DNA of 46,020 bases from an uncultured bacterium (GTDB lineage: Bacteria > Bacillota_I > Bacilli_A > RFN20 > CAG-826). Where the stretch lies: positions 1 to 46,020 of the forward strand of contig CASGDR010000005.1 of NCBI GenBank assembly GCA_949300345.1, read 5' to 3'. Numbering within the stretch: the first letter of the stretch is position 1; each line of letters starts with the position of its first letter. The notes beneath the pieces were generated by a model, which was not told the DNA's origin, ran no database searches, and saw only the letters and a program-made list of their open reading frames with translations. Positions 1 to 46,020 of the stretch are shown piece after piece. The translations under genes were made by a program, and so were the position numbers.

Positions 1-397
1 CTCGATGTCGGCCCATCACATCCTGGAGGGGAAGTACCTTCCAAGGGTTTGGCTGTTCGCCAATTAAAGTGGTACGCGAGCTGGGTTCAAAACGTCGTGA
101 GACAGTTTGGTCCCTATCTGTCGTGGGCGTAGGAAGTTTGAAGGAGCTAGTCCCTAGTACGAGAGGACCGGGATTAACGGAGCACTGGTCTATCGGTTGT
201 CGCGCCAGCGGCATGGCCGAGTAGCTACCTCCGGACCAGATAAACGCTGAAAGCATCTAAGCGTGAAGCTGTTCCTAAGATGAGACTTCCCATTCGTAAG
301 AAGTAAGGGCCCCCCAATGTTAGGGGGTTGATAGGTCGGAAGTGTACGCACAGCAATGTGTTCAGCTGACCGATACTAATAGCCCGAGGACTTAATT
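1..397 (+). rRNA. 23S ribosomal RNA, 3' end (partial)
   Basis: This is the last ~400 bases of 23S rRNA; the 5' part lies outside the window. The universally conserved sarcin-ricin loop AGTACGAGAGGACC is at 156-169, and the terminal domain VI sequence (GGTCGGAAGTGTACGCA, then CAGCTGACCGATACTAAT) runs to about 397. The exact 3' end is approximate. An ~87-base spacer separates it from the 5S gene, with no tRNA in it. Confidence 0.97.
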
Positions 398-484
398 TCA
401 AAAAATAAAAAAGACGATCAATTGGCTGCTAGTAGAAAGAGCGAAATGAGTATCCGGTTTTCAAGGAACAGCGGGAAGAAAAAG

Positions 485-593
485 TCTGGTGGCGATGGCG
501 CGGTGGACACACCTGGCCTCCATCCCGAACCCAGAAGTTAAGCACCGCAGTGGCGAAAATAGCCCTCAGGGGTTAAGATAGCGCGCCGCCGGG
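485..593 (+). rRNA. 5S ribosomal RNA
   Basis: The sequence has the conserved 5S core (CCCGAACCCAGAAGTTAAGC around 525-544), and its ends pair: GGTGGCG at 488-494 with CGCCGCC at 584-590, forming helix I. A T-rich tract (596-604) follows directly, so helix I may double as the terminator of the rRNA operon. The length of about 109 bases is normal. Ends are predicted from pairing and could be off by a few bases. Confidence 0.95.
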
Positions 594-640
594 CTTTTTC
601 TTTTATAGGCCCTAAAATCCAATATCAAAACTAGAAAAAC

Positions 641-664
641 TCCCGATTCTATCGGGATTTTTTC
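641..664. terminator. Bidirectional intrinsic terminator
   Basis: A perfect 7-bp stem (TCCCGAT 641-647, ATCGGGA 651-657) with a TCT loop is flanked by an A-run upstream and a T-run downstream, so it can act on both strands. It would stop the rRNA operon on the + strand and the NERD gene on the - strand. The NERD stop codon (649-651) lies inside the hairpin. Confidence 0.8.
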
Positions 665-1392
665 CTACCATAGTGCATCAGGTACTCCTTATTTTCCTCC
701 TCAGTCAAAGGTCTGATCCTTGAGATAAAGGTACACATCGGGAAGTTGCGGCAACCATAGAATAGATAACCCTTGCCCTTCCTTTCTATGAGGCGGCCCC
801 CGCAGACCGGGCAGATCTTCCTAGCGATCAGCTCCCGCCGGGTTTTGACCTTCTGGGCGTGCTGCTTTTCCTCTATGCTCCCCTTGGGGCAGGCCCCAAG
901 TTCCTTTAGCAATTGCTCCATGGTTTCTTTCGGGATGGCGCAATCGTTATCGAAATTCACCAGGTAATCCCGAAGATTATTCAGGTCTATTACATTATGG
1001 GCTTCGACCCTCTTGCTATTGTTCTGCACCATGACCACCAAGGAATTGATATAGGTCCTCTCCTTCAGCAATCTTCCCAATCCATAGATGTGGAGGTTAT
1101 TCTGCTTCAAGGCATTCGGCACCTTCTGGCGCATCGCGTTGTTACATAGCGTCCATTCATCTCCGGCGGCCCGCCCGAAGAGGAAACCGCTATAGTTTTT
1201 GCATTCGATGCAAAATAACCCATTCGGCCTAAGTAGGACGAAATCGATTTGGGTCGTCCTCTCTATCCCGATGGGGAGGACGATGTTTTCGAAATAGTAT
1301 TGTTCTTCGCCATCTTTGATCATGGCGTCGAGGACTTTTTTGACCTTGTCTTCGCCAAAAATGCCCCGTGTTTGTTTTGTGATTTCCTTCAT
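649..1392 (-). CDS. NERD-domain protein with C-terminal topoisomerase-type zinc ribbon
   Basis: NERD (nuclease-related) domains are predicted DNA-processing folds related to restriction endonucleases. The reading frame shows IDFVLLRPNGLFCIECKNYSG, which carries the D...E-x-K pattern expected of that active site. The C-terminus holds one four-cysteine zinc ribbon (CPVCGG...YGCRNFPMC) like those at the end of topoisomerase I. I place the start at 1392 (MKEITKQTRG), where homology begins and a -10-like CATATT lies 7 nt upstream. The frame stays open to an ATG at 1491, which would add 33 residues and leave 2 bp before the divergent start at 1494. Substrate and role are unknown; such proteins occur both as housekeeping orphans and near defence genes. 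It stands alone, convergent to the rRNA operon. Confidence 0.8.
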   Translation of the reverse strand: MKEITKQTRGIFGEDKVKKVLDAMIKDGEEQYYFENIVLPIGIERTTQIDFVLLRPNGLFCIECKNYSGFLFGRAAGDEWTLCNNAMRQKVPNALKQNNLHIYGLGRLLKERTYINSLVVMVQNNSKRVEAHNVIDLNNLRDYLVNFDNDCAIPKETMEQLLKELGACPKGSIEEKQHAQKVKTRRELIARKICPVCGGRLIERKGKGYLFYGCRNFPMCTFISRIRPLTEEENKEYLMHYGRKKSR

Positions 1393-1458
1393 ATACAACA
1401 ATATGTAGACTTCATTCGCCCAAAAGGCCCAAAACTCAATGAAGGCAGTGTCTTTTTC

Positions 1459-1487
1459 TTTGGCCAAGCAGCCATAGAGGATAGAAT
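1459..1487 (+). promoter_or_regulatory. Promoter of the 1494 membrane-protein gene
   Basis: The -10 element TAGAAT (1482-1487) is preceded at 16-17 bp by a weak -35 (TTGGCC/TTTGGC, 1459-1465). The hexamer ends only 6 nt before the ATG at 1494, so the transcript would begin at or next to the start codon. Confidence 0.5.
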
Positions 1488-1493
1488 TCATCT

Positions 1494-1919
1494 ATGAGCA
1501 AAACCCTCATCTTCCATATCATTCGGCTAAGCCTACTGGCCATCATCCCGCTTGCCTCGCTGATCCTATCGGTTTATCTAGCCCTCGGGCGCGATATCAA
1601 CAATTCCGACTATTTCGGCAACTGGATCATCTATTTGGTCATGGGACTGTCTTGGCTGACCTATATCCCGGAAATCGTTTTGTTTTTGAAAAACCGCAAC
1701 CGCTACATGGGCTTTTTCGCCTATGTTTTCGAAAAGAGAAGCCGCCAGGAATATATTGTCGAGGTAATCCTTTTCCTTCTTTCGGCCTTAGGTTTCATCC
1801 TCATCATCGCGATGTTACTTACCCAATACTCCACCGATATCCTCTTGCTGGCCTTGTTTCTGGTCGGCTATTCCCTCATTACCCTCGCTTATCCCTACTT
1901 CATCGCCGATCGGCCCTAA
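1494..1919 (+). CDS. Small four-helix membrane protein, function unknown
   Basis: The 141-residue product is almost entirely hydrophobic, with four predicted membrane segments at about residues 9-31, 43-65, 86-108 and 113-135. A basic loop (KNRNRYMGFFAYVFEKRSRQE) lies between helices 2 and 3. No family is recognisable by eye. The codon use matches the surrounding host genes, which supports a real gene. It is transcribed away from the NERD gene and ends before a clear terminator, so it appears monocistronic. No signal peptide distinct from helix 1 is visible. Confidence 0.7.
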   Translation: MSKTLIFHIIRLSLLAIIPLASLILSVYLALGRDINNSDYFGNWIIYLVMGLSWLTYIPEIVLFLKNRNRYMGFFAYVFEKRSRQEYIVEVILFLLSALGFILIIAMLLTQYSTDILLLALFLVGYSLITLAYPYFIADRP

Positions 1920-1943
1920 CCCCGCAGTCCCTATATTTTATTT

Positions 1944-1970
1944 TGCCAAGCCTTTTTGGCATTTTTGTTT
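1944..1970 (+). terminator. Intrinsic terminator after the 1494 gene
   Basis: A 6-bp stem (TGCCAA 1944-1949, TTGGCA 1956-1961) is followed by a T-rich tract (TTTTTGTTTT). It lies 25 nt after the stop codon at 1919. Confidence 0.75.
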
Positions 1971-2035
1971 TGTAGCCTTTATTGGAAAAAGGAATGGGTT
2001 TTTGGCGGGAGAAATGTGTTTGGGTCTACCTAGGC

Positions 2036-2051
2036 CTCCCCTTATGGGGAG
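2036..2051. repeat. Hairpin upstream of the asp23 promoter
   Basis: The inverted repeat CTCCCC-TTAT-GGGGAG lies in the 203-base gap between the 1494 gene and asp23, just upstream of the promoter. It has no T-run, so a terminator is unlikely; an operator is possible but unproven. Confidence 0.35.
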
Positions 2052-2061
2052 CAGTTGCTAT

Positions 2062-2090
2062 TTCAAAACCTCGAAGCCTATGAGTATAAT
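2062..2090 (+). promoter_or_regulatory. Promoter of the asp23-fakA-recG operon
   Basis: A consensus -10 TATAAT is at 2085-2090, with a weak -35-like TTCAAA (2062-2067) 17 bp upstream. Transcription would start near 2097, which rules out a start codon at 2090 and supports 2123 as the asp23 start. The predicted leader is ~26 nt. Confidence 0.7.
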
Positions 2091-2122
2091 TGCGTGCAGG
2101 GGCAAGACTCCCCTTCATTGAA

Positions 2123-2482
2123 ATGGCCATTGATAAATCCACGCCCTATGGGGGCATAGAAGTAAGTTCCGAAGCCGTCGCCCAAGTTGCCGGTGCGGCC
2201 GCTTTGGTTTGCTATGGCGTCGTTGGAATGGCCAGCAAGAATACCCTGAAGGAAAACATCAACGAGATGTTGAAGACCGACTTTGTCAAAGGCGTCTATT
2301 GCCAGCGTGCCAAGAAGGGCGGATATGAAGTCGACCTCTACATCTATGTGGCCTACGGCGTGAAGATCACCGAAGTGGCCTCCGAGGTTCAAAAGAAGGT
2401 CCGCTATGACCTAGAGAGGACCTTCCAAATGCCTTTCCGCAAGGTGAACGTATTCGTCGCAGATATCAAGGAAATCCAATAA
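2123..2482 (+). CDS. Asp23/Gls24 family envelope stress protein (YloU-like)
   Basis: The 119-residue product (MAIDKSTPYGGIEVSSEAVAQVAGAAALVCYGVVGMA...) matches the small Asp23/Gls24 family in length, start and order of conserved segments, including the VDLYIYVAYGVKITEVA strand and the late VNVFVADI strand. Family members form membrane-associated assemblies and respond to cell-wall stress. In Firmicutes the gene normally sits directly before the DAK2 kinase gene, as here, and its TAA shares one base with the next ATG, implying translational coupling. The frame is open from 2090, but that position overlaps the promoter -10. No Shine-Dalgarno is evident. Confidence 0.92.
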   Translation: MAIDKSTPYGGIEVSSEAVAQVAGAAALVCYGVVGMASKNTLKENINEMLKTDFVKGVYCQRAKKGGYEVDLYIYVAYGVKITEVASEVQKKVRYDLERTFQMPFRKVNVFVADIKEIQ

Positions 2483-4179
2483 TGCGCAATATAGACGGAC
2501 AGAAACTCAAGGAAATCCTGGTTTCGGGTGCCAACAATCTCTATAACCATTATCCCGAAATCGACCAACTAAACGTTTTCCCGGTTCCCGATGGAGATAC
2601 TGGGATGAACATGAATCTGACCCTCACCAGCGGCGTGAAGTCGATCGCCCAGAAAAACGATCGTTCCTGCGCCATCATCGCCTCGAACTTCTCGACGGGC
2701 CTATTGATGGGAGCCCGCGGCAATTCCGGGGTCATCACCAGCCAGATCTTCCGTGGCATCGCCCAGGGAATCGAAGGCAAGGACAACCTGAATACCGAAG
2801 ACCTATCCAAGGCCTTCCTAAGCGGTTCGACCGTGGCCTACAAAGCCGTCCCGAAGCCGGTTGAGGGCACCATCCTCACCGTCATCCGCGAATCCTCGGC
2901 GGCCGTATCCGAAAGAATCAGGAAAGACACCACCATCGAAGCCTTCTTCGACATGCTCGTCGAGGAAGCCTCCCGTTCCCTTGACCATACCCCCGAGCTG
3001 CTTCCCATCCTCAAGGAAGTAGGGGTGGTCGACTCCGGCGGTGCCGGACTGCTCACCATCTTCCGCGGCATGAGGGAAGCTGCCCATGGCAACCTCATTC
3101 CCCGCAATGAGGCCGATATGCCCGGGGCCGTCTCGCCCATTATCTCCCCCTATGCCGGGGCCAAGATCTCGGCCGAGGAAGAAGGATTCGGCTACTGCAC
3201 CCAGATGACCATCCGCCTTGGCAAACCCGAAGACGGCAAGCGCCCCTTCATCGAGAAGAGAATGTCCAACTTCCTGAATGCCCACGGCAATTCGGTCGTC
3301 ATGGTCCGCGACGGGGATATCGTGAAGATCCACGTCCATACCCTATCGCCCGGTACCATGCTCAACTATGCCCAGAACTACGGCGAATTCGTGACCATCG
3401 TCATTGAGAACATGACCGAGGAACACGACAACATCTCCCACGGCTTTGCGGCCACGGACATGGATAGCAACATCGCTAGGAAATCCTCAGAAGGCGAAAC
3501 CCCCTTGAAGGAATTCGCCATCATCGCCGTCTCCAGCGGCTCGGGCATCGACGAGATGTTCAAAGAGTTGGGGGTCGATGTCCTCGTCTCCGGCGGGCAG
3601 ACCATGAATCCTTCCACCCAGGACTTCATCGAAGCCATCAAGAAAGCCCACGCCAAGAAGATCTTCATCCTTCCCAACAACTCCAATATCGTGATGGCCG
3701 CATCACAGGCCTGCGAGGTTTCTTCGGAAGGGGAAGTCTCCGCCCGCGTGGTTCCTTCCAAGACCATCGTCCAGGGCTTTGCCGCCTGCATGCAGTTCAG
3801 CCCCGAAAACGAATACGACGAGACCTTCGACGCCATGAAGAGCGCCCTGAAGTCGGTCATCTCCGGCTCCATCACCTACGCCATCAAGGATACCGACATC
3901 GAAGGGGTCCACATCACCAAGGGCCACTACATGGCCATGAAGGAAGAGAAAGCCATCGTCAGCTGCGTAGCCGACAAGATGGAAGCCCTCTATGAACTAT
4001 GCAAGTCGCTTACTTCCAAAGGCGATATCTATGTCCTGACCGTCATCTGCGGCGAGGATGTCACTCCCGAGGAAAGAAACGAAGCCAAAGAAACCCTCAC
4101 TTCCATGTTCCCCGATATCGAGGTGGATGTCAGAGACGGCGAGCAACCCGTCTATTCCTTCCTCGTAGGAGCCGAATAA
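2482..4179 (+). CDS. fakA: DAK2-domain fatty acid kinase subunit FakA (YloV)
   Basis: FakA is the ATP-binding subunit that phosphorylates fatty acids presented by a FakB (DegV-family) carrier, feeding acyl-phosphate to PlsX/PlsY for phospholipid synthesis. The N-terminal DAK2 domain (about 8-200) has the ATP/Mg motif NVFPVPDGDTGMNM (31-44), GARGNSGV (77-84) and DSGGAG (184-189). A linker domain and a C-terminal DegV-like half follow. At 565 residues it is slightly longer than characterised homologues (~550). No fakB gene is in the window, so the partner must lie elsewhere; plsX, which acts in the same pathway, is two genes downstream. It overlaps asp23 by one base and is followed after one base by recG. 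Confidence 0.93.
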   Translation: MRNIDGQKLKEILVSGANNLYNHYPEIDQLNVFPVPDGDTGMNMNLTLTSGVKSIAQKNDRSCAIIASNFSTGLLMGARGNSGVITSQIFRGIAQGIEGKDNLNTEDLSKAFLSGSTVAYKAVPKPVEGTILTVIRESSAAVSERIRKDTTIEAFFDMLVEEASRSLDHTPELLPILKEVGVVDSGGAGLLTIFRGMREAAHGNLIPRNEADMPGAVSPIISPYAGAKISAEEEGFGYCTQMTIRLGKPEDGKRPFIEKRMSNFLNAHGNSVVMVRDGDIVKIHVHTLSPGTMLNYAQNYGEFVTIVIENMTEEHDNISHGFAATDMDSNIARKSSEGETPLKEFAIIAVSSGSGIDEMFKELGVDVLVSGGQTMNPSTQDFIEAIKKAHAKKIFILPNNSNIVMAASQACEVSSEGEVSARVVPSKTIVQGFAACMQFSPENEYDETFDAMKSALKSVISGSITYAIKDTDIEGVHITKGHYMAMKEEKAIVSCVADKMEALYELCKSLTSKGDIYVLTVICGEDVTPEERNEAKETLTSMFPDIEVDVRDGEQPVYSFLVGAE

Positions 4180-4180
4180 G

Positions 4181-6175
4181 GTGGATAAACTAAGCGCCTC
4201 CCCCCGCATTAGGGAGGCGCTTTCTTCAATGAAGGTCGAGTCCTACCTGGATGCCATTTTGCATATCCCATACCGTTATGAGGATTTTTCCCTTACCCCC
4301 TTTAAAGCCGACTATGAGGATAAGGAAAGGATCGTCATCTATGGCAAATTGGCCAGCAATGTCCGTGTGGCCCGCTTTTCCCACCGCGACTGCACCCGCT
4401 TTGCCTTCCACGCCACCAACGGCGGTTTTTTCAATGTCGAGGCCTGGAACCGCTCATACCTAGGATCCTTCCTAAAACCCGGCGAGAACTACACTTTGTC
4501 GGGCATCTATGACAAAAAGAGGAACGTCCTTTCCATGCTTAACCTCACCAAAGGGGAAGTCAGCAAGGAAGAAGCCCTAAGGCCTATCTATCACCTCGTC
4601 GACCCCATCAAGCAGAAGAGCTTCCAAAACCTCGTCGCCAAGGCTTTCGAAAAAGTCGGTATGATCGAAACCCTGGTTCCTGAAGAGTTTTGCCATAAAT
4701 ACCGCCTGCTTGATAAGAAAGAGGCCCTATACCGCCTTCACTTTCCTAGGAATAGGGAAGACATAAGGCAGGGGAAACGCTACCTCAAATACGAAGAGGC
4801 CCTGCTATTCGAACTGCGCTGCTCCCTCATCCGTGACCTCAACAAGAAGATCCAGAAAAGGCGCATCGTCCCCATCGACCGCGAAGAGGTCAAATCCCTC
4901 ATCAGGAACCTGGATTACAAGCTTACCGGCGACCAGAAGAGGGCCCTTGGGGAAATCATCAACGACATGGATGGGACTAGCCCCATGTACCGTCTATTGC
5001 AAGGCGATGTCGGATCGGGCAAGACCCTCGTGGCCGCCCTAGCCTGCTATGCCAACTACACTAGGGGCCGCCAAAGCGCCCTATTGGCCCCGACCGATAC
5101 CTTGGCCAGGCAGCATTATGAAAACCTCACCAAGCTCTTCGAGCACACCTCAGTCAAAGTATCCTTGCTTACCGGGGCCTTCAAAGGCTCTGAACGCCAA
5201 AGCGTCCTAGATGACCTCATCGAGATGCAGACCGACATCGTCGTCGGCACCCACGCCCTATTTTCCAAAGGAGTGGAATATGCCGCCCTTGGGCTGGTCG
5301 TCATCGACGAGCAGCATAAATTCGGGGTCAACCAAAGAAGCGCCCTCATGGGAAAAGGCGACGATGCCGACCTCATTTTGATGTCCGCAACCCCGATTCC
5401 AAGGACCTTGGCCCTCACCGTCTTCGGCGATCTCGACATTTCCACCATCAGGGAATTCCCCGGCGGCAAAAGAAAGGTGGCTACCAGTTTGCTATCTACC
5501 TCCGATATCAAGGTCCAGGAAAAGATAAAGGAGGCCATCTCTAGCGATCACCGCGTCTATATCGTGGCCCCGGAAATCGAAAGCAAGGCCAATAAGGGCC
5601 GCCATAACTCGGTCAAGGAAGTAAAGGCCCTCTATGAGAGGCTCTACCCTGGCAAAGTCGCCTTGCTGCATGGGCAGATGGATGCCGAAGCCAAGCAAGC
5701 CGCCCTCATCTGCTTCAAGATGGGCATTTCCCCGATCTTGGTGGCCACTTCCCTCATCGAAGTAGGTATCGACGTCAAAGAGGCCAACCTCATGGTGGTC
5801 TATGAACCCACCCATTTTAGCCTCTCTAGCCTCCATCAATTGCGCGGCCGTATCGGAAGGTCGGGGGAAGAAGCCGAGTTTTTGCTCCTTAATGACGAAG
5901 AGGAGGAAAACGAAAAGCTCAAACCCCTATTGGAAAGCGAGGACGGTTTTGAAATAGCCGAAGCCGACCTCCGCCTGAGGGGACCCGGCGAAGTGGCCGG
6001 AACCCGCCAGGCCGGGCTGCCGGATCTGGCCTTTTCCTCGATTTTGGAGGATTTCAAAGTCTTCGAAGCGGCGAGAGAAGACGCCAAAGCGATATTGCTT
6101 GAGAAAAACAATGCCGCCTTTGATAAAATCAAAGAGGCCGCTAAGGAGAAAATGGAAGACATTTCCCTAGCGTGA
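4181..6175 (+). CDS. recG: ATP-dependent DNA helicase RecG
   Basis: RecG is a superfamily 2 helicase that remodels stalled replication forks and Holliday junctions. The 664-residue product has an N-terminal wedge/OB region (about 50-125), Walker A GDVGSGKT (275-282), the DEQH box IDEQHKFG (375-382), SATPIPRTL (motif III), and LIEVGIDV and HQLRGRIGR in the C-terminal helicase lobe. The start is GTG at 4181, one base after the fakA stop, so the gene is translationally coupled. The length is close to the usual 670-690. Confidence 0.97.
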   Translation: MDKLSASPRIREALSSMKVESYLDAILHIPYRYEDFSLTPFKADYEDKERIVIYGKLASNVRVARFSHRDCTRFAFHATNGGFFNVEAWNRSYLGSFLKPGENYTLSGIYDKKRNVLSMLNLTKGEVSKEEALRPIYHLVDPIKQKSFQNLVAKAFEKVGMIETLVPEEFCHKYRLLDKKEALYRLHFPRNREDIRQGKRYLKYEEALLFELRCSLIRDLNKKIQKRRIVPIDREEVKSLIRNLDYKLTGDQKRALGEIINDMDGTSPMYRLLQGDVGSGKTLVAALACYANYTRGRQSALLAPTDTLARQHYENLTKLFEHTSVKVSLLTGAFKGSERQSVLDDLIEMQTDIVVGTHALFSKGVEYAALGLVVIDEQHKFGVNQRSALMGKGDDADLILMSATPIPRTLALTVFGDLDISTIREFPGGKRKVATSLLSTSDIKVQEKIKEAISSDHRVYIVAPEIESKANKGRHNSVKEVKALYERLYPGKVALLHGQMDAEAKQAALICFKMGISPILVATSLIEVGIDVKEANLMVVYEPTHFSLSSLHQLRGRIGRSGEEAEFLLLNDEEEENEKLKPLLESEDGFEIAEADLRLRGPGEVAGTRQAGLPDLAFSSILEDFKVFEAAREDAKAILLEKNNAAFDKIKEAAKEKMEDISLA

Positions 6176-6184
6176 TTTGTTTTT

Positions 6185-7162
6185 ATGAAAATCGTAGTAG
6201 ACATGATGGGCGGCGACCATGGCCTGGAAGCCACCTTGCCCGCCCTTAAGAAATTCCATGAGTCCCACCCCGACGTGGAGCTCATCGCCGTGGGCGACAA
6301 AGCCAAAATCGGGGAAGTCCCTTTCGAAGTAGTCGATGCCCCGGAAGCCCTGAGGATGGATGCCGGAATCATGGACGTATTCCGCGACAAGACCTCCTCG
6401 ATGGCCGTAAGTATCATCACCGCCAAGGATAGGGGAGCCGATGCCGTCATCTCCGCTGGCTCGACCGCCGCTTTCCTTTCCCTTGCCACTCTGCGCCTAA
6501 AGAAGATGGAAGGCATCTTGCGCCCCGCCCTCATTTCCGATTTCCCGACCCTAGAAGGGGGCAAGACCACCATCCTCGATATCGGGGCCAGCAACGAAAA
6601 TACCCCCGAAGAGCTCGTCCAGTTCGCCATCATGGGTAGCCTCTATCATAAAGCCGTCCATAAGAAAGAAAGCCCCAGGGTCTATCTTCTTTCCAACGGA
6701 ACCGAAGAGGATAAGGGCAAAGACGTAGTCAAACAAGCCCATAAGATGCTCAAGGAAAGCAAGGAAGTCAATTTCCTTGGCAACATCGAAGCCCGGGAAA
6801 CCCTCTCCGGGGATGCCGACGTCATCGTCGCCGACGGATATAGCGGAAACGTCCTGCTCAAATCCACCGAAGGCACCGCCAAGGCCATGTCCAAACTCAT
6901 AAAGAAGGCCTTCAAGAAGAACCTTCTTACCAAAATCGGATATCTGTTTGCCCGCTCTGGCTTTAAGCAGATGAGCAAGACCATGGATTATAAGTCCACA
7001 GGAGGCGCCATCCTGCTTGGCATCAATTCCATTGCCGTCAAAGCCCATGGCAACTCCGAGCCCTATGGCTTCTATAGTGCCCTCGAAGTGGCTTATAAAG
7101 GCGCCAAAGGCGGACTATTAGGAGAAATCAGGAAAGGACTCAAAGATGGCTCAGCCGCTTGA
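6185..7162 (+). CDS. plsX: Phosphate acyltransferase PlsX
   Basis: PlsX converts acyl-ACP to acyl-phosphate, the donor used by PlsY to start phospholipid synthesis. The 325-residue product opens with the diagnostic MKIVVDMMGGDHG and contains ISAGSTAAFL and TILDIGASNENTPEELVQFAIMG, typical of the family. The start is 9 nt after the recG stop and has no Shine-Dalgarno (TTTGTTTTT precedes the ATG), so it probably depends on coupling. The fabD, fabG and acpP genes that often follow plsX are absent; rnc overlaps its 3' end by 17 nt instead. Confidence 0.96.
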   Translation: MKIVVDMMGGDHGLEATLPALKKFHESHPDVELIAVGDKAKIGEVPFEVVDAPEALRMDAGIMDVFRDKTSSMAVSIITAKDRGADAVISAGSTAAFLSLATLRLKKMEGILRPALISDFPTLEGGKTTILDIGASNENTPEELVQFAIMGSLYHKAVHKKESPRVYLLSNGTEEDKGKDVVKQAHKMLKESKEVNFLGNIEARETLSGDADVIVADGYSGNVLLKSTEGTAKAMSKLIKKAFKKNLLTKIGYLFARSGFKQMSKTMDYKSTGGAILLGINSIAVKAHGNSEPYGFYSALEVAYKGAKGGLLGEIRKGLKDGSAA

Positions 7163-7841
7163 GATCCTATATAAGGAAATAGGCATTTCCCCCAAGGAGA
7201 CCTCCTACTATAAGGCGGCTTTTACCCATCCCTCCATCAAAGTCGACCTCAAGGAAGAGGTGGAGGATTACCAGCGACTGGAATTCCTCGGCGATTCGCT
7301 CATCGGACTAGTGGTAAGCGAACTCTGCTTCATGCTTTATCCCGATTACGAAGCCGGAACCTTGGCCGAAATCAAGGCCTCGACCATCCGCACTTCAAGC
7401 GAGGCTGCATTTGGAAAACTACTAGGACTTGAGCGCTTCATCCTCATGGGCAGCAGCTATTCCAAATGCAAGGTCTCCGACCACGTGATGGAAGACATCT
7501 TTGAATCCTTCATCGGAGCCCTGCTGCTCGACCAAGGGCTGGATTTCACCCACAAGTTCCTCTGGGATTTCCTCATCGACAAGATCAAGGAAGCCGATCT
7601 ACGTTCAATCCATAGCCCCAAATCGGCCCTGCAGGAATACATGCAGTCCACCGAGAAGCGCCTGGTGGAATACCGCACCTTGGAAGTTACCGGTCCCGCC
7701 CATGATCCCTGCTTTTTGGTCGGTGTCTATTTCGATGAAGAGGAATTGGCTAGGGGAGAGGGACACACCAAGAAGGAAGCCGAAGTCAACGCCGCCAAAA
7801 ACGCCCTTTCCAAGCTGGCGGTGAATACGGAAGCCAAGTAA
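7146..7841 (+). CDS. rnc: Ribonuclease III
   Basis: RNase III cleaves double-stranded RNA in rRNA precursors and some mRNAs. The 231-residue product has the signature YQRLEFLGDSLIG (42-54) with the conserved Glu46 and Asp50, the second acidic cluster DHVMEDIFESFIGALLLD, and a C-terminal double-stranded RNA-binding domain (about 155-228, ending GHTKKEAEVNAAKNAL). The start at 7146 overlaps plsX. The common downstream neighbour smc is missing and ftsY follows 8 nt later. Confidence 0.96.
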   Translation: MAQPLEILYKEIGISPKETSYYKAAFTHPSIKVDLKEEVEDYQRLEFLGDSLIGLVVSELCFMLYPDYEAGTLAEIKASTIRTSSEAAFGKLLGLERFILMGSSYSKCKVSDHVMEDIFESFIGALLLDQGLDFTHKFLWDFLIDKIKEADLRSIHSPKSALQEYMQSTEKRLVEYRTLEVTGPAHDPCFLVGVYFDEEELARGEGHTKKEAEVNAAKNALSKLAVNTEAK

Positions 7842-7849
7842 GTCAGACC

Positions 7850-8857
7850 ATGGGACTGTTTTCGTTTCTAAAAGACAAATTTTCCCGCAAAAGCGAAACC
7901 CCGGTTTCCAAGGAAGAAGAGAAAACCGCTAAATACAACGAGGGATTGCGCAAATCGCGGCAGGCTTTTGCCTCGCGCCTGGAAGACCTTTCCAGAAGGT
8001 ATAAAAACGTCAATTCCGAATATTTCGAAGAGCTTGAGGAAATCCTCATCGAGGCCGATGTCGGCGTCGAGCTTTCCCTTAACCTCATCGAAGGCTTGCT
8101 AGAAGAAGCCAAAAGCGAAAAGCTCACCGACCCTAGCACCATCAACGACATGCTCGTCGATAGGATGTTCGTCGGGTATCTGGAAAAAGGCCAATCCATC
8201 ATCAATGACATCCAGTTTGCGCCCAAAGGCCCGACCGTCTTATTGGTCACCGGCGTAAACGGGGTGGGCAAGACCACATCCATTGCCAAGCTGGCTTACC
8301 GCTATATCCAGGAAGGCAAAAAGGTAGCCCTCGTGGCGGCCGATACTTTCAGGGCCGGAGCAAAGGAACAGCTTTCCATCTGGGCCGAAAGGCTCCATTG
8401 CCCCATAGTGACCGGCAAGGATAACGCCGATCCGGCTTCGGTTGCCTATGACGGGGCCATCTATGCCAAAAACAATGGCATCGACCTGCTCATCGTCGAC
8501 ACCGCCGGAAGGATGCAGACCAAATCCAACCTCATGCAGGAGCTAGGCAAGATCAGAAGGGTCCTCACCCGCGAAATCGAGGGTGCGCCCCATGAATCCT
8601 TCCTCGTAATCGATGCGACCACCGGCCAAAACGGAGTCCAACAGGCCAAAGCCTTCAAGGAAGCCGTGCCTTTGTCCGGCATCGTCATTACCAAGATGGA
8701 CGGAACTTCCAAAGGCGGAATCATCCTCTCCATCCGTGACACCTTGGGCATCCCGGTCCGCTTCATCGGGCTAGGGGAGAAGATGGAAGATCTTGAGACC
8801 TTCGATTTGGAACGTTACCTAAACGGCCTATTGGTCGGGGAAGCCAAAGGGGAATAG
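7850..8857 (+). CDS. ftsY: Signal recognition particle receptor FtsY
   Basis: FtsY docks SRP-ribosome complexes at the membrane and forms a GTPase heterodimer with Ffh. The 335-residue product has a short charged N-terminal region rather than a long acidic A domain, an alpha-helical N domain, and a G domain with GVNGVGKTT (135-143), the insertion-box region DTFRAGAKEQL, DTAGR and TKMDGTSKGG. No Shine-Dalgarno is visible before the ATG. It is followed after 2 bases by ylxM and then ffh, so the receptor, a modulator and the SRP protein are co-expressed. Confidence 0.96.
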   Translation: MGLFSFLKDKFSRKSETPVSKEEEKTAKYNEGLRKSRQAFASRLEDLSRRYKNVNSEYFEELEEILIEADVGVELSLNLIEGLLEEAKSEKLTDPSTINDMLVDRMFVGYLEKGQSIINDIQFAPKGPTVLLVTGVNGVGKTTSIAKLAYRYIQEGKKVALVAADTFRAGAKEQLSIWAERLHCPIVTGKDNADPASVAYDGAIYAKNNGIDLLIVDTAGRMQTKSNLMQELGKIRRVLTREIEGAPHESFLVIDATTGQNGVQQAKAFKEAVPLSGIVITKMDGTSKGGIILSIRDTLGIPVRFIGLGEKMEDLETFDLERYLNGLLVGEAKGE

Positions 8858-8859
8858 GC

Positions 8860-9120
8860 ATGGAAGAAAAGGAAGAACAGCTTCTAGAGAAGCGCAACCA
8901 CGTCAATGCCCTCTGGCTGACCTACAAGGACAAATTGACCAAAACCGAGAAGGCTTACTGCAAATCCTATTGGCAATATGACCTCAGCCTATCGGAAATC
9001 GCCGAACAGCACGGTACCTCCAGGGCCAATGTCAGCCAGGTCATCAAAAGGGCGGTACTGAAGATGGAAAAATGGGAATCTTCCAAGGAAGGACCCAAAG
9101 CCCTAAAGGAGGAAAAATAA
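8860..9120 (+). CDS. ylxM: YlxM family SRP-associated HTH protein
   Basis: The 86-residue product is a small UPF0122/YlxM protein with a sigma-factor-region-4-like helix-turn-helix (LTKTEKAYCKSYWQYDLSLSEIAEQHGTSRANVSQVIKRAV). In related bacteria ylxM lies just before ffh, and YlxM has been linked to SRP function. Here it sits between ftsY and ffh. Its 3' end contains the strong Shine-Dalgarno of ffh (AAAGGAGG, 9105-9112). Confidence 0.93.
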   Translation: MEEKEEQLLEKRNHVNALWLTYKDKLTKTEKAYCKSYWQYDLSLSEIAEQHGTSRANVSQVIKRAVLKMEKWESSKEGPKALKEEK

Positions 9121-9122
9121 GC

Positions 9123-10451
9123 ATGTTTGAATCACTTACCGACCGCTTTGCGGGGATATTCAAGAAACTCAGGGGCCAAAGCCGGCTGACTGAGAACAAT
9201 ATGGCGGACATGCTGCGCGAAATCCGCGTGGCGCTGCTTGAAGCCGACGTCAATTTCAAAGTCGTCCGTTCCTTTTGCAAGGATGTCGAGGAAAAGGCAA
9301 TCGGCCAAGATGTCTATAAGAACGTCAATCCCTCCCAGATGCTCGTCAAGATCTGCCATGACGAAATCAAGGAACTATTAGGGAACGAAAACGAAGGGCT
9401 TAGCCTATCAAAAGGCGGTATCGGCACCATCATGCTGGTCGGCCTCCAGGGTACTGGCAAAACCACCACGGCCGGAAAACTCGCGAAGCTACTTATCACC
9501 AAACAGAAGAAAAGCGTTCTCCTAGTGGGGCTTGACGTCTATCGTCCCGCGGCCATCGAACAGCTGAAGACCGTTGCTATCCAAGCCGGGGCCGGATTCT
9601 ATTCGGATGGAAAGAAGAAGCCTCAGGATATCGCTAGGGAAGGGCTGGAAGAGGCCAAGCGCGGTTTTTATGACGTGGTCATTTTCGATACCGCCGGACG
9701 GCTTCAGATTGACGAACCCCTCATGGAAGAACTCCATGACGTCTTTAAAATCGTCCATCCCGACGAGACACTTTTATTGGTTGACGGCTCGGCGGGCCAA
9801 GACGCCGTAAACGTCGCCAATACCTTCCATGAGCGCCTTCGCCTGACCGGGGCCATCATGTCCAAACTCGACGGCGATGCCAAAGGCGGGGCCGCCTTGT
9901 CCTTGAAATACCTGACCGGAATTCCCATCAAGTTCCAAGGTACCGGCGAAAAATTGAACGACCTTGAACCCTTCTATCCCGATAGGATGGCCGACCGGAT
10001 CCTCGGCATGGGCGACATCGTCACCCTAGTGGAAAAAGCCAAGGAAAACATCGACGAGAAGGAAGCCGAAAGAGCCGCCAAGAAGCTGATGGACGGCACC
10101 TTTACCCTAGAAGACCTCCTGAAGCAGATGAAGATGGTCCAGAAAATCGGAAACCTCGGAGCCATCGCCAAAATAATTCCCGGCATGCCCAAGATTACCG
10201 ATGAACAGAAGGCCCTCGTGGAGAAGGAAACCCGCTCCTTCGAAGCCATCATCAATTCCATGACCCCTTACGAAAGGCGCCATCCTGAGGTCCTGAAGTA
10301 TTCCCAGAAGACCCGCATCGCCAAAGGCTCGGGCAAGACCAATGCCGACATCAATAGGGTCTTAAAGAAATACGAGCAGGCCAAGGAAGCCATGAAGGCC
10401 ATGAAGGGAATGAAAAACGGCGGTTTCCCGCCGGGCTTCCCGAAGATGTAA
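9123..10451 (+). CDS. ffh: Signal recognition particle protein Ffh
   Basis: Ffh is the SRP54 GTPase that, with the 4.5S/6S RNA, binds signal sequences of nascent chains. I start it at ATG 9123 (MFESLTDRFAGIF), 10 nt after AAAGGAGG; the frame is open from 9072, but that lies inside ylxM. The 442-residue product has the NG domain with GLQGTGKTTT (107-116), DTAGR and SKLDGDAKGG, then a methionine-rich M domain ending in GFPPGFPKM. The bases coding the Gly/Pro-rich tail (10418-10433) also form a terminator hairpin on the opposite strand. The stop lies 3 bases from the convergent trmD stop. Confidence 0.97.
   Translation: MFESLTDRFAGIFKKLRGQSRLTENNMADMLREIRVALLEADVNFKVVRSFCKDVEEKAIGQDVYKNVNPSQMLVKICHDEIKELLGNENEGLSLSKGGIGTIMLVGLQGTGKTTTAGKLAKLLITKQKKSVLLVGLDVYRPAAIEQLKTVAIQAGAGFYSDGKKKPQDIAREGLEEAKRGFYDVVIFDTAGRLQIDEPLMEELHDVFKIVHPDETLLLVDGSAGQDAVNVANTFHERLRLTGAIMSKLDGDAKGGAALSLKYLTGIPIKFQGTGEKLNDLEPFYPDRMADRILGMGDIVTLVEKAKENIDEKEAERAAKKLMDGTFTLEDLLKQMKMVQKIGNLGAIAKIIPGMPKITDEQKALVEKETRSFEAIINSMTPYERRHPEVLKYSQKTRIAKGSGKTNADINRVLKKYEQAKEAMKAMKGMKNGGFPPGFPKM
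10413..10433 (-). terminator. Terminator of the rpsP-trmD operon, inside ffh
   Basis: Read on the - strand, the stem CGGCGG-GAAA-CCGCCG (10433-10418) has a stable GAAA tetraloop and is followed at once by TTTTT (10417-10413). It lies 22 bases beyond the trmD stop codon, wholly within the last codons of ffh. Confidence 0.85.
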
Positions 10452-10454
10452 GCC

Positions 10455-11228
10455 TTACTTCTTGATGAAGCGCGAGCCCTTCTCTAGGGCTCTTTTTTCC
10501 CATTCGGGCACCTCGCCCGAATCTTCCTCTTGAAGAAGCTTTTTGTCCTGCTTGGATAGCTCTAGTTTTTCAAAGAGGTCCGGACGCCTTTCCCTAGTGA
10601 GGGCCAAGGCCTTTTTCCTCCTCCATTTTTCGATCGCGGTGTGGTTGCCGCAATAGAGGATGTCGGGGACCTTATCGCCCTCGAAGTCATAGGGTTCGGC
10701 GTATTGGGGATATTCGAGCAAGCCCCCGTCGAAGGATTCTTCGCCTAGGCTTTCCCCCGTGATGGCCCCATCGAGCAAACGGATGACCGAGTCCATGACC
10801 ACCAGGGAGGGAATCTCCCCGCCGGTCAACACATAGTCGCCGATCGAGAGCTCCTCGTCGACATACTTCCCCACCCTTTCGTCGATGCCCTCGTAATGGC
10901 CGCTCAAAAGGATGATATGGGAATATTTGGCTAGCCTTCTGGCATCTTCCTGGGTATAGGTCTTGCCTCTTGGCGAGAACATGATGAGATGGCTATTTTG
11001 TGTTTTGACGGCCCTGATCGCATCGACGATGGGCTGGGCCTTCTGGATCAGTCCGGCTCCGCCTCCAACTGGAGGGGAATCGGTCCGTCCCCATTTGTCT
11101 TTTGAGAAGGAACGGATATCCACGTCCTCTATTTCCACGATACCTTTGCCAATGGCCCGCTTGATGATGGAAAAATTATGGAAAGCATCTAGGAATTGCG
11201 GGAATAGGCTAAGAGTGGTGAACTTCAT
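10455..11228 (-). CDS. trmD: tRNA (guanine-37-N1)-methyltransferase TrmD
   Basis: TrmD makes m1G37 in tRNAs reading CNN codons, preventing frameshifts, and uses S-adenosylmethionine bound in a trefoil knot. Knot motifs are clear: LLSGHYEGIDERV (107-119) and SIGDYVLTGGE (128-138); PPVGGGAGL (52-60) is the substrate-loop motif. At 257 residues it is full length. The ATG overlaps the rimM stop by 4 bases. The codons for its last ~10 residues contain the + strand terminator of ffh. The gene is inverted relative to the usual ffh-rpsP-rimM-trmD-rplS order. Confidence 0.97.
   Translation of the reverse strand: MKFTTLSLFPQFLDAFHNFSIIKRAIGKGIVEIEDVDIRSFSKDKWGRTDSPPVGGGAGLIQKAQPIVDAIRAVKTQNSHLIMFSPRGKTYTQEDARRLAKYSHIILLSGHYEGIDERVGKYVDEELSIGDYVLTGGEIPSLVVMDSVIRLLDGAITGESLGEESFDGGLLEYPQYAEPYDFEGDKVPDILYCGNHTAIEKWRRKKALALTRERRPDLFEKLELSKQDKKLLQEEDSGEVPEWEKRALEKGSRFIKK
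10474..10498 (+). terminator. Terminator of the ftsY-ffh transcript, inside trmD
   Basis: The stem GAGCCCT (10474-10480) / AGGGCTC (10486-10492) with a 5-nt loop is followed by TTTTTT. It lies 22 bases beyond the ffh stop codon and wholly inside the 3' coding end of the convergent trmD. Confidence 0.85.
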
Positions 11229-11740
11229 ATAAGTCCGGGGATTACGTTGATTCTGATGGTTTTACGGGGCAGATCGACCAAGACGACGAACTCCTCGTAG
11301 ACGAATGGCACGAAGAAGTCGGGCCCGGCTTTCCTTTTGACCCTGAAAGTAGGGGTAGGTCCATAGTATTGGACATCCTCAACCTCGCCGAGCACCCTTT
11401 CGGTCTCGTCGTCGATTACCTGGCAACCCACCAGATCCTTGATTCGGTAATATCCCTCCGGAAGGGGAGCGTTCTCCTCTTCGATGGCCAGTTCATAGCC
11501 CCTGATCTTTTCGATTTCCTCGATGCTGGGGTATTCCTTCAAAGAAAGGATGGGATTGCCTTTCGTGGGACGGTAGCTTTTGATGGTCACCATCTTGACC
11601 ATGTTTCCGTTTTTATCAACGAGAACAAGTTTGTTTCCCTTTTTGAACCTAAGGTCGGGAAAGTCGGTAACCGCGAAGGTATGGAATTCCCCATCAAGGC
11701 CATAGGTCCGCCCGATGCAGGCAACGGTGACTAGAGCCAT
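11225..11740 (-). CDS. rimM: Ribosome maturation factor RimM
   Basis: RimM binds S19 and assists assembly of the 30S head domain. The 171-residue product begins MALVTVACIGRTYGLDGEFHTFAVTDFPDLRFKKGNKLVL, the RimM N-terminal barrel, and ends in a PRC-barrel domain (IKDLVGCQVIDDETERVLGEVEDVQYYGPTPTFRVK...FVPFVYEEFVVLVD). It lies between khpA (23-base gap) and trmD (4-base overlap). No Shine-Dalgarno is evident before its ATG. Confidence 0.95.
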   Translation of the reverse strand: MALVTVACIGRTYGLDGEFHTFAVTDFPDLRFKKGNKLVLVDKNGNMVKMVTIKSYRPTKGNPILSLKEYPSIEEIEKIRGYELAIEEENAPLPEGYYRIKDLVGCQVIDDETERVLGEVEDVQYYGPTPTFRVKRKAGPDFFVPFVYEEFVVLVDLPRKTIRINVIPGLI

Positions 11741-11763
11741 AAGAGTATAAAGAAAGGGGAGGG

Positions 11764-12099
11764 TTATTCGCCCTCCGCTTCGCTTTCCTCCAAGATGACT
11801 TCGTCCACGAATGAACTGCTTTCGCCTTCGTCAGAGGATTTCTCATCGAAGCTTTCGAACTTCAAATGGACCCTGACATTGGAATTCTCGGCTTTGGCGG
11901 CGATTCCGATGGCTTCGCGCAGGGCATTGGCCACCGAGCCTTTGCGCCCGATGAGCCTGGCGGTATCGCGGTCTTCGCTGACGATGATGAGATTGATGTC
12001 CCTAGGGCTACGTCCCGGAATTTCACGCACCATGATGGCGTCTTTGTTCTCCACAATGGGATCGATGAGCCCGTGGACGATCTTCTCGTAGTCGGGCAT
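11764..12099 (-). CDS. khpA: KH-domain RNA-binding protein KhpA (YlqC)
   Basis: KhpA is a single-KH-domain RNA-binding protein that in other Firmicutes pairs with KhpB/EloR in controlling cell elongation and RNA metabolism. The KH fold is visible, with the GxxG loop as IGRKGSVA. Usual family length is about 76-81 residues; this one has 111 because of an acidic, serine-rich tail after about residue 80 (FESFDEKSSDEGESSSFVDEVILEESEAEGE). The tail is probably disordered. The gene starts one base after the rpsP stop. Confidence 0.92.
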   Translation of the reverse strand: MPDYEKIVHGLIDPIVENKDAIMVREIPGRSPRDINLIIVSEDRDTARLIGRKGSVANALREAIGIAAKAENSNVRVHLKFESFDEKSSDEGESSSFVDEVILEESEAEGE

Positions 12100-12100
12100 C

Positions 12101-12364
12101 TTACTTGCCTCCCTTGGCTTTGGCGATTAGTCCCTTTTCCGAGAGTAGGCAGCGGACCGAATCGCTGGGGGTGGCACCCATCTTCAACCACTTTAGGGCG
12201 AGTTCTTCGTCGATGACGGCCTTGTTTTCCTTCAAGGAAGGATCATAGGTACCGATCTGTTCGATGTAGCGGCCGTCCCTGGCATACCTGCCGTCGGCGG
12301 CAACGATGCGGTAGAAGGGGTCTTTGTGGCGTCCCATGCGGGTGAGCCTGATTTTGACTGACAT
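12101..12364 (-). CDS. rpsP: 30S ribosomal protein S16
   Basis: S16 is an early-binding 30S protein. The 87-residue product starts [42 protein letters not shown], diagnostic of bS16. A strong Shine-Dalgarno (AAAGGAG, 12378-12372 on the - strand) lies 7 nt before the ATG, and a near-consensus promoter lies just upstream. It leads the inverted rpsP-khpA-rimM-trmD operon. Confidence 0.98.
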
Positions 12365-12387
12365 TTGATTGCTCCTTTACGGAGGCA

Positions 12388-12416
12388 ATGATAGGTAGGC
12401 AAATAGCGTCTGTCAA
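12388..12416 (-). promoter_or_regulatory. Promoter of the rpsP-khpA-rimM-trmD operon
   Basis: On the - strand, a perfect -35 TTGACA (12416-12411), a 17-bp spacer and TATCAT (12393-12388) form the strongest sigma-70-type promoter in this region. Transcription would start near 12381, giving a ~17-nt leader that carries the rpsP Shine-Dalgarno. Confidence 0.85.
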
Positions 12417-12470
12417 GCAAAAAATAGTTAACACCTTGAAGGAAAATTCTTCCCAATCTAGCGGAGTTTT

Positions 12471-12498
12471 TTGTGATTTGTCCGACAAATGCTACAAA
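12471..12498 (+). promoter_or_regulatory. Promoter of rplS
   Basis: TTGTGA (12471-12476) and an extended -10, TGC-TACAAA (12490-12498), are spaced 16 bp apart. The start would be near 12505, leaving a leader of about 134 nt before the rplS ATG. It is back-to-back with the rpsP promoter. Confidence 0.6.
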
Positions 12499-12504
12499 GG
12501 CCTG

Positions 12505-12638
12505 TTCCCGTGCGCGGGTGAGGTTTTCCTTGCTATGGAGGGATTTGGTCTATATCATTTGCGTTGCGCAAACGCGCTAGGTAGGCTCCGCTGGGCATGA
12601 CCCATGAACCGCGCCGAAGAAAAAAGAAAGGAAAGCGT
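12505..12638 (+). promoter_or_regulatory. Structured rplS mRNA leader (candidate L19 leader)
   Basis: The long leader contains at least two hairpins: CCCG-TGCG-CGGG (about 12507-12518) and TTTGCG-TTG-CGCAAA (12558-12572). Further GC-rich pairing potential lies at 12574-12617. Ribosomal-protein leaders in Firmicutes, including L19, often bind the encoded protein for feedback control. I cannot match it to the known L19 leader consensus by eye, so autoregulation is only inferred. Confidence 0.4.
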
Positions 12639-13001
12639 ATGAACAACAACATCGTCAACGAGATCACCGCCAAGCAGATCAAGAAGGATGTTCCTACCTT
12701 CTCCAGCGGCGACACCGTCAAGGTCTCTGTCCGCATCGTCGAAAACAAGAAGGAAAGGATCCAGGTCTTCGAAGGCGTGGTCATCAAGCGTCGCGGACAC
12801 GGGGTCAGCGAAACCTTCACCGTCAGGAAGATGTCTTCCGGAATCGGCGTGGAAAGGACCTTCCCGGTCAACTCCCCGGCCCTCGCCAAGATCGAAGTGA
12901 CCCGCTACGGCAAGGTCAGAAGGGCCCGCATCCATTACATGAGGGGTCTCTCCGGCAAAGCCGCCAGGATCAAGGCCGCTCCCGAAAAGGATAGGAAATA
13001 A
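12639..13001 (+). CDS. rplS: 50S ribosomal protein L19
   Basis: L19 sits at the 30S-50S interface. The product (120 residues from ATG 12639) contains [47 protein letters not shown] and the C-terminal [24 protein letters not shown], diagnostic of bL19. An AAAGGA Shine-Dalgarno at 12627-12632 fixes this start; the frame is open from 12597, but that adds an unconserved basic peptide. A terminator follows, so rplS appears to be a single-gene transcript cut off from its usual trmD partner. Confidence 0.97.
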
Positions 13002-13009
13002 GGCAGAAC

Positions 13010-13050
13010 GACCGTCTTAAACTCCATTGGAGTTTGGGGCGGTCTTTTCT
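13010..13050 (+). terminator. Intrinsic terminator of rplS
   Basis: A long hairpin pairs GACCG (13010-13014) with CGGTC (13040-13044) and AAACTCC with GGAGTTT around an ATT loop. TTTTCTTCT follows. Confidence 0.85.
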
Positions 13051-13075
13051 TCTAGTCGCTAGCCTTACGCGCATT

Positions 13076-13081
13076 TATAAT
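13076..13081 (+). promoter_or_regulatory. -10 element of the lepB promoter
   Basis: A consensus TATAAT ends 8 nt before ATG 13090 (5 nt before an in-frame TTG at 13087). No good -35 is visible. The predicted mRNA has essentially no leader and no Shine-Dalgarno. Confidence 0.65.
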
Positions 13082-13089
13082 CAGCCTTG

Positions 13090-13914
13090 ATGGATAATAA
13101 TCCTTCTTTGGAAGAAATTGAAATCACCCATCCGTTCCAGCCCCTTGACGATTCCAAGAAGAAAAGGAACAACAAGGTCAAATCCTTTTTCCTACTTCTA
13201 CTAAACGTCATCCTGCTTGTCCTTTTCCTTTTGACTTTAGGCTTCTGTACCCAAATCGTGGTCCTACATTCCATGTATACCCTCTTCTACGTGGTCGGGG
13301 ATTCGATGTATCCCACCCTGAATGGGGACGCCACCAGGAGCGATGGGGCCGAGCATAACGGAAACTGGGGCAACTACGATGCCTGGGGCGCGGTGGATTA
13401 CTACACCATCGACTTCGGCTATATGCTCTCCCATGATTTCCTTGATGATTTAAGACGCTTCGACGTGGTGGTCACCCATTATCCCGACGATTCCGAATCC
13501 TCGGGTTCGAAGATCAAAAGGGTGGTCGGACTGCCGGGGGAATCCCTCTATTTCGATGAATCTGGCGATTTATATGTCCGCTACCCTGAGGCCGATGAAT
13601 ATGTGCTGGTGAGCCAAGACCATCTGACCCTCAGGAACAAGGAACAGACCGCCTATAGCCAATCCATCAGATACGGAAACCTCTCTACCAACCCCGTCGA
13701 ACTAGGGGAAGGCGAATACTTCGTGGTCGGCGATAATCGGACCGCATCCAGCGACTCGCGCAACGTCGGGCCCATCGACGCGAAATACCTTGAGGGCAAG
13801 GCCATCCTCATCGCCGGGACCTGCCGCTATGACCGCGATGTCTATAACCATGTCCACGATCCCTCGATCAACTGGTTCAGTCTCAAGCCCTTCTGGGCCA
13901 TGCAATACCTATGA
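13090..13914 (+). CDS. lepB: Signal peptidase I
   Basis: Type I signal peptidase removes signal peptides from secreted proteins, using a Ser/Lys dyad outside the membrane. A charged N-terminus, one membrane anchor (about 32-56), the nucleophile motif GDSMYPT (70-76, Ser72), the lysine motif KIKRVVGLPGE (Lys143 likely) and GDNRTASSDSR (about 208-218) are all present. At 274 residues it is longer than typical Gram-positive enzymes (~180-200), mainly because ~45 residues rich in Gly, Asp and Asn are inserted between the Ser motif and RFDVVV. The frame is open from a TTG at 13087. Its stop overlaps rbgA. Confidence 0.94.
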   Translation: MDNNPSLEEIEITHPFQPLDDSKKKRNNKVKSFFLLLLNVILLVLFLLTLGFCTQIVVLHSMYTLFYVVGDSMYPTLNGDATRSDGAEHNGNWGNYDAWGAVDYYTIDFGYMLSHDFLDDLRRFDVVVTHYPDDSESSGSKIKRVVGLPGESLYFDESGDLYVRYPEADEYVLVSQDHLTLRNKEQTAYSQSIRYGNLSTNPVELGEGEYFVVGDNRTASSDSRNVGPIDAKYLEGKAILIAGTCRYDRDVYNHVHDPSINWFSLKPFWAMQYL

Positions 13915-14771
13915 AAGGCCAACTGAAGGGACTCCATCATTTCCCCGGCCACATGAAGCGGGCCATCGTTGAGCTTTCCAAGAAGGCCTCCCTTTGCGAT
14001 GTCCTAATCGAACTCTGCGATGCTAGGGCCCCTTTGGCTACTAGGAATCCCCTGTTTGAGGGGGTAGGGGAAAATAAGCCAAGGGTCATCGTCTTATCCA
14101 AAGCCGATTTGGCCGATCCGGATATTACCAAGAAGTGGGTCTGCTATTTCAATGGGCAAGGACTATATGCCGTGGCCTTGGATAGCAGGAAGAAAGACGT
14201 GCTTGGGATTATCAAACAAGCCTCCGAAAAGGCCGCAAAAGCCAAGCGCGAGAAAGAAAAACGCCTCGGGATGAAACCCCAGGACCTCCGTTTGGCCGTC
14301 TTCGGCATCCCCAATGTAGGCAAGTCCACCCTCATCAATTCACTAGCAGGAAGGAAGATGGCCAAGGCTGAAAACCGCCCCGGCGTGACCCGGGCTGAGC
14401 AGTGGATCAAATTGCCCGGCAATTTCGTCCTCTTGGATACCCCGGGGATATTGCCCATGGAATCCGTGGAAGAATCCCTTTCCTTGGATCTGGCCTACAT
14501 CGGCTCCATCCGCGACCAGATATTGCCTAGCCATGAACTCGCCGTTTCCTTGCTTGGCTTCCTGAAAGACCAGGTTCCGGGCGCCATTTCCAAGCGCTAC
14601 GAGATAGAAGAAAGCCTTGAGCCAGAAGAATTACTAAGAGGCATCGCAGCCAAAAGAGGGCTTCTTCTAAAAGACGGAAAGCCCGACGAGGAAAAGGCGG
14701 CCCTGGTACTTCTAAAGGAATTCCGGGAGGGAACCCTCGGGAAGATTTCCCTGGAGAGTCCCGATGCTTGA
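13911..14771 (+). CDS. rbgA: Ribosome biogenesis GTPase RbgA (YlqF)
   Basis: RbgA is a circularly permuted GTPase needed for late 50S assembly. The permuted motif order is visible: G4 SKAD (63-66) comes before G1 GIPNVGKST (132-140) and G3 DTPG (176-179). The N-terminal HHFPGHMKRA and a C-terminal helical RNA-binding region (about 210-286) complete the family pattern. It overlaps lepB by 4 bases and rnhB by 8, the same gene order as in Bacillus relatives (lepB-ylqF-rnhB). Confidence 0.96.
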   Translation: MKGQLKGLHHFPGHMKRAIVELSKKASLCDVLIELCDARAPLATRNPLFEGVGENKPRVIVLSKADLADPDITKKWVCYFNGQGLYAVALDSRKKDVLGIIKQASEKAAKAKREKEKRLGMKPQDLRLAVFGIPNVGKSTLINSLAGRKMAKAENRPGVTRAEQWIKLPGNFVLLDTPGILPMESVEESLSLDLAYIGSIRDQILPSHELAVSLLGFLKDQVPGAISKRYEIEESLEPEELLRGIAAKRGLLLKDGKPDEEKAALVLLKEFREGTLGKISLESPDA

Positions 14772-15378
14772 AGGCGAGAGTTATTTATACAAAGAAGGAT
14801 ATAGGCTCATCGCCGGGACCGACGAAGCCGGAAGAGGTCCTTTGGCCGGACCTTTGTTCGTGGCCGCGGTGGTCTTTCCCGAAGGCTATAAGAACCCTGA
14901 TCTCGATGATTCCAAGAAACTGACGGCCCATAAAAGGGAACTGCTTTTCGAAACCATCAAGAAGGATGCTTTGGATTACGCCATCATCTCTTTTACTCCC
15001 GAGGAAGTGGACCGCCTTGATCCCTACCATGCCTCAAGGGAGGGGATGAAGAAGGCCTTATCCAAGCTCAGATTCGACATCGCGGTTACCGACGCCATGC
15101 CCCTTGATGGGGTGGACTATCCCTATATCAATGTCATCAAGGCCGACGCCAAATACCTCGCGGTAGCCGCCGCTAGCATCTTGGCCAAGGTCAGCCGCGA
15201 CCGCTACATGAATGAACTAGACGTTAAATATCCCCAATACGGATTTGCTTCCAACAAGGGCTATGGCACCAAGGACCACCTCCTGGCCTTGGAAAGACAC
15301 GGTCCCATAAAAGGGGTCCATCGCTTCTCCTATAAACCCGTCAAAGACTCTTTTCAGATGAAAATCGATCTTTTTTAG
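14764..15378 (+). CDS. rnhB: Ribonuclease HII
   Basis: RNase HII cuts the RNA strand of RNA-DNA hybrids and single ribonucleotides in DNA. The metal-binding motif DEAGRGPLAGP (20-30, Asp20 and Glu21) and the later DAKYLAVAAASILAKVSRD block are clear. At 204 residues it lacks the N-terminal extension of some Firmicute enzymes. It overlaps rbgA by 8 bases. Confidence 0.96.
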   Translation: MLEGESYLYKEGYRLIAGTDEAGRGPLAGPLFVAAVVFPEGYKNPDLDDSKKLTAHKRELLFETIKKDALDYAIISFTPEEVDRLDPYHASREGMKKALSKLRFDIAVTDAMPLDGVDYPYINVIKADAKYLAVAAASILAKVSRDRYMNELDVKYPQYGFASNKGYGTKDHLLALERHGPIKGVHRFSYKPVKDSFQMKIDLF

Positions 15379-15425
15379 GACTTTTTGCCAAATACCCCAC
15401 TACTTACTAGTGGAGGTGCTTGTCT

Positions 15426-16193
15426 GTGAAAGCCCGTGAATTATTACTTTTCCTATCCCTGAAATTCCAAGGGAATTGGGACTCTCAATACCGAGTCATT
15501 CGTGACCGGGAATTCTTTAGCAAGGAGGAAATGAAGGAGACCCTAGCTGGCTACAAGGGGAATTTCGTCACCATCCTCGACAAGGAATATCCCCAAGTGC
15601 TCAAACGGGTCCATTGCTGTCCCTTTGTCCTGCACTATAAAGGCGACATATCCCTTCTTCAGGATACCGATAAGTGCATTGCCTATATCGGAACCAGGGA
15701 CGCTTCGGCCTATGGCCTAAGGATGGCCGAGCGCCTGGCTGGGGAAGTCTCCGAGAGGGGTTTCCATATCGTCTCCGGCATGGCTAGGGGCATCGATTCG
15801 GCTGCCCTTAAGGCCGCCATCAGGAAAAAAGGCAAGGGCATAGCGATACTTGGATCTGGGATCGACCGTCCCTACCCCGAATCCAACCGGGAACTATACA
15901 AGGAACTCGAAACCGATGGCCTCATCATCAGCGAATATCCGGGCGATCTCGCCCCTAGGCCCGAGAACTTCACTTTCCGCAACCGCTTGATCGCCGGATC
16001 GGTCAAGGCCTTGGTCGTCGGAGAGAGCTATATGAATTCCGGCAGCATGAATACGGTGGGCTGGGCCGCCGGCAGCAACGTCGATGTCGGGGCGGTTCCC
16101 TACGAGGCGGGAATCGGCTCCTACAACAACGTCATCATCAAGGAAGGGGCGGCGCTGATCGAGTCCGTCGACGACATCTTGGCCATGTTGTAA
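15426..16193 (+). CDS. dprA: DNA processing protein DprA (Smf)
   Basis: DprA loads RecA on incoming single-stranded DNA during transformation and is also kept in non-competent bacteria. The Rossmann-like core shows YIGTRDASAYG, SGMARGIDSAALKAAI and FRNRLIAGSVKALVV. At 255 residues it lacks the C-terminal winged helix of longer homologues. The start is set at GTG 15426, 9 nt after a GGAGG Shine-Dalgarno (15412-15416); an in-frame TTG at 15420 is only 3 nt from that site. It precedes topA, as in Bacillus. Confidence 0.93.
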   Translation: MKARELLLFLSLKFQGNWDSQYRVIRDREFFSKEEMKETLAGYKGNFVTILDKEYPQVLKRVHCCPFVLHYKGDISLLQDTDKCIAYIGTRDASAYGLRMAERLAGEVSERGFHIVSGMARGIDSAALKAAIRKKGKGIAILGSGIDRPYPESNRELYKELETDGLIISEYPGDLAPRPENFTFRNRLIAGSVKALVVGESYMNSGSMNTVGWAAGSNVDVGAVPYEAGIGSYNNVIIKEGAALIESVDDILAML

Positions 16194-16203
16194 AAAGTCG
16201 TCG

Positions 16204-16233
16204 CCTATTATAAATAAGGTATTTATTTATAGG
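16204..16233. repeat. Imperfect palindrome between dprA and topA
   Basis: CCTATTATAAATA and TATTTATTTATAGG flank a 3-base centre in the 100-base gap. It is AT-rich in an otherwise GC-rich stretch and lacks a T-run directly after it. It could be a weak dprA terminator or an operator for the adjacent topA promoter. Confidence 0.4.
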
Positions 16234-16255
16234 AAAACCCATTCCTTTTCCTCCA

Positions 16256-16284
16256 TTGACTTGGTACTTATTCACGAGTAGATT
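16256..16284 (+). promoter_or_regulatory. Promoter of topA-trmFO-xerC
   Basis: TTGACT (16256-16261), a 17-bp spacer and TAGATT (16279-16284) make a convincing sigma-70-type promoter. The -10 ends 9 nt before the topA ATG, giving a leader of 0-3 nt and no room for a Shine-Dalgarno. Confidence 0.75.
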
Positions 16285-16293
16285 TCGTAGGCA

Positions 16294-18412
<2,119 letters not shown>

Positions 18413-18429
<17 letters not shown>

Positions 18430-19708
18430 CGTCGACATAATCGGAGGCGGCTTGGCCGGATCGGAAGCCGCCTTTTATCTTCTTAAGCGCGGTTATGAAG
18501 TCCGCCTTTTCGAGGCCCGTCCGACCTATAAGGACGGTGCCCATGAAACCGACCTATACGGGGAGCTGGTCTGCTCAAATTCCCTCAAGGGAAAGAAACT
18601 GGAAAACGCCTGCGGCCTACTAAAGGAAGAAATGCGGCGCCTTGGTTCTTTGAGCATGTGGGCCGCCGACCTCAGCGAGGTCCCTTCGGGAAATGCCCTT
18701 TCGGTCGACCGCGAGGCTTTTGCGGGGTTAATCACCCAGAAATTGCGGGGATTTCCGAATCTAATCGAAATAAACGAAGAGGTAAAGTCCCTCTCGGATA
18801 AGCCTACTTTGCTCTGTAGCGGACCTTTGAGTAGCCCCGATCTCATCGCCTATCTCGAGGGCCTTATTGGCAGCAAAGGCTTCTCTTTCTATGATGCCTC
18901 CGCGCCCATACTCAAGAAGGACTCCATCGATTTCTCGATTGCCTATTTCAAATCCCGGTATGGCCAGGGGGATGATTCCTATATCAATTGTCCCTTCGAC
19001 GACAAGCAGGACTATCTTGCCTTTGTCCATGAATTGACCCATGCCGAACTAGCCAAACGGCATGAATTCGATACCCATTATTTCGAGGGCTGCCTCCCGA
19101 TCGAGGTCATCGCCTCACGGGGCGCCGATACCCTCAGGCACGGGCCGCTTAAGCCGGTGGGTTTGGAGCAGGAAGGCAAAAGAAGGGCCTACGCCGTGGT
19201 TCAGCTCAGGCAAGACGACCGCCTTGGAAACTGCTACAACATGGTGGGATTCCAGACCAATCTCAAGTACCCAGAACAGAAACGGGTCTTTTCCTTGATT
19301 CCCGGTTTGAAGGATGCCGAATTCGTCCGCTATGGCCTCATGCACCGGAACTTCTATCTTGATTCCCCGAATGTGCTTAATCCCGACTTGAGCCTTAAGG
19401 CTAAAGACAATGTCTTCGTTGCAGGGCAGATCACCGGGGTGGAAGGCTATGTTGAATCCGCGGCCTCGGGCATGCTCTCTGCCATGTACTTGGACATGAA
19501 GCTTTCGGGAAAGCCGGTGAGCCTGCTTGGCCAAGACACCATGTTAGGAGCCCTCATGGCCTATGTGGTCAGGAAGGGGAAGGCGAGGCTAGAGCCCATG
19601 AACGCCAACTGGGCCCTTTTCCCGGAAGTGAAGAAAGAATGCCGGGGAAGCGCTATTGAAAAAGCCCTCGAGGCGGTAGAATCCTTCCGTGAGCAACTAC
19701 CCAGATAG
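18413..19708 (+). CDS. trmFO: Methylenetetrahydrofolate-tRNA-(uracil-5-)-methyltransferase TrmFO
   Basis: TrmFO makes m5U54 in the tRNA T-loop using folate and FAD. The N-terminal FAD-binding motif VDIIGGGLAGSEAAF (about 7-21), SNSLKGKKLENACGLLKEEMRRLGS and the C-terminal FVAGQITGVEGYVESAASG match the family, and 431 residues is full length. It overlaps topA by 17 bases and xerC by 20, so the three are one transcript. Confidence 0.97.
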
Positions 19709-20612
19709 CAACCTCGAATCCTTTCTGGATTACCTGAGTTTCCAGAAGCGCTACTCCAAGAACACGGTCGATGCCTATGACCGCGACCTTTCTTCCTTTC
19801 TGAGTTTTGCAAACGGACGGCATCTAAACTATCTAGACCTCAAACGTCAGGATATCCGCGACTATCTATCCCGGGAACTATCCAAGAAAATCTCCAAAAG
19901 AAGCCTGCAGCGGCGCCTTTCTTCCCTTAGGGCCTTCTATAAATACCTCGATCAGAAAGGGCTACTAAAAAGCGACCCCCTTCTTTTGGTCTCTTCGCCC
20001 AAGGCTCCGATCCGCTACCCCAAGGCCTTATCGATCGAGCAGGTCGAAAACCTCTTCGACCACAATGAACTAAGAAACGACCCCTTGGCCATCCGCGACC
20101 AAGCCATCATCGAATTGCTCTATTGCTCTGGCATGCGGGCTAGCGAATGCGTTTCCTTAAGCATTCGTTCCATCCGTCCGACCACCATGACCATCAGGGT
20201 CATCGGAAAGGGGAACAAGGAGCGCCTGGTTCCTCTATCCGAACATGCCCAAAAGGCCATCAATTGCTACCTTTCCGAACTGCGTCCCCGGCTTTTGGCC
20301 AAGAACCAAAAAGCCACGGATGCTTTGTTTTTGAATGCCAAAGGGGAACGTCTGACCGTAAGGGGCCTCGAATACATATTGGCCCGCATCGAATCCAAGA
20401 CCGGAGTCTATCTAGGACTTCATCCCCACGGCCTTCGCCATTCCTTTGCCACGCACCTTCTTGAGGAGGGGGCAGACCTTCGCCTGATCCAGGAACTCTT
20501 GGGGCATGAATCGCTCAATACCACCCAGGTCTATACCCACGTAAGCGATGAGGCTTTGAAAAACCAATACGACTTGTTTTTCCCCAGGGCCAAAAAATCC
20601 AAAAGAAAGTAG
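19689..20612 (+). CDS. xerC: Tyrosine recombinase XerC (CodV)
   Basis: XerC/XerD-type recombinases resolve chromosome dimers at dif. The 307-residue product has the SAM-like N-terminal domain and all catalytic residues: Arg150 (CSGMRASE), a lysine in VIGKGNKERLVPL, His247/Arg250 (HPHGLRHSF), His273 (LLGHESL) and Tyr282 (TTQVYTHV). The start is GTG 19689 inside the end of trmFO. The position after trmFO identifies it as the chromosomal CodV type rather than a phage integrase. The clpQY-codY genes that follow in Bacillus are absent. Confidence 0.94.
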   Translation: MSNYPDSNLESFLDYLSFQKRYSKNTVDAYDRDLSSFLSFANGRHLNYLDLKRQDIRDYLSRELSKKISKRSLQRRLSSLRAFYKYLDQKGLLKSDPLLLVSSPKAPIRYPKALSIEQVENLFDHNELRNDPLAIRDQAIIELLYCSGMRASECVSLSIRSIRPTTMTIRVIGKGNKERLVPLSEHAQKAINCYLSELRPRLLAKNQKATDALFLNAKGERLTVRGLEYILARIESKTGVYLGLHPHGLRHSFATHLLEEGADLRLIQELLGHESLNTTQVYTHVSDEALKNQYDLFFPRAKKSKRK

Positions 20613-20651
20613 CTAGGCCGACATTCTTACCAAAAAGGGCGGTTTTGCATG

Positions 20652-20675
20652 GATTTTCCTTCAGATTGGAAAATC
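20652..20675. repeat. Perfect 8-bp inverted repeat downstream of xerC
   Basis: GATTTTCC (20652-20659) and GGAAAATC (20668-20675) flank an 8-nt loop. No T-run follows, so it is a weak terminator candidate. A second inverted repeat, CCTTCC-TTGTA-GGAAGG (20723-20739), sits where the -35 of the rpsB promoter should be and could be a regulator site. Confidence 0.4.
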
Positions 20676-20748
20676 AAGGGCGATTCTCTTTCCTTAGATA
20701 AAGCCCAGCGGATGAACTTTTCCTTCCTTGTAGGAAGGTAACAGGGTT

Positions 20749-20754
20749 ATAATC
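20749..20754 (+). promoter_or_regulatory. -10 element of the rpsB-tsf promoter
   Basis: A consensus TATAAT with no convincing -35; an inverted repeat (20723-20739) occupies that region. Transcription would begin near 20761. Confidence 0.65.
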
Positions 20755-20760
20755 ACGCTC

Positions 20761-20891
20761 GGCTGTCAAAGCCAAAAATACGCACCCCATGGATTCAGCG
20801 CCGTGTTCTCCTTCGGGCGAAGCAGCTTAAAAAGCGAAGGAGTGGTCGGCTGTTCGAAGTGGGGGAGGCTCAAACAAATGGAGGTCACCAA
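20761..20891 (+). promoter_or_regulatory. Structured rpsB mRNA leader
   Basis: The ~130-nt leader starts with a hairpin (GGCT 20761-20764 with AGCC 20770-20773). It then has a strong 8-bp stem, CTCCTTCG (20808-20815) with CGAAGGAG (20835-20842), with internal pairing in its loop. A clear Shine-Dalgarno GGAGGT (20880-20885) lies 6 nt before the ATG. S2 represses its own operon in some bacteria through the leader; whether this leader does so is inference. Confidence 0.5.
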
Positions 20892-21935
20892 ATGAGTGAC
20901 GAAGAAAAGGTAATCGCCGAAGAGGTCGTCGAAGAGACCCCTTCCGCCGTTGAAGCCGGCACTCCCAGCATGGAGGAAATCATGCATGATCCCAATGCGC
21001 CGATCATCACCCTGAGGAAACTCCTCTCGGCCGGCGTCCAGTTCGGCCATCAAACCCGCCGCTGGAACCCCAAGATGAGCCGTTTCATCTACGGCGCCCG
21101 CAATGGCATCTACATCATTGACCTAGTCAAGACCGCGGAACGCGTCACCGCTTCCTACAAGGCCCTGCGCGCCATCGTCGAGGGCGGCGGCAAGGTCCTC
21201 TTCGTGGGCATCAAGCCCCAGGCCCGCCAGATCGTGGCCGACGAAGCCGCCCGTTCCGGTTCCTTCTACATCACCAACCTCTGGCTCTGCGGAACCCTCA
21301 CCAACTTCCGCACCATTCAGGGCCGCGTGAAGAAGCTCAGGGACCTCGAAGCCCAATCCGCCGACGGCACCTTTGACCGCGTTTCCAAGAAGGAAGCCGC
21401 TTTGCTCCGTAAGGAACTCACCAAGCTCCAGAAGAACCTCGAAGGCATCAAGGAAATGAGGCGCCTTCCCCAGGCCGTGGTCGTCTGCGACCCCGCCCTT
21501 GAGCACAACGCCGTTTCCGAAGCCCGCAAGCTCGGCATCCCCGTCTTCGGTCTCGTAGACACCAATGACGATCCCGATCTCATCGACTTCCCGATCGCTA
21601 CCAACAATGACGCCCAGAGCGCCCTCCGCCTGCTCGTCGGTGTCCTCGCCGACGCCGTGGTCGAAGCCAAGGGTGGCGTAACCGAAATCGCCTACACCAA
21701 GGACGAAGAGGAAGAAGCCACCATGAAGGACGCCATCCGTGCTGCCGACATCGCCAACGAACAGCGCAAGGCCGCCATCCGTGCCCAGCGCAAGGAACGC
21801 GAGGAAAGGTATGCCCGCATCGCCGCCGAGCGCATGGCCCGTCTAAATGCCCGCAAGGCAGAACAGGCCGCCGCCAAGGCTGCTGCCACCAAACAGGAAG
21901 GCGCCAGCGAAGCCCCGAAAGAGGAGACCAAGTAA
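20892..21935 (+). CDS. rpsB: 30S ribosomal protein S2 with N- and C-terminal extensions
   Basis: The uS2 core (LRKLLSAGVQFGHQTRRWNPKMSRFIYGARNGIYIIDLVKT...) is unmistakable. The start at 20892 is set by GGAGGT at 20880-20885. The product has 347 residues against ~230-260 for typical S2. About 35 acidic residues precede the core (MSDEEKVIAEEVVEETPSAVEAG...), and about 70 residues rich in Ala, Lys, Glu and Arg follow it (IRAQRKEREERYARIAAERMARLNARKAEQAAAKAAA), probably a long helix. Both extensions keep host codon usage. tsf follows directly. Confidence 0.97.
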   Translation: MSDEEKVIAEEVVEETPSAVEAGTPSMEEIMHDPNAPIITLRKLLSAGVQFGHQTRRWNPKMSRFIYGARNGIYIIDLVKTAERVTASYKALRAIVEGGGKVLFVGIKPQARQIVADEAARSGSFYITNLWLCGTLTNFRTIQGRVKKLRDLEAQSADGTFDRVSKKEAALLRKELTKLQKNLEGIKEMRRLPQAVVVCDPALEHNAVSEARKLGIPVFGLVDTNDDPDLIDFPIATNNDAQSALRLLVGVLADAVVEAKGGVTEIAYTKDEEEEATMKDAIRAADIANEQRKAAIRAQRKEREERYARIAAERMARLNARKAEQAAAKAAATKQEGASEAPKEETK

Positions 21936-22781
21936 ATGGCCGACAAGAACATCATCGAACTCATCAAAGTGCTCCGTGACCGTACCGGCGCGGGCATGAT
22001 GGATTGCAAAAAGGCCCTCGAATCCAGCGACCTCGACGTCGAGAAAGCCATCGACTATCTCCGCGAAAAGGGCGTGGTCAAGGCCGCCAAGAAATCCAGC
22101 CGCGTGGCTGCCGAAGGTCTAGCTGCCGTCAAGATCGAAGGCAACAAGGCCCTCATCGTCGAAGTCAACTGCGAAACCGACTTCGTTTCGGCCTCCGACC
22201 GCTTCCATGATTTGGTCACTAAGGTCACCGAAACCCTCCTGGAAAAAGAACCCAAGAGCCTTGAGGAAGCCCGCGAGCTCACCAACCTCTACTTCACCGA
22301 TGCCACCGTCGCCATGGGCGAGAAATTCGACCTCAGGCGCTTCGAAGTGGTAACCAAGAAAGATAAAGAAGGCTTTGCCTCCTACATCCATATGGGTGGC
22401 AAGATCGCCGTCTTGGCCGTCCTTAGCAAGGAAAGCGAACTCGCCAAGCCCCTTGCCATGTCCGTCGCGGCCAATAACCCCAGCTATTGCACCCTTGATG
22501 ACGTGCCCGAAGATGTCCGCCAGAGGGAAATCTCCGTGGCCACCGAAGAGGTCAAGAACGATCCCAAGCTTGCCAACAAGCCCGAGAACATCAAGGAAGG
22601 CATCATCCTGCGCAAGGTTGATAAGAACCTGTCCGCCTCCTGCTTCTATCTGCAGCGCTACATCATGGACGAGAACGTCGTGGTGGGCGACCTGTTGAAG
22701 CAGAACGATCTCTCGGTCGTAAGATTCCTGCGCTACCAAGTTGGCGAAGGCATCGAAAAGCCGGTCACCGAAGAGGAATAA
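21936..22781 (+). CDS. tsf: Elongation factor Ts
   Basis: EF-Ts recycles EF-Tu by nucleotide exchange. The 281-residue product has the N-terminal UBA-like region and signature IKVLRDRTGAGMMDCKKALESS, and the core VEVNCETDFVSASDRF motif. Its ATG directly follows the rpsB stop codon, and a terminator follows, giving the classical rpsB-tsf operon. Confidence 0.98.
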   Translation: MADKNIIELIKVLRDRTGAGMMDCKKALESSDLDVEKAIDYLREKGVVKAAKKSSRVAAEGLAAVKIEGNKALIVEVNCETDFVSASDRFHDLVTKVTETLLEKEPKSLEEARELTNLYFTDATVAMGEKFDLRRFEVVTKKDKEGFASYIHMGGKIAVLAVLSKESELAKPLAMSVAANNPSYCTLDDVPEDVRQREISVATEEVKNDPKLANKPENIKEGIILRKVDKNLSASCFYLQRYIMDENVVVGDLLKQNDLSVVRFLRYQVGEGIEKPVTEEE

Positions 22782-22785
22782 GACG

Positions 22786-22808
22786 AAGGGAGGAAACCTC
22801 CCTTTTCC
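22786..22808 (+). terminator. Intrinsic terminator of rpsB-tsf
   Basis: AAGGGAGG (22786-22793) and CCTCCCTT (22797-22804) form a perfect 8-bp stem with an AAA loop, followed by a short T-rich tract. Confidence 0.85.
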
Positions 22809-22825
22809 TTTTGCCTGGCCTACAT

Positions 22826-22831
22826 TAAAAT
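22826..22831 (+). promoter_or_regulatory. -10 element of the PAP2 phosphatase gene
   Basis: TAAAAT ends 7 nt before ATG 22839. An overlapping TACATT (22821-22826) is an alternative. Either gives a leader of 0-5 nt without a Shine-Dalgarno. Confidence 0.55.
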
Positions 22832-22838
22832 TGAGCCC

Positions 22839-23798
22839 ATGAAAGAAAAACTGGCCAAGTACTGGGGCCCCTTGCTGGCGCTCCTTGCCGTAGTCATCGT
22901 GGCTACCGCCTTATTCGCATATGGCTCGGTCAATGACCTTTCCTTTGCCATAGACATGTATAATCCGGATTCTTTCTGGGCCCGCTTCACGGCCGGTTTC
23001 GGACCCATGTCCCTATACTTGACCATGATCGTGGCCGGATGCTTTGTGGTCCTGGCTAGGAAGTCTTTCCCTTTGGGTTGGAAAATTGCCTTTTGGATCA
23101 TCGGTTTGGCCCTCATCGTCGGGGGCGGCTTCCTGATGGCCTATAAGGGTACCGATTACCGCAGCGGCTATAGCCTGACCTTCACCATCCTCTTCTCGGT
23201 CATCGTTGCCGTTATAACCTGTGGCCTTATTGTGTGGCTTTTCTCCCATATCGGATCAAAACGGCTTCTTGTTGCGGCCATTTTGATGCTGGCCATCCTT
23301 CTTCTCGAACTTCTGCTCGTTGAGGTCATCAAGCCCATTTGGAGTCGTCCTAGGCCCTATCTCATTTTCGAACTCGATACGCTGGATACCTTCCTTCCTT
23401 GGTATAACCCCGGGGCGGGCAAGGACATCAAATCGCTGCTTCTGGAATTGGGATTGAACGAGAATGTCTATGATCCAGCCGACTTCAACGACTACTTCAA
23501 ATCCTTCCCTAGCGGCCATACCTCGCATGGGACCTTGCTGGCCCCGACCCTGACCATCATGCTATCCCTAGACCCTAGGAGCAGGAAATTTGCCCCCATC
23601 GGGTTCTTGGCCGGTGCCCTCTTTGGCTTCGGGGTCGGAATCGGCCGCACCATGATCGGCGCCCATTACCTCAGCGACACTATCGCCGGCTTCAGCATTA
23701 CAATGCTCAGCTTCGCACTTGTAATCGTCGCTTATTTCCTTATAAAGAAATACCTGGTACCGAAATTTAGCAAACTTAAACCAAAACTGGGGGCGTAA
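22839..23798 (+). CDS. PAP2-superfamily membrane phosphatase
   Basis: PAP2 enzymes remove phosphate from lipid phosphates such as undecaprenyl pyrophosphate or phosphatidic acid. The three catalytic motifs are present: KPIWSRPRP, the FPSGHTSHG histidine motif, and RTMIGAHYLSDTIAG. At least six hydrophobic segments span the 319 residues, with two extra helices at the N-terminus (about 10-28 and 48-75). A ~30-residue acidic loop (FELDTLDTFLPWYNPGAGKDIK) lies between motifs 1 and 2. It precedes pyrH-frr-uppS-cdsA, so a role in recycling the UppS product is plausible but unproven. Confidence 0.85.
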   Translation: MKEKLAKYWGPLLALLAVVIVATALFAYGSVNDLSFAIDMYNPDSFWARFTAGFGPMSLYLTMIVAGCFVVLARKSFPLGWKIAFWIIGLALIVGGGFLMAYKGTDYRSGYSLTFTILFSVIVAVITCGLIVWLFSHIGSKRLLVAAILMLAILLLELLLVEVIKPIWSRPRPYLIFELDTLDTFLPWYNPGAGKDIKSLLLELGLNENVYDPADFNDYFKSFPSGHTSHGTLLAPTLTIMLSLDPRSRKFAPIGFLAGALFGFGVGIGRTMIGAHYLSDTIAGFSITMLSFALVIVAYFLIKKYLVPKFSKLKPKLGA

Positions 23799-23800
23799 TG

Positions 23801-23806
23801 TATAAT
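23801..23806 (+). promoter_or_regulatory. -10 element of the pyrH operon
   Basis: A consensus TATAAT overlaps the first possible ATG (23805) and ends 7 nt before the second (23814). It lies 2 bases after the PAP2 stop. The promoter implies a leaderless pyrH message starting at 23814. Confidence 0.55.
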
Positions 23807-23813
23807 GGCTAGC

Positions 23814-24536
23814 ATGGAAACACGATACAAAAGGGTGGTCGTCAAGCTCTCGGGCGAAGCCTTGGCCGACAACAACGACAAAACCATCCTTGACCAGAAG
23901 AAAATACTTGAGACCGCCTTGGCCATCAAATCGGTCTACTCCCTAGGAGTGCAGGTCGCGGTGGTCGTGGGGGCCGGCAACATCTGGCGGGGCAAGCTCT
24001 CCGCCAAGATCGGCATCGAACGCTCGACGGCCGACTACATGGGAATGCTAGGCACCATCATCAATGCCTTGGCCCTACAGAACGCCTTCGAGCAGCAGGG
24101 CCTACCGACCAGGGTGATGAGTTCCATCAATGTCCCCCAAGTCTGCGAACCCTATATCCGCCGCAAGGCCATCAGCCACCTCAAGAACGGGGAAGTCGTC
24201 ATCTTCGCAGGAGGAACCGGCAATCCCTACTTCACGACCGATACCACCTCGACCCTCAGGGCCCTGGAAATCGGAGCGGAGGCCATACTCATGGCCAAAA
24301 ACGGGGTCGATGGCATCTATGACAAGGATCCCAACCTCCATAAGGACGCCAAATTCATCAAGCATCTGAGTTATCACGAAGTGGTGGAACATAAGCTCGG
24401 GGTCATGGACCTGACCGCCGTATCGATGCTTGAGAACTCCAACATCGTGGTCCACGTCTTCCCGATGGCGGAAGCCGATTCAATCAAGAAAGTCGTGATG
24501 GGAGCCGAAGTCGGTTCGACCATCGGAAAGGAATAA
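23814..24536 (+). CDS. pyrH: UMP kinase
   Basis: PyrH phosphorylates UMP to UDP; bacterial enzymes are hexameric amino-acid-kinase-fold proteins. The product starts METRYKRVVVKLSGEAL and has VVVGAGNIWRG, ERSTADYMGMLGTIINALALQ and GGTGNPYFTTDT, all diagnostic. An in-frame ATG at 23805 would add 3 residues, but it lies within the -10 element, so 23814 is preferred. It heads the run pyrH-frr-uppS-cdsA-dxr-rseP-polC. Confidence 0.96.
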   Translation: METRYKRVVVKLSGEALADNNDKTILDQKKILETALAIKSVYSLGVQVAVVVGAGNIWRGKLSAKIGIERSTADYMGMLGTIINALALQNAFEQQGLPTRVMSSINVPQVCEPYIRRKAISHLKNGEVVIFAGGTGNPYFTTDTTSTLRALEIGAEAILMAKNGVDGIYDKDPNLHKDAKFIKHLSYHEVVEHKLGVMDLTAVSMLENSNIVVHVFPMAEADSIKKVVMGAEVGSTIGKE

Positions 24537-24541
24537 AAAAC

Positions 24542-25087
24542 ATGGACGCCATAGTCAAAGAAGCCTCCCAGAAGATGGACAAATCCATCGAGGCGCTCAA
24601 CCATTCGTTCTCCAAACTCCGCAGCGGTCGGGCCAATCCGGCCATCCTCAGCGGCATCATGTGCGATTACTATGGGGACAAGATGGACATCGTGGCCTTA
24701 TGCGCCATCTCGATGCCCGAACCCCGCCAGCTCTTGGTCAAACCCTACTCGCGCGAAGACGTCAAGGCCGTCGCAGCCGCCATCGTGGCCGCCAACCTCG
24801 GGGTCAATCCGCAGGTGGAAGCCGACTGCATCCGCATCATTGTCCCGGCTCTGACCGAAGACCTCCGCCGCGACATCGCCAAGGAAGCCAAAAGCCTAGC
24901 CGAAGACGGAAAGGTCGCCATCCGCAATATCCGCCGCGACTACATGGACTTCATCAAGTCCGACGATACCCTCTCCGACGATTACAAGGACCGCATCAAA
25001 GCCGAACTTGAAAAGGAAACCTCCGCCCATCTTGCCAAAGTGGACTCCGCCCTCTCTGACAAGACCAAAGAGATAATGACCATCTGA
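24542..25087 (+). CDS. frr: Ribosome recycling factor
   Basis: RRF splits post-termination ribosomes with EF-G. The 181-residue product has the family pattern of a three-helix bundle: FSKLRSGRANPAILSGI near the start and VAIRNIRRDYMDFIKSD near the end. It lies 5 bases after pyrH, the conserved tsf-pyrH-frr neighbourhood. Confidence 0.97.
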   Translation: MDAIVKEASQKMDKSIEALNHSFSKLRSGRANPAILSGIMCDYYGDKMDIVALCAISMPEPRQLLVKPYSREDVKAVAAAIVAANLGVNPQVEADCIRIIVPALTEDLRRDIAKEAKSLAEDGKVAIRNIRRDYMDFIKSDDTLSDDYKDRIKAELEKETSAHLAKVDSALSDKTKEIMTI

Positions 25088-25089
25088 TC

Positions 25090-25818
25090 GTGAAAGAAAA
25101 CTTCGTCCTTGAAAAGAAGCTAGACCACATTGCTTTCATAATGGACGGAAACGGCCGTTGGGCCAAGGCTAGGGGACTAGCAAGGCATTTCGGCCATAGG
25201 GAAGCCTGCAAAAGGCTTAGGGAAATCTTCGACACCTGCATGGAGTTCGGGATTTCCTATTCTTCCTATTTCGCCTTTTCCACCGAGAACTGGAACCGCC
25301 CCCAGGACGAAATCGACCATCTGATGGATTACCTTGAGGAATTCTTCAAAAGGGAAATCGATTACCTATGCTCCAAATCCGCGCGGATCGTCGTATCCGG
25401 GGATCTGGGACGCATCCGCGAAAAAACCCGCAAAGTCTGTCTCGACGCCATTGAAAGGACCAAGGATAACAAAGGCCATGTCATCAATATCTGCCTCAAT
25501 TACGGGGGCAGAGATGAAATCGTTAGGGCCGCTAGGGCCTTTGCAAACGATGTCAAAGAGGGGAAGGAAGTGCCCGAAGACCTGAGTGAAGATAAGCTCA
25601 GGTCCTATTTCTGGCATCCGGATATTCCCGATGTCGATTTGCTTATCCGCACGTCCGGGGAAGTAAGGCTCAGCAACTTCATGCTCTGGCAAGTTTCCTA
25701 TGGCGAATTCGTTTTCACTCCGGTAGCGTGGCCGGATTTCCATCGTGAACAAATGATCGATTGCCTTAAGGAATTCAATTCCAGAAAGAGGCGTTATGGG
25801 GGACTGAAGGATGCATAG
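25090..25818 (+). CDS. uppS: Undecaprenyl diphosphate synthase (isoprenyl transferase)
   Basis: UppS condenses isoprenyl units in cis to make the C55 lipid carrier for cell-wall synthesis. The catalytic motif IAFIMDGNGRWAK (14-26, Asp19), YSSYFAFSTENWNR and the C-terminal RTSGEVRLSNFMLWQVSYGEFVF are present; most homologues have GEQR where this has GEVR. It starts with GTG at 25090, two bases after frr, and overlaps cdsA by 8 bases. Confidence 0.96.
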   Translation: MKENFVLEKKLDHIAFIMDGNGRWAKARGLARHFGHREACKRLREIFDTCMEFGISYSSYFAFSTENWNRPQDEIDHLMDYLEEFFKREIDYLCSKSARIVVSGDLGRIREKTRKVCLDAIERTKDNKGHVINICLNYGGRDEIVRAARAFANDVKEGKEVPEDLSEDKLRSYFWHPDIPDVDLLIRTSGEVRLSNFMLWQVSYGEFVFTPVAWPDFHREQMIDCLKEFNSRKRRYGGLKDA

Positions 25819-26869
25819 GAAGATATTGCCTGAACCAAACCATCTGGATGAGAAAAGCGTGAAGTCGATGAACTCTAGGATCATCGTCTCCTTTATTCTC
25901 ATAGCCATATTGATACCTACGATCTCCCTCGGTTCGTGGCTCTTTCTCGCCGTGATTGGGATTTTCCTACTCATCTCCATCCAGGAACTGGTGACTGCGC
26001 CTAGGAAGTCTTTCCGTCCCTGGGTCATGGTTCTAGCCTACGTATCCATCGTCTTGATGGTTTATTGGTTTCTGGTTAGAGGCAACGTTGCCGCCTATCT
26101 GGCTTTTCCCGATACATATAGCTTTTCTTTGGAAAACTACTTCTCTGGGATCCACGTTTCGATCATCGTCGTCATCCTGATGGTCTTCCTATACTTCCTA
26201 GGGGCCATCGCCGATGAGAATTTCAACATGTCCGACCTTGGCTACATGATATCCATGTCCCTTGTCTTAGGACTTGGCTTCCAATCGATTTATTTCATCC
26301 GCTACTTCCCGTTTTATTCCTTCATGATCGATTCGAATTATTCAGGTCAGATCTTGGTTTTCGATACGGTCGGCTCTGATCTTTCCGACAATCCCTTATT
26401 CACCTATGGGCTGAGCTCGGCCCTCTTCTATTGGGTGGCCTTCGGCGTGGTCATGAACGATACTTTTGCCTATTTCATCGGCTCGCTATATGGTAAGCAT
26501 CGCATGAACCCCCGGGTCTCTCCCAAAAAGTCCTGGGAAGGCTTCTTCGGCGGTGTCATTGGTTCCTTCGTGCTTAATTGTTTCATCGGTTTGATGATGG
26601 CAGGCTTCGGCTATCCCATTTTGCCATTCCTCGACCTAAGCCATTGGTATTGGATCATCATCATTGCCACTTTGATTCCGCTGCTTGGCGACCTGGGCGA
26701 CCTCAGCTTCTCCCTCATCAAAAGGCATTATGACATCAAGGATTACGGGACCCTTCTCAAGAGCCATGGTGGCATCTTGGACCGGGCCGACTCGGTGACC
26801 TTCACCTGCGCCGGGCTTTCCATCCTTCTCATGTTCATCTCTTCGCCTTGGAGCGCCCTACTTGGATGA
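25811..26869 (+). CDS. cdsA: Phosphatidate cytidylyltransferase
   Basis: CdsA makes CDP-diacylglycerol from phosphatidic acid and CTP in the membrane. The C-terminal signature SLIKRHYDIKDYGTLLKSHGGILDRADS and VSPKKSWEGFFGG identify it, within about eight hydrophobic segments. At 352 residues it is longer than the common ~265, with a central loop region and a charged N-terminal ~19 residues. A later ATG at 25868 (MNSRIIVS) is an alternative start. It overlaps uppS by 8 bases and shares ATGA with dxr. Confidence 0.94.
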   Translation: MHRKILPEPNHLDEKSVKSMNSRIIVSFILIAILIPTISLGSWLFLAVIGIFLLISIQELVTAPRKSFRPWVMVLAYVSIVLMVYWFLVRGNVAAYLAFPDTYSFSLENYFSGIHVSIIVVILMVFLYFLGAIADENFNMSDLGYMISMSLVLGLGFQSIYFIRYFPFYSFMIDSNYSGQILVFDTVGSDLSDNPLFTYGLSSALFYWVAFGVVMNDTFAYFIGSLYGKHRMNPRVSPKKSWEGFFGGVIGSFVLNCFIGLMMAGFGYPILPFLDLSHWYWIIIIATLIPLLGDLGDLSFSLIKRHYDIKDYGTLLKSHGGILDRADSVTFTCAGLSILLMFISSPWSALLG

Positions 26870-28008
26870 GACGTCTGATTCTGCTCGGGGCCACCGGCTC
26901 GATCGGAACCCAGACCCTTGACCTGCTTGAAAAAGACGATGCCTTCTCTTTGGTAGGCATCGCGATCGGCCATAGAAAATCCGCAATTCCTAGTCTAATC
27001 AAACGTTTTCCTAGCATTGAGGCTGTTTCTTTGCTGGATAAAGACAACATCGAAGAGCTTCAAGGCCTCTTCCCAAAAGTCCGTTTTTACTTCGGGGAAG
27101 ATGGAGCTTCCAGGCTTGCTAATGAAACCCAATACGATGAGGCCGTGAATGCCATCGTGGGCTTTGCCGGCCTATTGCCTAGCATCGAGGTCCTCTCCAA
27201 AGGCAAGGTGCTACATCTAGCCAACAAGGAATCCTTGGTGGTCGGTGGCCAACTCATCGGCCGCCTGATCAAGGAAAAGGGCGGGCGTATCTATCCCATC
27301 GATTCCGAACACGCCGCCATTGCCAAATGCCTTTCTTCAATTGATAGGAAGGACATCGATAAGGTCATCTTGACCGCTTCGGGAGGTCCCTTCCGCCTGA
27401 TGTCGAGGATGGCCCTAAACGGAATAACTCCGGCGATGGCTTTGGCCCATCCGACTTGGAAGATGGGCAATAAGATCACCATCGATTCGGCCACCATGAT
27501 GAACAAAGGCTTCGAAGTGATGGAGGCCTGCTATCTCTTTGATATCGAACCGGAAGACATCGATATATTTATCCACCCCCAATCGCTGGTACATTCGGGC
27601 ATTAGGCTCAAAGACGGAAGCTATATCCTCGATTATGGTAAGGCCGACATGCACGGACCCATTGCCTACTCCCTTAGCCACGGAGAGAAGATCGAGGGGA
27701 TAAGGAAGGTTTCCTCCTTGGATGAACTCAAGGACTGCGACTTCATGGCTTATGATCCCGCGCGTTTCCCGGCGGTCGGCCTTGCCATTGACTCTTTCAA
27801 GCAAAAAGGAAATAGGGGAGCCGCCCTTAACGGCGCCAACGAAATGGCGGTCAGTCTCTTCCTAGAAGGAAAACTCCCGTTCAAGGAAATTGAAAAAGTA
27901 TTGGAAGAGGTCCTAAAAAAGATACCATTCGACCCTGCAAGCACTTATCCTTTACTAGCGTCCTATGACTCTCTTGCTAGGCAAGAGGCCAAGGCTTTCG
28001 GAAATTGA
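26866..28008 (+). CDS. dxr: 1-deoxy-D-xylulose 5-phosphate reductoisomerase
   Basis: Dxr catalyses the first committed step of the MEP pathway to isoprenoids, using NADPH. From ATG 26866 the product has 380 residues, beginning MRRLILLGATGSIGTQTLDLL (NADPH-binding GATGSIG, 8-14). It contains NKESLVVGG, SEHAAI, the catalytic-loop region HPTWKMGNKITIDSATMMNKGFE and HPQSLVHS. The frame is open from a TTG at 26848, but the ATGA overlap with cdsA and the family start favour 26866. With uppS nearby, precursor and product steps of the lipid carrier are co-expressed. Confidence 0.97.
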   Translation: MRRLILLGATGSIGTQTLDLLEKDDAFSLVGIAIGHRKSAIPSLIKRFPSIEAVSLLDKDNIEELQGLFPKVRFYFGEDGASRLANETQYDEAVNAIVGFAGLLPSIEVLSKGKVLHLANKESLVVGGQLIGRLIKEKGGRIYPIDSEHAAIAKCLSSIDRKDIDKVILTASGGPFRLMSRMALNGITPAMALAHPTWKMGNKITIDSATMMNKGFEVMEACYLFDIEPEDIDIFIHPQSLVHSGIRLKDGSYILDYGKADMHGPIAYSLSHGEKIEGIRKVSSLDELKDCDFMAYDPARFPAVGLAIDSFKQKGNRGAALNGANEMAVSLFLEGKLPFKEIEKVLEEVLKKIPFDPASTYPLLASYDSLARQEAKAFGN

Positions 28009-28011
28009 TCT

Positions 28012-29454
28012 ATGGATACCTTCATTACGATATTGATGCTGATTTTGCTCCTTTTGGTGCTGATCGGCTTCCATGAACTCGGCCATTTCTGCGTGGCCAA
28101 GATGTGCCATGTCTACTGCGCGGAGTTCTCTTTGGGTTTCGGACCCAAGCTATTCTCCTTCAAAAGGAAAAAGGGAGAGACCTACTTCACCGTAAGGGCC
28201 TTGCCCATCGGCGGCTATGTCTCCATGTATAGCGACGATGAGCAACTCGACGAGGAAGAAAAGGAAACGATCCCCCCGGAGAGGTCGCTGGAACGCCAAT
28301 CATGGCCCAAGCGCTTAGCCATCATCTTGGCCGGGGTCACCGTCAATTTCCTGCTCACCTTCGTCTTTATCTATGCTTATGCACTATGCTTCCCCCAATA
28401 CACGGTGACGGAAGGCAATTATTGGACCTATGTCGTTTCAGGCGACCAGTTGGAAACCGTCTCTCCGGTCGGCTTGCTGCATATGGCCGAGGAAAGCGAA
28501 AGCCCGTCCTTTGATCCCGAAGTCGATCACCCCATCTACAAAGGCATAGTACTATCCCGCCAATCCAGGCCCGACGAAGCCCAAGTCGGGGGCTATCTAA
28601 TCGATACCGATACCATCATCACCACGGCCGAAGGTACCTATGAAGCCGTTACCATCTTCAATCCCTCGACCATCACCAGCGATTCCGACTTTGTGAATTC
28701 GTTGACCTTCTATACCAAAATCAGCCTTGAGGATGCCCGCAATAGGTCTGACGAATATGCCCCTTATGGCGAGTGGCCTGACTTACTAAGCCTCTCCGAT
28801 GAATATCTATATATGCTAGGCATCAGCGGATATCCGGATTACTCATTGAATTCCATCTCCATCGGAGCCGGAGACCAAATCAGCTTCAACCTGACCACCA
28901 TCGAGCAAAATAGCCTCTCCACGAGCGAAGGGACCCGCAGTTTCTATGATGCTTCGACCTGCAAGGCTTTTGCTTATGAAATCAAAGCCCAGGCCAATCC
29001 CGACCAAACCGTGACCCTGACCACAGCGGGCCTACGCCTATACTCCGAAGAATATTGGATGTCAGCAGGGGAAAGATTCAGCTATGGCAACCAGCTGTGG
29101 TGCAATCTTTGGACCAGCATCGGCGGGGGACTATACGCCCTATTTACCGGAAACTTCTCTTCCCTTTCCGGTCCCGTCGGCATCGGGGCGACAATGGGCA
29201 CCATGGCCTCCATTGGGGGCTGGGCCTATTCCTTCTTTTTCCTCGGAGCCCTTGTTTCCTTGAACCTTGCCATCATCAACCTTTTCCCGATTCCGGGACT
29301 TGACGGCTGGGCGGCCGTGGTTACCGTTTATGAGACCCTCACCAAGAAGAAAATCAAGGAAAGGACCAAGAACATCGTTTCCTACATCGGACTGGGGCTG
29401 GTGCTTCTATTGGCCGTAGTCGTCCTCGTCATGGATATCGTGAGGCTATTCTGA
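28012..29454 (+). CDS. rseP: Site-2 protease RseP (RasP) with enlarged central domain
   Basis: RseP-type intramembrane zinc metalloproteases cut membrane-bound regulators such as anti-sigma factors and remnant signal peptides. The zinc motif HELGH is in helix 1 (IGFHELGHFCVAK), and the C-terminal NLFPIPGLDGW supplies the third ligand. Membrane segments lie near residues 3-25, 100-125, 395-425 and 455-478. At 480 residues it is about 60 longer than Firmicute homologues. The region ~125-370, where a PDZ domain is expected, is acidic and Ser/Thr-rich, and I cannot recognise a standard PDZ in it. It lies between dxr and polC; proS, common here, is absent. Confidence 0.92.
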   Translation: MDTFITILMLILLLLVLIGFHELGHFCVAKMCHVYCAEFSLGFGPKLFSFKRKKGETYFTVRALPIGGYVSMYSDDEQLDEEEKETIPPERSLERQSWPKRLAIILAGVTVNFLLTFVFIYAYALCFPQYTVTEGNYWTYVVSGDQLETVSPVGLLHMAEESESPSFDPEVDHPIYKGIVLSRQSRPDEAQVGGYLIDTDTIITTAEGTYEAVTIFNPSTITSDSDFVNSLTFYTKISLEDARNRSDEYAPYGEWPDLLSLSDEYLYMLGISGYPDYSLNSISIGAGDQISFNLTTIEQNSLSTSEGTRSFYDASTCKAFAYEIKAQANPDQTVTLTTAGLRLYSEEYWMSAGERFSYGNQLWCNLWTSIGGGLYALFTGNFSSLSGPVGIGATMGTMASIGGWAYSFFFLGALVSLNLAIINLFPIPGLDGWAAVVTVYETLTKKKIKERTKNIVSYIGLGLVLLLAVVVLVMDIVRLF

Positions 29455-32400
29455 TGAAGGAAAAGATGCGGCGTTTCCTATCATCCATCGGAATCGAAGA
29501 TCCCGAGTCTTTGGATTTGGACTTCGGCCGCGTCTATTACAAGGATGCCGAGAAGAAAACTTTGGTCATGGAAATAGAGAAGGATTCTCCTTGGGTCTAT
29601 TCCGACCTGAGCCTTTTCACCATGGCCCTAAGCAGCGTCCTTTATTCCTATGAGGTGGTCTTTTCCTACCATAGTAGGCCCACCATGTCCGACCTAAATA
29701 GCCTCTTTGAGGATTTGGCCCTGGAATGCAGGCGGTCGATCGAGGGGACCAAGTTCGTCGATAAAAGCGATGGACTGGTGATCATCGAAAGCCCTGACCA
29801 GGGGCTAAAGGAATTCGTCGAACGGGAATTCCAAGGCCTCATTGAATTCATCAACTATCCCTATAAGGTCAAATTCGCGCTGGAGAAAGCCGAGGAAGAA
29901 AAGGAAATAGAAAACCCCGAAGCTTCCATAGCATCAATTGAAGAAACCCCGCAAAACGAAACCGGAATCGAGGATATCCCTGAAGAAAAAGAGGAAGAGG
30001 AAGTCCCTCCTCTAGAGCCTGGTGTCCAAGACGAAGCCATCAGGGAAGCCGAAGAGCATTACATTGAAAATGTCATCAATAGCAGCCGCCAGAAGCTACG
30101 CCGCTCCAAGCGCGAGGGCTATAAAGAAGTCGCTTCGATAAGGGAATTGCTCACCTATAGCTACGGCCGCTTCCAATTCAAAGGCTATTTTTTCCATGGA
30201 GATCCTAGGCCCAATCTCAAGGGCAAGATGCGCAACACCATCTATGTGGGTGATGATACCGACTGCATCCAGGTATCCCTGATGGAGGGAATATGCGGAG
30301 ACCGGGATTTCATCTCTTCCTTCGGGGAAGTCGAATCCTCCAGCCAGGTCATCCCCGTCACCGTGATGGGGAGGATGGAAACCGACTACAAGCAAAGGCC
30401 CATCATCTATTGCGAGAGAATCGAAAAAGACGACATCGAAAGGCGCTTTGAGATTACCGAAGACCCCAGGGTCGAACTCCATCTGCACACCAAGTTCTCG
30501 GCCATGGACGGAACCGGGGATATTTCGGACTACTGCGCTACCGCCAAGGAAATGGGCATGAAGGCCATCGCCATCACCGACCACGGGGACATCCAAGGTT
30601 TCCCCGCTGCCGAAGCCGCGGCCAAGAAATACGGGCTCAAGATGCTATATGGCTGCGAGTTCTACATGTTTGATTTCCCCATCTTTGCCTATAGGGGCGA
30701 CGATAGGAAATTGGAAAAGGCCCGCTACTGTGTATTCGACTTCGAAACCACCGGCCTTTCCAACCGCTTTGACCGCATTACCGAATTCGGTGCCACCATC
30801 ATGGAAAACGGGATGATCGTCGACCACATCGATTTCTTCGTCAATGCCGGCAAGCAAATCCCCGAAGCCATCGTCAGGAAGACCCAGATCACCAATGAGA
30901 TGATCAAGGAAAAGGGCATAAGCGAGGAAGAGGCCATCAAGCGCATCGAGGAATTCATGGGAGATTCGGTCCTAGTCTCCCATAACGCCCCATTCGATAT
31001 CGGCTTCCTCAATAACCTTAGAAAGAGGCACGGACTTAGCGAAGTCACCAACTGCGTCGTCGATACCTTGGCCATTTCCTATTACCTATTCCCCAAGGCC
31101 GGTAGGCACACCCTAGGTTCCTTGAGCCGCAACCTCGGCATGAGCGTCTATGACGAAGACAAGGCCCACCGCGCCGATTTCGACGCCGAAGTGCTGGCCA
31201 AGGTTTGGGATGCCATCATCCCGCTATTGGAGAAAGCTCACCCCGAAATGTCCCATGGCATGACGCTGAAGGACCTTTCGGAAATGCCGTGCGACGTCAG
31301 GGACATCTACACTTACCTAAGAAGCAAACACGTGATTGTCCTCGTCAAGAATCAGAGGGGACTTAAAAACCTCTACAAGCTCATTTCGGAAGCCTCGACC
31401 CAATATCTGGCTGTCGGAGGGGCCAACCCGCCGACCCCCAAAATCCCCAGAGGGGAAATCGAGAAATACCGTGAGGACTTCCTCATCGGTTCGGCTTGCT
31501 ATAACGGCGACGTCTTCGAAATCGCTTCAAGGGATTCGCTTGATGCATTAGACCGCGCGGTCTCCTTTTACGACTACATCGAACTGCAGCCGCGGGGAAA
31601 CTACTCTTTCTTGGTCAATACCAATGACTATACCTGGGATGAAATAAAGAGGATCCAAGACGATATCATCGCTTCCGCCGATAGGATGGGCAAAAGGATC
31701 GTGGCGACCGGGGACTGCCATTATGTCGACCCCCGCGACAAGATTACCCGCGATGTCTATATCGCCGCCCGCGGCCTCAACGGCTCTTCCCATCCCTTGT
31801 TCCCCAATTTCCGTGAAAGGCTGCCGTTTTTCGAAAACCCCGACCAACACTTCCGCTCCACCTCCGACATGCTCAAAGAATTCGCCTTCCTGGGGGATAG
31901 GGCCCATGAAGTGGTCGTGGAGAATTCCAACTGGGTTGCCGATCAGATAGAACCCCTGAAGATCTTGAAGGATCACCTATACACCCCCAATGCCAACCTG
32001 CCGGGTTCTGAGCAGCAGCTTAGAAGCATCTGCTATGAAAACCTCCGCAAAACCTATGGCGAACATCCGGATCAGGAGATTCTTGACCGCCTGGAAAGAG
32101 AACTCAACGGTATCATCGGCAACGGCTATTCCGTTACCTACATGATTGCCCATAAGATCTGCAAAAAGACCAATGAAGACGGCTATATCTTCGGTAGCCG
32201 CGGATCGGTCGGTTCCTCTTTTGCCGCCAATATGGCCGGGGTCACCGAAGTCAATCCGCTCAGGCCCCATTACCTATGTCCCAAGTGCCATCATTTCGAA
32301 TGGGCCAACGATCCGGATATCCGTTCCGGCTTCGACCTCGATGAGAAAAACTGCCCCGAATGCGGTAGCAAAATGAACCGCAACGGCCAGTCCATTCCTT

Positions 32401-33947
32401 TTGAAACCTTCCTTGGCTTCCATGCCGAAAAGGTCCCCGATATCGACCTCAATTTCCCTGGCGATTACCAAGCCCGGGCCTTTGCCTACGCCAGGTCGCT
32501 TCTTTCCACTCCTGAGGAAAACGAAGCCTATGCCCATCATAAGGATGTCAAGTCACCCCATGTCGTCCGAGCCGGCACCATTTCCACCATCCAGCTCAAG
32601 AACGCCATCTTCCTTGTGAGGACTTGGTATTATCCCCGCTTCCTGAAGAAGCAGCCGACTCCCTTCGACGAACTGAACATCCGCTTTTTGGCTACCCGTT
32701 CCATGGGGGTGAAGAAGACTACCGGACAGCATCCCGGCGGCATCGTCGTCATTCCGGCCGACATGGATATCTTTGACTTTACCGCCTACCAGCACCCCGC
32801 CGACGATCCGACCTCTGATTGGCTTACTACCCATTACGATATCGACTCGATGCACGAATCGGTCCTCAAGCTTGACCTTTTGGGCCACGTCGACCCCTTG
32901 GCCTTGAGGCTTATGTCCCAGATGACCGGCATCGACATCCATGACATTCCCTTTGATGACCAGCGCGTCATTTCTTTGTTCAATTCGGTCGACGAACTGG
33001 GCTTGAAGACCAATCCCTTGCACTTCAAGACCGGAGCCATGGGTACCCCTGAATTCGGCACCGACTTCGTCCAAGGCCTATTGGAAGAAGCTAGGCCCAA
33101 GACCTTCAATGAGCTGCTCATCGTCTCCGGCCTTAGCCACGGCAAAAACGTGTGGAACTCCAATGCCCAGGATCTGGTCAAGTCGGGGATCTGCAACCTC
33201 AATCATGTCGTCGGATGCCGCGATGACATCATGAACTACACCATCTCCATGGGGGTGGAATCCTCTAAGGCTTTTGCTCTTATGGAAGACGTCCGTAAAG
33301 GCCGGGGAGTCAAACCCGAACTTGAGGAAGAGATGAAGGCCCATGGCATCCCTGATTACTACATTGCTTCCTTGAAGAAGATTTCCTATCTCTTCCCTAG
33401 AGCCCACGCGACGGCCTACGTCATGGAAGCCTTCCGCGTCATGTGGTTCAAGCTCTACCACCCGCTGGAGTTTTATGCGACATTCTTCTCGGTCCGCTGC
33501 GACAAGTTCGATTTGGCCGCCATGGCCGGTGGCATCGGCGACGTGCTCAAATCCTTGGAGGATACCAAGGCCATCATCGTCTCGAGGGAGACCCGCAAGA
33601 AGGGTCCTGAAGAGGAAATCGTCAAGTCCGACAAGATTGCCATCGAGATGCTTGACCGCGGCTATAAGATCGAAAAGGTCAACCTCATGGAATCGGAAAC
33701 CGATATCTGGAAGGTCGTGCCCGAAAGGGATTCCATCATCCCGCCCTTCAAGGCCATACCCTCCTTTCCCATCGCCGCGGCCCAGAAGATCGTCGAGGAA
33801 AGAAAGAACGGGGAGTTCCTCTCCAAGGAGGATTTGATGAAGCGCTGCTCGGTCGGATCCTCGGTCATCGACCTTCTGGAAAAACAGGGGGCTTTGGAAG
33901 GCCTTGGAGAATCCAACCAGTTGTCCCTGTTCGATTTCTCCTTTTAG
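29454..33947 (+). CDS. polC: DNA polymerase III PolC-type alpha subunit
   Basis: PolC is the Gram-positive leading-strand replicase with built-in proofreading. The 1497-residue product has an N-terminal region with an acidic linker (about 165-205), an OB-like domain, and a PHP motif ELHLHTKFS (about 340-348). This is split by the 3'-5' exonuclease domain starting VFDFETTG (about 426-433). A zinc-binding segment follows (CPKCHHFEW...CPECGS, about 941-970), then the polymerase active site PDIDLNFPG (about 994-1002), GQHPGGIVVIP and C-terminal helices. The length is normal for PolC (~1440-1500). Its start overlaps the rseP stop by one base. Confidence 0.98.
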   Translation: MKEKMRRFLSSIGIEDPESLDLDFGRVYYKDAEKKTLVMEIEKDSPWVYSDLSLFTMALSSVLYSYEVVFSYHSRPTMSDLNSLFEDLALECRRSIEGTKFVDKSDGLVIIESPDQGLKEFVEREFQGLIEFINYPYKVKFALEKAEEEKEIENPEASIASIEETPQNETGIEDIPEEKEEEEVPPLEPGVQDEAIREAEEHYIENVINSSRQKLRRSKREGYKEVASIRELLTYSYGRFQFKGYFFHGDPRPNLKGKMRNTIYVGDDTDCIQVSLMEGICGDRDFISSFGEVESSSQVIPVTVMGRMETDYKQRPIIYCERIEKDDIERRFEITEDPRVELHLHTKFSAMDGTGDISDYCATAKEMGMKAIAITDHGDIQGFPAAEAAAKKYGLKMLYGCEFYMFDFPIFAYRGDDRKLEKARYCVFDFETTGLSNRFDRITEFGATIMENGMIVDHIDFFVNAGKQIPEAIVRKTQITNEMIKEKGISEEEAIKRIEEFMGDSVLVSHNAPFDIGFLNNLRKRHGLSEVTNCVVDTLAISYYLFPKAGRHTLGSLSRNLGMSVYDEDKAHRADFDAEVLAKVWDAIIPLLEKAHPEMSHGMTLKDLSEMPCDVRDIYTYLRSKHVIVLVKNQRGLKNLYKLISEASTQYLAVGGANPPTPKIPRGEIEKYREDFLIGSACYNGDVFEIASRDSLDALDRAVSFYDYIELQPRGNYSFLVNTNDYTWDEIKRIQDDIIASADRMGKRIVATGDCHYVDPRDKITRDVYIAARGLNGSSHPLFPNFRERLPFFENPDQHFRSTSDMLKEFAFLGDRAHEVVVENSNWVADQIEPLKILKDHLYTPNANLPGSEQQLRSICYENLRKTYGEHPDQEILDRLERELNGIIGNGYSVTYMIAHKICKKTNEDGYIFGSRGSVGSSFAANMAGVTEVNPLRPHYLCPKCHHFEWANDPDIRSGFDLDEKNCPECGSKMNRNGQSIPFETFLGFHAEKVPDIDLNFPGDYQARAFAYARSLLSTPEENEAYAHHKDVKSPHVVRAGTISTIQLKNAIFLVRTWYYPRFLKKQPTPFDELNIRFLATRSMGVKKTTGQHPGGIVVIPADMDIFDFTAYQHPADDPTSDWLTTHYDIDSMHESVLKLDLLGHVDPLALRLMSQMTGIDIHDIPFDDQRVISLFNSVDELGLKTNPLHFKTGAMGTPEFGTDFVQGLLEEARPKTFNELLIVSGLSHGKNVWNSNAQDLVKSGICNLNHVVGCRDDIMNYTISMGVESSKAFALMEDVRKGRGVKPELEEEMKAHGIPDYYIASLKKISYLFPRAHATAYVMEAFRVMWFKLYHPLEFYATFFSVRCDKFDLAAMAGGIGDVLKSLEDTKAIIVSRETRKKGPEEEIVKSDKIAIEMLDRGYKIEKVNLMESETDIWKVVPERDSIIPPFKAIPSFPIAAAQKIVEERKNGEFLSKEDLMKRCSVGSSVIDLLEKQGALEGLGESNQLSLFDFSF

Positions 33948-33950
33948 GAA

Positions 33951-33956
33951 TATAAT
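33951..33956 (+). promoter_or_regulatory. -10 element of the tRNA-Pro promoter
   Basis: A consensus TATAAT lies 20 bases before the tRNA and just after the polC stop. No clear -35 at the right spacing; TTCGAT at 33930 is 15 bp away. Confidence 0.55.
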
Positions 33957-33976
33957 CACTAAGCCCTTTGGGGCAT

Positions 33977-34053
33977 CGGGACATAGCACAGCTTGGTAGT
34001 GCGCCTGGTTCGGGACCAGGAGGTCGCGGGTTCAAGTCCCGCTGTTCCGACCA
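33977..34053 (+). tRNA. tRNA-Pro (anticodon CGG)
   Basis: A full cloverleaf: acceptor CGGGACA pairs with TGTTCCG, the anticodon stem CCTGG/CCAGG encloses loop TTCGGGA (anticodon CGG, codon CCG), and the T-loop TTCAAGT is standard. CCA is encoded at 34051-34053. A terminator follows. Confidence 0.97.
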
Positions 34054-34064
34054 AAAGAAAGCCG

Positions 34065-34094
34065 ACTATGCCCTAGTGGCATAGTTTTCTTTAT
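34065..34094. terminator. Terminator shared by tRNA-Pro and the tetR gene
   Basis: ACTATGCC (34065-34072) and GGCATAGT (34078-34085) form a perfect 8-bp stem, followed on the + strand by TTTTCTTT. On the - strand a T-rich tract follows after four bases, so it may work both ways. The tetR stop codon (34066-34068) lies in the stem. Confidence 0.8.
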
Positions 34095-34653
34095 ACCGGA
34101 AGCTTTTGCAGTAATAGGAAGCGATGCCTTCGGGAGAGGCTAAACAATCCTTTTCCAGCCAGTGGAGCAATAGCCCGATGAAGGACTCTAGCAATATGCA
34201 GGAAGTGATTCCGCTAGGGACGCCCTCCTTGCGGTAGTTTCTCGTTAGGGCCAGGTGATCGAAGAAAGGGGCGAAGCGCTCCCTAAGATGGGGAAGGAGA
34301 ATATTCCGGGCTTCTTGGGAACGTATTATGGGGACAAAAAGGCCTTTGTCGTCCCGGAAATGATAGAAGAGGTGGGTGATTTCCACCTCCGGATCATAAG
34401 TGTAGGAATAGTAAGAAAAGTCGTGGCTATCCTCTTTGGTGTGCTTGGAATCGAAGACGTGGGAGACGATGTGGTCGCTCAATGAAAAGATGACGTCGTC
34501 CTTGTTTTTGAAGTGCGCATAGAAGGTGGAACGCGCGACCTTGGCTTCGCCTAGAACCATTTCCACGGTTATCTTCGGGTAAGGGTGGCTGTCCAAAAGG
34601 GTTTTGAAAGCCCCGTAGATGGCACGTTTGGATTTGGCGATCCTTCTATCCAC
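34066..34653 (-). CDS. TetR/AcrR family transcriptional regulator
   Basis: The 195-residue product has an N-terminal TetR-type DNA-binding domain (IAKSKRAIYGAFKTLLDSHPYPKITVEMVLGEAKVARSTFYAHFKNKDDVIFSL), with STFYAHFKNKDD as the recognition helix and following turn. The ligand-binding half (about 70-195) has no recognisable subclass. It starts at GTG 34653, with an extended -10 (TGA-TAGTCT, 34668-34660 on the - strand) only 6 nt upstream. It is divergent from the ABC importer operon, with 116 bases between starts, so it probably regulates that operon; the ligand is unknown. Confidence 0.88.
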   Translation of the reverse strand: MDRRIAKSKRAIYGAFKTLLDSHPYPKITVEMVLGEAKVARSTFYAHFKNKDDVIFSLSDHIVSHVFDSKHTKEDSHDFSYYSYTYDPEVEITHLFYHFRDDKGLFVPIIRSQEARNILLPHLRERFAPFFDHLALTRNYRKEGVPSGITSCILLESFIGLLLHWLEKDCLASPEGIASYYCKSFRYKENYATRA

Positions 34654-34659
34654 GATAAA

Positions 34660-34763
34660 AGACTATCACTTGAAAGTTATCGAACGAAATCATTAAATCA
34701 GTTTTTTAAAAATAAAATCATCCTTTCGGTTGTGTTTCATAAATACTAAAAGAGGCATAGTAT
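34660..34763. promoter_or_regulatory. Divergent promoters of tetR and the ABC importer
   Basis: On the - strand TAGTCT (34665-34660) with an upstream TG ends 6 nt before the tetR GTG. On the + strand TAGTAT (34758-34763) ends 6 nt before the permease GTG at 34770. Neither gene has a Shine-Dalgarno. The AT-rich stretch between (34675-34745) could hold TetR operators, but I see no convincing palindrome. Both -35 regions are weak. Confidence 0.5.
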
Positions 34764-34769
34764 CCCATC

Positions 34770-35858
34770 GTGGAGAACAATATTAAAGATAGGGGCCACG
34801 ACCTACTAGTAGAGCGGCGAAACAGGCTGAAGGTTAGGATCATCCTGACCGTTTCTTTGGTGGTCCTAGCCGTCTTTTTGATGTTTGTTTCCATTTTGGC
34901 CGGGGGAAGTTCGACCCTGACCTTTAGCGATAAGTTCATGGGCCTATTCGGGCAGGGATCCAATAGCGCCAACATCATCATCGGGAACATCCGCCTAAGA
35001 AGGGCAGCCGCTGCCATCATCGTGGGATTTGGCCTGGCCATATCCGGGGCTAGCATGCAGTCGTCTTTGAAAAATCCCATGGCCTCGCCTTCTACCCTAG
35101 GTGTAAGCGAAGCCGCCACCTTTGGGGCGACTCTTGCCATTCTGTTTTTAAACGGCGGGATCTTCAACCAAGGCGGCTCGCTTTCGATATCAAACCCCTA
35201 TGCAGTGACCATCATGGCCTTCTTGTCCGCATTATTGGCCATTTTCTTGGTCCTCGCCCTTTCCAAAATCAGGCAGTTTTCCCCGGTCGTGGTGGCTCTT
35301 TCCGGCGTGGCCATGGGGATGTTCTTCCAAGCCTGTACGACCTTGCTTCAATATTTTGTCAATGACGTGACCCTAACCTCCGCCGTCTATTGGACCTTTG
35401 GCGATCTGACCAGGGCCACGTTCAGTGAAATTTGGATCATGTTGGGCGTGGTCGGGTTTTCTTTTGTGGTCCTATTCTTCCTTTCGCCTAGGCTCAACGC
35501 CATCGAGGAAGGGGACGAAAGCGCCCGGGCCCTTGGGGTCAATGTGCCCCTTGTTAGGCTCATTGCCCTCATGCTTGCTTCCCTCATCACCGCTGTCTGC
35601 ATCAGTTTCGTCGGCATCATCGGTTTCCTAGGGCTGGTCATACCACAGGTCTTCAGAAGGTTCGTTGGTGTGGATAACCGCTGGCTTTTTCCCATCTCGG
35701 GACTTGGTGGAACTTCGGTTTTGCTCTTATGCGATTTCCTTTCGCGGACGATCATGGAAGGGACCAATCTTCCGGTCGGAGCCCTTACCTCGATAATCGG
35801 GGCGCCGGTGTTCATCTATATTCTGCTTACCAGCGAAAGGAGAGGCCATGTTAGTTGA
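34770..35858 (+). CDS. FecCD-family ABC transporter permease
   Basis: BtuC/FecCD permeases move iron-siderophore, haem, cobalamin or related metal complexes. Diagnostic segments are GLAISGASMQSSLKNPMASPSTLGVSEAATFGA and the C-terminal ATPase-coupling region SFVGIIGFLGLVIPQVFRRFVGVDNRWLFPISGLGG. About nine to ten hydrophobic helices span the 362 residues; the N-terminal ~25 are charged. The start is GTG 34770, directly downstream of a -10 element. It overlaps the ATPase gene by 11 bases. Substrate cannot be read from the sequence. Confidence 0.94.
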   Translation: MENNIKDRGHDLLVERRNRLKVRIILTVSLVVLAVFLMFVSILAGGSSTLTFSDKFMGLFGQGSNSANIIIGNIRLRRAAAAIIVGFGLAISGASMQSSLKNPMASPSTLGVSEAATFGATLAILFLNGGIFNQGGSLSISNPYAVTIMAFLSALLAIFLVLALSKIRQFSPVVVALSGVAMGMFFQACTTLLQYFVNDVTLTSAVYWTFGDLTRATFSEIWIMLGVVGFSFVVLFFLSPRLNAIEEGDESARALGVNVPLVRLIALMLASLITAVCISFVGIIGFLGLVIPQVFRRFVGVDNRWLFPISGLGGTSVLLLCDFLSRTIMEGTNLPVGALTSIIGAPVFIYILLTSERRGHVS

Positions 35859-36606
35859 AGCTAAAGGCCTATCCTTCGCCTATTCCAAAAAGCTGCCATT
35901 GGTCCTTAATAAGGTAGATTTTCATCTTGAAAAAGGAAGAATTGCGGTGCTTTTGGGTCCTAACGGAGTGGGAAAATCCACCCTTATCAAATTGTTGCTC
36001 GGCATTTTGAAACCCAAGGAAGGGGAGCTTCTGCTGGAAGGGCAAAGCTATCAAAGGATCAACCGCAACCAGATGGCCCGCTCTTTGGCATATGTGCCCC
36101 AAAGCCAGCCTATTAGTGACATGAGCGTTTTTGATTCCGTCTTGCTAGGGCGGATCATGTACATGGGGGCTTTCTATAACAAGGAAGACCTTGATAAGAC
36201 CGAGGCCGCCCTCAAGGATTTGGGGCTAAGCGACCTCTCCTATAAAAGATGTTCGGAACTTTCCGGCGGGGAACGCCAAAAGGTTGCCATTGCCAGGGCC
36301 TTGGCCTCCGATGCCAAGGGCATTCTCTTTGATGAGCCTACTTCCAATCTCGATGTCGTCTCCTCCAAGAAGACCGCTTTGCTCATCCAAAAGTTAGCCC
36401 ATGAGATGGGCAAAGCCGTCTTGCTATGCATGCACGATATTTCCTTGGCCCATTTCCTAGGCCAGGACTTCTATCTTTTCTCCCATGAAGGGCTGGTTGC
36501 CCAAGGAGGAAAGGAAATCCTTAATGAAGAGAACCTCTCTAAGACCTACGGTTCCAAGGTCAGTCTTATTAGAAACGGTTCGGAACTATTCGTTTCCATG
36601 AACTAG
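35848..36606 (+). CDS. ABC transporter ATP-binding protein (FecE/FhuC/BtuD type)
   Basis: The 252-residue ATPase has Walker A LGPNGVGKSTLIKLL, the Q-loop YVPQSQPISDMSVFDSVLLGR (typical of the iron/B12 branch), signature LSGGERQKVAIARALA, Walker B GILFDEPTSNLDV and the switch histidine in CMHDISLAHF. An AAAGGAG Shine-Dalgarno lies 5 nt before the ATG, within the 3' end of the permease gene. It powers the adjacent permease. Confidence 0.95.
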   Translation: MLVEAKGLSFAYSKKLPLVLNKVDFHLEKGRIAVLLGPNGVGKSTLIKLLLGILKPKEGELLLEGQSYQRINRNQMARSLAYVPQSQPISDMSVFDSVLLGRIMYMGAFYNKEDLDKTEAALKDLGLSDLSYKRCSELSGGERQKVAIARALASDAKGILFDEPTSNLDVVSSKKTALLIQKLAHEMGKAVLLCMHDISLAHFLGQDFYLFSHEGLVAQGGKEILNEENLSKTYGSKVSLIRNGSELFVSMN

Positions 36607-36619
36607 AAGGAGAAAAAAG

Positions 36620-37840
36620 ATGAAAAGAAGCATTGCATTGGCCTTATTGGCTCTAGTCCTGCCCCTTATGGGCTGCAATGGCAAGACAGGGAGTTCGTCG
36701 ACTGCCTCCGGTTCGGTCGAAGATTCCATAACCATCACCGATCTATTGGATAGGGAAGTGGAAGTCCTTCCCGGATCCTACAAGCGGATCGTCTGCATCG
36801 GGGCCGGTGCCCTAAGGCTATATTCCTATATCGGCGATCCCACCCTCATCTGCGGCGTCGAAAGGATCGAAGTCGAAGCCGGTACTTCCGGGTCTTCGGG
36901 CTTCGGGTTCCTCGATTCGCCCTACGCCATCAGGCCTTATAACAAGGTCTTCGGCCACTATTGGAATGACCTTCCCTCCTGCGGACAGGGCGGGCCCAAG
37001 GCCCAGATCGTAGAAACCGAACAGATCGCCCTCTGCGAACCTGATCTCATCATCTCGCTATATACCTCCGAAGCGGCAGCCATGGACACCCTACAGGAAA
37101 CCTTCAAGGTGCCGGTCATTACCCTTAGCTATGGAGATAAAGAAGCCTTCGATGAGAATGTCATAGAATCCCTCGAAATCCTAGGAACCCTCCTCGATAG
37201 GGAGGAAAGGGCCAAGGAACTGGTGGATTACATCAACGGCATGGCCATCGACCTTGCCGAAAGGGCCGAGGGCATTGCCCATGAGGAGAAACCTTCGGTC
37301 TATCTTGGCTGCCAAGCCAAATATGGCTTGAAGTCATTTGCCTCCTCTAGTGCCCAATATTCCATCTTTGATGCGGCGGGGGTGAGGAACTACCTCGATG
37401 ACCTTGGTTTATCCGGCTATCAATCCAGCGTGGATCTCAGCTATCTGGTTGCCGAATCACCCGACAAGATCATTCTCGACGCTTCGGGCCTACAGACTTT
37501 GAAAAGCGAGCTTGACGGCGCCGAAGAGACCCGCGAGGTCATTGAATCCATCAAGGCCATCCAGGACAATGAGGTATATATCCAGATGCCTTATAACTCT
37601 TACTACACCAACCTGGAAATCGCCTACTGCGATGCCTATTATGCCGGCAGCATCTGCTTCCCTGAGCGTTATAGCGATGTGGATATTGCCGAAAAGGCCA
37701 ATGAAATTACCAAGATGTTCCTGGCCGTTGAATTCTATGAGAGCCCTAGCAGAAACGACGACATCTCTGATACCCTATTTGGCGGATACCAAAAACTAAC
37801 CACAAATCTATTTGAATTCCTAAATGAAATCTTTGCCTGA
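36620..37840 (+). CDS. Iron-complex-type ABC transporter substrate-binding lipoprotein
   Basis: The signal peptide ends in the lipobox LMGC (Cys19), so the mature protein is membrane-anchored outside the cell. The body has the two-lobe TroA/FecB-like pattern: ITDLLDREVEVLPGSYKRIVCIGAGALRLYSYIG, then GQGGPKAQIVETEQIALCEPDLIIS, and a helix-linked second lobe. At 406 residues it is longer than many siderophore receptors (~320). It has several further cysteines (ICGVE, PSCGQ, LCEPD, LGCQA, YCDAY, SICFP), unusual for this family. AAGGAG lies 7 nt before the ATG. The ligand is unknown. Confidence 0.9.
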   Translation: MKRSIALALLALVLPLMGCNGKTGSSSTASGSVEDSITITDLLDREVEVLPGSYKRIVCIGAGALRLYSYIGDPTLICGVERIEVEAGTSGSSGFGFLDSPYAIRPYNKVFGHYWNDLPSCGQGGPKAQIVETEQIALCEPDLIISLYTSEAAAMDTLQETFKVPVITLSYGDKEAFDENVIESLEILGTLLDREERAKELVDYINGMAIDLAERAEGIAHEEKPSVYLGCQAKYGLKSFASSSAQYSIFDAAGVRNYLDDLGLSGYQSSVDLSYLVAESPDKIILDASGLQTLKSELDGAEETREVIESIKAIQDNEVYIQMPYNSYYTNLEIAYCDAYYAGSICFPERYSDVDIAEKANEITKMFLAVEFYESPSRNDDISDTLFGGYQKLTTNLFEFLNEIFA

Positions 37841-38408
37841 ACCCATAACCGAATTCTTCGACACCCTGGCCGCCCACTGGGACGACGATGCTAGGGAAGC
37901 CTCCATCAAGGCGGCCTATTGCCTCGAAAGCCTTCCGATCAAGGAAGGGGATCGGGTCATCGATGTGGGCTGCGGCACCGGCGTGGCCGTACCCGTCCTA
38001 TATGGCCTTTGCAAAAGGACGGTGCTTGGCCTAGATATCTCCGGACGCATGGCGGCGATTGCCCGCAGCAAATTCCCGCCTGAGATGGCTACCTTCAAGG
38101 GCCAAAACCTCTATAGCTACCGCGATTCCGGCTTCGATGCCTTGGTCTGCTACAACTCCTATCCCCATTTTTTGGATAAGGAAGGCTTTGCGAAAAAGGC
38201 CTCGGAACTACTAAAACCGGGAGGCCTGCTTGCCATCTGCCATAGCTGCGGACGGGAAGAGTTAGACAAATGCCATACCGGGGCCATGCATGTCTCTAGG
38301 AGCCTTGACGGCATCGAAGAAGAATTCGCGCCATACAAGGAGCAATTCGATTTGATCGAAAGCGAAGATAATGAGTCTTCCTACCGTCTCATCATGAGGC
38401 GGAAGTAA
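37824..38408 (+). CDS. Class I SAM-dependent methyltransferase
   Basis: The 194-residue product has the SAM-binding motif VIDVGCGTGVAVPVL (about 44-58), an acidic residue at the end of strand 2 (LGLDISGRMAAIARSKF) and FDALVCYNSYPHF as motif IV. It overlaps the receptor gene by 17 bases and so belongs to the importer operon. Small methyltransferases also occur beside metal-complex importers in other anaerobes, but the substrate is not known. The C-terminal ICHSCGREELDKCHTGAMHV is Cys/His-rich and could bind a metal; this is inference. Confidence 0.88.
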   Translation: MKSLPEPITEFFDTLAAHWDDDAREASIKAAYCLESLPIKEGDRVIDVGCGTGVAVPVLYGLCKRTVLGLDISGRMAAIARSKFPPEMATFKGQNLYSYRDSGFDALVCYNSYPHFLDKEGFAKKASELLKPGGLLAICHSCGREELDKCHTGAMHVSRSLDGIEEEFAPYKEQFDLIESEDNESSYRLIMRRK

Positions 38409-38420
38409 ATCACCTTCCTG

Positions 38421-38447
38421 ACGGGGCTAGGACTTAGCCCCGTTTTT
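38421..38447 (+). terminator. Terminator of the ABC importer operon
   Basis: ACGGGGCTA (38421-38429) and TAGCCCCGT (38435-38443) form a perfect 9-bp stem followed by TTTTT. It overlaps the stop codon (38427-38429) and last codons of the convergent acyltransferase gene. No T-run exists on the other strand, so it serves the + strand only. Confidence 0.85.
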
Positions 38448-39611
38448 CATTTCCCTTATGGGGTCGTATATCTTGGTTTTCAGCATCTCGAAATGACCGA
38501 AGAAGAAGGCGTTGGTCAAAGGGATTATGACCATGATGTAGGTAGTCAAAACCGAAAGAAGGAAGAAACCGAAGGCGTAGAAAACGACCCCGGTGAGATA
38601 TAGCCCATCGATACTGGAAATCTCTGGAGGGAAGTTTTCATAGATAAGACGAACCAAGAAGACATGGACCAGATAGAAAGGACCGCTGATGTCGGAGAGA
38701 TAGAAGGAGTGCTTTAGCCACTTGGCCTTTAGGCAAAGCCAATAGGCGATGGCGAAATAGATTATAATCCCGGCCATCAAGCCAAAGGCAAATAGGACCA
38801 GGATGCCGAAGTCACCATCCATGCCGTAGTTCCAATTTCGATAAAGGACCAAGGTAGCGATATAGGCTCCTAGGCATATCGTAAGCATGGGTATCACAAT
38901 GGCCAATTTGAGTTTGTTCCCTTTTATATATGGTAGGAAAGACCTTAGTCCGAAACCGGCTAGGACACTGGGGAAATAGACAATGAGCAATCGGGAGGCC
39001 AAGGTATTGGTGCCGATGTTCACATATAGGTAGTGAAAGATGAGACTATAGGCTACCGAGAGGCCTGACATAATGAGAAAACGGAGCAAATCCCACATAA
39101 ACCCCTCGTTTTTAAGGAAATATTTCTTGAGGAAAAAATAGAAAATAGCCAGAAAGGCATTGATCAAAGCCGCTACCAGGAAGTACCAATACCAACTATC
39201 GGTGGAGGTATATATGAGCCCCATGTAATAGTCCCAGGGATATTCCCAGTAACAAGGCAAAAGCCATATGGAGAGATTGACGAATAGATAGGCGGGGAAT
39301 AGGTAATAGAAGACGATCTTCAATATATAGATGCCCAGCCCTTTATAGTCACTAGCCCTTTTTATGAAATAGCCTCCCGCAAAGAAGAAGGCGGAAAGGG
39401 AAAAGGTATTCAGCAAGAAAAGCCCAAAAGAATTCGAAAAGGAAGGGTCGCCATAGCGCTGGTAGAAATGTACAAAGCAGATGAAAAACATGGCTAGTGC
39501 CCTAAGCAAATCGAAACTGGCCTCCCGTCCCGCCTTGGGGGAAGGGACGTTCACGTACTTCCTTGATAAATCTGCCAAAGGTACTTGCATCAATCCGGAT
39601 TGTGCCACCAT
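38427..39611 (-). CDS. Acyltransferase-3 family membrane protein
   Basis: Acyltransferase-3 (OafA/YrhL-like) proteins transfer acyl groups to surface sugars or other envelope molecules. The conserved N-terminal motif is visible: REASFDLLRALAMFFICFVHFY (Arg, Asp, Arg and His of the family). About ten hydrophobic helices follow, with FYLVHVFLVRLIYENFP as the late conserved segment. ATG 39611 is my start; GTG 39617 and ATG 39590 are in frame and no Shine-Dalgarno separates them. It is divergent from the 39658 membrane protein and convergent with the importer operon. The modified substrate is unknown. Confidence 0.85.
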   Translation of the reverse strand: MVAQSGLMQVPLADLSRKYVNVPSPKAGREASFDLLRALAMFFICFVHFYQRYGDPSFSNSFGLFLLNTFSLSAFFFAGGYFIKRASDYKGLGIYILKIVFYYLFPAYLFVNLSIWLLPCYWEYPWDYYMGLIYTSTDSWYWYFLVAALINAFLAIFYFFLKKYFLKNEGFMWDLLRFLIMSGLSVAYSLIFHYLYVNIGTNTLASRLLIVYFPSVLAGFGLRSFLPYIKGNKLKLAIVIPMLTICLGAYIATLVLYRNWNYGMDGDFGILVLFAFGLMAGIIIYFAIAYWLCLKAKWLKHSFYLSDISGPFYLVHVFLVRLIYENFPPEISSIDGLYLTGVVFYAFGFFLLSVLTTYIMVIIPLTNAFFFGHFEMLKTKIYDPIREMKNGAKS

Positions 39612-39643
39612 CCCCACTGTTTGTCATCCCGATTGGATATTTG

Positions 39644-39652
39644 TGCTAAATT
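39644..39652 (+). promoter_or_regulatory. Extended -10 promoter of the 39658 gene
   Basis: TGC-TAAATT forms an extended -10 ending 5 nt before ATG 39658. A possible -35 TTGTCA (39621-39626) is 20 bp away, which is long. The leader would be about zero. Confidence 0.5.
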
Positions 39653-39657
39653 AAAGT

Positions 39658-40431
39658 ATGCCCGTTTTATCCAGTCTTGATGGCATTACGCCAACCAGGT
39701 CCTTCAATACCCTCTACATCATCATCGACTCTCTCTTCGTGGTGCTATTTCTGGTCCTTTTGTTTCTTAAGAAAAGGAAGGAAACCTTCATCTTCGCCCT
39801 TTTCGGCGGAGTCCTTTATTTCCTGGTCGACTTTGGCTATTTCTACCTTATTTCCCACTCTAGGATCATCTATATAGACGGCGCGGTGGCCGATGATTTC
39901 ATGACGGCGATGGTGCTTCTTTGGATGTCACTTAGCTATGGGATCACCAACTTTGCCTTCATCTGGCTTTGCCTTGGAAAGGACAAATACCTGCACTACT
40001 GGCTGGTGCTGATCATCGGCTGGTGGCTAATAGCCCCCTCAATTTCCTCTTTGGGCGGAGCTGCCAACATCATTACCTTTAGGACGACGGACCAATACCA
40101 TGGGGCCATGGCCATTATCTTGGCCGTAGGCTACATTGGATTGATCGTCTATGACCTATTCGCCAAAAAGAAGTTCTCCAATGTTTTGTATCTGATTTTG
40201 ATAGGGGTATCGGTCCAGTTCTGCTGGGAAGCCGCCCTGTTGGTAAATGGCATCCGTCCCTGGAATGAATCTTCATGGATGACTTTGATCGTGGATTCGC
40301 TTATCGAAACCAACCTCGGAATGCCATATATCTTCCTGATTTTCCTGCTAGTGAGGAAATATCGTAACGAAGACCTAAGCAAGGTTACTCCGCCTCATAC
40401 TGATGAAATAGGGCCCTCCAAAAGGCAGTGA
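39658..40431 (+). CDS. Polytopic membrane protein, function unknown
   Basis: The 257-residue product has about seven hydrophobic segments (roughly 17-37, 43-65, 81-107, 115-135, 149-169, 177-197 and 214-235) and a hydrophilic C-terminal tail. A tryptophan-rich segment (YWLVLIIGWWLIAPSISSLGG) lies in the middle. I do not recognise a family. It starts 46 bases from the divergent acyltransferase gene, so the two could work together in the envelope, but nothing in the sequence proves it. The tRNA-Arg gene follows. Confidence 0.75.
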   Translation: MPVLSSLDGITPTRSFNTLYIIIDSLFVVLFLVLLFLKKRKETFIFALFGGVLYFLVDFGYFYLISHSRIIYIDGAVADDFMTAMVLLWMSLSYGITNFAFIWLCLGKDKYLHYWLVLIIGWWLIAPSISSLGGAANIITFRTTDQYHGAMAIILAVGYIGLIVYDLFAKKKFSNVLYLILIGVSVQFCWEAALLVNGIRPWNESSWMTLIVDSLIETNLGMPYIFLIFLLVRKYRNEDLSKVTPPHTDEIGPSKRQ

Positions 40432-40463
40432 ATCCTGATTCGCCTACCACTTGGGCAAATCTA

Positions 40464-40472
40464 TGGTAATAT
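40464..40472 (+). promoter_or_regulatory. Extended -10 promoter of tRNA-Arg (CCT)
   Basis: TGG-TAATAT is an extended -10 ending 9 bases before the tRNA. No -35 match is visible at the usual spacing. Confidence 0.45.
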
Positions 40473-40481
40473 TACCGCGCT

Positions 40482-40558
40482 GCGCTCGTAGCTCAGTTGG
40501 ATAGAGCACCTCCCTCCTAAGGAGGGGGTCAGGCGTTCGAGTCGCCTCGAGCGCGCCA
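40482..40558 (+). tRNA. tRNA-Arg (anticodon CCT)
   Basis: Acceptor GCGCTCG pairs with CGAGCGC; the anticodon stem CCTCC/GGAGG encloses CTCCTAA (anticodon CCT, codon AGG); CCA is encoded at 40556-40558. AGG is a common arginine codon in the neighbouring genes, which fits a dedicated tRNA. Confidence 0.97.
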
Positions 40559-40568
40559 GTGAAAATCT

Positions 40569-40592
40569 GCCTAGCCTTGCTAGGCTTTTCTT
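40569..40592 (+). terminator. Terminator of tRNA-Arg (CCT)
   Basis: GCCTAGC (40569-40575) and GCTAGGC (40579-40585) form a perfect 7-bp stem with a CTT loop and TTTTCTT after it. Confidence 0.85.
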
Positions 40593-40593
40593 G

Positions 40594-40623
40594 TTGACGA
40601 ATGCCAAGAAGAAGGTCTATATT
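40594..40623 (+). promoter_or_regulatory. Promoter of tRNA-Ala
   Basis: TTGACG (40594-40599) and TATATT (40618-40623) are 18 bp apart. The start would be near 40630, about 24 bases before the tRNA. Confidence 0.7.
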
Positions 40624-40653
40624 AACCGGGCGCACTTAAAGTGCCGAAGGGTT

Positions 40654-40729
40654 GGGGCGTTAGCTCAGCTGGGAGAGCGCCTCCATGGCATGGAGGAGGT
40701 CGAGAGTTCGATCCTCTTACGCTCCACCA
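40654..40729 (+). tRNA. tRNA-Ala (anticodon GGC)
   Basis: Acceptor GGGGCGT pairs with ACGCTCC; the anticodon stem CCTCC/GGAGG encloses ATGGCAT (anticodon GGC, codons GCC and GCT); CCA is encoded at 40727-40729. GCC is by far the most used alanine codon in the window. Confidence 0.97.
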
Positions 40730-40742
40730 ACTCAGTCCAATC

Positions 40743-40770
40743 GGGAGGATTCGTCCTCTCTTTTTGTTTT
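40743..40770 (+). terminator. Terminator of tRNA-Ala
   Basis: GGGAGGA (40743-40749) and TCCTCTC (40754-40760) pair around a TTCG tetraloop, followed by TTTTTGTTTT. This is a stable intrinsic terminator. Confidence 0.85.
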
Positions 40771-40823
40771 CCTTAAACATATGTTCTTGGTCTCTAGCAA
40801 AGCTAGGCTTTTTAGCGGAAAAT

Positions 40824-42536
40824 ATGACTATGGAAAAATCCGCGATATATCACCAGTCCGAATCGGTACTGGCCTTCCCCGTTGCCCTAGATAGGATCGT
40901 CATCCGTCTAAGGACCAAGAAGGATGACGACATCTCCAAGGTCGAACTGCTTTGGACCCATAAGTATTCAAAAAATAAAACCGAGCCCCATGTGGTCGAA
41001 ATGCATAAAGGGGGTTCGGACCTCGAGCATGATTATTATGAAGTCCTGCTAGAGAACAAGGATACCCGCATCCAATACCTCTTTAGGATTACCGATGCTA
41101 GCGGGACCACCGTCCTATATTCGGAAAGGGGCTTCGAAAATAGTTTCAACTTCGATGACGCAGGTTTTGATTCCTTCCAGTTCGGTTATGTCAATCAAAG
41201 CGACATCATCAGGGTGGTACCCAAATTCCAAGGACGGGTCTTCTATCAGATCTTCCCGGACCGCTTTTACCACGATCCTTCCGTAAAGCCCGTTAGGGTT
41301 GTCGAATGGGATTCGACTCCGACGAACACCAACTTCTGCGGCGGGAATATCAAAGGAATAACTGCAAAACTCCCTTATCTTGAAAGATTAGGCATCGGAG
41401 GCATGTATCTGACTCCCGTCTTCAAAGGAGATACCAACCACAAATACGATTCCACTGCATATGGGGAAGTAGACCCGGATTTCGGAAGCGACGAAGACCT
41501 CAAGGAATTGGTAAGGGAAGCTCACAAAAAGAATATCCTCGTGGTGCTGGATTTGGTCTTCAACCACACTTCGTTCCATCATCCGTTCTTCCAGGACTGC
41601 ATCAAAAACGGCAAGAAGAGCCCTTATTACAATTGGTATATCATCCGGGGCGAGAAACCTTCCTTCCAAGAAGGCAACTATGAGGCTTTCGGTTTCCATC
41701 ATTACATGCCGAAGATCAATCTCAACAATCCCGAATGCGCCGATTATTTCACCAATGTGGCCTTGGATATCGCCAAGAAGTTCGGGGTGGACGGCTTTAG
41801 GCTCGACGTGGCCGACGAGGTCGCCCATTCCTTCTGGAGAAAACTCCACGCTGAGCTGCGCAGGTTCAATCCCGACTTTATGCTAATCGGGGAAATCTGG
41901 CACGACGCGGAAGCCTTCGTAAACGGGGGCGACCAATTCGATTCGACGATGAACTACGCCCTCACTAGGGAGTGCACCGATTATTTTGCCCTTGGCAAGA
42001 TCGATGCCAAAACCTTTGTCGGGAACCTTGGCAAGGTTTGGTACCGCTATAAGGATCCCGTCAATCTCAACCTGCTCAATCTTCTTTCCTCACATGACAA
42101 GACCCGCTGGCTCAATGACTGCAAGCTGGATGTCAAAGCCTTCCTTTCCGGATACCTGTTTGAACTTTTCTATCCGGGCATCCCCTGTATCTATTACGGA
42201 GATGAAGTGGGCTTATTGGGGGAGGACAACATCCTTTGCCGCCGCTGCTTCCCCTGGGACAAATCGAAACAGAACCTTCTGATATTCGAAGCCATGACCC
42301 GAATGATCGCGCTGAGGAGAAAATACAAGATCGGAAGCGGCTGCTATCGCCTCTATGAGGAAAACGGCATGGCCAATCTCTCTTATGACTGGGGCGATAA
42401 GGGCTTGCTTCTAAGCTTCAACCGCACCGGAAAGGATCTGCCTTTGAAGGGTGGCAAGGAGGTCTTTTCGCTAAATTACGAAGACGGCGTGCTCAAAGAC
42501 GGCGGCTTCGTGGTCTTCGAAACATCGAAGGACTAG
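40824..42536 (+). CDS. GH13 alpha-glucan hydrolase (neopullulanase/maltogenic amylase type)
   Basis: The 570-residue product has an N-terminal beta-domain (about 1-125) like CBM34 of cyclomaltodextrinases, then a GH13 barrel with all four conserved regions: DLVFNH, GFRLDVADE (nucleophile Asp), LIGEIWHD (acid Glu) and LSSHD. YQIFPDRF is also typical. There is no signal peptide, so it probably degrades imported maltodextrins in the cytoplasm. The start is ATG 40824 or ATG 40830; the frame is open back through the tRNA-Ala gene, but that part is not coding. The upstream region lacks a clear Shine-Dalgarno. No sugar transporter is nearby. Confidence 0.93.
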   Translation: MTMEKSAIYHQSESVLAFPVALDRIVIRLRTKKDDDISKVELLWTHKYSKNKTEPHVVEMHKGGSDLEHDYYEVLLENKDTRIQYLFRITDASGTTVLYSERGFENSFNFDDAGFDSFQFGYVNQSDIIRVVPKFQGRVFYQIFPDRFYHDPSVKPVRVVEWDSTPTNTNFCGGNIKGITAKLPYLERLGIGGMYLTPVFKGDTNHKYDSTAYGEVDPDFGSDEDLKELVREAHKKNILVVLDLVFNHTSFHHPFFQDCIKNGKKSPYYNWYIIRGEKPSFQEGNYEAFGFHHYMPKINLNNPECADYFTNVALDIAKKFGVDGFRLDVADEVAHSFWRKLHAELRRFNPDFMLIGEIWHDAEAFVNGGDQFDSTMNYALTRECTDYFALGKIDAKTFVGNLGKVWYRYKDPVNLNLLNLLSSHDKTRWLNDCKLDVKAFLSGYLFELFYPGIPCIYYGDEVGLLGEDNILCRRCFPWDKSKQNLLIFEAMTRMIALRRKYKIGSGCYRLYEENGMANLSYDWGDKGLLLSFNRTGKDLPLKGGKEVFSLNYEDGVLKDGGFVVFETSKD

Positions 42537-42609
42537 ATGCTATTATGTCTTATGGCTTAGCAATATTTCCTAAATTGCTTATACTTATCTAATAAGAGAG
42601 GCTTCACCA

Positions 42610-42837
42610 ATGGAAAAGAAAACTACCAAACCAAAGTCCAATACCTACCACATCAAGAAGCGTCCCGAGGACGGAAAATGGGAAGTTCGCCTTTCCGGTG
42701 GCGCCAAGGCCATCAAGCTCTTTGATACCAAGGAACAGGCTACCGAATATACCATCAAGATGGCAGGCAACCAGGAAAAGGCCATCGTCTTCCATAAGTC
42801 CAAAGGACCCAACAAAGGAAAATTCTCCAAGAAATAA
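42610..42837 (+). CDS. DUF2188 family small basic protein
   Basis: The 75-residue product (YHIKKRPEDGKWEVRLSGGAKAIKLFDTKEQATEYTIKMAGNQEKAIVFHKSKGPNKGKF) fits the DUF2188 pattern of short lysine-rich proteins with a W-x-V strand, a Thr/Glu-rich helix and a later hydrophobic strand. Function is unknown in the family. AGAGAGG (42595-42601) is an 8-nt-spaced Shine-Dalgarno, and TATACT (42580-42585) may be its -10. A terminator follows, so it appears monocistronic. An imperfect inverted repeat (AGCAAT 42559, ATTGCT 42574) lies upstream. Confidence 0.85.
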   Translation: MEKKTTKPKSNTYHIKKRPEDGKWEVRLSGGAKAIKLFDTKEQATEYTIKMAGNQEKAIVFHKSKGPNKGKFSKK

Positions 42838-42839
42838 GG

Positions 42840-42860
42840 ACGGGGACATCCCCGTTTTTT
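42840..42860 (+). terminator. Terminator of the DUF2188 gene
   Basis: ACGGGG (42840-42845) and CCCCGT (42850-42855) pair around ACAT and are followed by TTTTTT. The next gene starts 8 bases later, so its promoter must overlap this element. Confidence 0.85.
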
Positions 42861-42867
42861 ATGAAAG

Positions 42868-43797
42868 ATGCTGATTACCTACTGCATTTTCGACCACATG
42901 TTGAAGAAGGCCCTCGGCGGCCGCAAGGACGGTTCGATCCTTCTGGATTACTACAATGCCGAAGGTCTGGGACTCAAAGAAGAAACATTTTCCTTTATAT
43001 CAGGGGGATATAAGTTAAGCGGTTCCCGTTATTTTTACGAAGGTGTCGGCCCCAAAGCCGTTGTCTGTTTCTTCCATGGTCTAGGCGGAGGCAGGACATC
43101 ATATCTCCATCTCATTGCCCAATTTTGCAAACAGGATTATCTCGTCTACGGCTTCGATGTCACCGGAGCCAACAAATCCGAAGGTCCTTCGATTGTGGGA
43201 TTGGGACATTACAAATATGATCTGGATGCCTTCTTTGACTTCCTTGATAAGGACGAAAAGGCCAAGGGGCTCAAATGCTACGCCGTCGGCCATAGTTGGG
43301 GCGGCTACGCCAGCATGCTCTCCCTTGAATATCCAGGCATCGAAAAAGCCATTGTCCTAGCTGGATTCCTATCTCCGATCGGAGTCGTCAAAAGCCTTTG
43401 CAATTCCAAATTCATCAATGCCATGGGCTGGCTCATCCAGATGAATTTCAAGATCAATATGGGCAAATACGGAAACTACGATGCCTATAAGATCTTAATG
43501 GAGACCAAGAAGCCCGTCTTCTATATCCAAGGGGAAGATGATCATATAGTCGAGTACAAAGCCAGTGGCAAAATCGTCGAAAACCTGAGCAAAACCCACC
43601 CCAATATCTCGACTTTGATCATCAAGGACCGCCGTCATTCCTGCTATTTGACCAACGAGGCGGAAAAGGAAGTTGAAGCCCTCTGGGCTGATTGCCGCAA
43701 CATTCAAAAGGCAGGGCAGATTTCCACCGATTTGGAGGCTTGCTCTACCGAAGATCCAAAAGTCATGAAAGAGATGTTCGACTTTTTGGAAAAGTGA
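42868..43797 (+). CDS. Alpha/beta hydrolase (monoacylglycerol lipase-like)
   Basis: The 309-residue product has the alpha/beta-hydrolase fold: oxyanion region FFHGLGGGRTS, DVTGANKSEG, the nucleophile elbow GHSWGG, the acid in IQGEDDHIVEY and the histidine in DRRHSCYLT. The pattern resembles the serine aminopeptidase S33/monoglyceride lipase group (Hydrolase_4). There is no signal peptide, so it is cytoplasmic. An internal ATG (MLKKALGG, residue 11) is an alternative start. No Shine-Dalgarno is visible; a TTTTAT at 42857-42862 within the preceding T-run could be its -10. The substrate is unknown. Confidence 0.88.
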   Translation: MLITYCIFDHMLKKALGGRKDGSILLDYYNAEGLGLKEETFSFISGGYKLSGSRYFYEGVGPKAVVCFFHGLGGGRTSYLHLIAQFCKQDYLVYGFDVTGANKSEGPSIVGLGHYKYDLDAFFDFLDKDEKAKGLKCYAVGHSWGGYASMLSLEYPGIEKAIVLAGFLSPIGVVKSLCNSKFINAMGWLIQMNFKINMGKYGNYDAYKILMETKKPVFYIQGEDDHIVEYKASGKIVENLSKTHPNISTLIIKDRRHSCYLTNEAEKEVEALWADCRNIQKAGQISTDLEACSTEDPKVMKEMFDFLEK

Positions 43798-43815
43798 ATG
43801 TATCTTATAAAGGCT

Positions 43816-43900
43816 GCGTTGGTGGCGGAATCGGTAGACGCGCTAGTTTCAGGAGCTAGTGGGGCGACCCGTAAGAGTTCAAGTCTCTTCCAGCGCACCA
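43816..43900 (+). tRNA. tRNA-Leu (anticodon CAG)
   Basis: An 85-base class II tRNA with a long variable arm. Acceptor GCGTTGG pairs with CCAGCGC; the stem CTAGT/GCTAG encloses TTCAGGA (anticodon CAG, codon CTG); CCA is encoded at 43898-43900. It starts 18 bases after the hydrolase stop and leads a three-tRNA cluster. Confidence 0.95.
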
Positions 43901-43904
43901 GCTT

Positions 43905-43981
43905 GCGCTCGTAGCTCAGCTGGATAGAGCGCAACCCTCCGAAGGTTGAGGTCAGGCGTTCGAATCGCCTCGGGCGCGCCA
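43905..43981 (+). tRNA. tRNA-Arg (anticodon CCG)
   Basis: Acceptor GCGCTCG pairs with CGGGCGC; the stem CAACC/GGTTG encloses CTCCGAA (anticodon CCG, codon CGG); CCA is encoded at 43979-43981. It follows tRNA-Leu by 4 bases and is nearly identical to tRNA-Arg(CCT) at 40482 outside the anticodon arm. A hairpin (TCCTTAC 43994-44000, GTAAGGA 44007-44013) lies before the next tRNA. Confidence 0.97.
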
Positions 43982-44015
43982 GCTTGATATAGATCCTTAC
44001 TGCCGAGTAAGGAAT

Positions 44016-44103
44016 GGCCCTCTGGTGGAATTGGTAGACGCGGCGGACTCAAAATCCGCTTGGTGATGAGCCAGTGCCGGTTCGAGTCCGGCGAGGGCCA
44101 CCA
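44016..44103 (+). tRNA. tRNA-Leu (anticodon CAA)
   Basis: An 88-base class II tRNA. Acceptor GGCCCTC pairs with GAGGGCC; the stem GCGGA/TCCGC encloses CTCAAAA (anticodon CAA, codon TTG); CCA is encoded at 44101-44103. It is the last gene with host-like composition before the AT-rich tail, and its 3' end is a classical site for integrases. Confidence 0.97.
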
Positions 44104-44115
44104 TATAAAAAGCAT

Positions 44116-44156
44116 AGGTTTGATACGCTAAAAACGGGTATTCAAACCTTTTTTTG
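44116..44156 (+). terminator. Terminator of the tRNA-Leu cluster
   Basis: AGGTTTGATAC and GTATTCAAACCT (44116-44149) pair with a one-base bulge around a ~10-nt loop and are followed by TTTTTTT. Confidence 0.8.
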
Positions 44157-44453
44157 TCAAAATTAGCAAAAATCAGCAGTTATTTAACATAAATTGAGGA
44201 TAAACGAATTAACATTCTATCCTCTACTAATGAAGTTTTAGCTTAGGATTTTGCACTAAAAACTTTTTATAACACAATAAACTTTTTGCCGCACAAAAAA
44301 CTTTTTATCCTTTTTGAGAAAAAATCTCGTTAAAGTTCTATGAAAATATTGAATATAGATTATGACCAAAATGAGCTAATTTTGAGTCACATTTTGACAC
44401 GTTTAAAGATAATATGTTAAAAACATTAGTATTTTGTTTTAGGGATGGTACCT
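44157..44453. other. AT-rich intergenic region without a gene
   Basis: This ~300-base stretch is far richer in A and T than the 44 kb before it and has stops in every frame. It holds three AAACTTTTT repeats (separate entry), a small hairpin (GAGA-AAAAAA-TCTC near 44326) and a TTGACA at 44394-44399. No well-spaced -10 partners that -35; GATAAT (44409) is too near and TTAAAA (44417) is a poor match. I see no tRNA, no copy of the tRNA-Leu 3' end and no integrase. Confidence 0.6.
44260..44306 (+). repeat. Three AAACTTTTT repeats with 19-bp period
   Basis: AACTTTTT occurs at 44261-44268, 44280-44287 and 44299-44306, exactly 19 bp apart, each preceded by at least one more A. The intervening bases are not conserved. 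An inverted partial copy (AAGTTTT) lies upstream at about 44232. The regular spacing suggests binding sites for a repeated protein, about two helical turns apart. Confidence 0.6.
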
Positions 44454-45551
44454 ATGAAAAAGCTATTTTGCATACTGATAAGCTCCGTTTTGCTTGTATG
44501 TGCCGTTTTTGCTCTTGCCGGTTGCGGACCAAAATCGCAAAAAGATAACAAAGCGGATCGAGCATTGGATACTAGCTTAGTAGGAGTTTGGCAAGGTTCG
44601 GATGGCACCGTATATGTTGAGCTAAAAGACTTCGAGCATGACGACTATCAATTCATAAGCGATAGCGGACAAGGTGCTACTTCCATTGAATTTTCACTGG
44701 ACGGTGGTAGTAGCTGGGCACGTCAAGACCCTGTTGCAGACTTCTTCAATCAGACCGATCGCGGTATCTATACTATCTTGTCGTATGATGGCAGTGGGTT
44801 TACAAGCTATTTGACAGGTCATGAAGGCGAAAATATGCCCCAACAAAACCCAAAATTCAGTGCTGGCGCCGATCTTTCAATCACCTTTCGCATTCCCGAG
44901 TCGGACACGTATAAAGCGAGCGAGTGGTCGACGGCGACAACTTATACGCTTAAAGCTCCCGGCACAGATAACAGCGAAATTTTTGCATACCATTACGGAG
45001 CGTCCCTGCAGGATAAAGCGCAGTATGACTCGGGAATTTCAGCAAACACTTTCGAGAGCAACGGTTTCGTGGTTTACAGAGAGGGGGGCTTGCTAAAATT
45101 TGGTAAAATAGCTTCTAAGGTTTCCTCTGCCGAAAGCGGTATGTATGACTACACTTTCACCCCTCAAGAGAAGTTGAGCGAGACAGAGAAGAACGAGATT
45201 GCAAAGTTCGAATACAAGTTTGTATCCAAACTCGAATATGAACAAAATACAACGGCAGAGAGTACCGATCTATTGAGTTCTATCACACCGGATATAGAGA
45301 CTTACGAAGACAATTTACTTATGTCTGGCACATGGACGGCTGTAACTGCCGACGGTTTTGAGTTTAATGCAACCAACATCAACTATATTTGGAAATACAA
45401 TGTTGAAGCATCCAATGCCAGTACTGGTGAAACGGAGATCGATACCTGTACATCATTGATTCTGTTGGTGCGCATTAAGGCAACTGACTCAACTGCACAT
45501 TCGAAAGTTCACGTTCTTGAATATCAACTTCCGTACGAGCCTGTCGAATAA
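44454..45551 (+). CDS. Putative lipoprotein of unknown function
   Basis: The start at 44454 lies 9 nt after AGGG; an in-frame ATG at 44445 is too close. The 365-residue product begins with a lipoprotein signal peptide (MKKLFCILISSVLLVCAVFALAGC, lipobox LAGC, Cys24). The rest is Ser/Thr/Asp/Tyr-rich with alternating beta-strand patterns and no recognised domain. Two stretches begin similarly (LVGVWQGSDGTVYVEL and MSGTWTAVTADGFEFN), suggesting a duplicated beta-domain of the LVGTW-x kind; this is inference. Its AT-leaning codon use differs clearly from genes before 44103. Confidence 0.75.
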   Translation: MKKLFCILISSVLLVCAVFALAGCGPKSQKDNKADRALDTSLVGVWQGSDGTVYVELKDFEHDDYQFISDSGQGATSIEFSLDGGSSWARQDPVADFFNQTDRGIYTILSYDGSGFTSYLTGHEGENMPQQNPKFSAGADLSITFRIPESDTYKASEWSTATTYTLKAPGTDNSEIFAYHYGASLQDKAQYDSGISANTFESNGFVVYREGGLLKFGKIASKVSSAESGMYDYTFTPQEKLSETEKNEIAKFEYKFVSKLEYEQNTTAESTDLLSSITPDIETYEDNLLMSGTWTAVTADGFEFNATNINYIWKYNVEASNASTGETEIDTCTSLILLVRIKATDSTAHSKVHVLEYQLPYEPVE

Positions 45552-45627
45552 GCAAGGTACTTTGCAAGTATTTTTTGTAGCGACGAGAGAATATTCTACT
45601 GAAAGACTTTATGCGGAGGTTTAATGT

Positions 45628-45999
45628 ATGAAGTTTGTAAGTCAACTGATAAGACATATTGGCAGCTGTATCACGGCAGAAAAAGGCAAGCGTATTTTTT
45701 ACGCCGTTGTTAACATTGCATTTATAGCGATAGCAGTGCTTTCTGGTTGGGGCGCTTTAAAGGCATGGGAAATAATGTTCAACGAAACCTTTATTGGCGG
45801 ATTGCTATTATTGATTGTATGCGCTGCGTTTGCGATTCTTTTTTTGATCGACGGCGTGATCGGTCAGTTAATTCATGCCGTTGTTAATTTTAAATTTATA
45901 TTTAACCGAGAAGAGCGTGGCTATGCAATCTGTGCATTCATTATCGCTTTACTATCTATTGTTGCAATGGTGGTGGTAATGGTCATTTTATTAAATTAA
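45628..45999 (+). CDS. Small membrane protein, function unknown
   Basis: The 123-residue product has three hydrophobic segments (about 23-46, 53-78 and 100-122), with a basic first ~20 residues. A consensus Shine-Dalgarno GGAGGT (45615-45620) lies 7 nt before ATG 45628; another ATG at 45624 is out of frame. It lies 76 bases after the lipoprotein gene with no terminator seen between, so the two may be co-transcribed. Composition matches the lipoprotein gene, not the host genes. No family recognised. Confidence 0.7.
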   Translation: MKFVSQLIRHIGSCITAEKGKRIFYAVVNIAFIAIAVLSGWGALKAWEIMFNETFIGGLLLLIVCAAFAILFLIDGVIGQLIHAVVNFKFIFNREERGYAICAFIIALLSIVAMVVVMVILLN

Positions 46000-46020
46000 A
46001 TAAGTATGAATCCCATAAAA

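Follow-up and report, generated by a model that had tools for sequence, protein, structure and literature searches.

Does the AT-rich tail at the end of a metagenome-assembled contig belong to the genome in which it is found, as native or acquired DNA, or was it attached there during assembly? The question concerns contig C5, whose 46,020 bp, from first to last base, constitute the stretch of DNA analysed here (the window), position 46020 being a physical contig end. The MAG that holds it (G000) consists of ten contigs, spans 1,053,145 bp, and is 93.3% complete with 0.31% contamination. A preliminary description placed a change in sequence character directly after the 3′ end of a tRNA-Leu gene, and considered the start of a mobile island and a false join equally possible. 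The evidence set out below leans towards a chimeric contig end, running from a point within 44198–44366 to 46020, as the probable, if far from certain, nature of this tail.

Where recognizable host sequence ends

C5 begins within a 23S rRNA gene, with the 5S gene also inside positions 1–594, and ends 1.9 kb beyond a plus-strand cluster of host tRNA genes, Leu(CAG), Arg(CCG) and Leu(CAA) (43816–44103, ARAGORN). The last of these (44016–44103, plus strand) was assigned by ARAGORN as Leu(CAA), in agreement with the upstream tRNA-Leu of the preliminary description. The Leu(CAG)–Arg(CCG) pair is retained at the corresponding position in many relatives from the genus, with Leu(CAA) located downstream at a variable distance. 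A terminator-like stem and T-run on the plus strand (44116–44155, stem 44116–44149) close the cluster; these were read directly, the stem having been missed by a simple terminator scan because its loop exceeds the limit of that scan. The closest relative at this locus, the same-genus genome G006, whose copy of the hydrolase encoded at 42868–43797 is 56% identical and the best among relatives, has the same terminator-like stem at the same place. Its contig C3 (48,246 bp) resembles C5 in running from within 23S rRNA to a point past tRNA-Leu(CAA), and is collinear with C5 over the parts compared, the first 20 kb and the last 4.3 kb. Beyond the stem the plus-strand segment 44151–44197 is the last stretch shown as host DNA, based on 86% identity over 49 bp to the sequence following the tRNA-Leu(CAA) of G006 (E 2e-8).

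From the other side, similarity to a locus in an uncultured bacterium (L005, genome G041) starts at 44367 and continues at 88% over 1,414 columns up to the end of the L005 contig. As judged by these alignments, the G006 match up to 44197 and the L005 match from 44367 place the join within 44198–44366, and not at 44104. It falls at least 94 bp past the tRNA-Leu(CAA) 3′ end and between two complete transcription units, so that the change does not directly follow the tRNA as had been claimed, the terminator-like stem and the G006-matching segment 44151–44197 intervening. The accompanying fall in base composition is genuine, from a G+C of about 0.48–0.51 on the host side to 0.34–0.47 in the tail (500-bp steps), but its proposed start at 44104 must be moved, since the match to G006 lasts to 44197.

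The AT-rich spacer containing the join (44198–44366, no strand assigned) matches neither G006 nor L005, nor any other fetched locus, at a significant level. Within it, positions 44253–44308 hold two near-identical 18-nt copies of GCACWAAAAACTTTTTAT, a direct repeat whose units are placed at 44253 and 44291. When its 15-mers were checked against all other fetched loci a single 16-nt match appeared, probably by chance; a misjoin via a common k-mer in the spacer was considered and set aside, as the fetched loci share nothing beyond that match.

The position of the join bears on the suggestion that the tail is the left edge of a genomic island or prophage targeted to tRNA-Leu. While a tRNA-Leu gene does lie 0.1–0.3 kb upstream of the join, the join is away from the tRNA 3′ end, identity to G006 running 94 bp past it, and the duplicate of the tRNA-Leu 3′ end whose search had been advised is not found in the visible 1.9 kb, the far side lying beyond the contig. 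As the preliminary description had observed, there is no integrase among the two ORFs of the visible 1.8 kb, and none of the searches made turned up a viral, phage or plasmid relative for either gene. We therefore regard such an island as very unlikely; one starting at the tRNA end itself was rejected, given the boundary position and a visible tail in which the tRNA end does not recur. A phage or plasmid origin was also rejected, no match having been returned by phage, plasmid or viral-contig searches.

The two genes of the tail and their codon use

The first tail gene (44454–45551, plus strand) ends about 470 bp before the end of C5 and encodes a putative 365-aa lipoprotein that is foreign to the lineage of the host and carries a signal peptide with LAGC. 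The gene is preceded by a promoter region (44367–44453, plus strand) that lies within the 88% L005 stretch from its start at 44367 and shows 73% nucleotide identity, from 44388, with a further locus, L119 (genome G154). Comparison with the L005 copy, the closest full one, gave dS 0.37 and dN 0.09, a dN/dS of about 0.24, so that the lipoprotein gene is a real one, under purifying selection. Its structure model is poor (mean pLDDT 52.8). The second gene, ORF2 (45628–45999, plus strand), encodes a predicted three-helix membrane protein of 123 aa, for which a single-sequence model of moderate confidence displays three helices (pLDDT 68.0); the only relative that turned up is a stub of 49 aa where the L005 contig ends, with an identity of 94%. 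The two are probably co-transcribed. Strong GGAGG sites had been reported for the tail, and one is indeed present before ORF2 (around 45616), whereas the lipoprotein gene has AGGGATGG in its place. The statement that neither gene has a recognizable family is borne out by searches of Pfam, NCBIfam and PHROGs, all without a match, and a profile search of solved structures returned a single non-significant match (E 0.06). From anatomy one might guess that the lipoprotein is exposed at the surface and partnered by the membrane protein.

Codon use was scored against a leave-one-out model for which the window, along with the retrieved terminal regions of the remaining nine G000 contigs, supplied 144 host ORFs. 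The synonymous-codon score of the lipoprotein gene exceeds that of only six of these ORFs and that of ORF2 exceeds none, making it the lowest, with similar values obtained under a longer ORF limit (four and none of 135, respectively). The shift in arginine and alanine codons noted earlier is confirmed: GCC accounts for 0.70 of host alanine codons vs 6 of 28 in the lipoprotein gene, and AGG, at 0.32 for arginine in the host, occurs in neither tail gene. The L005 copy is equally out of place, scoring above none of the 44 ORFs examined in its own genome, so the window and L005 genomes both end in the same alien gene. The compositional anomaly of the tail is real but not unique, as a few host ORFs, most of them near other contig ends, are as codon-atypical as the lipoprotein gene, and low G+C alone is not decisive because AT-rich host stretches occur elsewhere too, for instance at the ends of C9 and C7. 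In C5 itself the alien sequence is confined to one end. That the tail genes are simply native to the host lineage, as AT-rich genes of an ordinary kind, a reading to which the six lower-scoring host ORFs lend some substance, is nevertheless scarcely credible: among 41 genomes (G000 and 40 relatives) the lipoprotein is present in G000 only, and its relatives are found only in other lineages. The tail is likewise absent from all eight same-genus relatives for which the 3′ flank of tRNA-Leu(CAA) was fetched.

Relatives of the lipoprotein in other lineages

A GTDB contig search with the lipoprotein retrieved three loci, L005 (83% amino acid identity), L006 in a Christensenellaceae MAG (G042, 54%), and L007 in a Eubacteriales MAG (G043, 93% over 75 residues). 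A further relative, L116 on contig C2 of G143, is 52% identical, and L119 matches the lipoprotein at 69% over 45 residues. The best intact interior copies are the 52–54% relatives L116 and L006, whereas the nearest copies (83–93%) are at contig ends. Indeed, all four closest copies abut contig ends, namely the end of C5, the start of G041:C3 (L005), the end of G043:C150 (L007) and the start of G154:C74 (L119), the L005 copy lying 226 bp from its contig end and the L007 and L119 copies being cut by theirs. In L007 the match starts at about codon 85, mid-frame and without a start codon, just after an efp-like gene (name read from sequence). Between the window and L005 the relationship is that of a mosaic, with identities of 71–99% per 100-bp bin and five exact runs of 46–123 bp, a pattern that would be expected of similar recombining copies, of the sort that short-read assemblers may handle badly.

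Neighbourhood searches using an alignment (A1) of the window, L005 and L006 sequences found a match in only one of 78 genomes around G041, this being G041 itself, in 8 of 149 around G042, and in 15 of 396 around G154. Five of the latter are full-length or nearly so (G042, G143, G284, G135, G140), and the other ten comprise a partial match with a stop (G319) and nine short or weak N-terminal matches, that of G154 itself among them. These full-length relatives lie inside contigs of another lineage, which includes the Christensenellaceae MAG G042. No parent genome carrying 44367–46020 at more than 95% was found among the genomes searched, and G041 holds one lipoprotein copy, G042 one strong copy. 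Downstream of the lipoprotein relative at the end of G143:C2 (L116 8084–8983), the start of an ABC-transporter ATPase is seemingly fused to the end of a permease, which may reflect an internal deletion or another misjoin.

Assembly error or acquired genes

The region following tRNA-Leu(CAA) differs among relatives. In G010 and G021 a membrane protein gene is followed by an AMMECR1-like gene, in G017 the AMMECR1-like gene comes directly after the tRNA, and in G022 an exonuclease-like gene is found (names read from translations); in G006 an AMMECR1-like gene, a P-type ATPase and tRNA-Thr(CGT) occur within the first 12 kb of a separate contig, C2. Contig C3 of G006 stops 312 bp beyond tRNA-Leu(CAA). 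The short open frame found there (L070 4036–4347) has no Pfam match and looks like the terminal part of some larger gene; an impression that this fragment is a transposase end came from reading the frame, and was dropped without Pfam support. The AMMECR1-like and UppP-like genes found downstream in several relatives, G010 included, were not detected in G000, weak evidence in a MAG that is 93% complete, and P-type ATPases are present there only as distant paralogues (about 30%), so that the native continuation is probably missing from the G000 assembly. This fits a wrongly continued contig, but also a real insertion in an incomplete MAG. None of the retrieved ends of the nine remaining G000 contigs continues the tail. 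Several of these ends show relationships of their own: C8 starts with the 5′ part of a 16S gene on the minus strand (L085 1–397) and probably flanks one rRNA operon together with C5; the end of C9 (L094) and the start of C1 (L079) share a spacer-separated 36-nt direct repeat of CRISPR-like appearance, and probably join across such an array; and overlaps are seen between the starts of C2 and C9, the starts of C6 and C10, and the ends of C1 and C10.

Of the two origins offered in the preliminary description the island is unsupported, and the chimera fits best, with a probability we would put modestly above even. In a chimeric contig end, G000 sequence would run past the tRNA terminator and then be wrongly continued into a fragment of a different, distantly related gut bacterium, whose source would be the lineage carrying the lipoprotein family, G042 and its neighbours. 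The donor gene would probably exist in several similar mosaic copies or strains within the community, causing assemblers to stop, and sometimes to misjoin, inside it; the join would then be an assembly error, not a real insertion, and the donor gene multi-copy. This reading is favoured because the tail runs off the end of C5 and its genes use alien codons, because the lipoprotein is absent from relatives of the host and present in another lineage, and because its closest copies also sit at contig ends; the mosaic relationship to L005, the L007 copy that starts in mid-frame and the probable loss of the native continuation speak for it as well. It is weakened by the intergenic position of the join, which leaves the terminator intact on the left and promoter and gene intact on the right. 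In L005, too, the change is marked by a gene edge and not a random point, while misjoins at random points would frequently interrupt genes, as that of L007 does. Moreover, for chance misjoins to have brought the family into three MAGs that are not related, the donor would have to be of a special, repeat-like kind, and yet a single copy was seen in G041 and one strong copy in G042. Misassembled chimeric contigs are described by the GUNC authors (PMC8201837) as a known error of MAGs, relatively rare compared with mis-binning.

A sizeable minority of our confidence goes to horizontal acquisition, according to which the lipoprotein and membrane-protein pair came from the same foreign lineage and was truly inserted, in this strain, behind the terminator of tRNA-Leu. 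C5 would then break within the pair owing to similar copies in other community members. Both flanking transcription units are intact, the lipoprotein gene is open and under purifying selection, and the family is found beside three different genomes, with the window and L005 joins each keeping promoter and gene whole, as would suit selection acting on a real insertion. The flank 3′ of tRNA-Leu(CAA) is also variable among relatives, and the G006 contig stops shortly past the tRNA as well, as though assembly were difficult at this site. On the other side, no integrase, transposase, att repeat or inverted repeat delimits the visible tail, none of the host-type genomes examined has a complete copy in a contig interior, the start is missing from the L007 copy, and close copies occur everywhere at contig ends. 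A more elaborate version, in which a small cassette free of integrase and transposase moves between unrelated gut Firmicutes, inserts with its promoter between transcription units and recombines into mosaics, strikes us as improbable.

The implication is mostly one of caution, in that the tail should for now count neither as gene content of the species nor as an integration hot spot. The lipoprotein family may in addition prove a useful marker of break points in gut metagenome assemblies.

Compared with known systems, the locus resembles a tRNA-Leu-targeted island in having a tRNA-Leu gene nearby, but differs in a boundary set off from the tRNA 3′ end and in the absence of an integrase or att copy in view. 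With an acquired accessory gene pair it shares an intact promoter, two co-oriented genes and alien codon use, although it has no mobility gene or boundary repeat and only one of its sides is visible. It departs from a chimeric contig end in that the join spares the genes, falling between them, and resembles one in other ways: a short foreign stretch terminates a host contig, the relatives of that stretch belong to another lineage, and its close copies, too, are located at contig ends.
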